Origin: Gautieria morchelliformis
Taxonomy: Eukaryota > Basidiomycota > Agaricomycetes > Gomphales > Gomphaceae
NCBI GenBank assembly: GCA_015179125.1
Contig: WHVA01000446.1
Coordinates: 1-64,000 of the forward strand
Direction: 5' to 3'
Length of the DNA: 64,000 nucleotides
Shown piece by piece: positions 1 through 64,000 of the stretch. The notes under the pieces were generated by a model that ran no database searches, was not told the origin of the DNA, and saw nothing but the letters and a program-made list of their open reading frames with translations. Within the stretch, counting starts at the first letter, position 1, and each line of letters starts with the position of its first letter. A program made the translations under genes and the position numbers.

Positions 1-74
1 CCCACTCGATTCGACTTTGAATCAAAGTCTGAATCTACATCTGCCTCATCATCAACCGCTCTTAATCTTTCACA
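1..74 (-). repeat. End of an LTR (same family as the solo LTR at 47638-48316)
   Basis: The reverse complement of this segment matches the first 74 or so bases of the 679-bp solo LTR at 47638, including the TGTGAA terminus, with a few substitutions. The window therefore opens inside a minus-oriented LTR, whose 5' terminus abuts repeat A at position 75. The rest of the element, and any target-site duplication, lies outside the window. Confidence 0.75.
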
Positions 75-952
75 GGCGCAATTTGCAAGGTGGGCAGGTC
101 TGATATAATAACGTCATGTGTAAAAGAATTAACACAAGGACGAAGCATCAGATACAGTGATCCGCTCTGGCGAGTAATTGAGCCTTGGGTTCTTGCCAGG
201 AACTGGTGATTATATCCGCGGAACGGTCTCGAAAATGCATATAGTCATGTAAGCGCACTGGGTAATCATTAACTCCAAGTGCGGTGTCAGCATAATGACA
301 CATGAAAATCAACTGCGACAAAGCTCACTGATGGGTATTGAGGTGAAGCAGATCCGCTGTTACTATAAAGAAGGGGACATGAGCAAGCGAGATGATATGA
401 GAAATCTCGGCTATCCAGCTCCATGCCCAGAGTTTGCATGTGTCTGTGATTCTAAAGCAACGTTGGATGATCTCTGCAGGCATACCAGCTCGTGTCAATG
501 TTGCTGGATGTAGCGAAACGGGAAATCTCTCATTTTGGCGGCATGTCCTGTAAGACGTAGGGAGAGGTCGTATGGAGAGACCATCGAATTTCAACATGGG
601 GCACAACGACATGGTAACCACGATATCGTGCATTCAATGTATCAGCTTGACAGTGATGGTAGCTCTAAGCTGTGCTCGGAAAAGCCCAGGGCGATCTGCA
701 ACGTGTTTGTTGTTTTATCTATGCTATTATTAGAATGAGGACAGTGCCACCTACTGAGAATAGGCGCTATTGGACGTCTGCCTGTTTTTGCAGTTCGATA
801 TTCAGATCAGAACAAATTGTAGCTGTCGTGATCAAATCATGTCAGCTCCCTTGGAACACCGGTAACTGGCTGGATCCAGAGCTAAATATAAGCAACATTA
901 TCCACATATACAGCACATCCCCATCGAATTTCAAACACCGGATGCTGATATT
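75..952 (+). repeat. Repeat A, copy 1
   Basis: This is a diverged direct copy of 54820-55550. Shared blocks include the segment starting GCGCAATTTGCAAGGTGGGC, the block ending in a GTTTGTTGTTTTATCT stretch, and the CCCCATCGAATTTC block near the right end. A short inverted copy lies at 11035-11170. Copy 1 is cut on its left by an LTR end and on its right by the small element at 953. No open frame longer than about 100 codons stands out, and the frames differ between copies, so I regard it as non-coding repeat rather than a gene. Confidence 0.65.
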
Positions 953-1808
953 TGTTGGAGTTTGTAATCCCGTTAGTTAAGCTAGTTACAGTTGCTTAGT
1001 AATACGCCGCCATTTTCGTCCCTACTGCGATCTTCTACAGGTTATGGGCCCCACCCGTTTGCTTTAGTTAAACGATTGGCCCCTCGGGATTGTAATACGT
1101 GCTCCCCCTGTTGTTTGTTGGGGTTGAGAGGGTATCTCCCGTTGCACCATAAAAGCCCTGTATCGACTACAGGCCGATTCAAATTCTTCGCCATGCCTGC
1201 CGGCGATTCATTATTCTTGAAACTCTCGGACTCAAACTACATTGACTGGAAGTATCAGATGGAGGTCTACCTGTCTACAAAGGACTTATGGGATGTTGTG
1301 GATGACACAGAGGAGAGGCCCACTGGATCTACGTCCTCGAAGACCGTTAAAGCAGAGGATATTTGGGAGAACCTTCACCGAGCCCGTGGTTTCGCAACAC
1401 GTCTGTCACTACGACGACGCTTCCTCTCGATGAGAAAGGATGACACGCAAACGATGCGCACCTGGATCACAATGTTACCTGTTTCCGGTGCGGAAAGCGA
1501 GGCCACATGCGCGGAGACTGCCCAGATAGGATACGCGATCACTCAGCCTCTAGCGATGATTCAACCACTTCGTCAGATGAGGAACAGAAGAGAAAAGAGA
1601 AGATGGACTGGAAGCAGAGGAAGAAAAAGGAAAAGGAGAAATTGGTAAAGGAAGTTACTCAGGCTGCTTTTGCGTGCTATGCTGCATCAGACAACTAACT
1701 CGTTACTCGATTAAGAGGGTATGTTGGAGTTTGTAATCTCGTTAGTTAAGCTAGTTACAGTTGCTTAGTAATACGCCGCCGTTTTCGTCCCTACTGCGAT
1801 CTTCTACA
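953..1808 (+). mobile_element. Small gag-only LTR element (TR-GAG / TRIM-like, Ty1/copia type)
   Basis: Two 87-bp direct repeats (953-1039 and 1722-1808) begin TGTTGG, end CTACA and differ at very few positions. They flank a roughly 680-bp interior. The bases just outside are ATATT on the left and ATAAT on the right, a probable 5-bp target duplication with one mismatch. The interior starts with GGTTATGGGCCCC, the same putative primer-binding site as in the copia element at 26.3 kb, and ends with a purine tract (AAGAGGGTA) before the second LTR. Only a gag-like frame is present; there is no protease, RT or integrase, so it would need another element for mobility. Confidence 0.75.
1193..1698 (+). 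pseudogene. Gag-like ORF with CCHC zinc knuckle (frame-shifted)
   Basis: The frame starts at the ATG in CGCCATGCC and encodes a short Ty1/copia gag-like N-terminus with a NYIDWKYQMEVYL segment, the typical 'wrap the target, place the tryptophan' start of UBN2/gag domains. After about 95 codons the reading frame shifts near 1480. The new frame gives CFRCGKRGHMRGDC, a CCHC nucleic-acid-binding knuckle, followed by a Lys/Glu-rich basic tail that ends at 1698. The middle of a normal gag (roughly 100 residues) is missing between the two parts. It could encode a packaging protein if the frames were joined; as it stands it is broken. Confidence 0.6.
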
Positions 1809-3550
1809 ATAATCTCGAGCGAAGAGAGGTTTCGTCGTGCGCGGATCAGGAACCCACCGTCAAACAAAGACAAACATGCACACCGACTCCGTAGTTACAA
1901 GCAGCATGACACGGACACAGACAGACACGGACAAACCCTGATGTCGTCATTGCATGGTACGCACATGTCGTGCCTCTACTCCCTCGTCTTTCAGAGCATT
2001 ACGACGCGTTTTACCTGTCCACTCCAAACCCCAGTTCACCTCCCCTCACATGAGTATGACATTAACGGCCTCCCCTCCCAGGCTTCTTTTCCCCCACCGT
2101 CCTCTCCAGCGCACGGACATGAACTTCTCATGATGTTTCCGGCGTGTCTGCAAGTGGTGGGGTGTGTGTGTATGTGCCGGGTGTAGAAAAGGGCGCAAGA
2201 GGAACGAGCGGAGTGTATGGTATTTCCCTTTGCATATAAACAGCCCGACCATCCTGGATGACGCGTTTACTCCCTTCTGCACCACGTCTTGCCATCCATC
2301 CATCCGCCAGCATGACCCAGACCCAGACACGAACAGCGACCCTGGAGACGCGGATGGTACGTCCACTTGCCTAGTCCCTCATCTCGCTTACCGAGCGCCA
2401 CTCGCTGCTCCCTAGACTCCACCCTGCCGCCCCTCGCGTCCTGCACCGGCCTCCCACCCCGCGGCGGGCTCTTCCCGCGCGACACGCACGCCCATCGCGA
2501 CACGGGGGCTTCCCCGCGGAGGACGCGCGCTGCCCGTGCGAGGCATGCGTGCGGGGCGAGCTCGACAAGAATAGACACCTGGGGCGTGAGCGTGGCTGCG
2601 GCGTGTCGTTAGGCGTGCGTTTTTTCGGCGACGGGGGCGGGGGCGAAGAATGGGGCTCACACGCACTCAAAGGCGGGCGCACGTGCGATGACAGCGAACC
2701 ACCCCCCCCCAGACGGCGGGAATACTTCAAGGCGGCGCCCACGCAGGAGTTCAGACCCGCGGCAGAACGCCAATTTCATGTCGGCGCGGAGTGCGAGCGC
2801 GCGATTGTCGCAGCGGGGTCCGGGGCCGAGCCTCCGCGAAGCGGCAGGGGGCTGAGGCTGGAGAGCGCCGCCGACGTCGAAGTATATTGGCGACGCTGTG
2901 TCTCTCGTCCCACCACCGCTGCCGCTACCGCACCCTTACGCCGGCCCCCCTCCCTGAGCCCCCCAAACCCCGCCGCCGCCACGCCGGCCAATGCACGCGC
3001 CGCGTCTTCGTGCACCTGCCCACCACGCCAGCCAGGAACGGGAACGGGAAAGGACCGCGCCCACCGCGTACCCAGCGCACATGCTCCTCGCCCCCGCCCC
3101 CGCGCCCTCCGCACCCGCACGCCTACCTGGGATCGCCGCACTCCCCGCCCCCGCCGGCATGCCCACCGTGACCCGCCACAGCACTTGAGCGCTAACGCAA
3201 ACACAAACGCAAGTCACACCACGCTCGCCTACGCTGCGGGCTGTTACCATCACGGGTCCTGGTGTGGGTGTGGGTCCCGGGGTGGGTCCTGGGGCCGGTG
3301 CGGGGGTGCCGAGTTTGGTGCCTGTGCAGTGGTATTAGGCGCCTTTACTAAGGCATGAGAGGCGTGTGATGCGTCGGCGTATGCGTATGAGGTATGAGGT
3401 ATGAGGTATGAGGCGCAGAGCAACTCGAAAGCATCAGGAGCGTTGTGTGCCGGGTACGTGCACCGGCCCGGGGGTCGTCGGTATTCGTTTCAGGTGGGGT
3501 GGGGAGGGAAGTGCCGCCGTCGCCGCTCGACTAGACTACGTATAGACTGG
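1809..3550 (+). repeat. Repeat B, copy 1 (GC-rich dispersed repeat)
   Basis: The segment from about 1850 (AGGAACCCACCGTCAAACAAAG) to about 3550 recurs, inverted, at 10990-9717. It recurs in pieces at 55560-56120 (direct), 58740-57970 (inverted) and 52380-51480 (inverted). The left third carries the AACAAAGACAAACATRCACACCGAC block and a CATCCATC stretch; the right two thirds (2350-3350) are strongly GC-rich and low-complexity. Many open frames appear on both strands because of base composition, and none is conserved between copies, so I call no gene. It may represent an old GC-rich promoter/5' region that was duplicated. Confidence 0.6.
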
Positions 3551-3552
3551 AG

Positions 3553-4832
3553 TGAGGGTGAGTGATTATACCCATATATTGCTCTGGCAGAAGGATCAAC
3601 ACATTGTATTCTCTAGGCCTTCTGCTTGCTCGCACCTATGCTATTTCCTCTCAGAATAAAAGAGTTTTGTGTGTCCTTGAGCTGCTTCTTCTTGGTACTA
3701 TTATCATTGTAGTGGTATGTCCCTGTGCAGACTTTGTATTAATAGCATATATTCATTTCACTGCATATAGTATGGGTCTGTTTTGGACAACTGCAAACCC
3801 ACTAGTTCACAATTCAATATAATAACCTTGTCAGTACTGACTAGGACTTTCTGCCTAGATTAACACTAACAAATTCATTAGGTGTAAGATCTAGGGGTCT
3901 GTATTTGCCTGATTTGTCTCTGAATACCTTTGACAGTGGGCATGATCGATAGTGTTACTGTAATCCTTTTTGACACTGGAGTTGTCATAGTAACCATTCT
4001 GAGCTCAATTCAAACCCTGAGGGCTTGGTGCAAAGGTGATATTGTGGATAAGAAATCTCTCCTTAGTCTAATGATTCACCAAGGTGAGCATACAACATAT
4101 TCTTTATATATATGAACATATCATTAATCTACAGGTAAGGCTTTGTCAGATATGGGTATGGAACATATTCCTATGATATTGCATATGTTGATTCATATTT
4201 GGATTTGTGGTTACACTTACTTTGGCTAATACTATCACAAAAAATGTATGCTTACTTATAAACCTATCCTATTGACATTTGCAAGCTTACCCAGTCTTAT
4301 TTTACATTCCAGGTATTGACGGTATGTAATACATTGATCATGATAAAAGAATGGCTAACTTCAGCTGCTCTGTGGCATAAAGCCAAGCCTTCAACACTTA
4401 GGCTACCTTCAGAACAGGTATCTTCTCACCAATTTAAGAAGAAAGACATGATTTTACTAACAGGGCATAACCAGCTTATCAGTAATTATCATCTGCCGGT
4501 TCCTTCTAACTCTCAAAGAGAGACACAGTCAACTTAACAGCCCCTCATTACCCTCTCTTTCATTCTCCAGCTTTCATGCAGCCAGACAAAGTGTTCACAA
4601 TGCTATAGTGGCTGAGTTTGGGAACCCTCACTTGAGCTGGGAGGAGTTTAATGCTGAGAATTTGGAGGACAATGCGGCTGATCAGCAAGGCCAGGAGTCA
4701 CCTGAAGAGGCTGGCTCAGCTGGGATAGAGTTGGATGAGTTTCCTTGCATGACTGGATGTCCTGGAGATGTAGAAATGGCCAGGCAGATTGCCTCTGGTG
4801 AGCAGTTAGCCTCTCCTTCAGACACTGGTTAA
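3553..4832 (+). pseudogene. DUF6533 membrane-protein gene, copy 1, lacking its first exons
   Basis: Similarity to the complete copies at 11862-13639 and 54662-52866 starts exactly at the GTGAGTGATTATAC donor of an internal intron. The exons upstream, which encode the DUF6533 signature and the first membrane segments, are replaced by repeat B. Retained exons encode LLLARTYAISSQNKRVLCV plus a hydrophobic helix (about 3620-3714), VTVILFDTGVVIVTILSSIQ with LLSLMIHQG (about 3946-4083), a short exon near 4315-4420, and a C-terminal cytosolic tail. That tail holds HNAIVAEFGNPHLS and GIELDEFPCMTGCPGDVEM and ends at TAA 4832. Without the first exons it cannot make the normal seven-helix-like product. 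Confidence 0.7.
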
Positions 4833-5300
4833 TGGTTCAGTAGGATCTGGAAGAATGGCAGAGGCTTAATGACAGCATCCAAGTTAAAGCATCATAGCCA
4901 TGATTCCAATACAAACCCACTAGCCAAGTAACATGCAGCAACTTATGTGGCTATCTGCTCACTGTGGCCAATCCATACCATGAAAAATGTGGAGATACAT
5001 ATATATTCTGTGTCATTTTAAATTTGACTTTCTTCAAAATTTATTCAAATTGTGGTGGCCTTTGGGGCCTTGCATGTTTGTGAGTGGTTTAGGGAGAATG
5101 GCGGGCATCTGGCAAGGCCCCCACCTTCCAAAAAGAGAGTGCAAAGACAGTCCATGGAATGACAAGTACACTAAGTGGAAGTCAAAGGAATACATGTACT
5201 CTAGAGAAAATCCAGGGCAGGATCAGGGGGATGGCAGCTCATGGCAATAAAAAACCCAGTGGGAATGCCATGAACCCATGACCCCCTTGAACAACCTGTC
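4833..5300 (+). other. 3' flank shared by the DUF6533 copies
   Basis: The roughly 450 bases after the stop codon resemble the regions following the other DUF6533 copies (13640-13920 plus; 52866-52640 minus; 62640-62396 minus), including the GATCTGGAAGAATGGCAGAGG and ATGCTGTCATTA-type blocks. This is the 3' untranslated/downstream part of the duplicated unit. I see no separate gene. Confidence 0.5.
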
Positions 5301-7406
5301 AGATGCAAGTACGCAAGACCCTATTGTGATGCTCATGAGTATCAGAAATGTTTGGCCTGGATGGAGTCCGACATCACATTAAATTGAGAGCGTGATGCAC
5401 CCGATCATGATGGACACTTATATTCCTGTCGCACACATAGCATACCGTATATTTATACTCCATGCAAGCGCCATACAGTCTGGACGCGCACGAGTATACA
5501 CAGATGTGTCAAAAGCTCCTAAACTCACCACACTTCACTCTAAATTTTGAGTGACCGATAAGTATCCTTTTATGGTCATATTATTACTTGCTGGGGATGA
5601 GCCGAATCGGGATGTGGATATATTCAATCACCGATAACGCTGAACACTGATGAGTTCGAGCATGGAAAATAGATTAATTGTGATGGAATAAAAGAGAGGG
5701 CCGGACATTTCTACTTCTGAATACGCCACAACAGCTTTGAGACAGAAAGACCTAGAATATTGGTTCTTGTGGGATGTTCTACAGATATTGCAAACAAGAT
5801 AGATTACCTGAACCTCCAAGAAATCGCCGCCCATATGACTTATTCCATCATTGTCACGTCACCCGTTTGCGGCCGCGAGATAAGACTGTGGATTGATAGG
5901 AAATGACGTCGACTATGATTTGCACCACCACATATGCCCCACTCACGTCTCTCTCTGTCGGAAATTTGAGGCATGCCAGCGCAACTGCCACCCAAAACCC
6001 GGGAGCAACACCCAGATGTCGCTGTCGCTCAATCCCCTTGTTGATATCAAGCAAGCCTGTAGTAAGCACGGAGAACATTGGCCTGTGGTCTGTGAAGGTT
6101 AAGAGTGGCATGGCCACATTTCCCACTTGGGCAGAGGAGGGCGCGAGCGTAAATTATGCCATCGATCGAATAGGCAGTGACGGTGTGATGCAAGCTAACA
6201 CGCGAGAACAGAAAGAGAATGGGGCTGGAGACAAGGTAGCCGGAGGAAGAAATAAACAAATACACACATACCTCGAGTCACAGTTACTCTCCAACCCTAT
6301 CCCCTGTCCCCAAATATGGTGTCGTGCCCTCTGCACACCCGCAAACTAATCGGGTTCCCCCCTGCATCCCAGTCCGAGGAGGGGGCTCGGATGGTGAGCA
6401 GATGTGCATACCTGTAGCTCCCACATTGTTACAGTAAATGCCAGTGTGCCGTGGGACGAGCTTTGGTGTAGTGGTGTGTGTGTAGTATCTGTAAGAAGGG
6501 CCTGTCTGCGGTATTAGGCAGGGCATAGGAGAAAGTTTCAAGCCTGGCAAGCGCTATGGTCAATATCGATTGCATGGCTGTGTTTGGAGTATGCACCAGG
6601 TATGTGATGATGGTGGTGGGACCAAGCAGGAGTAACATGGTGCCTGGACATGCACTTTAGAATGTGCATTGCAGAGCAAACCATTTTTGTCACAGCCACG
6701 CCGGTCCCTGACCAGACTCTGAAATGGATGCTGATTTATGAAAGGAAGACACTTGATGCATGTAATTGGGGATGTAATCATGCCCACAGCCAGTGATGAT
6801 GCTTGGGAACTAGCGTTCGTAGTGTCTAGATCCCGGATCCTGATGGGCAGGGGCGAGGACGGCTGCAACAACGCGAAAAACATTCCATGAGTCGAGTGAG
6901 GGGCTGTAAGTACAGGCTACAGCCACAGGCCACCCATCGGGTGACGATCACGTCAAGTGCGGCCGTATCACAACTCGAAGATTGAAGATAGACCGTGACA
7001 GTGGCCTCGAATCGACACACCGCGGTCATACAGACTTTACTTTGGCACGACATTTGCGGATAATTATGAGCCTCGAGACCGTATGATGCTACGAGTCGGC
7101 GTGTGGGTATCTTGAAGACAGATAGCCAGACAAGCGGCGAGCCTAGGAGGTTTTGGCACATCCGCGTATATTTGTGCGCACCCAGACTGTACGGCACTCG
7201 TGTGGAGTATATATATCGGTAGCGGCGCATTGGCGCCAGTCCCCGACTCCATTGTGGGGTAGGGATCATGCTGTCAATATTATTTTTTCAGATGATGTAT
7301 TCTCTCGTAAGTTACCGTTTATATACATGTCGATATTACAGATTCAGACAACGTAATTTTTTCGTAAGGATCATTTGCCTTTTTATACAGATATATTTGA
7401 ACACTG
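5301..7406. other. No recognisable gene
   Basis: All frames here are short (under 150 codons) and resemble nothing I know. A TATATATA box at about 7208 and several small-intron-like GTAAGT/TACAG pairs near 7300-7350 suggest part of a gene or its promoter, but no coherent reading frame could be assembled. Confidence 0.4.
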
Positions 7407-8478
7407 TTAACTTGTTTCAGAAATGCAGTGTGATCTCTCTGGCAGAGGAGCGATCTTGTCTGCAGTTTCCATAAGAGGACACTTTTGTTTTCCAGTGGCC
7501 TTGCTTCCCCGAGGTCCGGGCGTGGGAGTCTGGGGAGCGAGCGAAGATTCCAGGGACGAACTAGTGGGATCAGTCGGGGTGGCTGGCGAGGTTGGAATGG
7601 TCGTCATGGCCTTCATGCCGTCTTGTATAGTGGGCAGCACTTGCATGCGTTTCAGCATGAGTTGGTAAGCTCTGGATCCATTCGGATTCTTTTCGTCCAG
7701 TTTGATATGCCACCTGTATATACGCGTGTAAGTTAGAATGTTCCCAAGTGAGATTTGAAGGCGTACATCCGCAGGGTGGTTAGCACATCAACTAGCATAC
7801 CCTCAGTCAGCGCTGAATTGTACTGGGGGGGGTAATCGTTGCACCCTGTGAGTCGTGGACCGGGGGAATAATCACAGGTATGGAGCCGGCAACGTTCTTT
7901 ACGGACGAGAAATGTGCCTGTGGGTCCGGAATGTCAGCTAGAGTAAGTGACTCTAAGAGATAGGTTATTGTAAGTCCCACAGGTAAGAAAGCGCCACGGA
8001 AAGAAAATGGCGTTACTTTTCTTTGGCGTGGTGGGCCCATCGTTTCTAGCGACGTCAATTCCACCAGAAGTTTCAGGTAGGTTGTAATTGTCTGGCGCAT
8101 CCGCAGATGCTGGAGGGATGCTAATGAGCGGCCGGAAAGCAGTAAGGACAAGACGCACTTTCAAGAACACTCCTGGTTATCTTGATGGGTGAGCCCGCAC
8201 TGGAAAATGGGATGTCGTCGAAAAGATACTCCGAGTTCACCAATACAAGGAAGGAGCCGTTTTCTTGTCTACGCGTGAACACATGTACTCTGGGTTCTTC
8301 TTCATCGCTCAATCCTGATAGACGTTTAGGATATGCTGTAACAAAATGCCGAGTACGTACCGGTATTCAGGACATCGTCTCTCTCTTGTTGAATAAGGTG
8401 CAGTATATTCTCAACGTACTTTGCCTTGCATTGCAAGTGTGAAGGCCCTTCGAGTTCCAACTTGAGCGCCCACACCAT
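7407..8478 (-). CDS. Unidentified multi-exon protein gene
   Basis: I chose ATG 8478, inside ATCAAAATGG. Exon 1 (8478-8361) encodes a protein beginning MVWALKLELEGPSHLQ. A 46-nt intron (8360-8315, GTACGT to TATCAG) leads in phase into LSDEEEPRVHVFTRRQENG. A further short intron (donor GTGCGT, acceptor CATTAG) leads in phase to a leucine-rich helical stretch containing YLKLLVELTSLETM. The last intron (7766-7714, GTACGC to TATACAG) joins TLRM to WHIKLDEKNPNGSRAYQLML. The C-terminal 60 residues are Pro/Ser/Thr-rich and end at a TAA at about 7407. Introns between about 8030 and 7850 are less certain. Several phase-consistent short introns argue for a real gene. I do not recognise the family and assign no function. 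It lies about 130 bp downstream of the OXA1-like gene on the same strand. Confidence 0.55.
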
Positions 8479-8611
8479 TTTGATTTTTCAAAGTCCCCTC
8501 AACTCAAACTACAGAGGAAACGTGAACAGGGTGAGTAAAAGCATAAAATAAATCATTTCTATGGAGGTGTACCTTGCTCATTTCGCCATCTTTATTCCCG
8601 TACAAGGTGAG

Positions 8612-9716
8612 TTAGGAATCCCGGGTGCTTCGTATAATACGTGCAGGAAAGCACAGGAGTAAGTGTTTGTTTCCAGAGGCCAAACTTGGAAACCAGCCGA
8701 CCCCTTCGGAATTGAGCTGTGCCAGCGGAAAGTTGCAAAGTTTTTTGATAGCAAGGAACATGACTATGGATGAAGCCACCTGCAGCAAAGGTCTGTCCGC
8801 CACGGCGCCAAGCCCTGCGCCAGTTTCTCTCTGCAATTTCCGAACCTTGAGGACGGCAACCTGCGCACGCGTGTTGTCACCTTCCAGCCTGGCCTCCTTT
8901 ACCTCTGCTATGAGTGCATTCATCTGAGGGCGGACAGGAGCCATGGCTGCCGTGGTTCGGACTTGTTTAATCGCAAAATGAACAAGGGCGAGCCGAATCA
9001 GCGTTGTAGTCGATACAATGGTACCCCACCAAGGGAGCCCAGTTGTCACCTGAATAAATTTGAGGGCCGCCTGGACTGCTCCTACGGGTGTCATATTAGA
9101 AAACCCAAGTTCGCCGAGATCACCTAGTTGCAAAGGCGGGGCCGGGAGAGATATCGAGGTGACGTCCATTATTGGCCATACAGGGGGTTTCGTCAGCACG
9201 GAATGCAGCTGTGCTGGAGCTTTCGGAGATTTGAGAAGTCTCCGATTGGTATTTGTGCAGGGCATCCTGGCCGGCCTGTGCGACTGGCGTGAGTGTAGAA
9301 CCGCTGGCGACGATTGGAGGACCACCAATAATTTCTGGTAGAGGACACAAAACCATTTGGCGAACCTGTAATACATTGTGATGGTTCTGAGATGAACGGA
9401 GATAGTCGGAAGACGAAAGGACCGGTACGGCACTTGTACTTGCCAAGAGAAACGTCCACAGCCTCCGAGTCCGGGGTTGCTGTGCTTGTCCAAGGACGGC
9501 TGGGTGACGGAAGAAGTAATAAGGAGCCAGAGCAATCGATCGGCAACAATATCGACACACCGAATGGCACCCAGTTTCAGCAGAGCTGCCTTTTGAAGGC
9601 CTTTGCACAACGACATGCAGCGGGGTCAGCTCCTCCAGCGCCTTTCCAAGCACGAGTGCTTGGGGCATGCGTGGCCGCTGTAGGCGACGTAAGCCGGTCA
9701 CGACTGTAGGCCAATG
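8612..9716 (-). CDS. OXA1/YidC-family mitochondrial membrane insertase-like, C-terminally truncated
   Basis: The frame contains a clear OXA1 core between about 9130 and 8680: LPAPPLQLGDLGELGF, then TTGLPWWGTIVSTTTLIRLA (first conserved helix of the insertase fold), a charged stretch MAPVRPQMNALIAEVKEARL, then a second helix and NFPLAQLNSEGVGWF. In the known family these form the hydrophilic-groove insertase that puts mitochondrially encoded proteins into the inner membrane. After GWF the usual final two or three helices cannot be found before the next gene, so the C-terminal third seems missing. The N-terminal, presumably presequence, part is open in more than one frame (9740-9120 and 9616-8612), and the true start or intron there is unsettled. 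Likely a partial duplicate rather than the cell's working OXA1. Confidence 0.65.
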
Positions 9717-10990
9717 GTGGAGGTAGCACACCCATCCCATCGAAGGTGTGTCCGGTCTGGGAAGGGTATGGGCAAGGCCCGGGGTAGGGGTAGGGGTGCG
9801 GTGGCGGTGGTGGGCGCGGGTGGGGGTAAAGGGGGGCTTGCGGGTGTAGAGTTAGAGGGGGGGGCGTGTGCAGCGCTGCGGGTGCGGAGGTGGGGCTGTT
9901 GGGGGCGGCGGCGCCGCGGCGTCTGTCTGCGGGGTGTCCCTGCCGTGCCAATCGCGGACACGCGCTCCCCGGCAACATGACCGCTGAAATCTCGCCCGGG
10001 CGCCGTCTTGAAGAACTCCCGCCGTCTGGGGGTATCGGTGGGATTGTGCGCGCGCCCGCATTTGAGCACCCCCGCGCCCCGGAAAAACGCGCGCTCCTGC
10101 ACGCCGAATCATGCCGACGTCCCGCGCCGCACGCCGCGCGCGATCTGCCTATTCTTCTCGACCTCGACTCGGGGACACACCTGGCATGGACAGAGCGCGT
10201 CCTGCGCGGGGAAGCTCCCCGCTTCGCGGTGGGCGTGTGGGTTGTGCGAGAGGGAGTCGCCGCTCGAGGGAAGAGAGTTGTGAGCTCATGGCCCGTGGGC
10301 GGGGGCGGGAAGGGCCCACCGCGGGGTGGGCGGGTGGTGCGGGACGTGAGGGGCGGGCGGGTGGAGTCTGGGCTAGTGCCCGTGTCTGGGTCATGCTGGC
10401 GGACGGATGGATGACGAGACGTGGTGGAGAAGGCAGCAAACGCGTCAATGCAGGATGGACAACCTGTTTATATGCAAAGGGAAATACCGTCGCTCGCTCC
10501 TCTTGCAGGGCTTATCTACACCCGGCACATACACCCCCCCACACACACCACCATCCCCTCCACTGGCAGAAACACCGGAAACATCATTATAAGTTCATGT
10601 TCGTGGGAGGGAGAGAGCGAGGGAGAATGAAGCATGAGAGGAAAGGTGGTTGTTATGTGAGGGGAGGTGAACTGATGTTTGGAGTAGACGGGGAAAACGC
10701 GTGGTAATGCAGGCGAGTGGATGGTGTGGGAAGAAAGGACGGTATGACATGGGCGTACCATGCAAAGACGACGCCAGGTGTCAGGGTTCGTGTCCGTGCT
10801 GTCGAGCCAGGCGCCAGTATGCTGTTTGTCTTTGTTTGGTGGGTGCGGTGAACCTCTCTTCGCTCAGAATCACCAGTGTCCTGTCGATCACGCAATGCAA
10901 GGAACCATTACGAAATTCAATGGAAATGTACTGTGTAAACACGTTGTTTACGTCTCACATTGAATCAAAAATTTCCAATCTAATTATCGG
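9717..10990 (-). repeat. Repeat B, copy 2 (inverted)
   Basis: Read on the minus strand this matches 1850-3550: the TTGTCTTTGTTTGG block at about 10830, the GTGTCTGGGTCATGCTGGCGG block at about 10383, and the GC-rich portion to about 9717. It sits immediately upstream of the OXA1-like gene, so its GC-rich end may have supplied that gene's 5' region. No conserved frame is seen. Confidence 0.6.
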
Positions 10991-11034
10991 ATGACTGCGA
11001 AGTATCCACAAGTCCAATATATTCTCGCTGTCGT

Positions 11035-11170
11035 CATTCTAATAATATGATGATAAGTTGAGAAACTGCGACCGCGTCGCGCCGATCCGCTTGGCAGTCG
11101 CGGGCCACCGGGAACGGCTCTACATCACCACACAGCTGATACACCGAATGCACCATGTCACGGAGACAGT
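11035..11170 (-). repeat. Repeat A fragment (inverted)
   Basis: The reverse complement of 11035-11170 matches 55364-55490, including the GGTGATGTAGAGC and GGGCCACC blocks, with moderate divergence. Its position between repeat B and the DUF6533 gene mirrors the arrangement around 54.7-55.6 kb. Confidence 0.55.
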
Positions 11171-11761
11171 GTCGTTGTGCCCCATGTCTTAACCCAATAG
11201 TCTTCATCCTCGGCCGACCTCTTCCACTACATCCAGCACGCCGAATGAGGAGCTTTCTCGCGTCGCCATATCCAGAAGTACTGCCACGATGAGATGACGC
11301 CTCTACTGAGACTATCTAGCCTCGCCACAAAATCAAAGCCTCGTGCACACTCAGGGACTTGAACTTACAGTTTTAGGTCAGAATCCCTTCTGCTTCCTCA
11401 TGTTCATCTTTTCCCATCCTCATATATCTGACAGTGGAAGGATGGCCCTTCGTCACATGAGGTGAGCTTGTCGCAGTTTGCTTTCATTGAGAGTTTGCTG
11501 ACGCTCCTTCTGAATGTCAAAGAGGACCGCTTACATGCCACTCGACTTCAAACTGCTTTAACCGAAAACCTTTCTGAATCACTTCCAGCCCATGCGAGCC
11601 CGAAGTAATAAACGATCTCCCGAGAAGATTCAGGGGGCTAACCATTTCTGACGCTTCTACGCTGCCTTAGCTGAATTGATTCGATGCGTGATTATCTTCC
11701 ATCAGCCATGTCCTCTTGGCAAACTTTGTGCAACGCTCACTGATATAGAGTGAATATCTGT
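11171..11761 (+). other. Unassigned spacer with a possible Ty1/copia RT scrap
   Basis: One short open stretch at about 11459-11612 reads HEVSLSQFAFIESLLTLL followed by NVKEDRLHATRLQ. This loosely resembles the post-YVDD region of copia RT (the 'ISLSQ..YI..LL' motif). It is only about 50 codons and ends in tandem stops, so the assignment is weak. Nothing else is recognisable upstream of the DUF6533 gene. Confidence 0.25.
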
Positions 11762-11861
11762 GACGTGGCAACACCTAAGGCCAGAATCCGCAAGCTGCTA
11801 CACATCGCTACACAAAAATTATTCCCTCGTCTGCATCCCAAACTTTTTTCTATCTTGTACC

Positions 11862-13639
11862 ATGGCTCAGGGGGACGCCTCGGCTGTTATCCAGGTGCTA
11901 TCAGACACGTACGTGCTTACTACATTGAGTGAGACGCAGAAGAACTTACCTGACTAGTTTTGCGGCCAAATGTGTCTGCTTCTCGGCCCTTGGTATCCGC
12001 ACATGTCCCGTTTAATTCCACGATGTTCATACCTTTTTCCACAGCACTGCTCACCTTCGACACTATTCTCACACTGCCATCGGAGATCGGGCACATTTGG
12101 TGCAAGAACGTCAAAATCGGCTCCATTCTCTATATATTCGCTCGTTACCCGTCTTTGGTTTTGTTTCTTATTTTAATATATGCCAATCTATCTGACATAT
12201 CCTTTGAGGTGGATTACGTCTATGGCTCTCATGTGTAATACCTACTGATTTGAATGAGTATCTAGTATGACTTTCATACCATCTGAAGCGCCCTAGAGAC
12301 TTATATATTTGAAGGAAATGTAATACTATAAGTCACCTAGCTGGTGCTTTACAAGTTCCTTCTCTGATCGGAGTACAGAGTGAGTGGTTATACTCATATA
12401 TTTCTCAAGTCAAAGGATAACCAAAGCCACCTGTCTAGGCCTTCTGCTAGCTCGCACTTATGCTATCTCCTTTCAGAATCAAAGAGCTTTTGGTCTTCTT
12501 GGGCTGCTCATGCTTGGTACTATTAGCATGGACGTGGTATGTCCCTGTGCAGACTTTGTATAAATAGCATAAATACATTTCACTGGATATAGTACAGGTG
12601 TCTTTTGATGACCTGCAATCCCACAAGTTCACAACTTAATACATTACTTTGGTGAGGACTGACTAGCCTTTCTGCCTAGGTTATATACTAAAAATTCATC
12701 AGGTGTAAGATCTAGGGAGCTGCATCCTAATCTCTCTCTGAACACCTTTGACAGGGGATACCATCGACAGTGTCACTGTGATCCTCTTTGACACTGGAGT
12801 TGTGGTAGTAACCATTCTGAGCTTAATTCAAACCCAGAGGCTTTGGCGGAATGGTGAGATTAGGGATAAGAAATCTCTCATTAGTCTAATGATTTACCAA
12901 GGTGAGCATACAACATATTGCTTAGATGTATGGGCATATCACTAATCTACGGCTAAGGCTTTGTTAGATATGGGTATGGAATATTATTCCTATCATATTT
13001 CATACATCTGATTCATATTCAGATTTGTGCTTACCCTTAGCTTAGCTAATGCTATCACATATAAGGTCTTGTTATCTATAAACCTGTAGAGCTTTGAGAG
13101 CTTACTTGTCTTCTTTTACATTTCAGGTACTGAGGGTATGTAAGACATTGGTCATGCCATTAAAATAGCTAACTTTATGGTATAAAGCAAAGCATTGATT
13201 CTATCTTGGCATGGCATCAGAACAGGTATATTTTCAGCAAGTTAAGAAGAAAGACATGTGATTGTACTTACAGTGCACATACAGCTTATCGATAATTATT
13301 GTCTGCCGTTTCCACCTAACTCTTAAAGAGAGATGCAGTCAACATAACAACCCCTCATTATCCTGTCTTTCATTCACCAGCTTCCAAGCAACTAGACAGA
13401 GTGTCCACAATGCCATAGTGGCTGAATTTGGGAACCCTCACTTGACCCAGGATTTTCGTGCTGAGAACTTGGAGGAGGCTATGGCTGATCAGGAAACCCA
13501 GCAGTCACCTGGTGAGGCTGGGTCAGCTGGGATAGAGTTGGATGAGTTTCCTTGCACAACTGGATGTCCTGGAGATGTAGGAATGGCTGGGTTGAGCATC
13601 TCCCGTGAGTACTTAATGCCTCCTTCAGCCACTGGGTAA
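11862..13639 (+). CDS. DUF6533-domain multi-pass membrane protein, copy 2
   Basis: The start ATG lies in GTACCATGGC. Exon 1 (47 nt) ends at the GTACGT donor. A 35-nt second exon (TTTTGCGGCC to CCCTTG) lies between two small introns ending CTAG and CACAG. Splicing these in phase gives ALALLTFDTILTLPSEIGHIW, the DUF6533 signature, followed by a membrane helix (IGSILYIFARYPSLVLFLIL). Later exons give LLLARTYAISFQNQRAFG, then VTVILFDTGVVVVTILSLIQ with LISLMIYQG, IIIVCRFHLTLKER, and a cytosolic tail ending at TAA 13639. Members of this family in mushrooms are receptor-like membrane proteins without assigned function. In this copy the exon before LLLARTYAI shows TGA in the frame used by copy 3 (near 12313), so the exon boundary differs or the copy is defective. 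Confidence 0.7.
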
Positions 13640-14134
13640 TGGTTTGGTAGGATCTGGAAGCACAGCTAATGACAGCATCTAATGCATCATAGCTGTAATT
13701 CCAATTCAAACCACCAGCAGTCAAGACGCAGCAACTTACATTAACCATCCAGTTCTCACCCTTCCAATCTATGGCAGCACTGTGCACTTGGTCGCCATAG
13801 AAGATGTGGCTATTTACTCACTTTGGCCAACCCATACCAACAAAACTGGTAAATATACATATGCTGTGACACTTTGAAATGGACTGTGTTTCGAAATTTG
13901 TTATTACTGTGATTCATCAATATAACACTTGTCCATCAATGCTGGGGCCAGGTGCACTGTGTAGAGTGGAGAATTGCATCTTGAGGAACATGCAGGGTGA
14001 CTGCTGAGGCTGCACAAGGAAACAAACTAGGTAGGATGTGTGTGCAGATGCATGTGTTTGGGATGTTGATCTGGTCTGATGTTCATTGTAAACACTATGG
14101 CACAGCATGGTCCAGAAGACAATACCATCATCAC
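13640..14134 (+). other. 3' flank of the DUF6533 unit
   Basis: This resembles 4833-5300 and the minus-strand flanks of copies 3 and 4 up to about 13920. The remainder, to the start of the gag remnant, shows nothing recognisable. Confidence 0.4.
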
Positions 14135-14363
14135 ATGGCTGTGCATCTGCAACATGGGACTGATGGGGGACACCCAGCACAGGACCCCCCCAGATCCGAG
14201 AGCACAAAATGCTCCCGATCCTGAGCCCGACCCAGGCCTGGGTCTCACTAAGGCATACAACAGCCTGCCCCGTGCGGCGTCACAGCCACGCAAACGATCC
14301 ATGGCCCTGATGGAAGGGCAGGGCATACTGGATCAGGCAGACGGCTCCCATGAGCTGTATGAT
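14135..14363 (+). pseudogene. Old gypsy gag remnant, left part
   Basis: The plus-strand frame contains GDTQHRTPPDPRAQNAPDPE and SQPRKRSMALMEGQGILDQA, colinear with the gag of the elements at 14.4-24.1 kb. It stops at the insertion point of the minus-strand element; gag resumes at 24060. The ATGAT at 14359-14363 is repeated at 24060-24064. Confidence 0.8.
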
Positions 14364-14578
14364 TGTAAAGGAGGTCGATCTTAAGACCTTGTATCACAAG
14401 GGCACAACAGAACTTGACCAATGTGTGGTATTCTGAATGCTACGTAGTGACAGGTAAGAGTAAGATGCGATGGGGACCGCCGGTCGGTTCCCACGCATAA
14501 ACTATACAGTGGGTCCCTAAGGGGCCCACTGGGATTATGTAATAACTAATGTACATGTAGATACACAGGTTATTTACA
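14364..14578 (-). repeat. 3' LTR of family-1 gypsy copy 1
   Basis: 215 bp, TG...CA ends, with the purine tract directly inboard. It contains an imperfect hairpin (GTGGGTCCCTAAGGGGCCCAC) near 14508. Confidence 0.9.
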
Positions 14579-14614
14579 CCCTCCCCCTCTATAGATAACT
14601 ATAGGGGTGAATTA

Positions 14615-16605
14615 CTACTCATAGAGGTCGTCCATGAGGGCGTCCTCTAGAGTGGCCGATACGATGACGTTGTCGTCGTACGGGGCCGGAGGAGCACGTG
14701 ACTCCTCCGGGTGCATCTCCGCATCGTCGGTGGTGATTGGGTGAGGCTGGTTGGCCTCACCACTGGTGGCGGTCTCCGCTGGGGCGCTGGGGCCCGTGTC
14801 CTCGCGGAGCATAGCCTCGACGGCCGGGTCCTCCGTTGGAGGGGGGGGCCGGAAGCGCGCCAGCTCTCGGTCGAGCTGAGCGTTAGTGAGGGGTCGCGGC
14901 ACCGTGGCCCTCACATGACTGGTCTCGATGACCTTTTGCTGGCCTTCATGGGCGGCAGTGCTGAATGCCGCGCCGGTGATGCTGTGCTGAACGTAATGTT
15001 CAATGCGCGCCGCTCGTTCGCGAGTGACCCCCGCATAGCGGGCCAGCCATCTCGCGATCTCTGCGAGTGGGATGTCGGGGCCGGCTCGGCCCTCCACAGG
15101 GAATGGGCCTGTGATCGAGAGCTGCAGGGTGGTGCTCTGAGGTGTCAGCACTTCCCTGGCGTCGACGAGGCTCGACCATTGGTCAGTCAAACCGAAGAGG
15201 TCGAGTAGCCTCGCCCTGAGTGGTGATGCGACCCCTTTGACCCGGGGCGCAAGGGTCTTCAACCACATCCAGACGTCCATGTCGTCTAGGTTGAAGGTGC
15301 CATCTGCGTTGTCCTGGATGGCGGAAGGGATTCCTTCAGGGTTGTGTATCCAACCCTTCAGGATGGCCGCGATCTCGTGCGGGGTACTGCCTGCTATCAC
15401 GAGACAATCCCTTTTGGGATTGCGAGCGCGTTGCTCGCGCTCGATGCGTTTGAAGACGCCGATCATCTCGCGCGTACGCGCTATCTGTGGCATTTCTTTT
15501 GCCCGCGCTATGAGTTCGACGAATCGGGGTTCATTGAGCGGGCAGACGTCGTACCATTGGGTACGACGTTGTTGGGCCTTTCCTACCGGTTGCGGTAGGA
15601 GGCCCGTCTTGGAGATCGGTGGATCTCCGAGTGGGATGAGCCTTCCCTCCCCGGGTAGGGAGGATGAACTGACTCAACTGTCCCTGCCAGCGGGGGTAGG
15701 GCCACGCCAGGCCCGATGTACTGGGCCTCGACCTGCGCTATCCGCCGCTGAAGCGCGGGGTCATGGATGGTGTGCAACGATGACGCCGCAAGGTAAGCGC
15801 TAATTGCGCTTTCCTTCGCCATGGCTAGGCCATTGGCGGTGTGAAGGGAGCCGCACAATTTCTTGCGCTTTTTCTTTGGCTGCTCTGCCAGCCGCTGTGC
15901 CCGTTCAGGGTCGTACATCTTCCAGAAGGACGAGTCGGATTCCCATCCGTCGAGGACGCCGTATGCAGAGTCGGAAGGTGCGCTCTGCCTTTCCGTTGTT
16001 GTCGTGGTCGGCGTTGGCGCCGACAATCGGGACGTGAGCCCCGATGTTGCGTGTGCTGGCAATGGCGCCATCGCGTGAGGTGAAGACGGCCCGGCGACTG
16101 GGTCTGTGGCTGGGTCATGTCGCGGCCTTTTTGAGGCAGCGTGTACCAGTGTAACCTGGAGCTGGGCTGCACTCAGCTGCTGCTCCAGCTCCTTGATCCT
16201 GGTGCGCTCAGTTACGAGCGCGTCGTCGTGGTCCTCGACCGCGCGTTCTAGTTCCTTGACCTCCTTTTTGAGGTCGTTGACGTCCCGGAGGGGCTCTTCT
16301 CGCGCGTCACGCGCGATGCCCCTTGGGAGCCATCCCCACGCCGCATCGACGGCGTCACCGATGTCCTCGTCCCGCAGTTTAACCTTGCAGGTGCCTGTCG
16401 CTGCCCTTAGGTGCACGGCATAGTCCACACACGTTGCGCAATCGTCCAGGTGGACAATGGCGAGGGCGTCCTCCCATCCCACGATCATCCAATGCTCCTG
16501 GTCTATCGGAGCATGGAGAATGTCAGAGGCCCCTTGTCTCGGGGCCGTTGTCCGCGTTGTGGACATTGACGTGTCAACGTCCATCCCATCTCTGGGGGGC
16601 ATCAT
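14615..16605 (-). pseudogene. Third ORF of the family-1 gypsy element (env position), frame-shifted
   Basis: The frame starts at ATG 16605 (MMPPRDGMDVD) and runs about 340 codons; after a shift near 15655 the continuation runs to TAG at about 14615. The N-terminal part contains HWMIVGWEDALAIVHLDDCA and a Leu/Glu-rich coiled coil (DLKKEVKELERAVED, about residues 130-180). The middle is Ser/Thr/Pro-rich with a PKKKRKK basic cluster like a nuclear localisation signal. The C-terminal part contains MIGVFKRIEREQRARNPKRD and MDVWMWLKTLAPRVKGV. A colinear copy at 47600-50267 shows it belongs to the element. No signal peptide or membrane helix is visible, so it is not an envelope protein. Function unknown. 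Confidence 0.75.
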
Positions 16606-16728
16606 CTTCGTGGGTAGATGATGGTGGTGGTTGCTTCCAAGAAGCGATGCGCCCTCAGAAAGATCCGAGGTGAAAATTTAACCGCACCGTGGCCGGCGCG
16701 TCACGTGGTTTGCACATGACAGACGCGT

Positions 16729-18438
16729 CTAGCGGTGTCTGGGGAGGTCGCGTGGCTTGCCCACCCCCTGAAGCTCTAGATAGCTATCTAGGGCTTCAAG
16801 GTCCTTGCAGGACGACATGGGTTCCCATGTCACGTCGCCTAGGGTCCAACGGACCTGGAATTCCAGGTCCATCGAGTTTATCCATCGATGTGCAATAATC
16901 TCGTCGACGAGCCACTCCTCGTCGTCATTTGCTCCGAAGTCATAAAATGACTTGGCCTCACGACGAGGGAATAATTCATCATTGTTAGCTTCGTATCGCC
17001 GTACGAGGCTGGAATGGAAGACCGGTGCAATGCGACGGCTTTTCAGCTCGTCGGGAAGATCGAGGGTCACCGTCGAGGCGTCATTGTGGGCCTCCACAAC
17101 GCGGTATGGTCCGATGTACCGCGGGACTAGTTTTCTGGCTCTTCCTTTCGGGAGAGTTAGGTTTTGTGTCGAGAGGTAGACGCGGTCGTTGGCCGCGTAC
17201 CTGTTGCTCGCCATATGTTTCTTATTTGCGTGAAACGTTTGTGTCACTCGATGCTCTATTATTGCATCGTGTGCCGCTATCAGGTTCCATTTTGCCTGAT
17301 GTGCGAACCGGGCCACCCCCTTGAACGGGGTGTCCGCGGCTATGGGGAGGTCTATCCGGGGCATATAGCCGTGGTTCAGCTCGAAGGGTACGAACCCTGT
17401 GGTTGCACTAACGTTGCTGTTGAGGGCGACCTCAACCATTGGGCATTTCACTGCCCAATCCTTCTGATCGTCTCTGACGACGGTGCGCAATATCTGGCCA
17501 ATCGAGCAGTTTGCCCGCTCGGTTGCTCCATCCATTTGAGGATGGAAGGCAGTTGACATGAGGAGCTTAGTCCCCATGAGTCGCTGGAGCTCACGCCAGA
17601 AGATCGACGTGAACTTTGAGTCTCTGTCCGAGACGATGGAGTCGGGAACTCCGTGCAGTCGGATGACCTCTTTTAGAAACAGCCAGGCTACTCCCTTGGC
17701 TGACACGCTCGTCGTGGTTGGCACGAGGTGTACGAGCGACGTTAGTCGGTCGATTACTACCATCAGGTAGTCGCAGTCGTTGGATTTGGGAAGGGGCCCC
17801 ATGAAGTCGATGCCAATCGACTGCCACGGCTTATCCGGAATGGGTAGGCTGTGCAGTAGGCCTTTGGGCCGTTGTGGCCCGGTTTTCGTCATCTGGCACT
17901 TCGCGCACGATGTGCAGAATGCTTCAATGTCTGGGTTCATGCCCGGCCACCAATATGCTCTTTGAGCGTAGTTCGAAGTCTTCAGATGGCCGTAGTGGCC
18001 GACTATCTGATGTGCCCGATCGATGATAATTTCGATCAGCTTCCTTCCCCCTTGAAGAGCAGAGCGGGGGACGGCAATGACGTCTCTCTTGAGCTGATTC
18101 TTAGTCCAGATCAGCCTGTCCCGGATTCCGAATCTCGGGTGCGCGTCCGGGTGCGCCATGATCTTTGTGAACATGGCGTCCCTATGGTACACATCTCGTA
18201 GGACCTTAGACAGGTCTACGCCTTGCTCGACAATCCGGCGCAGGGGTGTGCCGTCATTTCCTGCGGCGATGGCTTTGACGTCATCGTCGTCGTCGCTGAA
18301 CGCGGCGACGTTCGCGGGCTCAAGTGAGCCCTCGTTTAATGCGGCGGCTTCCATTACTCTCACCTCTGTCTTCTCGGCGAGGCGTTTAGAGCGTCTTGTC
18401 GCTGCTGTTCGCAGCTCGACATACCGGTCGGTGGGCAA
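16729..18438 (-). pseudogene. Integrase and chromodomain part of pol (family-1 copy 1)
   Basis: This 569-codon frame carries the integrase zinc-binding region (HQIVGHYGHLKTSNYAQRAY with CTSCAKC), then the catalytic core with GIDFMGPLPKSNDCDYLMVV, VSDRDSKFTS and an Asp-Asp-Glu spacing ending near GATERANC. A C-terminal chromodomain (WLVDEIIAHRWINSMDLEFQ, then VRWTLGDVTWEPMSSCKDLE) follows. Chromodomains of this class guide insertion to methylated histone H3K9 chromatin. The first part of pol is separated from it by the solo LTR at 18463-18958. The frame itself is open. Confidence 0.88.
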
Positions 18439-18462
18439 TAACTCACCGTCCGGATCTAAATG

Positions 18463-18958
18463 TGTAGGGGACAGGAATTATAGGCAGTAGGATGGACTTG
18501 TTGCTCAAAAGAATAGACTAGAAAACAATTCACTCTCTCAGTGAATTTAGTGGTCACTATAAATATATTATACACTACCTAGAAAACAATTCACTACAGA
18601 GGATTTCTAGGTTAATAAATCGAAAGAATACTAGACCAATTTACTTGCCTCTCTCAGTGAATTTAGTGGTCACTGAGAGAGGGGGAAATATGTTCCACTG
18701 CGCATGTACTACTACCCGGCCCTTTAGCGCCCAAGAGCTCGCGCGTCGAAGTCATTTCAGACTCGCTGGGTGCAGCCGCCTGTGAAAATAGAAATAACAG
18801 AGTGGAATGGAGAGATAGGGAGTGACTGGAAAATTTCGAAAATAACCAGAGAAATGGATGCATGATACAAGAACAATGTGAGAAGAAATTGGGAAGCCAC
18901 ACAACAAATTGGACATATTATGCTTGATTTTGGTCCAGGAGCATAAATGCACCCAACA
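18463..18958 (-). repeat. Solo Ty1/copia LTR inserted in gypsy pol
   Basis: This 496-bp minus-oriented copy of the LTR at 25844-26332 is flanked by AAATG (18458-18462) and AAACG (18959-18963), a 5-bp duplication with one change. Removing it restores the codons around NADARF found uninterrupted at about 45230-45260. It contains several CTCTCTCAGTGA/TCACTGAGAGAG hairpin arms. Confidence 0.88.
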
Positions 18959-20509
18959 AAACGCGCATCCGCGTTCACGAAGACGTGGTCCGGGTGATTG
19001 TCATCACTCGTGTCGTTCTCATAGTAGCGCGACAGGCAGTCCGCTACCTTGTTCTCTACACTGTCAACATGAACGGTGTTGAAATTGAACCGGGAGAGAA
19101 ACTCCCACCATCTGACCTGTCGGTCAGATAGGGTATTTTGGGTCTCGATGTACTCGAGTCCCTTGTGGTCTGTGACGAGGGTGAACCTTCGCCCAAGCAG
19201 TTTGTCCTCCCATTTCATGAGAGCCTCGAGCACCGCGATAGTCTCGTGCTCGTGAGTCCGGTAGTGTTGCTGAGCAATGCTGAACTTCTTTGACAAGAAG
19301 CCGGCTGGTCGACAAGTTTTCCAGTCAGGACCTTGGCCGTAGACCGCACCGACGCCGGCTTTTGACCTGTCGGTGATCACCCAGATCGGCTCTGGGCACC
19401 TTGCGTCTACTGGACGCAGGATCCTTACAGGCCAACGCTTTAATGCTTTGCCAGCATTTGTCGAGCAGTGGTGTCCATTCGAATGGACGGTTATTACGCG
19501 CACAGGCTGATAGCGGGGTGGTATATGTGCTAACATCCGGCATGTAGTGTGCCAGATACTGTACGAGCCCGAGGAAACGCTGGACGTCGTTGAACGTCCG
19601 TGGCCTGCGCCACTCGCGGATGCGTTGCATCTTATCCTCGTTGGCATGGACCCCTCGGCAATCGATCACATGGCCGAGGCACTCCATTCGGATGGAGTAG
19701 AGGTCCACCTTTTTCTTGCTCAGAAAGAGGTGGTTCTTCCTCAGTCTGTCAAAGACAATGTAGAGGTGTTCTTCATGCTCTCGTATTGAGAGCGAGAATA
19801 TGAAGATGTCGTCCATGTAGACATGGACGAAGCGACCTATGCAGTCACGGAAAATGGCTGTCATCAGCCGTTGGAATGTTGATGGGGCGTTACAGTCCCC
19901 CATCTGTATCACCTGGCTCCTGAAGGTGCCGAGGATCGTGGCAAAGGCTGTCTTTGCTACGTGATCCGGATGAATCCGGATCTGCTCATATGCTTCTGAC
20001 ATATCGAGTTTAGTTCGATATCGGCAGCGAGCCATGTCGCTGCGTATGATATCCTGATCCGGGAAGGGCGTGACATCCTTCACTGTGTTTTCGTTCTGCT
20101 GGCGCAGATCGAAGACGGTTCTCAACATACCGTTCTTCTTCGGCACACACAGCATGGGCACTGCCTGCTGCGCTACTGCTGGAATCCACCATGTTGCTGT
20201 GGTGTATCGTTCTATCTTTGCTGACAGTTCCTCTCGGAAGTGTTCGGGGCATTTCTGTAGTCGATAACGCATGTGCTTGTTGGGATCTATGAGGTTGATC
20301 TCATGGTTGATCTCCCGCAGTGGCGGGAGTTCTAATGGAATTCCACTGACTAGGTCAGTGATTTTATCCATCCATTCCTCGTGGAGGCGAGGAAGGTCAT
20401 CATCCGTGAGGATGATGATAGTGGTTGGCTTAGAAGCCATTAGGCACTGTTGGCGTCTATTAGGTCCCGCGGCGCACGGGCCCGCTTTCCGCTTCCCCAT
20501 CGCTTTCAC
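18959..20509 (-). pseudogene. Reverse transcriptase and RNase H part of pol (family-1 copy 1)
   Basis: From ATG 20509 (MKAMGKRKAGPC) the RT domain is readable: KLDMSEAYEQIRIHPDH, VIQMGDCNAPSTFQRLM and the catalytic VHVYMDDIFIF. The RNase H region begins in frame (ALACK) and then shifts near 19435. It continues in another frame with ILRPVDARCPEPIWVITDRS, where the usual TDGS has become TDRS, and VTDHKGLEYIETQ. It ends at the solo LTR. The RT subclass has GDCNAP where most Ty3 elements have LPFGLTNAP. Confidence 0.85.
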
Positions 20510-20734
20510 TGTTAGGTGAGAGCGTCTCTCCCTATGATTGTAGGGTGAGTTCGAGGACGAGTCGTCCCGTGACTCGTCCGCCTGGCTTCAATGAGCCAGG
20601 TTCGGCGTCGGCGGTTGGGTGATCCTGCTCACCCGTGGCCCTTTGTCTTCATTCTTCGATTTGTCGTCGTCGAATGAGACCTTGCCCGTGGGGATCACTT
20701 CGTTTCCCTTGCGGATCGTCCCTGGGCTCGAGGG

Positions 20735-21217
20735 TTATGGTGAATCTCCTTGGAACGGTGTCCCTAAGATCGCGTCGTAATATTCAACGTTTGCTACGTC
20801 GAAGTATTCATCGTATGTCCCGCGACCAAACTTGATGGTCGCGTTCGTTCCATAGTTGATCGTGGAACGGCTGCCTATGCAGGCTAGCTGCAGCGCGATC
20901 GGTTGCTCCAGGGAGAATGTCTTCATCCCTGTAGCTCGCGTGAATTCGGGGGACAGCAGTACCCCTTCGCTGCCGCTATCTAGCAGGCAGTGGGCTTTTA
21001 CGCCGTTTATATCCCAGTACCCCGATAGGGTACGGTTCTCACTACGCGGACGCGTTGGCCGCATTCGGTGTTTGCTTCGGTGGTGATACACCGGCTCGGC
21101 CGCCTTGTCTGGCGTGACCGATGTGCGTCCCGCCATGACTTTCGTGGCGGTTTCGTCTTCCAGCGCGAATCTGATTGCGCTGACCTGTAGGTGGTGTCTT
21201 CCACCTCTTCGTCCCAT
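20735..21217 (-). pseudogene. Aspartic protease domain (family-1 copy 1)
   Basis: It contains the retropepsin motif AHCLLDSGSEGVLLSPEF followed by YDEYFDVANVEYYDAILGTP. It lies in a different frame from gag, and the two frames overlap at about 21007-21217, as expected for a frameshift-linked gag-pro arrangement; the same offset occurs in copy 3 at 43.0-43.2 kb. A TGA at about 20594 separates it from the RT frame in both copies. Confidence 0.75.
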
Positions 21218-23700
21218 TCATAGTATTGGGACGGCTCAGGGTCCCACTCTTCAGCGGGCGTGTCTCCGTTATCCGGAGCGTCGTTGGGTTGGGGATCACC
21301 CTCCCCCTCTTCATCAATCTGTTGAAGAGGGTTTTGATCGGGATCCGTCTCCGGATCCTCGGCTTCACCGTCGTGCCTCACGGCCGCTGTCCTGATACCG
21401 GACCTAAGTCGGGGGCATTCTGCCTTCTTGTGGCCAGGTTGGCCGCATTCAAAGCATGTGGTGATGCTTTGGCTGCCGCTGGGCCTTTCGTTGGGCCGGC
21501 CCGACATTTTTGTTGGTGGGGCAGGTCGCGGGGACGATCCTGACGCTTGAGGCAGTTTAGCTTCAGGCGGGCGTCCAGCTTGTGCTGGGCGTGAGGGCGG
21601 TAGCCGTTGACCTGTTCCGCTTCTTGCGAACAGGCTGGGCCTGGTCAGGCTCGTTTGTGTCAACGGCTTGCTCCCTGTGAGCCGGGCGGCGCTTGCCGTT
21701 GCTGCTGCGCTTTCTGCGCGGCGCATCCCCATGTTGTATCGGGATGCCTCCTCGATCATTCAGGCCGTTTCGAAGAGTTTCTCTATTGAGCTGCTCTTCG
21801 CATTATAGCCCTTTTTGAAGACTTCGTTGCGCAGCGTTTCGCGTAGCGCCGATAGGAACCGTCTCCGGAACGTGTACTTGTCTGGCGGCTGTATCATACG
21901 TGCCGCGTATTTCGTGAGCTCGTTCAGCATCTCCTGAATGGTTTTCATGCCTTGCATGACCACGTCGAATTTATTGGATGCGTGATGGTATGTCAGTGTG
22001 TGCAGGAATCTCTTTTGAAGGCCTTGCATCACTGACTCCAGCGTCCAGCTGCGGACCTGGCGATCGAAGCGTTCGACGTTTCGAAGGAACCACTCCTGGG
22101 CTTCGCCGGTGAGGTGAGTGCCCACATAGCCGACCTGCGTGTCAGTTCTGGTTGGCCCTAGGGGGCAATTCATTTTTAGCCATCGTAAGATGGCTGCCAC
22201 GAAGACTTCAAACTCTTCGAGGTCCGATCCCCCTGCATATGGCTCGGGGTGGGCCAATTTTACGCCGGCCTTCGCTAGCACAGACCTTTCTGGGTCTGTG
22301 TCCGCGGCGTCTGCCAACGCCACGCGGATCATCCGTGTGATCCCGTCGTACGGCTCCATTGGTACAATGTCGGCTTGGTCAGGGATTCCCTGGCCTTCCG
22401 TTGGGGCCATGGATCGCTCACGCGGTTGTGATGCCACGTGGGGCAGTCTGTTATATGCATTGACGGGCCCCGAGCGCGGGTCTGGCTCGGGATTGGGAGC
22501 ATTTTGTGCTCTCGGATCCAGGGGCGTGTTGTGTCTGGTGTCCCCGGTCAGTCCCGCATTGCGGATCCATAGCCTGCTGTTGTAGGCTGCGCGTGCTTGC
22601 CGTGCGTCTTGTACGGCTTGCATGAGCTGCTCGTCGGGTAGCTGAGCGGTGTGGCTATGGGCCACCTTTTCTTCAGCGTTCTTCGCTAGTAGCTCGAGTG
22701 CCCGTGTGTGGCGGCATGCGGCTGCGGCTTCTTTACGCTGCCAGTGTGCGACTTCGAGCTCTAAGCTCTCGGTCGTCGTTTCAGAGTCAGGCTCTGAGGC
22801 GACCTGATCTCTAACGATCTGTTGGATCGTTTTACGGCTGTCCGTTGGGGCAGCCGGTTGTTCTTGAGGTTTGTTCCCGAACCTTATGTCCTGTTCGACC
22901 GGGACGGCTGGCGGTGGCATTCACTGCCTGTCTCGCTCCTTTCGGAGTGCGTCGCGATTGCGTTCGTTAGCTGCGGACTGTTGCGAGCTCGGACGAGTTG
23001 CGTCGCATTCCCCGCGTGGGCGGAGTGCTTTCTGGACGTCCTCCAGCGTGGCAGCGTCTTGCAGCCTGACCTCCTCCGCCTGGTGGAGTTCCTTGCCGAT
23101 GGCCATTAGGGCGGGGACGGCGTTGTCAAGCTGCGATGCCAGCTGATCGTGCTTGTGGCGCGTCAGCGTACTTCGGTGCAGCGCAGCCTGCACCTGTTTG
23201 TTCAGGGCTTCTGCCGTCTCGTGGTCGATGGCGTGAGCCCTCGAGCTCTTGCGACTAGAGCTTGAGTACTCCGAGTCCTGACCATTGTCTGGGGCTCGTC
23301 TCTTTTGCCATTGTCCTCCTTCAGGGACAATCGTCGTCGCTCTGCTTTGTGAGCGTCGGTTTGCATCGTGGCTTTGGGCCCGCCTCGACGTTGTTGCTCT
23401 ACCGTCTGACGATGGCGAGACTTCTCTGCCCTTTCCTTTGTCCTTGGGCAGAGAGGGATGGGGGGGCCGCGCCGGCTCGTTGCCCGGCGTCGTCTCTTCT
23501 TCAGCCACGCTCGACGAGACGTGGTCGGGGTTTTCATCGTCCTCTACTGAGGGGACAAGGGCGGTGAGATCTACGATCTCTCCGTCTTCTATCGTCCTGG
23601 TCTCTTGGTCCAGGATAGCGTCAGCCGTCGTGTCGCTGGGCTGCGCCTGGGGTGTGGACCTCGAGCTCGTCGCTCATGTCCATCTTCGACTGCGTGGAAT
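21007..23700 (-). pseudogene. Gag of family-1 gypsy copy 1
   Basis: The frame has three blocks (23508-22921, 22920-21760 and 21759-21007), all in one reading frame but separated by two TGA codons, each directly followed by ATG. It contains the capsid-like core (EAQEWFLRNVERFDRQV, FLHTLTYHHASNKFDVVMQG) and a CCHC knuckle CFECGQPGHKKAEC. An upstream frame from about 23690 (MDMSDELEVHTP) joins after a 1-nt shift. In the older relative at 24.06 kb the codon at the second stop is CAC, so the stop there is a mutation. Confidence 0.8.
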
Positions 23701-23844
23701 CATCACGCTCGCAGCCGACAGTAGAAGGTCTACTGGAGGGTCTCAACGATTGTTAGTCGTTGACGCAGCGATCTTTTTCAAGATTGCTTTGAATCCACTA
23801 TCGGTTGGTCACGTGGCGATCAACCGCAGGATAGTTCAAAAAGG

Positions 23845-24059
23845 TGTAAAGGATGTCGATCTTAAGACCTTGTATCACAAGGGCACAACAGAACTTGACC
23901 AATGTGTGGTATTCTGAATGCTACGTAGTGACAGGTAAGAGTAAGATGCGATGGGGACCGCCGGTCGGTTCCCACACATAAACTATACAGTGGGTCCCTA
24001 AGGGGCCCACTGGGATTATGTAATAACTAATGTACATGTAGATACACAGGTTATTTACA
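23845..24059 (-). repeat. 5' LTR of family-1 gypsy copy 1
   Basis: 215 bp, the partner of 14364-14578, followed outward by the ATGAT target duplicate. The bases immediately inboard (read CCTTTTTGAACTATCC on minus) should hold the primer-binding site; I could not match them to a tRNA. Confidence 0.9.
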
Positions 24060-25574
24060 ATGATGGGATCACATGGATGATCTGCATGGTGCTAGCAGAC
24101 ACCGCCAACACAGACCCTGAAAGTCTGTGCTAGCAAAAGCCAGCATGAAGCTGGCACACCCCAAGCACGCTGGGGGATCTGACCTCAAAGAGTTTGAGAT
24201 CTTTGTCGCAGCCATCCTATGATGGCTGAAATGAATTGCCTCCTAGGGCACACCAGCATAGACATGCAGGTTGGCTACATGGGAACTCGCCTCACCAGCG
24301 AAGCCCAGGAGTGGTTCCTCCAACATGTGGAGCATTTCGACCGCCAGGTCTGCAATCAGACTCTGGAAACAGTGATTCAGGGCCTTCAAAAAAGGTTCCT
24401 GCACACACTTACATACCACCACACATCAAATAAATTCGACATGGTCATGCAGGGCATGAAAACCATTCAGGCGATGCTGAACGAGCTCACAAAATATGCG
24501 GTGCGTACGATACAGCCGCCAGATGATTACACGTTCCAGAGATGGTTCGTGTCCGAGCTGCATGAAACGCTGCGCAAAGAAGTCCTCAAAAAGGGCTATA
24601 ACGCCGAGAGTAGCTTGATAGAGCAGCTCTTTGAAACGGCCCACATGATCGAGGAAGAATCGCGATATAACATGGGGATGCGCTGAGCAGAAAGTGCAGC
24701 TGCATCAGCCAGCCCTGCCCGGCTTGTGGTGAACAATCCGGTGACACAGACAGGCCTGAACAGGCCTAGCCTGTTCCCGAGGAGTGGAGCATCGCTGCCT
24801 CCACCCCTATGCCCAGCCCAAGCTGGACGACCGCCTGAGGCCAAACAGCCTCAAGCATCAGGATCATCACTGAGGCAGGCCCCGCCACTGAAAGTGTCGG
24901 TCTGACCTGACGATTGACCCAGCAGTAGTCAAAGCAGCACCACGTGCTTTGAATGCGGCCAACATGGCCACAAAAAGGCGGAGCGCCCCTGACTCAGGTC
25001 TGGTATATGGACAGCGGCTGCAAGGCACAACAATGAAGACGAGGATCTGGATGCGGATCCCGAACAGAATTCTCTTCAACAGATTGATGAAGAGGGGGAG
25101 GGTGATCCCCAAACAAATCTCCAGACAATGGAGACACGCCCGCTGAAGAGTGGGATCCCAAACCATCCCAATATCATGAATGGGATGAAGAGGTGGAAGA
25201 CACTGCCTATATATCCAGCGTGATCAGGATCGCACTGAAGGATGACGTCACCATGAAAGTCATGGCGGCCTGCATGTCGGCCATGCCAGACAAGGCGGCC
25301 GAGCCAGTGTATCACCACCGAAGCAAGCACAGGATGCAGCCATCGTGGCCACAAAATGAAAACCGTACCCTATCAGGGTATTGGGAGATAAATGGTGTAA
25401 AAGCCCACTGCCTGCTGGATAGTGGGAGTGAAGGGGTGCTATTATCCCCCAAGTTTACATGTGCCACAGGGATGAGGACGTTCGCCCTGGAGCAGCCAAT
25501 TGTGCTGCAACTGGCCTGCATAGGCAGCCATTCCACAATTAATTATGGAACGAACACAACCATTAAATTTGGTC
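24060..25574 (+). pseudogene. Old gypsy remnant (family-1 copy 2): gag and protease
   Basis: This continues the gag broken at 14363: EAQEWFLQHVEHFDRQVCNQ, FLHTLTYHHTSNKFDMVMQG, a knuckle read CFECGQHGHKKAE, then the protease motif AHCLLDSGSEGVLLSPKFTC. Many stops and shifts show it is the oldest of the three family members. Similarity ends near 25574, within the segment corresponding to TIKFG; no RT remains. Confidence 0.85.
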
Positions 25575-25703
25575 GTCTTTCCTCTAGCTTTTGTTTCCCT
25601 AGGGCCGAATTCAGGGATTGTCACAGGCTCATTGGTCATTATTACAGAATGACAGAATGACTACATCATGGCTGCGATAGAGACATTGAGACGCGAGAGA
25701 CTG

Positions 25704-25843
25704 GTGCACATGCACTGTACTGTGAGGGGCAGCGGCCTATGGTACGCGTGCACCGTACTGAGGGGCAGCGGGATACCGTGCACGCGCACCGTTCGGAGGG
25801 GCAGCGGCATACGGTGCAGGTGCACCGTACTGTGAGGGGCAGC
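25704..25843 (+). repeat. Minisatellite, about four 35-38-bp units
   Basis: Units share GAGGGGCAGCGG and GTGCACCGTACT with changes in the middle. The array ends exactly where the copia LTR begins, so the copia element inserted in or at the edge of the array. Confidence 0.7.
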
Positions 25844-26332
25844 TGTTGGGTGCATTTATGCTCCTGCACCAAAATCAAGCATAATATATTCAATTTGTTG
25901 TATGGTGTTTTCAATCTTTTCTCATACTGTTCTTGTACCATGCATCCACTTCCCTGCTTATTTTCGAAATTTTCCAGTCACTCCCTATCTCTCCATTCCA
26001 CTCTGTTATTTCTATTTTCACAGGCGGCTGCACCCAGCGGAGTTTGAAATGACTTGACGCGCGAGCTCTTGGGCGCTAAAGGGCCGGGTGGAAGTATATG
26101 CCTTCTGAGACAGGATTACACTCCTCTCTCAGTGACAATAAATTCACTGAGAGAGGCGAGTAGTATTCTTTGTATTTTCATAACATGTTGACTGAAAATC
26201 ATGTAGTACATTTGATTCTAGGTATTGTATTAATACATCAGTGACAATAAATTCACTGAGAGAGTACATTTGATTCTAGCTTTCTAAGAACTCTACCGAA
26301 CCTTCCCTGCCATAGTCCCTTGGTTGCTAACA
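25844..26332 (+). repeat. 5' LTR of the copia element
   Basis: It begins TGTTGGGTGC and ends GCTAACA. Its two relatives are the solo LTRs at 18463-18958 and 45947-46435. It holds two hairpins whose arms are CTCTCTCAGTGA and TCACTGAGAGAG around 26131-26165 and 26238-26268. Confidence 0.9.
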
Positions 26333-26338
26333 AGGGTT

Positions 26339-27793
26339 ATGGGCCCCGCAGACATTTCGCAGAAGCTTTTGGGTGTGGAGAAGCTTGCAACAGATGGAAG
26401 TAATTGGCCTCTGTGGCGAGCTACTCTCACAAGTTATTTTGAGTCCAAAAATCTACTCAGGCATATAGAAGGGAGAGCCATTCGACCTCCTGATCCTCCA
26501 GTCATGCCCCCAGGCCATATTCTCACAGAAGCTGAGGAAACTCAGATTGAGAAGGCTGAGGAGAAGCTGGAGAAGTATCTTTCCAGAGAAGGACAGGCCA
26601 AAACCCAAATAATCGTCTCAGTGTCAGAGTCACTAGCTCTGATGCTACAGAAGAGACATACAGCAAAAGAAGTCTGGGATGCATTGGTCAATGAGATGAC
26701 CAAAAAGCCCAAGATGGTCCTCACCAACCTACAGAGACAGCTTCGCAGTATGAGGTGTCCTGAGGATGGAGACTTGAGAGATCACTTGGACAAGGCCCAA
26801 GACCTCTATGCTCGTCTCAATGAGATGGGAGCCAGAATTTCTGAAGGAGAGTTCATCGACATCATCCTTGCATCACTTCCACCCTCCTATGAGGCAGTTA
26901 TGAATGCCCTTACCACGTCGCTCGAAGAATGTGGAATGCCCTTAGTGCCTGATGATATCATCAGAGTACTAAAGGCTCAATACGACAGGAGAAAGACCCT
27001 GAATATTTCACAAGAAGAGCAGGCATTTATTGGTTCGTCTACGAAAGGGCAGAAGGGCCGGAAAGACCCGAAGGTGTCTACATGCACTAATTGCCACAAG
27101 CCTGGACATGCTATAGAGAGTTGCTGGGCTAAAGGAGGTGGTAAAGAAGGCCAGGGGCCACGTCAGAAAAAGAAAGCAAAAGCCAAAAAGAAGAAGGGCA
27201 AAGCCAAGGCGAATGTTGCCGAAGAAGTGTCCTCTGAAGAGGATGAGAGTGGCAGTCCAGCCGCTTTCGCCAACTTCGACTGCTCTAATCTGAGTAGTTT
27301 ATCTCTGGACACTGTTGTTATCCTCGACATTGGAACGACCGCACATATGACCCCTCACAAGAATTTATTGAGGGATTACAGTCCATTCTCACAGCCGCGC
27401 ACAATTCGTGCAGCCAACAAAGGCACTTTTGATGCCTTCGGTTCAGGCTCACTTGTGCTATCTAACAAGGTTGGAGATAAGACTGTGAACATTACATTGA
27501 AGGATACGTTCTACGCGCCCAAAATGGCTGTTACCCTCATCTCGATCGGCCGGTGTGATGATGCAGGCTATAACACACAAATAGCTGATCAGAAGTGCAC
27601 AATATCCAATCGTAAAGGCAGGATATTGATGCAAGCACCGAAGCTGAATGGCTTATATCGATTTGATTTACAACACACAAGTGCCGAAGCGCATATATGC
27701 GCATCAGCCATGGAAATACACCAAAAAATGGGGCACATTTCACAGAAGTCCCTACAGCATTTGCTCAACCGTGGCATGATATTAGGCATTTAA
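26339..27793 (+). pseudogene. Copia gag, protease and start of integrase
   Basis: ATG 26339 lies inside the putative primer site. The product has a UBN2/gag domain (about residues 50-220: LTNLQRQLRSMRCPEDGDLR), the CCHC knuckle CTNCHKPGHAIESC, a Lys-rich linker and a protease region. The protease active site reads DIGTTAHM where copia enzymes have DSGATxHM, so the Ser is lost. The integrase zinc region starts with HQKMGHISQKSLQHLL. A premature TAA at 27791 interrupts the frame. Confidence 0.85.
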
Positions 27794-28636
27794 TTGAGCT
27801 CAAAAGGTGACAAGGTTGTTTGCGATGCGTGCATTCAAGCGAAGATTGCACGTAAATCACTTCCTCAGGAACCCAGAAGCCGATCATCAAAATTCGGTGA
27901 CAGGATTTATTCTGATGTCTGGGGACCAGCGAGACACTCCACAATTGACAAGAAATCCTATTATGTGTCCTTCATCGACGACTACTCAAGGGAATCGGTT
28001 ATCTATTTGATGGCAAACAAATCGGAAGCATTTTCAAAATACAAACTCTACGAGGCTTTGATGCTTCGACAGAGGAACGTGCACATCAAAGCACTTGTTT
28101 CTGACAGAGGGGGCGAATATACAAGCTCAGAATTTGAACAGCACTTGGCCAAGCAAGGCACGAAGCATCGGTTAACCGTACACGACACCCCAGAGTCGAA
28201 TGGTGTTGCTGAACGTTTAAACCGAACTCTAGTTGAAAGAGCTCGTGCCATGCTATTGGAATCAAGTCTTCCTAAGACTCTATGGGGGCATGCAATTTTG
28301 CACGCCAACTATCTTAGGAATCGGACACACACAAGAGCTTTGCCAGATAAAACCCCTTTTGAAATGATCCATCACGAGAAACCGAACCTGAAGGACATAC
28401 ACGTGTGGGGAATTGAAGTCTACGTTAAAGTCAAAGAGGGAAACAAACTAGCAGCCCGTGCCAAAAGAGCTCGGTGGATAGGAATCTCTGGACAGAGCCA
28501 TGGTCACTGCATCTACTGGCCTGACTCTCAGAAGGTTTCTGTCGAGCGGAATGTTATATTTGACTCAGAGATGAAGGGGGGCAAAGCTCCAATCATTTCT
28601 ATTGAAGAGTCACAGCTACCTACGTCCAGAAAATGA
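27794..28636 (+). pseudogene. Copia integrase
   Basis: It continues in the same frame after the TAA. It shows CDACIQAK (end of the zinc-binding region), then the rve core with SDVWGPARHSTIDKKSYYVS, FIDDYSRESVIYLM, LVSDRGGEYTS and the Glu of SNGVAERLNRTLVE. It then runs into the copia-specific 'GYSxxxKAYR'-like region before ending at a TGA where the frame shifts by one into the RT frame (overlap ATGA at 28633). Confidence 0.85.
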
Positions 28637-29538
28637 TACAGGCCATCTCGGCGCCAGCACCTATGCCTAGCCGCTTAGTCAGCAAAGAGGCAAAGATCGA
28701 GGAAATTGATGATGATGAACCAGAGGAACGTCTGAAAGAGCTGCAACCCAGTCAGACTGTTGATGTCAGACCTCAAGAAGCTGCTCCAACAAGGAGAAGT
28801 GAAAGGATCCGTCAGCAGCAGGTGCAGCCGGCCCCAAGTGGTCCCGTAACAAGGTCTCAAGCTAAGAGACATGCTGGTGCAGACATCACTACACTAGCTT
28901 ACGAGGACATTGAGGACCATCAAGACAAATTATTCGAACAAGATTTATCCTCTGTCACTGACGGCATCAGTGATTATAACCTTGCCATCAGTACACTTTC
29001 GACCTCCGATCAAAATAAAGATAATGTGCTGCCAGATTTACATCAGACCGAGCCTAGCAATGCAGATGAAGCCTTAAATGATCCTATGTGGAAAGCATCG
29101 ATGGATAAAGAGTATAAGGTGCTACTCGACAAAGGTGTATGGGAAGTGGTTAAACCACCTCCTGGGGCAAATATTGTCGGAAATAGATGGGTATTCCTCT
29201 GGAAACGCAATCCAGAAGGTGAACCCATTACACCTAGATCGAGGATGGTCGCCCAAGGCTTTACACAAAGTTTTGGAGTCGACTACAATGAAACCTATGC
29301 ACCTGTTGCTCGGATGACTTCCTTACGGATTATATGCGCCATTGCTGCCAGGAACAATTGGCCTATTCACCAAATGGATGTGGACAGTGCGTATTTGAAT
29401 GCTACACTGCCAGAACCTATTTACATGAGACAGCCGTATGGATATGAGACCGGAGACAAAGATGATGTCCTCCTGCTGAAGAAAGCACTTTACAGCCTCA
29501 AACAGTCTGGAAGGGAATGGTACAAACGTAGTCTATGA
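28633..29538 (+). pseudogene. Copia reverse transcriptase, N-terminal half
   Basis: An acidic linker precedes RT. RT motifs seen are DPMWKASMDKEYKVLLDKGV, WVFLWKRNP, ARMTSLRIICAIAARNNW, QMDVDSAYLNATLPEPIYM and LLKKALYSLKQSGREWYK. The catalytic YVDD region should follow about 40 residues later but is absent, because the copy ends at 29538 next to an unrelated LTR. Confidence 0.88.
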
Positions 29539-29540
29539 GT

Positions 29541-30005
29541 TGTAAAGGATCGAGATGATGGACTTGGCGGAAGGATGTGGCCCACGGGACGATATGTCCC
29601 GCAGACAATGGACCCACACTGATTCAGTGGAGAAGTGGGCCAATGAAGAAGAGAGCATTGATGATGATGAGGTCTTACTGTTCGTCACGATGGGTGCATG
29701 CTCTAGGGGTTTAATCCAGTTCTTCGTCTGACGATAGCTCAAGTTAGGTGTCAACCATATTCCTAGACCCGAAGATTGGCCGGTGTATGTATTCGTATTC
29801 TTATCCTTACCTATCATACCTAGCCTCACTCCCTTTTAGGATGCCAGTTGAGCATGTGAGGCTCGCCTTCACAGGGATTAGCGTGAGTGAATGCACTACC
29901 TTCTTATTATTTTAATTGACCTGTAATCAAGACTCATTGGATTACGGCCATTTGTCGCTGTCCTTGTGAACAGATTCCATCTGGAAATTGGAGTTCTAGA
30001 CTACA
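29541..30005 (+). repeat. Probable solo gypsy LTR
   Basis: It begins TGTAAAGGATCGAGATGATG and ends near CTAGACTACA, with the start resembling family-1 gypsy LTRs. It has no coding content and no partner in the window. Flanks TGAGT and AACTT do not match, so either the end is misplaced or one side was lost. Confidence 0.45.
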
Positions 30006-30159
30006 AACTTTGGAACTTGAAGGCCGGATGCAACATCAGTGTGGTAACTGTATCTGGGCCCAGGCCGGCACTTGGCTGATAAGTCTGTGTTCATCACCGT
30101 GACATCAGTCCTACACATATATATCACACCTGCTAGAGACAGCGCTGGCAGTGAAATTC

Positions 30160-30515
30160 CCGTCAGCAAAGCGTTCACGTCTGAATTATTTCGTATGTTT
30201 ACCAAGAAGGACAAATATCCACTTCCGCGCATTTCTGACCTCCTTGACACTCCCCGCAGAGCGAAGATCTACACCAAAATCAACCTCCCACACACTTATC
30301 ACCTTGTCCGCATCCGAGAAGGTGACGAGTGGAAAACCACCTTCCGCACCCGCTACAGTGCTTTTGAGTGGGTTGTCATGCCTTTTGCTCTAACCAATGC
30401 TTCTGCCGCTTTGCAGCGTTTCATGAATGTCATATTCTCCGACCTCCTCAATGTATGTGTTCTAGTCTACATTGATGACATCCTCATCTATTCCTTCAAC
30501 AAAGTCTTCCAGTAG
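30160..30515 (+). pseudogene. Isolated gypsy RT fragment
   Basis: It encodes [40 protein letters not shown] and [14 protein letters not shown], almost colinear with residues in the RT of the element at 30.8-38.8 kb but with substitutions (for example INLPHTYH for IDLRHAYH). It covers only the RT core and has no LTR, so it is a scrap from a relative. Confidence 0.85.
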
Positions 30516-30808
30516 GTATTTTTTAGCATGTTTGCAACATTTTGAACGAGTACCATAGGAATATTTGATGGCAAGAAGAGATAAAAACATGTGTTATTAG
30601 AGTGCGGTTCAACACTAGTCAGCTCGCAACAATTCCTCACATGGAATGAAGTAATGTGCCTTCTCCAGGTCTGAGCATATGGAGATGTTCCTGCGTCTGA
30701 TCCTGCTCATGTTCGACATCCACCTCCTTGCGTGCAACTCCACCGATGACTGGAAAGTGAATGACATGTAAATAGAGGTCTGTAAAATGGTTTCCATTGT
30801 ACGGGTCC
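30516..30808. other. No recognisable gene; left flank of the young gypsy insertion
   Basis: This single-copy-looking sequence continues after the element at 38797, as shown by the GGTCC duplication at 30804-30808 and 38797-38801. A short open stretch on plus reads MEMFLRLILLMFDIHLLA; too short to name. Confidence 0.4.
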
Positions 30809-31489
30809 TGTTACGTATCGAGATTTCCACTAAGTCGGAACTGGAAAGGACAGTGGCTTCAACTTATAGGTTGCGCCCCCAATGAACTATCGTCCTAGGT
30901 ATTTCGGAAATGAGTCGGAAGTCGGAAAGTACTGAACCAAAGGTTTGGTCGGAACTTGTGTCGGAACTGAGGCGGAAAGCGGAAGACGGAGAGACTGAGA
31001 TCTTGCTAGACTCGCTGTGCTAAGAACAGGAGATAGAGCGAAGGAAATCAAGTATCGAAGGTGATTATCTGATTGCAGAATAACAGACATACATGAGGGG
31101 GTTTTATACAAAGCGCAGAGCAACAAGTAATGGTGTTGTACTAAACAAATTCCGGAGGAAGCGGAAGTCGAGTACAATGTGTGGGAACTAACTAATTGGG
31201 AACAATGGGACTACAAGGGGGGTTCAGGGTAAGGTAGAACAATGGCAAAGAACAAGGGGTCGGGAAAACATATCTGACAACGAACTACAAGGGTGACCGG
31301 ATGTGTGGTTTTGATGGATGGCGAGGTGGGTCCGGTGGGTCCGAGTAATAGAGTCGAAAGAACAAGGGAAATGTACAAGGGGCGGAATGTCGGAAATGTC
31401 GGAGGGGCGGAACGTGTGGCGGAACTATTGGAGAGGCGGAATGTATGGCGGAACTGAGGGTCGGAAGTCGGAAATGAACGGTCGTAACA
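30809..31489 (-). repeat. 3' LTR of the family-2 gypsy element
   Basis: It reads TGTTACG...CGTAACA, 681 bp. I count 17 CGGAA on the plus strand against one TTCCG. It lies upstream of the plus-strand accessory ORF, so it could also act as that ORF's promoter region. Confidence 0.93.
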
Positions 31490-31503
31490 GTATCTCCCTT
31501 CTA
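31490..31503 (-). other. Polypurine tract
   Basis: Read on minus, AGAAGGGAGATAC directly abuts the 3' LTR, the expected primer for plus-strand DNA synthesis. Confidence 0.6.
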
Positions 31504-31533
31504 AGGTCGAGCCCCGCGAGACCACAAGTCGGA

Positions 31534-31612
31534 ATCACGTGACCTGTGAACAAACGCGTCGGAGTTTGAAATATAGGCGGGAAACAAGACGCGTCTTCTT
31601 GCTTAATCCATC
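31534..31612 (+). promoter_or_regulatory. Putative promoter of the antisense ORF
   Basis: In the 80 bases before ATG 31613 are a CACGTG E-box (31536-31541) inside TCACGTGA, two ACGCGT boxes (31554-31559 and 31589-31594; this is the MluI cell-cycle box recognised by the MBF/Mbp1 family in fungi), and a TATA-like AAATATA (31569-31575) about 40 bases before the ATG. The spacing fits a small dedicated promoter, but expression is not shown. Confidence 0.45.
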
Positions 31613-32833
31613 ATGAGCTCTTCAGTCGATTTCTCCAAAATGTCCAGTGCTGAGATGAAGCAGCACTTTGCTGATATTCTTGCGCAGAAGGAACTGGCCG
31701 AGAAGCGCGAGGCCGAGGAAGTTGCGCGGAAAGAGAGGGAGCGGCTGGAGGAGGAGCGCAAGGAGAAAGAGCGCATGGAACTGGAGCGTCGGGAACAGGA
31801 GCGGAAGGAGAAGGAGGAGCGGGACCGTAAGCGTCGCGAGGAGGAGTCGCGCGCCCGTGAGGAACAACGGAAACGGGATGCGGCCGAAAAGGCTGCGGAA
31901 GAAAAGGCCGTGGCGGAAAAGGCAGGGAAGTTCCGGGTGAGTCGGAAATGTCGTGGGGAGGTTCCGGAGCTCACAGGGAACTGCCAGAGAGTTGCCGATT
32001 CCGAGGGGGAGTCGGAAGCGGAAAGCACGCCGACTCCAGAGGGCAAGGGGAAGCAGAAAGAAAGTGCTCCCATGCCGAACGTAGTTGAGGAGCGGAAACG
32101 GAGGGCGGACGAGTTCCAGCAGGCTCGGAAAGAGAAGCTGGCTCGGATACTGGAGTTGCGAGAGCTGGGGCCGGAAAATCCTGCGACCCGGAAAAGGAAA
32201 ACCAGGGACGGTGAGGAGGAGAAGGCCCCTTGCGATACGTGCGAGGTCAAGGGCCTGGAGTGCGTGTGGTCGGAAAATCCGCGGGAGACGGCCTGCGAAC
32301 GGTGCCGGGACAAGAAGTGCCGTTGCGTGGTGGATGGGTGTGCCGCGAGGGTGGAGCGGAAACGGCGCAGGGTTGAGACCGAGGGGCCTGAAACCCCTAA
32401 GTCAAAACCGGGACCAAGCGGGAAGAAGGCGGAAGGATTTCCGGTGACCGGGACATCCGAGGCAGCGGTGCTGAACCGCTTCAGCATGGCGTCTCCGCTG
32501 CTAGACATCGCGGAGTCGCTGAGGGGGATCCGGAAAACCCAACGCGGGATCCGGAAGCTGCTGACGGATATGGCGGTGGTTCAGGAACAGCAGTTGCTGT
32601 CGTTCCAGAACCAGATGACCGTCATGTCGGCGGTCCTGGAGCAGTTCAAGCGCGAGTACCGGTGGCGGAACGAGATGGTCCGGGAAAGGATGGAACCACG
32701 GGTGCAGGAGGAGAACGGGGCGGAAACGAGGGAACGGGTAGACACGGAGTTGGTGGTCGTCGAGGTAGGAGGGTCGGAAAAGGATCCGGAAGCGGAAATG
32801 GAGGTCGAGGCGGAGACCATGAGGGAGGAGTAG
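31613..32833 (+). CDS. Antisense accessory protein: coiled coil plus Zn(II)2Cys6-like cluster
   Basis: This 406-codon intact frame runs opposite to gag-pol and converges on its end, leaving about 130 bp. Residues about 15-110 form a highly charged Glu/Arg/Lys coiled coil (RKERERLEEERKEKERMEL). Residues about 205-240 contain CDTCEVKGLEC, then ACERCRDKKCRC, the C-x2-C-x6-C ... C-x2-C-x4-C layout of fungal Zn2Cys6 DNA-binding domains, flanked by a basic RKRRR run. The C-terminal half has a second helical region (about 285-350) and an acidic tail (MEVEAETMREE). In the known family such proteins are nuclear transcription factors binding CGG triplets. I infer, without proof, a DNA-binding regulator of the element. 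The spacing within the cluster is not perfectly canonical, so it could instead bind RNA or protein. Confidence 0.75.
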   Translation: MSSSVDFSKMSSAEMKQHFADILAQKELAEKREAEEVARKERERLEEERKEKERMELERREQERKEKEERDRKRREEESRAREEQRKRDAAEKAAEEKAVAEKAGKFRVSRKCRGEVPELTGNCQRVADSEGESEAESTPTPEGKGKQKESAPMPNVVEERKRRADEFQQARKEKLARILELRELGPENPATRKRKTRDGEEEKAPCDTCEVKGLECVWSENPRETACERCRDKKCRCVVDGCAARVERKRRRVETEGPETPKSKPGPSGKKAEGFPVTGTSEAAVLNRFSMASPLLDIAESLRGIRKTQRGIRKLLTDMAVVQEQQLLSFQNQMTVMSAVLEQFKREYRWRNEMVRERMEPRVQEENGAETRERVDTELVVVEVGGSEKDPEAEMEVEAETMREE

Positions 32834-32963
32834 GGTGTCGAGGTGACTTGTAGTATTTTTCTTGAAGTGTCGGAAATTAGCGTAACGGAAATTCAATCGG
32901 ATTTTAATAATGACTTGAGAACTGTAAGAAAGCAATGGGTGTCGGAAATGAGGTCGGAATTGA

Positions 32964-35900
32964 CTAGGGCGCGGAAATGGGGCCAGGCTTATTAGGATAT
33001 GACTTGTGAAAATCAGAGACGAGGTCAGAGGCGTGATCGAGTTCCGTGGCGGAAATCCATGAAGTTTCTTCGTCGGTGTTTTCATAGCCTGCCCACTTGA
33101 CTAGGTACTGGAGTTGGCAGCGGTATCGTCTGTCGAGCTTGGAGTTGAGAATGTCCGAGATTTCATATTCCGGTTCTCCGTCAATGACGACTGGCGGAGG
33201 CGGAGGTTGTTCTCGATTCGGAATTGTATTCGGAACTGCGGGTTCAAGCATGGAGACATGGAATACCGGATGTACTGCGCGCATATTGTCAGGAAGTCTG
33301 AGGGTGAAAGAACGACTGCCGGCCTTAGCGATGATCTCGTAAGGACCGAGGTATTTCTCAGAGAGTTTCTTCGAGGGGCGAGTCGTGCGGAAGTTTTCCG
33401 CTTTGACAAAGACTTTGTCGCCAATCTCGAATGCCGGTTGCGGAAGGCGTTTCCGATCGGCGGAAGTTTGGTATCTCTTCTGGGCAGCTGTAATGTTCTC
33501 TCGGAGGTGCTGGTGAAGGTCGTCAAGTTCCACAACGAAATCTCGGGCTCTTGCAGAGGCGAGGTCGCGTTCAGGGTGGATGGCGAGATTCGGGTGGTAG
33601 CCCTTGTTGGCGAAAAAGGGTGAAATTCCGGTGGTGGCGGAAGGCGCATTGTTGTAGGCAAATTCCGCGAGTGGAAGAAGGTCGGACCAATTGCTATGTT
33701 GGTAGTTGCAATAGACGCGGAGATACTGCTCAAGGGTCTGATTAGTACGTTCCGTTTGTCCGTCTCCTTCGGGATGATAACCGGAAGTGAAGTGGAGCTT
33801 CATGTCGAGAGCCTTTCTGAGGGTGCGGAAAAAGGATGACACGAATTCGGATCCACGGTCGGAAGTGACATGGGAAGGTATTCCGTGCTTGGAAAAGACG
33901 TGGAGCACAAAGAGCTGTGCGAGCTGGGCGGAAGTGATGGTGTCGTAAGTCGGAATAAAGATGGACTGCTTTGTGAGGCGGTCAATGATCACTAGAATGG
34001 TATCATAGCCGGATGACTTAGGAAGTTTCTCAATGAAATCCATGGATATCGAATTCCACGGTTGTTCCGGGATCGGAAGTTGCTTCAGGAGGCCGTAGGG
34101 TTTGTGACGTTGAGGCTTGGCTCGCATACAGGTGGTGCATGACTTGCAGTAGTCTTGGACCATCGTGCGGAGGAGAGGCCAAGTATAGGTGCGTCGGATT
34201 ATGTCGAGGGTTTTGTTCTGGCCTTGGTGTCCTGAGAGCAGATGATCGTGGCTTTGCTGGAGCACGCGAAGTCGTAGGTCGTTGGTGTCCGGAACGTAAA
34301 TCCGGGACTTGTACCGGAGAAATCCGTCGGAATCGAGGGACCATCCAGGACTGGTGGGGTCATCGAGGTGGGCTGCGGAGGTGGGGTCGGAACGGAGTGC
34401 GGAACGGATGTCGGAATGGAGAGACTCGGTGTCCATAATAATTGAGGCGCGGAGTAGCGGAAATTGCAATGCTGTGGCACGCAGGGACGATGCCAGTTGC
34501 TCAGTGGAGAATACTGGGCGGAAATTGTGCGGATTAACGCTGGCATAGTCGCTAGTTCCCTCTTTTGGGTAGACGTCCCAACGTCTGGTGAGCGCGTCGG
34601 GTTTTGCTCCGAGCTTTCCGGGGCGGAAACGGATTACCATGTTGAACTGTGAGAGATATTCAGACCAGCGGACTTGACGGCGAGTCAAAATCTTAGTGGT
34701 TGCAAAATACTCAAGGTTCTTATGATCCGTTACAACGTCGATGGGATAAGTTGGACCTTCGAGGTAGTGTCTCCAAATTTTGAAGGCTTCGAAAATCGCA
34801 AGTAGTTCCTTATCGTGGACGTCGTAGTTGAGTTCCGGGGCGGAAAAGGTGCGGGAATGAAAGGCGATCGGATGAATTTCTCCGTCGTCGGGTGAAATGA
34901 TGGAAAGAATGGCGGCTAGCGCGTAGTCAGAAGCGTCGGTTTCGAGTACAAGTTGGGCATCAGGAATCCAGAAACCGAGTATGGGAGCCGTGGTGAAGGC
35001 CGATTTGAGAGCTTCAAATGCGGAACGGCATTCCGGAGTGAAATTCCATGGGGCACCCTTCCTGGTGAGACGCGTGAGCGGAACAGTAATGTTGGAAAAA
35101 TTATAAATGAAACGCCGGTAAAAGTTGGCGAAGCCAAGGAAAGACTGCACATCCTTAACACGTCGGGGTTCCGGCCATTCTTGAATTGCCTTGACCTTGT
35201 CCTCTGCCATGGTAAGACCTGTTGGAGAGAGGATGTAGCCGAGGTATTCGACCGTGTCGCGATGCCATTCACATTTCTCTGCTTTTGCGTAGAGATGGTG
35301 TTTGCGTAGACGGCGGAGTACTTCGCGGACATGTTCCCGATGTTTTTCCGGTGTGTCGGAATAGATGAGGATGTCGTCAATGTAGACTAGGACGCATACG
35401 TCGAGGAGGTCGGAAAATACGTCGTTCATGAATCGCTGAAAAGCGGCGGGAGCGTTGGTTAGACCAAAAGGCATGACAGTCCACTCAAAAGCACCGTAGC
35501 GGGTGCGGAAGGTGGTTTTCCACTCGTCACCTTCCCGGATGCGGACAAGGTGATAAGCGTGCCGGAGGTCAATTTTGGTGTAGATCTTCGCCCTGCGGGG
35601 AGTGTCGAGTAAGTCGGAAATGCGCGGAAGCGGATATTTGTCCTTTTTAGTGAGGGCATTGAGTCCGCGGAAATCGACGCAAAGGCGGAGAGATCCATCC
35701 TTCTTCTTGACGAAGAGGATCGGAGCGCCGTGCGGAGACAGCGAAGGGCGGATAAAGCCCATGTTGAGATGTTCATCGACGAACTCTCGGAGAGTTAGGA
35801 GTTCACTTTGCGAAAGGGAGTAGATCGGTCCAAGGGGCGGAGATGCTCCTTCTTCCAAATCTATCTTCAGGTCGTAAGGTCGATGTTCAGCTGGTTTATC

Positions 35901-36377
35901 GGCTTTGGCCTTGTTGAACACATCCGGGAAGTCACGATATTCTTCCGGAACTGAGCTCATGTCGACCGGAGCGGAAGTCGAGGCGGAACGAGCCTTGACT
36001 GAAGCCGAATCGGAGAGGTGAAGCTGGAAAACGGTCGTATCATCTTGCCGTTGCAATACGCGGAAAGCGGTGGCGGAAACGAGCGCAATTCGAGGAGCTT
36101 CGAGGGACGGAGGTGCTAAAGCGGGACCGGAGTGCGGAACTGAATCCACGAGCGGAGATGCAGAAGAGGCCTGAGCCATCTTTGCGGACGACGTCGGAAT
36201 AGACGGAAGTTGATCCGGGGTACGGAACTGTATTTGACCCAATGCCCAGTTAATCGACGGATTATATCGGGTGAGCCAATTGTGTCCTAGTACAACGGAA
36301 CAGCTAGCATCTAGCGGAGTAACGTAAAACGTAACTTCATGGTTGTCCCCAGTAGCGAAACGGATAGACAGATCCAC
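32964..36377 (-). CDS. Pol: RT, RNase H, integrase, chromodomain (family-2 gypsy)
   Basis: 1137 codons uninterrupted. In order: the end of protease (VVLGHNWLTRYNP), RT ([48 protein letters not shown]), RNase H (LETDASDYALAAILS), integrase zinc region (HDHLLSGHQGQNKTL ... CKSCTTC), integrase core (SMDFIEKLPKSSGYDTILVI, VTSDRGSEFVSSFF, GDGQTERTNQTLEQYL), and a C-terminal chromodomain (EYEISDILNSKLDRRYRCQL, then YLVKWAGY). All catalytic residues are present. This is the Tf1/sushi-like chromovirus arrangement common in basidiomycetes. The DSG of protease lies just upstream in another frame (36496-36434). Translation as a Gag-Pro-Pol fusion would need the frame changes noted separately. Confidence 0.93.
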   Translation of the reverse strand: MDLSIRFATGDNHEVTFYVTPLDASCSVVLGHNWLTRYNPSINWALGQIQFRTPDQLPSIPTSSAKMAQASSASPLVDSVPHSGPALAPPSLEAPRIALVSATAFRVLQRQDDTTVFQLHLSDSASVKARSASTSAPVDMSSVPEEYRDFPDVFNKAKADKPAEHRPYDLKIDLEEGASPPLGPIYSLSQSELLTLREFVDEHLNMGFIRPSLSPHGAPILFVKKKDGSLRLCVDFRGLNALTKKDKYPLPRISDLLDTPRRAKIYTKIDLRHAYHLVRIREGDEWKTTFRTRYGAFEWTVMPFGLTNAPAAFQRFMNDVFSDLLDVCVLVYIDDILIYSDTPEKHREHVREVLRRLRKHHLYAKAEKCEWHRDTVEYLGYILSPTGLTMAEDKVKAIQEWPEPRRVKDVQSFLGFANFYRRFIYNFSNITVPLTRLTRKGAPWNFTPECRSAFEALKSAFTTAPILGFWIPDAQLVLETDASDYALAAILSIISPDDGEIHPIAFHSRTFSAPELNYDVHDKELLAIFEAFKIWRHYLEGPTYPIDVVTDHKNLEYFATTKILTRRQVRWSEYLSQFNMVIRFRPGKLGAKPDALTRRWDVYPKEGTSDYASVNPHNFRPVFSTEQLASSLRATALQFPLLRASIIMDTESLHSDIRSALRSDPTSAAHLDDPTSPGWSLDSDGFLRYKSRIYVPDTNDLRLRVLQQSHDHLLSGHQGQNKTLDIIRRTYTWPLLRTMVQDYCKSCTTCMRAKPQRHKPYGLLKQLPIPEQPWNSISMDFIEKLPKSSGYDTILVIIDRLTKQSIFIPTYDTITSAQLAQLFVLHVFSKHGIPSHVTSDRGSEFVSSFFRTLRKALDMKLHFTSGYHPEGDGQTERTNQTLEQYLRVYCNYQHSNWSDLLPLAEFAYNNAPSATTGISPFFANKGYHPNLAIHPERDLASARARDFVVELDDLHQHLRENITAAQKRYQTSADRKRLPQPAFEIGDKVFVKAENFRTTRPSKKLSEKYLGPYEIIAKAGSRSFTLRLPDNMRAVHPVFHVSMLEPAVPNTIPNREQPPPPPVVIDGEPEYEISDILNSKLDRRYRCQLQYLVKWAGYENTDEETSWISATELDHASDLVSDFHKSYPNKPGPISAP

Positions 36378-36433
36378 AACTTGGGAAATTCCCGTGTTGG
36401 AAGACCCGTCGAAAAGGCGGAGCGGAATAGCGG

Positions 36434-36651
36434 AAGTTTATGTTTCAAAACAAAGTCGGAATCGAGGAAACAATGAGTCGAACCGGAGTCGACCAATGCT
36501 GTAAACGGGGGTGCGGAAATGGTGTCGGAAGTGAGCGGAACAGAGAGAGAGTCGGAGGACGAAAGAGCGGATGCGTTGAGTTTAACCTCGTTTGTCGCAC
36601 GAATGGGGTCAACACAGCCCTCAGCTCGTGCGGAGGCCGGAGGACTGCTGA
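36434..36651 (-). pseudogene. Protease N-terminal part, 1-nt frame break before pol
   Basis: After the gag stop, the -1 frame reads AEGCVDPIRATNEVKLNASA and on to FTALVDSGSTHCFLDSDFVL, a retropepsin active site. Near 36433 (read CTATTCCGCTCC) one base seems to be missing, and the continuation PLRLFDGSSNTGISQVVDLS is in the pol frame. In a relative without this deletion protease and pol would be one frame. It may be a genuine disabling mutation or a sequencing error in this otherwise young copy. Confidence 0.7.
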
Positions 36652-38082
36652 CTATTTTTTTGAATCCGCAGCGGGAACCGCTTCGGATTTCTCTTCCGTC
36701 TTTGCTGCGCGGCCCTTGGCCTTAGCAGCGGAGGCGGAAGCGCGAGTGCAGTCGCGAGCGACGTGGCCTCCTTTGCCGCAGAAGAGGCAAAGGTTGTTGT
36801 CCATGCGACGCTGGTGTTCTACAGGGGTTAGTTTTCCGTCCTTTCCAAGTTTGTCGGAAAGATCCGGGGTGCTCTTCCGGGCGTTGGTGTTAGAACCAGA
36901 GGCCTGGTTGTTCCGAGGGGTGTTGTTGTTGTTCCGGTTGCCGGAATTGGATCCGGAACTGTTGTTGCTGTTGTTGTTTCCGGAGTTGGTGTTTCCGGAA
37001 TTAGTCTTCTTCTTGTCTTTATCAGACTTCTTGTCGGAAGACTTGTCGTTCTTGCTCTGGGTGGAAGTTTCGCGAGCGATCTCGGAATGTCTTTCCCAGT
37101 AGCGTGAATCGATGGACTGAGCGAGGTTGCGGAGGTCGGTAAGGGTGGCGGGTTTTCCGACGCGGGCAATTTCATCCTTGATGCGGGATGGCAAGCCCAT
37201 ATAAAACTGGCGTCGGAGTGCGGCTTCTCCCCATTGGACTCGAGGAGCGAGCTGCTGAAACGTGACGATATATTTAGCTATCTTATGAGTGTCTTTCATG
37301 CGAAGCTTATCGAGTTCATTTTCCGCATCGGCTTCCATATCAAATGGTCCGAAGTTGCTGCGTAGTTCGGAAATGAAATTGGGGTAATCGTCGGCCCAGT
37401 CGACGAGAGCGAACGGATCCATGAGGGCGGGCTCGAAGTAGTCGAGAGCCGTGCCTCGGAGATAGGAAAGGGCATAATTGACCTTTCGTTCGTCGTCGGG
37501 AAAGGCGTCGGGACGATCACGGAAGTTGAGTTGAAGCTGGACCAGAAATGGCTGGAGCTTCTTGGGGTCGGAACCGTCGAACTGATCTGGTTCGCGGACC
37601 TTAGTCTTGGGTCGTGGTGGTGCTTGGGCCGGGCGCTGGAGTTGTCCGGCTAGCATGGCGATGGCTTGTGCAAGATCCGGAACTGGCGCGGGCGGAACTG
37701 GGTTGGCGGGAATCTGAGGTGGAATTGGAGGTGGAGGACCGCCGGGAGGACCGCCTGGGGGACCGCCGGGTGGGCTGCCATGAGGGCCGCCTGGAGGTGG
37801 TCCTGGTGGAGGTGGTGGTGGTGGAGCTGGGCGTCGGAATGACGCTGCTGTTTGTTCGCCGCTGCTACTCGTCGAATTCCCGTCGTAGTCGGGATTGTCG
37901 TCGGGATTAGCGTCGGGAACTTCTTCGAATCGTTGCGGAAAAGCATCGGAAAGCTCATCGTCGGCACGAGAGCTGCTGGAGGGTTCCGCGTGCCTTGGTG
38001 CTGCGGATCTAAGATTGCCAAAATAAGAGAGAGCTTCGACAGCTCCTGCTCGAGCTGAAGTAGCTGTGGTACGAGGAGGCAT
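36652..38082 (-). CDS. Gag (family-2 gypsy)
   Basis: 476 codons. The start ATG 38082 is 33 nt after the 5' LTR. A Pro/Gly-rich N-terminal third (polyproline near residues 83-120) precedes a retrotransposon gag domain (about 160-300: FRDRPDAFPDDERKVNYALS, DYFEPALMDPFALVDWADDY). Then comes an Asn/Ser/Gly-rich low-complexity linker (GNTNSGNNNSNNSSGSNSGN) and a CCHC knuckle CLFCGKGGHVARDC. It packages the element RNA into virus-like particles. The stop codon TAG follows directly on seven A's, a -1 slippery site. Confidence 0.93.
   Translation of the reverse strand: MPPRTTATSARAGAVEALSYFGNLRSAAPRHAEPSSSSRADDELSDAFPQRFEEVPDANPDDNPDYDGNSTSSSGEQTAASFRRPAPPPPPPPGPPPGGPHGSPPGGPPGGPPGGPPPPIPPQIPANPVPPAPVPDLAQAIAMLAGQLQRPAQAPPRPKTKVREPDQFDGSDPKKLQPFLVQLQLNFRDRPDAFPDDERKVNYALSYLRGTALDYFEPALMDPFALVDWADDYPNFISELRSNFGPFDMEADAENELDKLRMKDTHKIAKYIVTFQQLAPRVQWGEAALRRQFYMGLPSRIKDEIARVGKPATLTDLRNLAQSIDSRYWERHSEIARETSTQSKNDKSSDKKSDKDKKKTNSGNTNSGNNNSNNSSGSNSGNRNNNNTPRNNQASGSNTNARKSTPDLSDKLGKDGKLTPVEHQRRMDNNLCLFCGKGGHVARDCTRASASAAKAKGRAAKTEEKSEAVPAADSKK
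36655..36661 (-). promoter_or_regulatory. -1 ribosomal frameshift site between gag and protease
   Basis: On minus, the gag frame ends TCA AAA AAA TAG; the heptamer A AAA AAA is a canonical X XXY YYZ slippery sequence. A one-base backward slip reads ATA GTC AGC AGT into the protease frame. Immediately downstream GTCAGCAGTCCTC can pair, with internal bulges, with GAGGGCTGTGTTGAC, giving a possible stimulatory stem-loop about 3 nt from the heptamer. Confidence 0.65.
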
Positions 38083-38115
38083 AGTGATAGTTATCGGGTG
38101 GGAATCAGATAATAC

Positions 38116-38796
38116 TGTTACGTATCGAGATTTCCACTAAGTCGGAACTGGAAAGGACAGCGGCTTCAACTTATAGGTTGCGCCCCCAATGAACTATCGT
38201 CCTAGGTATTTCGGAAATGAGTCGGAAGTCGGAAAGTACTGAACCAAAGGTTTGGTCGGAACTTGTGTCGGAACTGAGGCGGAAAGCGGAAGACGGAGAG
38301 ACTGAGATCTTGCTAGACTCGCTGTGCTAAGAACAGGAGATAGAGCGAAGGAAATCAAGTATCGAAGGTGATTATCTGATTGCAGAATAACAGACATACA
38401 TGAGGGGGTTTTATACAAAGCGCAGAGCAACAAGTAATGGTGTTGTACTAAACAAATTCCGGAGGAAGCGGAAGTCGAGTACAATGTGTGGGAACTAACT
38501 AATTGGGAACAATGGGACTACAAGGGGGGTTCAGGGTAAGGTAGAACAATGGCAAAGAACAAGGGGTCGGGAAAACATATCTGACAACGAACTACAAGGG
38601 TGACCGGATGTGTGGTTTTGATGGATGGCGAGGTGGGTCCGGTGGGTCCGAGTAATAGAGTCGAAAGAACAAGGGAAATGTACAAGGGGCGGAATGTCGG
38701 AAATGTCGGAGGGGCGGAACGTGTGGCGGAACTATTGGAGAGGCGGAATGTATGGCGGAACTGAGGGTCGGAAGTCGGAAATGAACGGTCGTAACA
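38116..38796 (-). repeat. 5' LTR of the family-2 gypsy element
   Basis: 681-bp partner of 30809-31489, with one difference seen. The sequence directly inboard (GTATTATCTGATTCCC on minus) should hold the primer site, but no tRNA match is obvious; chromoviruses of this type may self-prime. Confidence 0.93.
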
Positions 38797-39279
38797 GGTC
38801 CGAGAGACGCGGTCCATTCTTGCACCATAGGAACAGTGGCGAGCGGCGAGAGCATGTCTAAAAAAGATATTTCTGTCCATCGGCTCAAGCCCTCACAACT
38901 GCAACGTTCTCGCTGGGATAGAGCTCATTTAGTGTCTTGATAATTCAAGCTCTTGGCTGGTTCGATTTTATTTGCTCGCGAAGGTGTTAGATAAAATCAA
39001 CGAAAGTGACAAGCTGTTCAAAGCTGGCAGCTTCAAGGAGACCAAGATTTTCTACACTAAGCAGTGAAAATAGGTTTGACATATCACTAGAGTAGATATA
39101 TACAAACAGCGGAGCGATTCGTGCCACTGTAAGCTTAGTAGTGTGCTCGTTGTGGCCGTATGTAACGTTGTGGGCCTTAGGCCCACAGTCAACTATATTA
39201 CTTAACGGATTCTAGGGTTTGTCCATGGACGTGTCCGCGGACCGGCGCTCCCCATGGCTGGGGCGTTCTGCACAAATCC
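38797..39279. other. No recognisable gene
   Basis: Host-like sequence between the gypsy element and the LINE. A perfect 7-bp hairpin GTGGGCCTTAGGCCCAC lies at 39170-39186. No coherent frame. Confidence 0.4.
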
Positions 39280-42200
39280 TTTTTTTTTTTTTTTTTTTTA
39301 ATCATTTTATTCGACCGCAGGTAAACCTATAATGGTCGCTGAGCACATTGTACCTACTAAGGGGCGTGCCTTCCTCCTCGCTCCCTGAGGCTCCCACCCG
39401 CTGCGTTCTCGAGTGGGCGGTGGCACCGGCGACAGACCTTCTCCCCCGCCGGCCCGACTCCCTCGGAGTCGTTTACCGCCCCCCTCTGTTGTGAGACAAG
39501 GTACTCCCACTCTCCGCTTGGTTATTTCGACCCATGCTATTGGTCTGTCATGCTAAGTGCTCGGCCGCCGAAGCGGGCCTGCACGACATGTGGGAGCACC
39601 ACAGCCATAAGAATAAGAGAGAAAAGGTCCGGTGTATGTTGCTGCGCCGTGTTGCCTTGACATTTGATCCCGATCCTGATCCCGCATTCCTTGCTACGTC
39701 GAGTCTTATCACGTCGTCGCTCGAGCTGGGTGAGTTGGTGTATCAGCAGGTGTGGTGCTGTCTTGTTGTCCTTGCTGGTCGTGACTGTGATCATGGCCGC
39801 CGGTCCTGTCTGTGAGTGTGTGACCTCATCACTTGATAGGCATGCGAGGGGTAACGTCACCGAAAGTACCCTCCAGCCACTTTGTCTCTGCCACGTATGA
39901 TAGGAGTGCTGTTAATCCCTTGGTGCTCCCTAGGAGCACCTTCGCCGACTTGGATCTGCGTCCCAATTTTTGGCGAAGTTTGTGCCTGGCGTGCTCGTGA
40001 GTGCGGCAGTCGAACAGGAAGTGATGCACTGTTTCATCGGCCGATGTGCACGCCGGGCATAGAGGCGACGCAGCCCTCTTGATCCTGTGGAGGTGGCTGT
40101 TGAGGGGGATGTGACTCGTCCGCAGTTGCATTATCAGGCTTGTTTGAGCCCTGGTGAAGCCAGTTACCAATTCGTAGTAGCTCTTGGAAGGGAGACCCCC
40201 ATCTATCTTTTCCATCCTGGCAAAACGTGGCGAAGCCATCCACTGCCTTCGCCATTCCTGTCTCTGATCTGCGCGAAAGCACTGTCGTGCAGCAGCAACA
40301 CTGCGTGGCAACTGTTCTGATGTTAGGAAGGCTGGGAGCTCACTTTGCGGGCTGCTTTCCCCTTTGGCCGCTCTTCTCGCTTCTGTGTCCGCCGCTTCGT
40401 TCCCTTCCACATCGTCGTGTCCAGAGATCCACGTTATCTTGAGCTTGACTCTGCGCCTTCTCGTTGGCCTAGCTACCCTGTTAGCCATGTCGTTGGCACG
40501 CTCTAAGATGTGTTGGGCTGGCCTGGGCCATACGTGGCTGATGGATTGTATGATGGCCTGGTTGTCCAGCAGGACCGTCGCCTCCTTGACCCCTTTCTTC
40601 CTTGACAGGAGTTCCAGGGCCAGCACAACGCCAATCGCTCCTGCCTCGCATGTCGTATGGTCAGCTAGCGAGCCCAAGTGATATCTCACCGCTCTGGCCC
40701 TCTGTCCTCCCTTGTATAGGACCGCTGCGGCTCCTGCTCCCTGCTCTAGACCGGACCCATCTGTGTAGACCTTGGCATCCGCAGCGTCGTTCATGTCGTC
40801 CTCCTTGGACTCCTCCCTGGTGGGTGCGATCTCTGTGGTAAACAGTTGGGCTGTCTCGGGCGGCTGCAGGGCCGGCTCGATCTTCTCGTAGGTGTCCGGT
40901 GTGAGGTGGAAGGCGTGGAGAAGCTGGTGCAGTGGGGAGGGGTGTCGTTTGACGAGGCGCCTGGCGCACGTGCGTGCCGGCCGGTGTAGCGGGTGGGTCT
41001 TCGGTAGGGTGACGAGTCGGAGGGCCGCCCGGTAGCACACTTCTCGCATCAGCAGTTCGATGGGCAGGATATTGGCATGGGCTTCCAGGACATCCGTTGC
41101 TGTGGTCCTCATCGGGCCAGTGATTGCCATAGTAGCTATCCTCTGTACCGAAGTTAGTTTTCTCGCCACTCCTACTGACCCTTTGGCCTTTTTTCCGTCC
41201 TCCTGTCTCCTCACCGGGGTGAACCAAACGTCTGCGGCATATGTAAACTTGGGGATGGCTACTGCTCGGTACAACTGTCTCATGAGATCAGCGCGCACCC
41301 CTGTTGACGGCTTAGACAGCCTGCGGAAAAGTAGGGTCCACTTAACGGCTTTAGCCACTGCTTTCTCCACTTGTATGTTCCATCTCAGCTCCTCATCCAG
41401 GAAAACGTCTAGGAACTTGTGGGGCTTCGCCGGCTCGATTTCCGTGTCTTCATAAAGGAAGCTGGGCCTTGCCAGCGGCCTTGTCTTCCCTGCGCGTGCT
41501 GGATCCGGTACCCTCTTCCTCGAGAAGCAGACCACCGCGAACTTCGTCTTCTCAAATCTCGAGTTGTGGGTGATTGTCCACTCCTTCGCACCCCCTGGCT
41601 TCAGTAGCATCTCCCTGAGGCTGTCGTAAGCCTCCTCGTAAGTGTCCCCTTCCGCATATAGATTTGTGTCGTCCACGAAGGCAACTGCGGCCTGTCCTTT
41701 CCTGTCTGGAATGTCCAGGAGGTCAGCATTGTAGTACAGATAGAGTATCATAGATAACGGGTCCCCCTGCCCTATGCCATTATCTATCTCCACCCAGTCG
41801 GATGTGTAGTCATCAAATCGTAGCTTCGTGCGCCTGTTTGCCAGCATCCTTTCTATGAATAGGACATACTCTTCCGGGACCCGCCGCTTGCGCATGTTAT
41901 GCAGGAGCCGGTCCGTGACTGCGTTTGGGAAAGCGCCCTCTATATCTAGGAACAACATTACCGCTACCTTTTTCCGTCGCCAGGCCCCTTTGATTCTGTT
42001 GACTACCAAGTGCAGGGAGTCTGTTGTGGTGCGCCCAGGCCTCCCCCCGAAGTGGTTCGCGGGTAGCAGACGGTGTTTCTCTGTCATGTACACCAGGTCT
42101 TCTGACACTATTGCTGTCAACAGTTTGCCAATGGTGTTGAGAAGCGCTATTGGTCGGTAGGCCTTAGGCACGTCGTAGCTGGCCTTGCCTGGCTTCCGGA

Positions 42201-42735
42201 GGACGATCGTAATCCATGTCCTCCAGTTATCGCTGTATGTTTGCAGTGCGAAAGTGGCACGGAAGATGTAGAGAAGGTACTCAGCGATCAGGTCCACCGA
42301 CTCTTTCAATACAACGTTTGGGATGCCATCATCGCCTGGGGCCTTGTGGGGCTTGAGCCTGGCTATTTGCCTCCTGATCTGCTCCTCATGCAACTGAAAT
42401 CCGCGTGCGACCCTTTTCGGGTAACGGTAGTGCGGCGGGACCTGCGTCTCCTGGGGTTTCAGCGGGAAGAAGGTGTCGGCCAGGAGCTTGCTCTTTTCCA
42501 TGTTCGTCTCGGCCGACCACTCCGCCCCGTCCATGCTGCTGCCTCTCAGTGTCGGCACCCTGGACTTTCCGCCGTCCGACGCAGGGTTGGATAGGTACCT
42601 GTTCGCCGACCATAGCATGTGATCGTAGATGTCCTCCAGGTAGTCCGCCCAATGCTGTGCCTTGGCTCTTTTTATCGCCTCTCCGTATTCGATGCTGATT
42701 CTGCAATGTTCCTGGTGGGAGGGGTGGTCAGCAAT
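39280..42735 (-). mobile_element. 5'-truncated LINE (non-LTR retrotransposon)
   Basis: On minus, the element ends in a 20-base poly(A) (39280-39299 as T's on plus) preceded by GCGGTCGAATAAAATGATT, shared with the LINE tail at 61.3 kb. The coding part lacks the endonuclease domain and starts in the linker before RT. The left boundary on plus, about 42735, joins directly to the gag zinc-knuckle of gypsy copy 3. No clear target duplication was found. Confidence 0.9.
39829..42735 (-). CDS. LINE ORF2 fragment: RT, RNase H, zinc knuckle
   Basis: About 968 codons without a stop. RT motifs: LKPHKAPGDDGIPNVVLK, YRPIALLNTIGKLLTAIVS, LFLDIEGAFPNA, GIGQGDPLSMILYLYYNADL and the catalytic AFVDDTNLYAEG. 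A C-terminal RNase H follows with AKVYTDGSG, the Glu of TTCEAGAIGVVLALELL, LLDNQAIIQSI and ISGHDDVEGNEAADTEA. Last is a Cys/His motif CPACTSADETVHHFLFDC. RNase H after RT fits the Tad/I-like groups known from fungi. The missing N-terminal endonuclease makes this copy unable to nick DNA itself. The open frame suggests recent insertion. Confidence 0.9.
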   Translation of the reverse strand: MADHPSHQEHCRISIEYGEAIKRAKAQHWADYLEDIYDHMLWSANRYLSNPASDGGKSRVPTLRGSSMDGAEWSAETNMEKSKLLADTFFPLKPQETQVPPHYRYPKRVARGFQLHEEQIRRQIARLKPHKAPGDDGIPNVVLKESVDLIAEYLLYIFRATFALQTYSDNWRTWITIVLRKPGKASYDVPKAYRPIALLNTIGKLLTAIVSEDLVYMTEKHRLLPANHFGGRPGRTTTDSLHLVVNRIKGAWRRKKVAVMLFLDIEGAFPNAVTDRLLHNMRKRRVPEEYVLFIERMLANRRTKLRFDDYTSDWVEIDNGIGQGDPLSMILYLYYNADLLDIPDRKGQAAVAFVDDTNLYAEGDTYEEAYDSLREMLLKPGGAKEWTITHNSRFEKTKFAVVCFSRKRVPDPARAGKTRPLARPSFLYEDTEIEPAKPHKFLDVFLDEELRWNIQVEKAVAKAVKWTLLFRRLSKPSTGVRADLMRQLYRAVAIPKFTYAADVWFTPVRRQEDGKKAKGSVGVARKLTSVQRIATMAITGPMRTTATDVLEAHANILPIELLMREVCYRAALRLVTLPKTHPLHRPARTCARRLVKRHPSPLHQLLHAFHLTPDTYEKIEPALQPPETAQLFTTEIAPTREESKEDDMNDAADAKVYTDGSGLEQGAGAAAVLYKGGQRARAVRYHLGSLADHTTCEAGAIGVVLALELLSRKKGVKEATVLLDNQAIIQSISHVWPRPAQHILERANDMANRVARPTRRRRVKLKITWISGHDDVEGNEAADTEARRAAKGESSPQSELPAFLTSEQLPRSVAAARQCFRADQRQEWRRQWMASPRFARMEKIDGGLPSKSYYELVTGFTRAQTSLIMQLRTSHIPLNSHLHRIKRAASPLCPACTSADETVHHFLFDCRTHEHARHKLRQKLGRRSKSAKVLLGSTKGLTALLSYVAETKWLEGTFGDVTPRMPIK

Positions 42736-42744
42736 CGAACACCA

Positions 42745-43195
42745 TGTGCTTGAATGCGGCCAACCTGGCCACAAAAAGGCGGAGTGCCCCCGGCTTAGGT
42801 CCAGTATAAGGACAGCAGCCGCGAGGCACGACGATGAGGCCGAGGATCCAGAGATGGATCTCGGTCAAAATTCTCTTCAACAGATTGATGAAGAGGGGGA
42901 GGGTGATCCCCAACCCAACGACACTCCGGATAACGGAGATGCGCCCGCTGAAGAGTGGGACCCCGAGCAGTCCCAATACTATGAATCGACGAGGAGGTGG
43001 AAGACACCACCTACAGGTCCAGCACGATCAGATTCGCGCTGGAAGACGAAACCGCCACGAAGGTCATGGCGGCACGCACGTTGGTCACACCAGACAAGGC
43101 GGCCGAGCCGGTGTATCACCACTGAAGCAAACACAGGACGCGGCCAACGTGCCTGCGCAATGAGAACCATACCCTATCAGGGTACTGGGAAATAA
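42745..43195 (+). pseudogene. Gag C-terminal fragment
   Basis: It begins at the knuckle ECGQPGHKKAECPRLRSSIR and runs into an acidic stretch (DEEGEGDPQPNDTPDNGDAP). It continues past the point where the protease frame opens, so the gag-protease overlap seen in copy 1 is conserved. Confidence 0.8.
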
Positions 43196-43202
43196 ACGGC
43201 GT

Positions 43203-43623
43203 AAAAGCCCACTGCCTGCTAGATAGCGGCAGCGAAGGGGTACTGCTATCCCCCGAATTCACGTGAGCTACAGGGATGAAGACATTCTCCCTGGAGCAAC
43301 CAATCGCGCTGCAGCTAGCCTGCATAGGCAGCCATTCCACGATCAACTATGGAATGAACATGACCATCAAATTTGGTTGTGAGACATACGACGAATATTT
43401 CGACGTAGCGAATGTCGAATATTACGACGCTACCTTAGGAACACCGTTCCTAAGGAGATTCGGCATAACCCTGGACTTCTCGAGCCCAGGGACGATCCGC
43501 AAGGGGAACGAAGTGATCCCCACGGGCAAGGTATCGTTCGACGACGATGGATTGACGAACAAGGACAAGGGGCCACAGGTGAACAGGATCACCCAGGCAC
43601 CGAAGCCTAACATGGCTCATTGA
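43203..43623 (+). pseudogene. Aspartic protease domain (family-1 copy 3)
   Basis: AHCLLDSGSEGVLLSPEFT is followed by TGA at 43264-43266, where copy 1 has CGA (Arg). The frame then continues with YDEYFDVANVEYYDATLGTP and ends at a TGA (43621) that is present at the same place in copy 1. Confidence 0.8.
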
Positions 43624-43656
43624 AGCCAGGAGGATGAGTCGCGAGACGACTCGTCC

Positions 43657-44523
43657 TTGAACTCACCCTACAGCCGTAGGGAGAGGCACTCTCACCTAAC
43701 GGTGAAAGTGATGGGAAAGAGGAAAGCGGGCCCATGCGCCGTGGGAGCTAATAGACGCCAACAGCGCCTAATGGCTTCTAAGCCAACCACCACCATCATC
43801 CTCACGGATGATGACCTTCCTCGCCTCGGCGAGGAATGGATGGAACAAATCACTGACTTAGTCAGTGGAATTCCATTAGAACTCCCACCACTATGGGAGA
43901 TCAACCATGCGATCAACCTCATCGATCCCAACAAGCACATGCGGTATCGACTACCAAAATGCCCCGAACACTTCCGAGAGCAACTGTCGGCTAAGATAGA
44001 ACGATACACCACTGCAAAGTGGTGGATTCCGGCAGTCGCGCAGCAGGCCGTGCCCATGCTGTGTGTGCCGAAGAAGAACGGTACATTGCGAACCGTCTTC
44101 GATCTGCACCAGCAGAACGAGACCACGGTGAAGGACGTCACGCCCTTCCCGGATCAAGATATCATTCGCAGCGACATGGCTCGCTGTCGATATCGAACAA
44201 AACTCGATATGTCAGAAGCATACGAGCAGATCTGGATCCATCCGAATCACGTAGCAAAGACTGCCTTTGCCACGATCCTTGGCACCTTCAGGAGCCAGGT
44301 GATACAGATGGGGGACTGTAACACCCCGTCAACATTCCAACGGCTGATGACAGCCATTTTCCGCGACTGCATAGGTTGCTTCATCCATGTATACATGGAC
44401 GACATCTTCATATTCTCACTCTCAATACAAGAGCATGAAGAGCACCTCTACGTCATCTTTGACAGACTGAGGAAGAATCACCTTTTTCTGAGCAAGAAAA
44501 AGGTGGACCTCTATTCAATCTGA
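43657..44523 (+). pseudogene. Reverse transcriptase (family-1 copy 3)
   Basis: KLDMSEAYEQIWIHPNHVAK, VIQMGDCNTPSTFQRLMTAI and the catalytic VYMDDIFIFSLS are present. The frame is cut by TGA 44521-44523, where copy 1 has CGA. Upstream of the conserved block, a likely native ORF start is MGKRKAGPCA, shared by both copies. Confidence 0.85.
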
Positions 44524-45946
44524 ATGGAGTGTCTCGGCCATATCATCGATGGCCGAGGGGTACATGCCGACGAGGACAAGATGCAACGCATCCGCGAGTG
44601 GCGTAGGCCACGGACATTCAACAACGTCCAGCGTTTCCTCGGGCTGGTACAGTATCTGGCACACTACATGCCAGATGTTAGCGCATATACCACCCCACTA
44701 TCGGGCTGTGCGCATAATAACCGTCCATTCGAATGGACGCCACTACTAGACAAATGCTGGCAAAGCATTAAGGCGTTGGCCTGTAAGGTCCCGATCCTGC
44801 GTCCAGTAGACGCAAGGTGCCCAGAGCCGATCTGGGTGATCACCGACGGGTCAAAAGCCGGCGTCGGTGCGGTCTACGGGCAAGGTCCTGACTGGAAAAC
44901 TTGTCGACCTGCCGGCTTCTTGTCAAAGAAATTCAGCATTGCACAGCAACACTACCGGACTCACGTGCATGAGATGATCGCAGTGCTCGAGGCTCTCATG
45001 AAATGGGAGGACAAACTGCTGGGGCGAAGGTTCACCCTCGTCACAGACCACAAAGGGCTCGAGTACTTCGAGACCCAGAAGAGCCTATCTGACCGCCAGG
45101 TCAGATGGTGGGAGTTTCTCTCCTGGTTCAATTTCAACACCGTTCACGTCGACGGTGTAGAGAACAAGGTAGCGGACTGCCTGTCGCGCTACTACAAGAG
45201 CAACACGAGTGATGACAATCACCTGGACCACGTCTTCGTGAACGCGGATGCGCATTTAGACCCGGATGGTGAGTTATTGCCCACCGATCGGTATATCGAT
45301 CTGCGAACGGCGGCAACAAGACACTCTAAACACCTCGCTGAGAAGACAGAGGCGAGAGTAATGGAATCCGCCGCGTTAAACGAGGGCTCACCAGAGCCCG
45401 CAAACGTCGCCGCGTCATGCGACGACGACGATGACATCAGAGCCATCGCCGCAGGAAATGACGGCGCGCCCCTGGGCCGGATCGTCGAGCAAGGCGTAGA
45501 CCTGTCTAAGGTCCTACGAGACGCATACCACAGGGACACCATGTTCACAAAGATCATGGCGCACCTGGATGCGCACCCGAGATTCGGGATCCGGGACGGG
45601 CTGATCTGGACTAAGAATCAGCTCAAAAGAGATGTCATTGCCGTCCCCCGCTTTGTTCTTCAAGGGGGAAGGAAGCTGATCGAAATTATCATCGATCGGG
45701 CACATCAGATAGTCGGCCACTATGGCCATCTGAAGACTTCGAACTACGTTCGAAGAGCATACTGGTGGCCGGGCATGAGCCCAGACATAGAAGCGTTCTG
45801 CACATCATGCGTGAGGTGTCAGATGATGAAAACCGGACCACAACAGCCCAAAGGCCTACTACACAGCCTACCCATTCCAGAGAGGCCGTGGCAGTCGATT
45901 GGCATCGACTTCATGGGGCCCCTGCCCAAATCCAACGACTGCGACT
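44524..45946 (+). pseudogene. RNase H and first part of integrase (family-1 copy 3)
   Basis: RNase H shows the intact motif VITDGSKAGVGAVYGQ (mutated in copy 1), and VTDHKGLEYFETQK. Then come a linker and the integrase zinc region HQIVGHYGHLKTSNYVRRAY with CTSCVRCQ, and the beginning of the core FMGPLPKSNDCD, where a solo LTR is inserted. Confidence 0.85.
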
Positions 45947-46435
45947 TGTTAGCAACTTGGGGTTATGGTAGGGAAGGTTCGGTATAGTTCTTAGAAAGCT
46001 AGAATCAAATGTACTCTCTCAGTGAATTTATTGTCACTGTTATATTAATACAATACCTAGAATCAAATACACTACATGATTTTTAGTCAACATGCTATGT
46101 AAATATGAAAGATACTACTCGCCTCTCTCAGTGAATTTATTGTCACTGAGAGAGGAGTACAATCCTGTCTCAGAATGCATATACGTGCACCCGGCCCTTT
46201 AGCGCCCAAGGGCTCGCGCGTCGAAGTCATTTCAAACTCCGCTGGGTGCAGCCGCCTGTGAAAATAGAAATAACAGAATAAAATGGAGAGGTAGAGAGTG
46301 ACTGGAAAATTTCGAAAATAAGCAGAGAAGTGGATGCATGGTACAAGAACAATGTGAGAAACAATTGGAAACACCACACAATGAATTGAACATATTATGC
46401 TTGATTTTGGTGCAGGAGCATAAATGCACCTAACA
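45947..46435 (-). repeat. Solo Ty1/copia LTR in gypsy integrase
   Basis: 489 bp, the same length as the copia 5' LTR at 25844, minus-oriented. It is flanked by CGACT (45942-45946) and TGACT (46436-46440), a target duplicate with one change. Removing it joins SNDCD to YLMVVIDRLTS as in copy 1. Confidence 0.9.
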
Positions 46436-47402
46436 TGACTACCTGATGGTAGTCATCGACCGACTAACATCGCTCGTACACCTCGTACCAACCACGACGA
46501 GCATGTCAGCCGAGGGAGTAGCCTGGCTGTTTCTGAAGGCGGTCATTTGACTCCACGGAGTTCCCGACTCCATCATCTCGGACAGAGACTCGAAGTTCAC
46601 GTCGATCTTCTGGCGTGAACTACAGCGACTCATGGGGACTAAGCTCCTCATGTCAACTGCCTTCCATCGCCAAACGGATGGAGCCACCGAGCGGGCAAAC
46701 CGCTCGATCAGCCAGATATTGCACGTGGTCGTCAGAGACAATCAGAAGGATTGGGCATTGAAATGCCCAATGGTTGAGGTCGCCCTCAACAGCAATGTCA
46801 GCGCGACCACAGGGTTCGCACCTTTCGAGCTGAACCACGGCTATATGCCACGGATAGACCTCCCCATAGCCGTGGACACCACGTTCAAGGGGGTAGCCTG
46901 GTTCGCACATCAGGCAAAATGGAACCTGATGGCGGCACACGATGCAATCGTAGAACATTGAGTGACGCAAATGTTTCACGCAAATAAGAAACGTATGGCG
47001 AGCGACAGGTATGCGGCCAACGACCGCGTCTACCTCTCGACACAAAACCTAACTCTCCCAAAAGGAAGAGCCAGAAAACTAGTCCCACAGTACATCGGAT
47101 CATACCGCGTCATCGAGGCTCACAACAACGCCTCGACGGTGACCCTCGATCTTCCCGACGAGCTGAAAAGCCATCGCATTTCACCGGTCTTCCATTCAAG
47201 CCTCGTACGGCGATACGAGGCCAACAACGACAAATTGTTTCCCCGTCGTGAGGCCAAGTCATTTTATGACTTCGGAGCGAATGACGACGAGGAGTGGCTC
47301 GTCGACGAGATTATCGCACATCGATGGATAAACTCGACGGACCTGGAGCTCCAGGTCCGTTGGACCTTAGGCGACGTGACATGGGAACCCATGTCGTCCT
47401 GA
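46436..47402 (+). pseudogene. Integrase core and chromodomain (family-1 copy 3)
   Basis: It continues with LMVVIDRLTSLVHLVPTTTS, SDRDSKFTSIFWREL and TDGATERANRSISQILH. Two TGA codons (46548-46550 and 46959-46961) stand where copy 1 has CGA. The chromodomain WLVDEIIAHRWINSTDLELQ is readable and ends at TGA where copy 1 has TGC. Confidence 0.85.
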
Positions 47403-47599
47403 AAGGACCTTGAAGCCCTAGATAGCTATCTAGAGCTTAGGGGGGTGAGCAAGCCACGCGACCTCCCCAGACGCCGCTAGACGCGTCTGTCATGTGCAGA
47501 CCATGTGACACGCCGGCCACGGCGTGGTTAAATTTTCACCTTGGATCTTTCCGACGGCGCATCGCTTCTTGGAAGCTAACCACCATCATCCTCAAGAAG

Positions 47600-50267
47600 A
47601 TGATGCCCCCCAAAGATGGGATGGACGTTGATCCGTCTGTGAAGATTAAGAGCGGTTGATGATGAGGCAGATGTAGATTCAGACTTCGACTCGAAGTCGA
47701 ATCGAGTGGGGTCGTAAATGCAGACAGATAGAGTAAACACAAGGTGTGTATGCTCTTTAGTGAAAACTACGCAGGTGTATGCGTCGCAAGATTCCAAATA
47801 GCTTCGAAAGGTGAGTTCTAATTGACTAGGGATTTAGATATACAAGCTGAGCTATTTATCTAGCTACGAGGTGTGCTGCGGTGCGAAGAGCGGAGGGGGA
47901 ACACATGGGTCGACTGATGTGTCTGGACTCGGGGATACGGTGGTCCGGGGACAGCGGTAGCTAGAGAATCGATGTATCGAATGGGAAGGGGTGTAGGTAG
48001 TCATATGCATCAGAAAGGTGGGTTGTGAATTAGTGAAGGGAATAACATGGAAGGTATGTAGATCTGTGGCTCAACGACTAGCTCCTCCGTGGATCAGCAC
48101 CCCTCGGGCTCGGTCTGGTTGAGTGAGTCCGCGGGCGTTGGGTCAGGGTCGGATCGGTAGAATAGTGGGAATGATATGATATGTTGTGCGGACGTGTGTG
48201 GACTCAGGTAGACGTGGGTGGTGTGAGTGGAAGTGTGCATAGGATGCGGGACAATGTATATGCGGCGGTTCGACGGATTGTGATGGCAGTGATAGCTTAC
48301 GGATATTTTTATGACACCGTCAATGTCCATAACGCAAGCAACGGCCCCAAGACAGGGGGCCGCAGACATTCTCCGTGCTCCAATAGACCAGGAGCACTGG
48401 ATGATCGTGGGATGGGAGGACGCCCTCACCATCGTCCACCCGGATGATTGCGCAACGTGCGCAGACTACGCCGCGCACTTACAGGCCGCGACAGGCACCC
48501 GCAAGGTCAAGTTGCGGGATGAAGACATCAGTGACACCATCGACAGCCTGGGGATGGCTCCCAAGGGGCATTGCACGTGACGCACGAGAAGAGCCCCTCC
48601 GGGACATCCATGACCTTAAAAAAGAGGTCAAGGAGTTGGAACGCGCGGTCGAAGACCGCAACAACACGCTCATAACCAAGCGTGCCAGGATTAAGGAACT
48701 GGAGCAACAGCTGAGCGCAGCCCAGCTCCAGGTTACCCTGGCCCACGTTGCCTCAAAAAGGCCATGACATGACCCAGCCACGGACCCAGTGGCCGGGCCA
48801 TCATCACTTCGCGCGACGGTGCCTCTGCTGGTGCGCGCCACATCGGGACTAGCGTCCCGATTGTCGGTGCCAACCCCGACAAAAACAACGACGGAAGGGC
48901 ATAGCGCGCCTTCCGACTCTGCGTATGGCGTCCCAGATGGATGGGAGTCAGACTCGTCCGTCTGGAAGACGTATGACCCAGAAAGGGCACAGCAGCTTGC
49001 AGAGCAGCCAAAGAAAAAGCGCAAGAAATTGCGCGGCAACCCCAACACCGTCAATGGGCTAGCCATTGCGAAGGAAAGTGCGATCAGCGCTTACCTAGCG
49101 GCATCAGCGTCGCACACCATCAACGACCCCGCCCTGCAACGGCGGATAGCACAGGTCGAGGCCCAGTACATCGGGCCTGGCGTGGCCCTTCCTCCACCGG
49201 CGGGGACAGTTCACCCTCCCTACCCGGGGGAGGGGACGCTCATCCCACTCGGAGATCCACCGATCTCTGAGACGGGCCTCCTACCACGGCCAGTAGGAAA
49301 GGCCCAACAGTGTCGTACTCAATGGTACGACGTCTGCCCGCTCGACAACCCACGCTTCATCGAACTCATAGCACGGGCAAAAGAAACACCGCAGCTCATG
49401 CGTACGCACGAGATGATCGGCGTATTCAAACACATCGAGTGCGAACAACGCGCTCGCAATCCCAAGAGGGATTGTCTCGTGATAGCGGGCGGTACCCCGC
49501 ACGATATTGTGGCCATCCTAAAGGGTTGGATACACAACCCTGAAGGAATCCCATCCGCCATCTGTGACAACGTGGATGGCACCTTCAACCTAGATGACAT
49601 GGACGTCTGGATGTGGTTGAAGGCCCTTGCGCCCCGAGTCAAAGGGGTCGCATCACCACTCAGGGCGAGGCTACTCAACCTATTCGGCTCGACAGACCAA
49701 TGGTCAAGCCTCGTCGACGTCAGGGAAGTGCTGACGCCTCAGAGCACCACCCTGCGGCTCTCAATCACGGGCCCATTCCCTGTGGAGGGCCAAGCCGGCC
49801 CCGACATCCCCCTCGCCGAGATCACGGGATGGTTGGCCCGCCACGCAGGGGTCACTTGCGAGCGAGTGGCACGCATTGAACATTATGTTCAACGCAGCAT
49901 CACCGGCGCGGCATGCAGTGCCACCGCCTGCGAGGGCCAACAAAAGGTCATCGAGACCAGCCATGTGAGGGCCGCAGTGCCGCGACCCCTCACTCACGCT
50001 CAGCTCGATCAAGAGCTGGCACGCTTCCGGCCCCCTCCTCAGACTGAGGACCCGGCCGTCGAGGCCATGCTCCGCGAGGACGCTGGCCTCATCGCCCAAG
50101 CGGATACCGCCGCTAGTGGTGAGGCCGACCAGCCTCACCCCATCACCACCGATGACGCGGAGGTGCCCCCGGAGGAGTCACGCGCTCCACCGGCCCCGTA
50201 CGACGACGACATCATCGTATCGGCCACTCTAGAGGACTCCCTCATGGATGATCTCTATGAGTCGTAG
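47600..50267 (+). pseudogene. Third ORF of family-1 copy 3, split by a solo LTR
   Basis: It starts at the ATGATG of 47600-47605 and is interrupted after 12 codons by the solo LTR 47638-48316. It resumes with DILRAPIDQEHWMIVGWEDA, has a frame break near 48560, then is open from 48789 to TAG 50267. It includes a PKKKRKKLRG basic cluster, QWYDVCPLDNPRFIELIARA, MIGVFKHIECEQRARNPKRD and MDVWMWLKALAPRVKGVASP. Conservation with 16605-14615, including the ends, shows it is a regular part of this element family (about 660 codons when whole). It has a coiled coil near residues 130-180 and no membrane helix. Confidence 0.75.
47638..48316 (+). repeat. Solo LTR of a third LTR family
   Basis: 679 bp, TGTGAAG...ATGACA, flanked by a perfect 5-bp duplication CCGTC (47633-47637 and 48317-48321). 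Its first bases recur inverted at 1-74. Copy 1 of the gypsy family has no insertion at this place, confirming the boundaries. Confidence 0.88.
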
Positions 50268-50300
50268 TTGACCCCTATAGTTGTCTATAGAGGGGGAGGG

Positions 50301-50518
50301 TGTAAATAACCTGTGTATCTACATGTACAATAGTTATTACATAATCCCAGTGGGCCCCTTAGGGACCCACTGTATAGTTTGTGCATGGGAACCGGCCAGC
50401 GGCCCCCATCGCATCTTACTCTTCTTACCTGTCACTACGTAGCATTCAGAATACCATTCATTGGTCAAGTTCTGTTGTGCCCTTGTGATACAAGGTCTTA
50501 AGATCGACATCCTTTACA
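50301..50518 (+). repeat. 3' LTR of family-1 gypsy copy 3
   Basis: 218 bp, TGTAAATAACC...CTTTACA, preceded by the polypurine tract AGAGGGGGAGGG (about 50289-50300). It is the reverse-complement match of 14364-14578. Confidence 0.9.
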
Positions 50519-51479
50519 ACAAAACATATCTCCTAAATTCAATGTCATTATAGAAAATTTCCTGGTTCCACATAATCACATGTGCATGCCAGATTTTTGT
50601 ACCAAATCTCAGTCAATTGTCCCTTTTCCATCCTACATTCCGATTAATAAATCACAATCCTTTTTCGATACTGATGATAACCCCGTATATAATTACCAAA
50701 ACTTCGTTCCATGTTAATGTCACTGTTTTTTGTATCGCGTGATTACACGTTCCAAATAATCGACGTATTAGATTTAAACCTAAAATATAATTTTAAAGCT
50801 CCTTCGACAAGGGCTGCACCGGCAACGCCGGTCTCTAGTGGCGCGGCACGTGTGACCTCAATGGTGTGACCTCCTTCAGCGCCCATATTGGTCCAGGTCC
50901 ACAGGGACCGCGGTCTATAGACCTTGCTCCCAGTAACGCCAACGTCCTCGTAGATTCTGACCCTGCAATTCGAGTTCCTGACTCGGATCAGGGCGCCAGA
51001 CTCCGTAAGTTAGATCCCATCCTCCCACGCTTTCCTTCTCTGCCTTCGGCTCTAGTGTTTCGTGCTTCGCCACCACGTACATGCGAATCAGCTCTGCGTC
51101 CACGAAGGAATGCCACACCGCGGAAGAGCGCACGATGAGGACCGGATGATTGGGCATGAGCGCGTGGATTGGGATGCAGGGGTTATTTTGGAGGTGTAGA
51201 GGGGAGGCGACACCATAATTGGGGGAATGATGGGGTAAAAGTTTGAGAAGGGACGGGTGATGGGGCGAGTATTGGAGACCTCGAGCGTGAGGTTGAATTG
51301 AGGTGTGGGTGGGTGGGTAGGGGGGTGTTTACTATTTCTCTTCCTGCCTCCGGCCATGGGTGCTCCACATGGTCCAGAGATATGACAGAGTGCGCATGTA
51401 CAGGTATCCAACGCCACGAATACTTCCTCCGGGGAAAGGCCACGGGGAATACGCTCCTTCCGCCTCCTCCACACATACC
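50519..51479. other. No recognisable gene
   Basis: 50519-50790 is AT-rich with nothing recognisable. 50866-51138 holds a 90-codon open stretch with a GTAAGT donor-like site at about 51006 but no family resemblance. Confidence 0.35.
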
Positions 51480-52380
51480 CTTCTCAGCTTACGCATATCA
51501 CCGCGCATACCCGCACGCGAATACACCTCATGTCCATCACAACAACGGCAACTGCAGGTTTCGGACGTCGGGAAGTTGTTGACCCCGCGTACTTCCTACT
51601 GCGCCATGTTGCTTCGGCCTGCTGGAAACTGGCAGGCGCTGGTACCGAGCCACCTTCTCCGTCTGAATCTCGCACCACACCCTCCACATGCACATGCACA
51701 TGTCCCCACCGACAACCCCGCCGCCTCCTCCTGCGTCTAAAATGATGTCCACACCCCTGATTGGTTTTAAGACGTGGCCCTTCGCCCTGGAAGATCGGGT
51801 GACAGTCGGACACACCGGGAGCATCATTATGAGTACATGTCCGTGGGCGGGAGAGGACGGTGGGAGATGTGAAGTCTGGGAGGGGAGACTGCCAGTGTTG
51901 TGTGATGGGTGATGAAATTCTGTTTAATGGAGTAGAGGAGTAAAACGTGGCGTGAGAGATAGGGCAGTGCGGGGAGAATGGACGGGACGACATGCACGTA
52001 CCACGTGGCGACGATGATATCAGGCTTGTTGAGTCTGTGTCTCTGTCCGTGTCATGCTGCTCGTTGTAACTATGGAGTCCGGGCGTCGGTGTGCATGTCT
52101 TTGTTTGGTGTGGGGCGAGTGGCTTTTCCAACATCCTGATGTAACCACGCACAACGCTCTCTTGCTTCAGAATTATCAGTATCTGGTCGATAATGCAATG
52201 CAAGGAACTACACGAAATTCGATGGGAGTGTGCTGTGTATATAGATGATATATTTAACAGTGAGTCCAACCAGATATTGCATACGGGTGTTCCAAGATAG
52301 CTGACATCGGGCTTCACGACAGCTAAAAACCCATGTCGGAGGAGGTCCAATACCGACGTCATTCAAATAATATCATACTA
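51480..52380 (-). repeat. Repeat B partial copy (inverted, diverged)
   Basis: On minus it shares the TCTTTGTTTGGTGTGGGGCG-like block near 52100, the tract CTGGTCGATAATGCAATGCA near 52190 (compare 10880-10900) and the microsatellite-like CATGCACATG region. More diverged than the copies at 1.8 and 9.7 kb. Confidence 0.45.
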
Positions 52381-52865
52381 AATAAAACTGCAAACATGTT
52401 GAAGAGCACCTCAGTAGCTTCCTGTGCCACCAGGCACAGCTCTACATCATACTGATCTGCATGCATCACTTCACACCAGATCAGTATCCCAGGTACACAC
52501 TACATGCAGTTCATTTCCTGGGAGGATGCAATCTGCATGCAGTTTGCTGACTCTCAGCAGGAAAATAGGAACAACATTTTCACAAAGCACAGTAATAATA
52601 AATTATGAACAAAGTCAAATTTGAAATGGTACAGAATATCTATGTATCTACAGGTTATTTATCGTATGGACTGGCCATAGTGAGCAGATAGGGACATCTT
52701 CTATGGTGACCATTCTCCAAGTGCTGCAATAGATTAGAAAGGTGGGTTGATGTAAGTTGCTGCATGTTGCACTGCTAGGAGTTTTGTATTGGATGTGCAG
52801 CTATGATGCATTAGCTTGGATGCTGTCATTAAGCCTCTGCCATTCTTCCAGATCCTACTGAACCA

Positions 52866-54662
52866 TTAACCAGTGCCTGAAAGAGATGCTAACTGCTCAC
52901 CAGAGGTGATCTGCCCGGCCATTTCTACATCTCCAGGACATCCAGTCATGCGAGGAAACTCATCCACCAACTCTATCCCAGCTGACCCAGCCTCTTCAGG
53001 GGACTGCTGGCCTTCTTGATTAGGCACATTGTCCTCCAAATTCTCAGCATTAAAATCCTCCTGGCTCAAGTGAGGGTTCCCAAATTCAGCCACTATAGCA
53101 TTATGAACACTTTGTCTGGCTGCTTGGAAGCTGGAGAATGAAAGAGAGGGTAGTGAGGGGGTGTTAAGCCGACTGTGTCTCTCTTTGAGAGTTAGGTGGA
53201 AGCGGCAGACAATAATTATTGACAAGCTATATGTACACTGTTAGTATAATTGTATGCCTTTCTTCTTAACTTGCTGAGAATATACCTGATCTGAAGGTAG
53301 CCTAAGACAGAAGCAATGCTTGGCTTTATGCCATAAAGCAGCTGAAGTTAGCCATTTTATCACGATCAGTGTCTTACATACCCTCAATACCTGAAATGTA
53401 AAAGAAGACTGAGTAAGCCCTCAAAGCTCAATGTCTTTATAAGTAACAATACTTCAGTTGTGACAGCATTAGCCAAAGTAATTGTGAGCACAAATCTAAA
53501 TATGAATCAACATATGCAATATCATAGGAATCATATTCCATACCCATATCTGACAAAGCCTAACCTGTAGATTAGTGATATGGTCATGTATATTAGCAAT
53601 ATGTGGTATGCTCACCTTGGTAAATCACTAGATTAATGAGAGATTTCTTATCCCAAACCTCACCTTTCCGCCAAAGCCTCAGGGTTTGAATTGAGCTCAG
53701 AATGGTTACTATCACAACTCCAGTGTCAAAAAGGATTACAATAACATTACCAATGGTTCCCACTGTCAAAGGTATTCAGAGACAAATTGGGCAAATACAG
53801 ACCCCAAGACCTTACACCTGGGGAATTTGTTAGTATAAATCTAAGCAGAAAGTCCTAGTCAGTACTGACAAAGTCAATGTATTCAATGAACTAGTGATAT
53901 TGCAGTTTTCCAAAACAGACCCATACTATACGCAGTGAAATGAATTTATGCTATTTATACAAAGTCTGTGCAAGGACATACCACATCAATGATAATAGCA
54001 CCAAGAACAAGCAGCCCAAGAATACCCAAAACCCTTTGATTCTGGAGAGAAATAGCATAGGTGCGAGCTAGCAGAAGGCCTAGATAGAAAAATGTGTTGA
54101 TCCTTCTGCCTGAGCAATATATATGTATAATCACTCACCCAGTACACCAATCACAGAAAGAACTTGTAAAGCAGTAACTAGGTGATTCAAAATATTACAT
54201 TTCCTTTGAATATATGAGTCTCTAGGTTGCTTCTTCATAAAGAATGCAAGTCATACTAGATACTCCTTCCAATCAGTAGGGGTGTTACACATGAGAGCAT
54301 TTCGTAACACACCTCCAAGGGGACATCAGATAAATTGCCATATATGGCAACAAGAAAAAAAGCCAAGGTCAAGTAACGAGCGAGTAAATAGAGAACGGTG
54401 CCCATTTTGATGGTCTTGCCCCAAATGTGTCTGATCTCAGATGGGAGTGTGAGAAGAATGTCATAGAGGAGCAGTGCTGTATAACAAGGTATGGAAATCG
54501 TAGAATTAGATAGGGGACATGTACGCATACCAAGCGCTGCGACGGTGGCATAGTTGAACGCAAAGCTAGTTCAGGTAAGTTCTTCTGCATCCCACTCAAT
54601 GTGGTATGTACGTACAGGTCTGATAGCGCCTGGATTTCAGCCGAGGGGTCCACCTGAGACAT
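52866..54662 (-). CDS. DUF6533-domain multi-pass membrane protein, copy 3 (best intact copy)
   Basis: ATG 54662. Exon 1 is 54662-54616, exon 2 the 35-nt micro-exon 54565-54531, and exon 3 starts at 54476; introns are 54615-54566 (GTACGT/CTAG) and 54530-54477 (GTATGC/ACAG). In-phase splicing gives FNYATVAALALLLYDILLTL then PSEIRHIWGK, the DUF6533 signature, and a helix LYLLARYLTLAFFLVAIYG. Later exons encode TALQVLSVIGVLG joined to LLLARTYAISLQNQRVLGIL, the segment with LIVIKWLTSAALW, IIIVCRFHLTLKERH (end of the last helix), and a cytosolic tail with HNAIVAEFGNPHLS and ELVDEFPRMTGCPGDVEM ending at TAA 52866. The layout resembles a seven-helix fungal membrane protein; no ligand or partner is known. 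Exon 4 boundaries are tentative. Confidence 0.78.
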
Positions 54663-54748
54663 AATATAAGCAAGAAAATCTGGGACGCAGACGAGGGGCT
54701 AAGTGGTGCGTAGCGAGGTGGGGTTGGAGTAGCAGATCGCGCAAGGTG

Positions 54749-54756
54749 TATATATA
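54749..54756 (-). promoter_or_regulatory. TATA box of DUF6533 copy 3
   Basis: TATATATA lies 87 bases upstream of the ATG. The corresponding region of copy 2 has only a weak CTGATATAGAG, so the copies may differ in expression. Confidence 0.45.
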
Positions 54757-54819
54757 AGCTTATCGCCATGGGTGCTGCCAGGCCAACAGATATTCACAAT
54801 ATCCCATCAGTGCGCAGCA

Positions 54820-55550
54820 TGGCGCAATTTGCAAGGTGGGCGGGGCTGATAGAAGAACATTATGTGTAAAAGAATTAATACAAGGTCGAAGCATCATATA
54901 CAGTGATCCGCTCGGGCGACTAATTGAGCCTTGGGTTCTTGCCAGGAACTGGTTCATATATCCGCGCAATGGTCTTGAAAATGCATATAAAACTTGACGT
55001 CATGTAAGCGCACTTGGTACTCATTGACGACTGCAAGTGCGGTGTCAGCATAACGACACATGAAAACCAACTGCGACTAAGCTCACTGATGGCTATTAAG
55101 ATGAAGCACATCCGGGGTATTACTTAAAAAGAAGGGAGCACGAGGAAGCGAGATGATGGGGAGATCCCACCTCAATCGCCAGAGTTTGCATTCTAAAGCG
55201 ACGTTGGATGATCTCTGCAGGCATACCAGCTCGTGTCAATGTTGCTGGATATAGCGACGAGTAATTTCTCATTTTGGCGGCATGTCCTGTAAGACGTGAG
55301 GAGAGGTCGTATGGAGAGACAATCGAATTTCGACATGAGGCAGAACGACATGGTAACCACGATATCGTGCACTCAGTGTATCGGCTGTGACGGTGATGTA
55401 GAGCTGTGCCCGGGTGGCCCGGGAAAGCCCAGGGCGATCTGCAACGTGTTTGTTGTTTTATCTAGCATGCTATTATTAGAATGACGACAGTGCCACCTAG
55501 CGAGAATAGGCGGTATCACAGCAGATCCCCATCGAATTTCATAAACACTT
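54820..55550 (+). repeat. Repeat A, copy 3
   Basis: Direct relative of 75-952. It lies upstream of DUF6533 copy 3, as the fragment at 11035-11170 lies upstream of copy 2, so repeat A is part of the duplicated unit. Confidence 0.65.
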
Positions 55551-55559
55551 AACGACCGG

Positions 55560-56120
55560 ATACTGATGGTTCTGAGCGGAGAGGCACATCAGGAACCTAC
55601 CAAACAAAGACAAACATACACACCGACGACATGACGACATGACACGGACACGGACACAGACAACAAGCCCTGACATCGTCGTCTTTCCATGGTACGCACA
55701 TGTAATCCCGGCCACGCATTTCACGCATCCACTCCAAAAGTCAGTTCACCTCCCCTCACATAACACTAACAGCCTCCCCTCCCAGGCTTCATATCTCCTC
55801 CCCCTCTCCCGCACGCGAACATGAACTTATAACGACGTTTCCGGTGTGTCTGCCAGCGCAGGGCCGGCGGGGTGTGTGTGTCTGTGCCGGGTGTAGATGA
55901 GGCCAGCAAGAGCAACGAGCGCAGTATACGGTATTTCCCTTTCCATATAGACAGGCCGTCCATCCTGGATGACGCGTTTGCTGTCCTCTCCACCACATCT
56001 CGCCATCCATCCATCCTCCAACATGACCCACACAGAGACACAAGCACAGACCCTGGAGACGCGGATGGTACGTCCCGTTGCCCAGTCCCTCGTGTCTCTT
56101 ACCGAGCGACACTCCAACCT
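55560..56120 (+). repeat. Repeat B, left part
   Basis: Matches 1850-2400: AACAAAGACAAACATACACAC, CATGGTACGCACATGT, TCAGTTCACCTCCCCTCACA and the GACGCGGATGGTACGTCC end. The right part of B is found, inverted, at 58740-57970, so B has been split and rearranged here around 56.1-57.9 kb. Confidence 0.6.
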
Positions 56121-56663
56121 GCCGGTAGGTAGGTATGTCCTTATAACAAATTCCTTCCTAAGCGCCTGACTTCCTCGTGGTCCGCACATGTTTTGGGGTC
56201 CCTTCCTCTTCTTTCGAGCTCACGGTTGTTTATCCTCTCTTTTATATGCTACGTCAAGGTGCGAACAACGGGCCGAGAACGAGGTTAGGCTCGCGACAGA
56301 GACAGCAGAGGAGCAGCAGAGTTAACGAGCCGAGTGCGAGACAGAAGCAAGCGAGCCAGAGGCCGAACCGGAAAGAGCTAGAGCAAATGAGCCTGTGCCA
56401 GATGGACAGGATCCGGCCAAGAGCGCAAGAAGAGGCCTCAGAACGAAAAAGAAAAACGAAACGCGTCGAGCTCGAGAACACGAGAGAAAAGAATCCAAAC
56501 GCGGCGAGGATGGGAGCGCAGTCGATAAGCTCCCTCCAACGGCCACGAACACCGCGCAGAACGCAACGTGAGTGACCGCAGAGATAGAACGGCCGCCACA
56601 GCGAAGCCGCCCGCGTTCCCTTTCCGCACCGCCAGCACCACTGCACCCTAGCTTCTGCCACAC

Positions 56664-57905
56664 GTGCGGCACGCACACCCTGAACCGGAGCGCACGCCCG
56701 TCCACGAAGGACGCGATCACGCAGACCCAAGAAGCCACACGGACGGACACGGGGACCCAGAAGAACGACCCCGGGACCCCCACAACGACCCGCGAGACGC
56801 AGATGCAGACGCAGACGGAAGACGACGCGCTGCGGACCCGCGGGATGAACGAGAGGGGGACCAGGGAGACGAGGGGAACAGGAACGAGGGACAGAGAGAC
56901 GGCGAGGAGGGGGACAGCGGCGGCACAGGCGTCGAGGACTCAGTGACGTGGACCCGCGAGACGACGGCGACAAGGGAGAGCAGGAACGAGATGGGAACGA
57001 GGGAACACGAGGGAAAAGAGAATGGGACAAGGGAGAGCAGGACGAGGCAGAGAGAGGAGACGGCCCAGGCAACGACTCAGCCTGTACGCAAGGCCCACAC
57101 AGCAGCCCATTACGACCCTGCAACAGGTACTGAGACCCAGGCAGCGACGCGTGAGACCGCGACGCCGAGGAACGACGATGCGCCGCGGACCCACGAGACG
57201 AGCGAGAGGAGGACCAGGGAGAGAGAGATATGTGAAAGAGAGATGAGGACACAGGGAACGATGACGGCTACGCAGACGGACAACCCTTCGACCCTGACCG
57301 AGACAGGGGAGGCGATGAGTAACCGGGAAGCGGCCACGCATACGGTCGAGAGCGTGACCCAGTCCCACACAGCAGCCCCATCTGACCCCACAACGCGTAC
57401 TCGCGAGCCCCTGACGCACACGAATGACGAGGCTGCGCAGACATGCGAGAACGCGCCGCGGACACTCGATGGGACACGCAGAGCCCTAGAGAACACTGAG
57501 TGCGTGAAAGAGGAAGAAGGGAGAGAAGAGAAGACGGCAGGGAGATTGTCATGGGCAGAGGAAGTCGAACGTGAGTACGAGCAGAACACGGTACCTACCC
57601 GACCAACGACCCCGCGGGACCTATCTTGCCTCCGAACGAGTGCCGCCCGACCTTGGAACAGCCTACGCCGCCGGACGCGCCAACACCCCCATCCACAACC
57701 AGAATGCCTTCCACCGACACCCTGTCTGACCTGCTCATGGACCAGTTACCACTTCTGCGCACGCCGCACGCGACCGGCCCCGCCGAATCATATTTTGAGA
57801 TGGATGTTAGAGGGCTGGAGAGCTAGAGAGAGGGGCATGCGATGCGTGAGGGAACGCATTCCTTTGAGGGGGGAACCTGGAGCGGTGGCTCCTGGAGCGG
57901 AGTAG
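56664..57905 (+). CDS. Uncertain ORF rich in Arg, Glu, Asp and Thr
   Basis: 413 codons open on plus, extending leftward in other frames to 56178. The product is low complexity with diverged internal repeats (TQPVRKAHTAAHYDPATGTE versus VTQSHTAAPSDPTTRTREPL) and one more ordinary stretch RLSWAEEVEREYEQNTVPTR. Segments of this kind (SWAEEVE followed by a basic region) occur in LINE ORF1-like proteins, but no zinc knuckle follows. The complementary strand is also open for 332 codons, so base composition alone could explain both. I rate it doubtful. Confidence 0.3.
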   Translation: MRHAHPEPERTPVHEGRDHADPRSHTDGHGDPEERPRDPHNDPRDADADADGRRRAADPRDEREGDQGDEGNRNEGQRDGEEGDSGGTGVEDSVTWTRETTATRESRNEMGTREHEGKENGTRESRTRQREETAQATTQPVRKAHTAAHYDPATGTETQAATRETATPRNDDAPRTHETSERRTREREICEREMRTQGTMTATQTDNPSTLTETGEAMSNREAATHTVESVTQSHTAAPSDPTTRTREPLTHTNDEAAQTCENAPRTLDGTRRALENTECVKEEEGREEKTAGRLSWAEEVEREYEQNTVPTRPTTPRDLSCLRTSAARPWNSLRRRTRQHPHPQPECLPPTPCLTCSWTSYHFCARRTRPAPPNHILRWMLEGWRARERGMRCVRERIPLRGEPGAVAPGAE

Positions 57906-57969
57906 GCCAGAGACCCGGCCCTGGGCTGAGGTACAGCCAGGGAGTCGGGGTACTGTAACAGTCATTGTC

Positions 57970-58740
57970 ACATATATTAGGTCACAGACAATCCCTTCTG
58001 CCACTACCTTCAGCAGGCTTCCGCTGCGAGCATCCCAGCTCTTCTCCCTGAGTACTGAGAGCTGCCTCTCCAACGTACGCGGCCCCGGGCGAGAGACACA
58101 GCCTCGCCAAGACACAGACGTTGGTCGCGCTCTCCAGTTCCAAACCCAGGCCCCTGCACCGCTTCGCGGAGGCTCGTCCCCAGACCCCGCCCCACCAATC
58201 ACGTGCACGCGCTCCCCGCCGACATGAAACTGGCATTTGGCAGCGGGTTTGAACTGCCGCGCGGGCGGCGCCTTGAAGTACTCCCACCGTCTGAGGGGGT
58301 CGGTGTCATCGCATATGCGCCCGCGTTTGAGTGTGCGCGAGCCCCCTTCTCCACCCCCGCCCCCGTCGCAGAAAAACGCACACCGAACCATGTGGACGTC
58401 CCACGCCACGCGCCGCAGCCACACTCTCGCTCCAGGTGCCTATTATTCTCGAGCTCGCCCCACGCATACGCCTCACATGGGAAGCGCACGTCCTCCTGGG
58501 GAAACCCCCCGTCTCGCAGTGGGCATGCGAGTCGTGCGGGTCCGGCCTGCTGTGGGGTGGGAGGGCGGTGCAGGACATGAGGGGCGGGCGGGTGGAGTCT
58601 AGGGAGCAGTGAGGCATTCGGTAAGCGACATGAGGGACTGGGCAATGGGACGTACCATCCGCATCTGCAGGGTCTGTGTTTGTGTCTGGGTCTGGGTCAT
58701 GCTGGCGGATAGATGGATGGAAGGATGTGGGGCAGAAGGC
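57970..58740 (-). repeat. Repeat B, GC-rich right part (inverted)
   Basis: Inverted match to about 2300-2900, including the CATCCATC/CAGCATGACCCAGACCCAGA block and the GGCGCCTTGAAGTACTCCC block. Confidence 0.6.
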
Positions 58741-58866
58741 AGTTCCTGCTGGTACACCATGGGGCTCTAAGTTGGCTGCCTGGACACAGTCAACTGTATG
58801 AGTGGATACTGAAATCAAAATGTGTGCTTGCCTGTTCTTTCATGAGCTTGACAAGGGGTGACACAG

Positions 58867-59745
58867 GAATGAAAGAACCTGGTTCTGGCTGCAACACATG
58901 TCTCAAAGTGTGTATTCAGTTTGTAAGGAATCAATGAACCTGGTTCAGGTTCCAACACATGTCGGCATGTGTGGATTCATTTTGGTAAGCAATGAAAGAA
59001 CCTGGTTCTGGTTCTGACACAAATGGGTGTATTCATTTTTGTAAGGAATGAACCAGCTCCCTGTTCCAACACATGTTTCCCTGCATGTATACGGTTTGGA
59101 TACAGAATGAAAGAACCTGGTTTGTGTTCCGACACGTGTCTGCATGTGTATTTTTATTTTGGCAAGGAATGAAAGAACCTGGTTTGGGTTCCAACATGTG
59201 TCTGCATAGGTGTATTCATTTTGTGGATACACAATGAAAGAACCTGGTTTGTGTTCTGGCATGTGTCTGCATGCGATTCATTTTGGTAAGGAATGAATGA
59301 ACCTGGATCATGTTCCGACCAGTGTCTGCGAGCAGGAAGAAGGGTAGACAGATGATCATCAGAAATGGAACAGGATTATCTAGGAAAGGAAGTCAGGGTG
59401 AATGGTGAACTCATGGAAACCTGAGTTAAGCCGAGAAGGGTTCCTGAGCAAGAGCTGAGGCTGAGGCCTTGGGTCCAGACATGGGAACGGGTCTTAACAT
59501 CCGACATGTATCTGCATGCTTTTATTCATTTTGGTAATGAATGAAAGGACCTGGTTCGGGTTCCAACCAGTGTTTGCATGTGTGTTACAAAACATGTGTG
59601 CATGCATGTATTCGTTTTGGTAAGGAATGAAACACCCTGGTTTGGTTTCCTACCAGTGTCTGAATGCATGTATTTAATTTGGTAAGGAATGAAAGAACCT
59701 GGTTTGGGTTCTGAAACAAGTCTGCATGCATGTGTTCCTTCTTGT
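58867..59745 (+). repeat. Tandem array of about 60-bp units, forward arm
   Basis: The core GAATGAAAGAACCTGGTT recurs near 58867, 58930, 58990, 59105, 59168, 59233, 59291, 59540, 59627 and 59687, spaced mostly 59-65 bases, with linking CATGTCTGCATG and TTCATTTTGGTAAG segments. A non-repeat stretch separates units at about 59330-59500. Open frames inside are by-products of the repeat. Confidence 0.85.
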
Positions 59746-60085
59746 AGGGCCCAGGAACCTTACACCTTGTGCACATATTGTGCACAGGAACAATATGCCC
59801 TCAGCCCTCAGGCACATACAATTCACAAGCACTGTCCGCTGCATTTGCCATATGGGGCCCGGGAACCATACACCTTCTGTACATACAGTGCACAGGAACA
59901 GTATCCCAGCTTCACATATGGTTCATGTGCACTGCTGCATGCATGTATGGTGCACAGGAACTGTACATGGGCTCCACATATGGTGCATGTGAACCATCCG
60001 TCATATGGTGCACAGGAACCATACAGCCTCTCATGTATGGTGCCCAGTGCCCCATCTGCCATAAGGGTGAACCATATGGCCTCTG
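59746..60085 (+). repeat. Second tandem repeat (about 40-60-bp units)
   Basis: Repeats share TGGTGCACAGGAACCATAC and a CACATATGGTGCATGTG-type palindromic portion. It sits between the forward array and the captured exon. Confidence 0.7.
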
Positions 60086-60447
60086 CATGTACAATTGGGA
60101 GCTGCAGGGCCTGTACGCCCCCATGCTCAAGCTGTCTCTGTGGGATATTCGGTTGCTCAGCACTGAATGCTTCATCAACCTACGGGGGCACATGCAAGCC
60201 TCTCCAGCCACCGCGCACTTGTCCTCCTCTGGTACACACATGCGTGGTCTGGAACGTATGTGTCTCGAAGAAGAACTTGCCCCCTCGGTGCCCTTGATTG
60301 AATTGGGGCTTGTTGAGCTGAGTCCTGCACTTAAAACCTTGTTCCATGCCGGCTTTGGCATCAACACGCTAGAAGTGTCCACTGGGTCAGAACCTGACTA
60401 CCTGGACGTCATAGATGTTCCTCCCATTAGAGTGTTCTTCATGCAGG
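60086..60447 (+). other. Captured exon of an unknown gene
   Basis: The open frame has ordinary composition: LQGLYAPMLKLSLWDIRLLS, GLERMCLEEELAPSVPLIEL and TGSEPDYLDVIDVPPIRVFF, ending at a good donor CAGGTAGGG. It contrasts with the repeats on both sides. The protein family is not recognised. It may be one exon of a host gene picked up between the two arrays. Confidence 0.45.
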
Positions 60448-60559
60448 TAGGGCTTACACTCTCCCACGTGTGCATGTCTGCTTCTTGGGTGCTCACATGT
60501 CTGCCACAGATGTCTACCAAGTGGATTGCACTGTATACAATACACACATGCAGACACAC

Positions 60560-61185
60560 ATGCAGAGATGCATTGGAACCTGAACCAGGTTCATTCCTTA
60601 CCAAACTTAATACATGCATGCAGGCATGTGTCGGAAGACAAACCAAGTTCTTTCATTGTGTATCCCAATTGAATACATCCATGCAGACACATGTTGGAAC
60701 CCGAACAAGGACACACACAGTGATGTGTTGGAACAGGAACCATGACATAAACCGCATTCTGAAATTCCTTACCGACATGAATACATGCATACTATAATGA
60801 ACCCAGAGTGCATGCACTTACCCAAATGCATACATGCATGTCGAAACCTAACCCTTGCAAATTGAGTACACATATGCTAACATGTGTTGGAGACAGCAAT
60901 CGGTCCTTATGAACTGAGTACTGGCATGCAGCCTGGTTTGGAACCCAAACCAGGTTCTTTCATTCCTTACAAATTGGATACATCATGCAGACACATGTTG
61001 GAACACAAATGAGGGATGCAGGCTTGTGTTGGAACCCAAACCAGGTTGTTTCACTCCTTACCAACATTAATGATGCATGCAGGCACACCATGCAACATGG
61101 ACTAGGTTCTTTCTTTCCTTGCCCAAATTAATACACACATGCCAACTTGTGTCAGAACCCAAACCAGGTTCTTTCATTCCCCAAC
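60560..61185 (-). repeat. Tandem array of about 60-bp units, inverted arm
   Basis: The reverse complement of the forward-array unit (AACCAGGTTCTTTCATTCC) recurs near 60580, 60640, 60695, 60950, 61040, 61105 and 61165. Together with 58867-59745 it makes a large inverted-repeat structure about 2.3 kb across. Confidence 0.8.
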
Positions 61186-61342
61186 CCAGGCATCAGCGCA
61201 AGGACACAAGGAGCCGGGAGTCCCAGGGAGAGAGTGGAAAGGCCCGTGCTCGCCCTAGGTAGAAATCGTGTAACGACCATCATAGGCATGAGGCCTGCGG
61301 TCGAATAAATTGATGAGAAAAAAAAAAAAAAAAAAAAAACAA
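61186..61342 (+). mobile_element. 3' tail of a severely 5'-truncated LINE
   Basis: It ends in TGCGGTCGAATAAATTGATG then about 22 A's, like the tail of the LINE at 39.3 kb, and shares the GGGAGTCCCAGGGAG/GGCCCGTGCTC region loosely with that element's 3' end. No coding sequence. Confidence 0.75.
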
Positions 61343-62395
61343 GTCTACAGGTACTTCAGGGGGTGAAACAGTAATTTCTGGATGATTTGTTTGTACATTT
61401 GTGGTAGCTATATATACTATGATACTAATGACTACCAGTGTTCAGGATACTGTGTGAATGGGTCGAAAAACTGTGTGTAAATAAAGGGGTGACTGTTTGC
61501 AGCCATAAAGCCATAAAAGAGATGGGGATATTCACAGGGGTGATAGGCTTTGGAATAGAGTCTTGTATCTACCATACAAAGCTCCTGTCTACATGAGGTT
61601 AGGATAATAGTCAGTTGGACGTGTCATGGAGTAGAATATAAAAAAGAAAGCTATGTTTCTCTTGTGCAACATAAATGCTGTGCTTGGTGATGGAGTTGCC
61701 ATCCCTGTGCCTCTTCTATGGGGCAGCTATCGAGCATCTGTATCAAGAATGACATTCTGTCATCATTCCATAACATCCGGTGCTCCTGCACAGTCTATAG
61801 ACCTCTGCGGTGTTTGGCACCCACACTTCCTTGGAGCCTGTGGCCTGGTGCCTGTCAATGTCATGGCTGATATCATCTGCCAACAGATGCGCTCTCTCTG
61901 ATCAGCCAAGTGTGGCCAATGCCGATCTTCAGTTACGATCAACTGGTACCTGTATCTTATCTAACCGATAGATGAGATAGCTCTTGTTCATGATACCATC
62001 TGGCACTTGCACACGCTGGTATATATAATGTCGTGAGTGTGGTTTTTATTCTTGAATAAATTCTCTTTTGTTCTTTTGTTAGTTTCTGTGTATATATAGA
62101 GATGATTTAAATAGTATAGCTTCAAATATCACAACACTTCCTCACCCGCGCACGGTATCCTAATGAGGCCAGATAACACATGGGCTGGCCCTGAGCATGC
62201 CCCACTGACCCCCTGCAGGTGATGGCATGACAATGCTTGGCATCAAGTGCTCCAACTGCACCATGTACAGCTATGACTGCAACTATGTTTAGGCTGCCAA
62301 GGTACGCCCTCACCCAAAATATATTAAACTTATTCAAATTAATTATTTCCAAAAATTCAACAAATGAATTACAAACACAGTGAAATTCGAAGTGT
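61343..62395. other. No recognisable gene
   Basis: An open stretch of 82 codons at 61653-61901 resembles nothing I know. Otherwise AT-rich sequence. Confidence 0.35.
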
Positions 62396-62644
62396 CACAG
62401 TATATATACATCTATGGGTTTTTGACAATATGGGTGGTCAGAGCACATAGATCACCAAATATTCTACAGCGACTAATTGCAGAGCACAGCAATAAATTGG
62501 TAGATTGGAAAAGTGAGAAGAGGATGGTTCATATAAGTCTCTGCATCTTGACTATTGGGGAATTTGTATTGGAATTGCAGTTATGGTGTATTAGTTTGGA
62601 TGCTGTCATCAAACTGTGCTGTTCTTCCAGACTCTACTCAACCA

Positions 62645-63640
62645 TTAACCAGTGCCTGAAGGAGACATCAACTGCTCACCAGAGACGATAGGCCCCGCCA
62701 TTTCTACATCTCCAGGACATCCAGTTGCCCAAGGAAACTCATCCAACTCTATCCCGGCAGGCCCAGCCTCTCCATCCTGGCTTTCCTGAACAGCCACATC
62801 ATCTGCCAAGGTCTGAGCACTCAAAGCCTTGCTCAAGTCTGGGTTCCCAAATTCAGCCACTATGGCATTGTGAACACTTTGTTTGGCAGCTTGGAAGTTG
62901 GAGAATGAAAGAGTAGGTAATGAGGGGCTGTGAAGCTGACTGTGTCTCTCTTGGAGAGTGAGATGGAACCGGCATATGATAATTGTCAACAAGCTGTATG
63001 TGCACTGTTAGTACAATCATGTCCTTTTTCTTACATTGCTGAGAATATACCTGTTCTGAGGAGTGTTTAAGATGCCAGCAAGGCTTGACTTTATATCCTG
63101 ATATTAGCCATTTTGTTATCATGATCAATCCCTTACATACCCTTAACACCTAAATTGTGAGAGAACACCACGTAAATTCTGAAGCGCAACAGGTTTATAA
63201 GTATCCATACCTTATATGTGATAGTATCAGCCAAACTAATTGTAAGCACAAATCTGAATATGAATCAGATAGATAAAATATCATAGAGAACAATATTCCA
63301 TACCCATATCTGACAAAGCCTTACAAGTAGATTAGTGATATATCCACACATATAAGCAATATGTTGTATATCCACCTTGGTAAATCACTAGACCAATGAG
63401 AGATGTCTTATCTTGAATTTCACATTTCTGCCAAAACTTCAAGGTTTCAATTGACCTCCAAATGGTTATTATCACAACTCCAGTGTCAGAAAGGATTACA
63501 GTAACACCATCAATGGTAGCCACTGTCAAAAGTATTCAGAGACATATTGGACAAGTCCAGGCATCTATCTCTCACACCTGGAGAATTTTTTAGTATAAAT
63601 CTAGGTAGAAAGTCCTAGTCCATACTGACAAATTGAATGT
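62645..63640 (-). pseudogene. DUF6533 membrane-protein gene, copy 4, 3' exons only
   Basis: The minus strand carries TIDGVTVILSDTGVVIITIW with LIGLVIYQG (63529-63370), IIICRFHLTLQERH, the tail exon HNAIVAEFGNPDLS and GIELDEFPWATGCPGDVEM, ending at TAA about 62645. Exons upstream are missing except for the inverted one at 63655-63798. Confidence 0.75.
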
Positions 63641-63654
63641 ATTAAGTTGGGAAC

Positions 63655-63798
63655 CACTGGGATAGAATCAAAGAGTTTTCGGTATTCTTGGCCTGCTTAT
63701 TCTTGGTGCTATTATCAGTGAAGTGGTATGTCCCTGTGCAGACTTTGTATGAATAGCATAAATTCATTTCACTGCATATAGTATGTGTCTGTTTTGGG
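63655..63798 (+). pseudogene. Inverted single exon of the DUF6533 copy 4
   Basis: Read on plus: NQRVFGILGLLILGAIISEV, then the GTATGTCCCTGTGCAG donor region exactly as in the other copies. It is opposite in orientation to exons at 62645-63640, so a small inversion has happened inside the gene. The right edge abuts LINE sequence at 63799. Confidence 0.8.
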
Positions 63799-64000
63799 TG
63801 AGAGTTGGAAGCTGTGCAGCAGCAGGTGAAGTGGAGAGGGGTGCCACTTGACCAGGCATCTCGCACAGGAGTGCACCTGTCGATGTAGTGGATACGCTGA
63901 GCGCGGCCGCTGCACATGGCGTGGGACGTTGGTGTGGTTCAGCGTGCAGGAGCGCGTGTTTGTCCGGGGCAGGGATGGGGCCGAGCGCGCGACGATGCTG
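63799..64000 (-). mobile_element. Internal LINE fragment
   Basis: The minus strand resembles the part of the LINE ORF around 40895-41040: codons like HYIDR..TPVRDAW and GTPLHFTCCCTASNS align with HPLHRPARTCARRL and HPSPLHQLLHAFHL, with shifts. It runs off the window end. Confidence 0.65.

Follow-up and report, generated by a model that had tools for sequence, protein, structure and literature searches.

A predicted spliced antisense gene for a zinc-cluster-type protein and an element-wide KCGGAA word in a gypsy retrotransposon of Gautieria morchelliformis

Introduction

As far as the accessible text of the cited sources reports, the gypsy element Boty (BcGypsy1) of Botrytis cinerea carries an antisense gene, brtn (Zhao et al. 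2011, cited in PMC7264820 and PMC8365987), the antisense factor of HTLV-1 is HBZ (PMC11963269), and fungal DNA transposons encode TET/JBP dioxygenases (PMC12730594). A review (PMC7264820) states, in its accessible part, that the role of antisense genes in LTR retrotransposons has still to be determined. In Arabidopsis, according to the part of the paper available, the sequence word belonging to VANC6 is also found in AT9TSD1, an element which is not related to the VANDAL transposons and which responds to VANC6 (PMC5735166).

Here we analyze the first 64,000 nucleotides of contig WHVA01000446.1 of Gautieria morchelliformis (in the following called the window), which contains a gypsy element with an antisense gene. 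The initial annotation knew of no fungal gypsy element with a Zn2Cys6 antisense gene. This claim of novelty has to be narrowed, since with brtn antisense genes in fungal gypsy elements are already known, but a Zn2Cys6 antisense precedent was not found. In a literature search with most subscription papers outside its scope we found no paper joining Zn2Cys6, LTR retrotransposon and antisense and none joining Zn2Cys6 with circular permutation, and none of five zinc-cluster terms is found in the accessible part of PMC10799480.

Results

The gypsy element and its surroundings

The element occupies positions 30809-38796 on the minus strand and comprises an LTR pair, gag and pol, flanked by GGTCC. 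The 3′ LTR (30809-31489) and the 5′ LTR (38116-38796), both on the minus strand and 681 bp long, are identical; their bounds were set by the TG...CA ends, the exact repeat being 683 bp with one chance letter at each end. The target-site duplication GGTCC is seen in the sequence at 30804-30808 (left copy) and 38797-38801 (right copy). Open reading frames and domain matches identify gag with a CCHC knuckle (36652-38082, minus strand) and pol with reverse transcriptase (RT), RNase H, integrase and chromodomain (32964-36377, minus strand). With an LTR pair, gag, the order RT-RNase H-integrase and a chromodomain ending pol the element is a Ty3/gypsy chromovirus. The observed/expected ratio of CpG is 1.11-1.24 in the parts of the element versus 0.59-0.92 in four stretches elsewhere in the window, which is the expectation for a young insertion.

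The surroundings of the element contain further repeats. Large facing inverted pairs (81-83%) with a gag-like frame inside (24219-24686) are present at 20823-25575 and are likely nested or inverted old copies. The stretch 26324-29538 is by inspection a copia-type gag-pol distributed over several frames with a low CpG ratio (0.59), and just outside the left LTR there is an RT fragment (30201-30494) which is 89% complementary to pol of the element.

The antisense reading frame is retained in many copies

The 406-codon open reading frame which had been placed antisense to gag-pol, between the end of pol and the 3′ LTR, is indeed present at 31613-32833 on the plus strand. Its protein, however, is better given as 389 amino acids, as an intron is the best reading of codons 109-125. 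The frame starts 123 bp from the 3′ LTR, and the region in between (31490-31612, plus strand) is the presumed antisense promoter. In this leader there are an E-box CACGTG (31536-31541), two ACGCGT boxes (31554-31559 and 31589-31594) and the motif GGCGGGAAA (31576-31584). The upstream block described initially stands with regard to the E-box and the ACGCGT boxes, which are common among the copies (at least one E-box in 50 of 60 copies, at least one ACGCGT box in 46 of 60), whereas the AAATATA, although present here, is found in only 24 of 60 copies. The ACGCGT boxes presumably suggest G1/S timing. An alignment of 24 copies shows that the leader, carrying TCACGTGAC, the two MluI-type ACGCGT boxes and GGCGGGAAA, is kept across subfamilies.

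Searching the 122 Mb genome with the antisense protein, 102 of 1075 candidates were scored and gave 104 matches, two of which are secondary pieces of places listed before; the main matches are 64-100% identical and many are partial. Sixty of the 102 places, among them that of the window, were retrieved together with 1.5 kb of flanking sequence at either end as far as the contigs reached. An LTR sequence, complete or partial, lies next to the antisense frame in 59 of these 60 copies, and the end of pol does so in 55, contig ends having cut two of the five misses. Lack of conservation of the frame in sister copies had been named as a finding that would speak against the gene, yet the frame is full length and open in 35 of the 60 copies, including that of the window. 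Judging by these copies, the conservation of the frame is not due to chance.

Outside this genome, a search of 5.8 billion proteins, which works via shared exact words and against an annotation which may omit repeats, yielded as the only match P0001, a gene model of Gautieria morchelliformis itself, which contains the N-terminus of the antisense protein. In the same 5.8 billion proteins, residues 125-372 gave 988 candidates, none of them with E ≤ 0.001, and residues 190-262 gave one candidate and no homologue; a homologue of the antisense protein was not found in IMG/VR either. In P0001 (G000:C763:29442-31593) about the first 64 residues of the antisense protein are joined to a downstream gene (Pfam PF20414). 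Between P0001 and contig C763 the identity is 100% over residues 1-81 and 127-167, the other parts being 78-92% identical, partly across stops, and this lower identity is what a search ignoring introns would give. The fusion probably arose through faulty annotation or the capture of an exon.

The antisense frame is under purifying selection

A dN/dS near 1 was the second result named beforehand as adverse. The pooled pN/pS of the antisense frame is far below this value, namely 0.19 for 22 young copies and 0.28 for 13 divergent copies (exons only: 0.18 and 0.27), and is similar to that of the end of pol (0.15 for 22 copies, 0.34 for 11 copies). Four of the five other frames over the same region have a pN/pS of 1.00-2.05. 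The mirrored minus frame, the only minus frame below 1 (0.30/0.47), has stops. A minus-strand ORF of 301 amino acids was also considered as the true gene and was rejected, since the minus frames have stops in the relatives. With its position between pol and the 3′ LTR, its presence in many copies and the purifying selection acting on it the antisense frame is an antisense additional ORF (aORF) of the kind known from LTR retrotransposons.

A predicted intron in antisense orientation

Within the frame we find a predicted spliceosomal intron of 51 nt (31937-31987, plus strand, codons 109-125) bounded by GTGAGT and TGCCAG, with a branch-like word CTCAC in the window copy (CTCAC/CTGAC among the copies). 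The intron would separate exon 1 (31613-31936, plus strand), encoding a long charged helix of the coiled-coil type, from exon 2 (31988-32833, plus strand), encoding a putative permuted Zn2Cys6-type cluster, a basic run, a helical coil and an acidic tail up to the stop codon. A branch-like word CTNAC is present in 49 of 53 copies. The 5′ pattern allowed only GTGAGT or GTGTGT and therefore the occurrence of GTGAGT in 54 of 54 copies is partly by construction; it was missing in six of the 60 copies (L029, L034, L035, L037, L052, L060), in L037 because the pattern was too strict, as this copy has V109-S110. As residues, V109 and S110 are invariant in all 15 aligned full-length proteins. For L049 no 3′ end was found by the intron pattern.

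The segment is 51, 54 or 57 nt long in 52 of 53 copies, and these multiples of three would also fit a coding segment; the length of 58 nt in L028 is taken for a mis-set 3′ end of the search pattern. Inside the segment, however, the pN/pS is 0.97 (ten intact copies, 54-nt segment) compared to 0.29 for the whole frame of the same copies. Furthermore, L055, L057 and L059 contain two in-frame stops, both within the segment, and splicing restores the normal end; the exons of L055 and L053 compared with each other have a pN/pS of 0.18. L051 and L054 have a stop in the segment and then again later. Counting full-length copies, 36 of 53 are obtained with splicing versus 33 of 53 without. No weight is given here to a list of 23 stops, six of which fall by residue number into the segment, since it contains secondary alignments: L035 and L044 are free of stops in the frame of the genome search.

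Given the neutral interior of the segment and the stops found in it, we favor an intron over a coding segment and conclude from the sequence pattern that the antisense gene is probably spliced in the antisense direction. Conserved splice signals together with a neutral interior are sequence evidence for an antisense mRNA, which we infer to exist. The conserved leader and the antisense orientation of the intron argue for transcription of the gene from a promoter of its own. In the genomic gag-pol RNA the intron is reversed and would thus be retained through retrotransposition.

A putative zinc cluster with swapped halves

The predicted 389-residue protein consists of a long charged helix, a linker, a Cys cluster flanked by basic stretches, another long helix and a tail of acidic residues; this layout was read on the unspliced frame of 406 residues, the numbering of which is used below. 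The Cys cluster, the basic runs and the acidic tail are thus as first described. The cluster C207-x2-C-x6-C-x10-C-x2-C-x6-C238 plus C243 is encoded at 32231-32341 (plus strand), and the C-terminal long helix (residues 293-371; 32489-32725, plus strand) is a candidate dimerisation coil.

Zn2Cys6 domains (PF00172) have the consensus spacing CX2CX6CX5-12CX2CX6-8C, and the spacing CX2CX6CX10CX2CX6C found here agrees with it. Four of the six cysteines are invariant in 15 full-length proteins and the other two are each lost in one copy (replaced by tryptophan in L049 and in L038). Against the Pfam profile Zn_clus the whole protein scores 12.9 bits, below the gathering cut-off of 21; of the 15 proteins, eight match at E ≤ 1, the lowest value being 0.0088. 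The first Cys half aligns to profile positions 7-34 (19.9 bits, cut-off 21), whereas the second half of L036, L037 and L055 aligns to positions 1-13 (11.5-11.8 bits); the second half of the window copy itself gave no Zn_clus match. The canonical order with the basic CX2C half first is therefore not found, the halves being swapped. LAC9 (1cld) likewise aligns to the domain profile in two pieces in swapped order, with an insignificant E of 1.4. As the halves align to Zn_clus in reversed order we read the Cys cluster, on these alignments, as a permuted cluster of the Zn2Cys6 type located between coiled coils. The original description as Zn2Cys6-like was accordingly right with respect to the type, with the qualification of permuted halves and of a whole-protein score under the Pfam cut-off.

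The AF2 model of the Cys domain (pLDDT 59.5, low confidence) has two helix-strand halves, and a Foldseek search with it matched no zinc-cluster structure; six defensin entries with E 2.5 or worse were taken as noise. The full-length model of the unspliced 406 residues (pTM 0.24) gave no useful fold match, and a search of solved structures with the whole protein returned only weak matches to helical proteins (E 0.04-0.1). The best explanation of these features is a protein of the DNA-binding type with putative coiled coils for oligomerisation.

The word KCGGAA is enriched along the whole element

The most frequent hexamers of the element are GCGGAA (57) and TCGGAA (48), about 5.8 of each being expected. 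Combined as KCGGAA the word occurs 105 times on the plus strand, compared to 11.6 expected, and eight times on the minus strand of the element (30809-38796), with a largest gap of 304 bp between plus-strand sites. Counting both strands this amounts to 14.1 per kb in the element versus 0.66 per kb elsewhere in the window (37 in 56 kb), so that, as with VANC, the word is strongly enriched in the encoding element. Sites are found in the LTRs, gaps, intron, exons, pol and gag, the density being 22-25 per kb in LTRs and gaps (LTRs 25) compared to 7-10 per kb in gag and pol. Of the 17 sites in the 3′ LTR, eight are clustered at 30835-30984, eight more at 31382-31473, and one stands alone. CGG is the core of Zn2Cys6 sites.

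None of 300 codon-preserving shuffles in each case reached the count observed in gag (10 vs 2.4), in pol (35 vs 8.9), where the words lie in all three phases, or in the antisense gene (16 vs 6.5). When the divergent copies are compared in all pairs, the synonymous third sites lying in the word change at about half the rate of identical codons elsewhere (0.121 vs 0.234 in the antisense frame, 0.074 vs 0.145 in pol), while six other hexamer patterns in the antisense frame gave ratios of third-site change of about 0.7 to 1.3. For third-codon sites of both genes together the values are 0.116 in the word and 0.190 in matched codons, and 29 of 5000 permutations were as extreme (columns permuted within codon type, words defined on the window copy); for each gene alone the test is weak (316 of 5000 for the antisense frame, 117 of 5000 for pol). 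Among 23 five-letter words tested CGGAA and TTCCG take the first, third and fifth rank. From the reduced synonymous change in the word it appears that the word is kept by selection at the DNA level. In the whole genome three CGGAA occur within short reach 22,999 times, compared to 1,394 for the backwards pattern. Minisatellites of the CGGAAGGTGA type at G000:C1:241342-241463 and C1:676490-676524 carry the CGGAA word in other surroundings.

Two further comparisons gave no significant difference. The retention of the 17 LTR word sites in other copies is 0.72 versus 0.65 for 504 other hexamers, which is not significant (953 of 5000 draws as high), and CpG transitions are about as frequent in the word (65 of 330) as at other CpGs (102 of 431; P = 0.22). 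A lasting protection of old copies from methylation is thus not seen.

A second gypsy family carries the word

For comparison we chose, from 150 matches listed, eight stretches representing seven places with other gypsy pol sequences. Calling the family of the element A, the pol protein of family B (L061 with L064, and L068) shares 39% with it; family C (L063, L065, L067) is 68% identical to B and family D (L062, L066) is 52% identical to A. In pol of family B there are 20 KCGGAA words versus 4.4 expected and 15 versus 4.0 on the other strand (0 of 200 shuffles each), and pol of L068, also family B, has 7 versus 1.4 and 6 versus 2.1 on the two strands. The short gag of family B is barely enriched (4 vs 1.1, 3 of 200 shuffles; other strand 2 vs 0.9, 43 of 200). 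Enrichment was absent in the sampled stretches of families C and D and in the copia frame tested in the window. Since the word is present in A and B and lacking in the nearest sampled relatives it appears to have been built up separately in two lineages.

In the one copy of family B that was read through, the pol frame runs into the LTR and a relative of the antisense protein was not found. For family D there is no antisense ORF of at least 150 amino acids in the 1.6 kb after pol, a region which does not reach a located LTR. The L061/L064 copy (G000:C114, about 238857-245795) is interrupted by a family A LTR with 93% identity. Other words are over-represented in other families, namely TGCGATC as a short tandem array in L063 and CTTCGC in L062.

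An RNA-level role of the complementary TTCCGM was considered as well, because 105 of the 113 words of the element point one way; it is less likely, as pol of family B has the word on both strands.

Divergent gene versions on similar backbones

In the LTR and pol bins, L055, L057 and L059 are 1-7% different from the window copy, as opposed to 14-34% over most of the antisense frame, one bin of the frame in L059 being at 5%; the first bin and gap-rich bins are unreliable in this comparison. Between L002 and L057 the divergent block extends from the start of the frame to about 150-200 bp past its stop codon. All three parts are present in 41 of the 60 copies; of the 820 pairs which these form, 79 differ by less than 3% in pol and yet by more than 12% in the antisense frame, and pairs with 3-5% in pol have a median distance of 21% in the frame versus 7% in the LTR. 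The synonymous divergence in the young clade is similar for the antisense frame (0.062) and pol (0.074), so that the divergent blocks are better accounted for if old versions of the gene are exchanged than if there is local hypermutation. Young backbones thus seem to carry old antisense gene versions, the gene being exchanged between copies as a cassette.

Discussion

The codon, splice-site and word statistics suggest to us that the element makes its own regulator. We give an even chance to the reading that the antisense frame is a genuine, separately transcribed and spliced gene for a self-encoded activator and/or anti-silencing factor, which would act via KCGGAA and would be exploited by family B. 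The protein would bind the words all along the element, most densely in the LTRs, and bound protein would keep the copies transcribable, either as an activator or by counteracting silencing or both. It would act in trans on every copy carrying the word, and family B, in which the copy read through has no such gene, has accumulated this word as well and probably makes use of the protein. That the antisense protein is the binder of KCGGAA we infer from the co-occurrence of a DNA-binding-type protein and a selected CGG-type word in one element, which most simply form a pair. The distribution of the words over the whole body of the element suggests, by analogy with VANC, a chromatin-wide role, and the effect is presumably positive, since sites for a repressor would hardly accumulate in a second family. 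The more detailed version, in which a permuted zinc-cluster protein reads the element-wide word, family B evolved the word independently to make use of this protein and the gene moves between backbones as a cassette, the whole being an anti-silencing or activation system, we hold to be somewhat short of an even chance. The "dedicated regulator" proposed by the initial annotation thereby gains indirect support from the distribution of the word.

The word enrichment in family B without the gene in cis means that a host factor could be the reader. A host Zn2Cys6 factor might read KCGGAA in both families while the antisense protein does something else, for example counter RNA silencing or hold chromatin. 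The word is common to two distant families and the gene is found in one only, as judged from one copy of family B, which fits such a host reader; but the antisense product itself has a zinc cluster of the putative CGG-reading type, and words running through coding sequence would be unusual for an ordinary promoter factor. We regard a host reader as unlikely.

Somewhat more doubtful still is that the protein is a self-limiting repressor, an element-encoded brake on the copy number. One of the word clusters (31382-31473) is situated at the U3 end of the LTR and directly precedes the antisense leader, and a protein bound there could shut down both genes. The accumulation of the same word by a second family, however, is hard to explain if binding represses, and the family is abundant and the window copy recent.

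The words span the whole element with no plus-strand gap above 304 bp and the protein has long helices at both ends, as would suit a protein which coats or bundles the DNA of the element, either extrachromosomal cDNA or integrated copies, for nuclear entry, pairing or integration. The higher density in LTRs and gaps than in gag and pol speaks against this, though coding constraint alone could produce it, and we consider such a packaging role improbable. That the antisense RNA alone matters, as a dsRNA trigger or by interference, with the frame being incidental, is known for some elements without coding capacity such as micropia according to the accessible part of the review (PMC7264820), but as the sole role it is refuted here by the codon evidence (exon pN/pS 0.18-0.27 vs 0.97 in the intron) and deserves hardly any credence.

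Returning to the self-encoded activator or anti-silencing factor, the element supplies a candidate DNA-binding domain, a candidate target word and a second family apparently exploiting it. If this is true, a fungal retrotransposon would offer an independent parallel to the sequence-specific anti-silencing of Arabidopsis DNA transposons, and binding sites would be seen to be selected for within the codons of gag and pol.

With respect to known systems, Boty resembles the present element in being a fungal gypsy element with an extra gene antisense to gag-pol; the passages on brtn available to us, to which the comparison is by description only, mention no zinc cluster, intron or element-wide word. 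The plant elements Grande and TRP28 have, in the accessible descriptions, the position and orientation of the gene in common with our element, Grande in addition an own promoter and a nuclear protein and TRP28 a predicted DNA binding, but these are elements of plants with other protein domains, for which an element-wide target word is not noted there. HBZ is a bZIP protein of a retrovirus. As an antisense gene of a retroelement encoding a nuclear regulator it resembles the gene described here, which in contrast belongs to a gypsy element and encodes a putative protein of the zinc-cluster type. The Gal4-type Zn2Cys6 factors (PF00172; LAC9, 1cld) share the spacing CX2CX6CX10CX2CX6C, the basic half and a helical coil after the cluster, whereas in the antisense protein the halves are swapped, the score is below the Pfam gathering score and there is one extra conserved cysteine. 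VANC21 and VANC6 of the Arabidopsis VANDAL elements are, as the available part of the paper describes them, transposon-encoded proteins paired with a short word enriched in their own element, and the presence of the VANC6 word in the unrelated AT9TSD1 parallels our family B (PMC5735166). VANDALs, however, are DNA transposons and their words lie, according to the same text, in non-coding tandem repeats, while here the word is also found in coding sequence. The best reading of this likeness is therefore that the two systems may resemble each other in their working and not in their descent.
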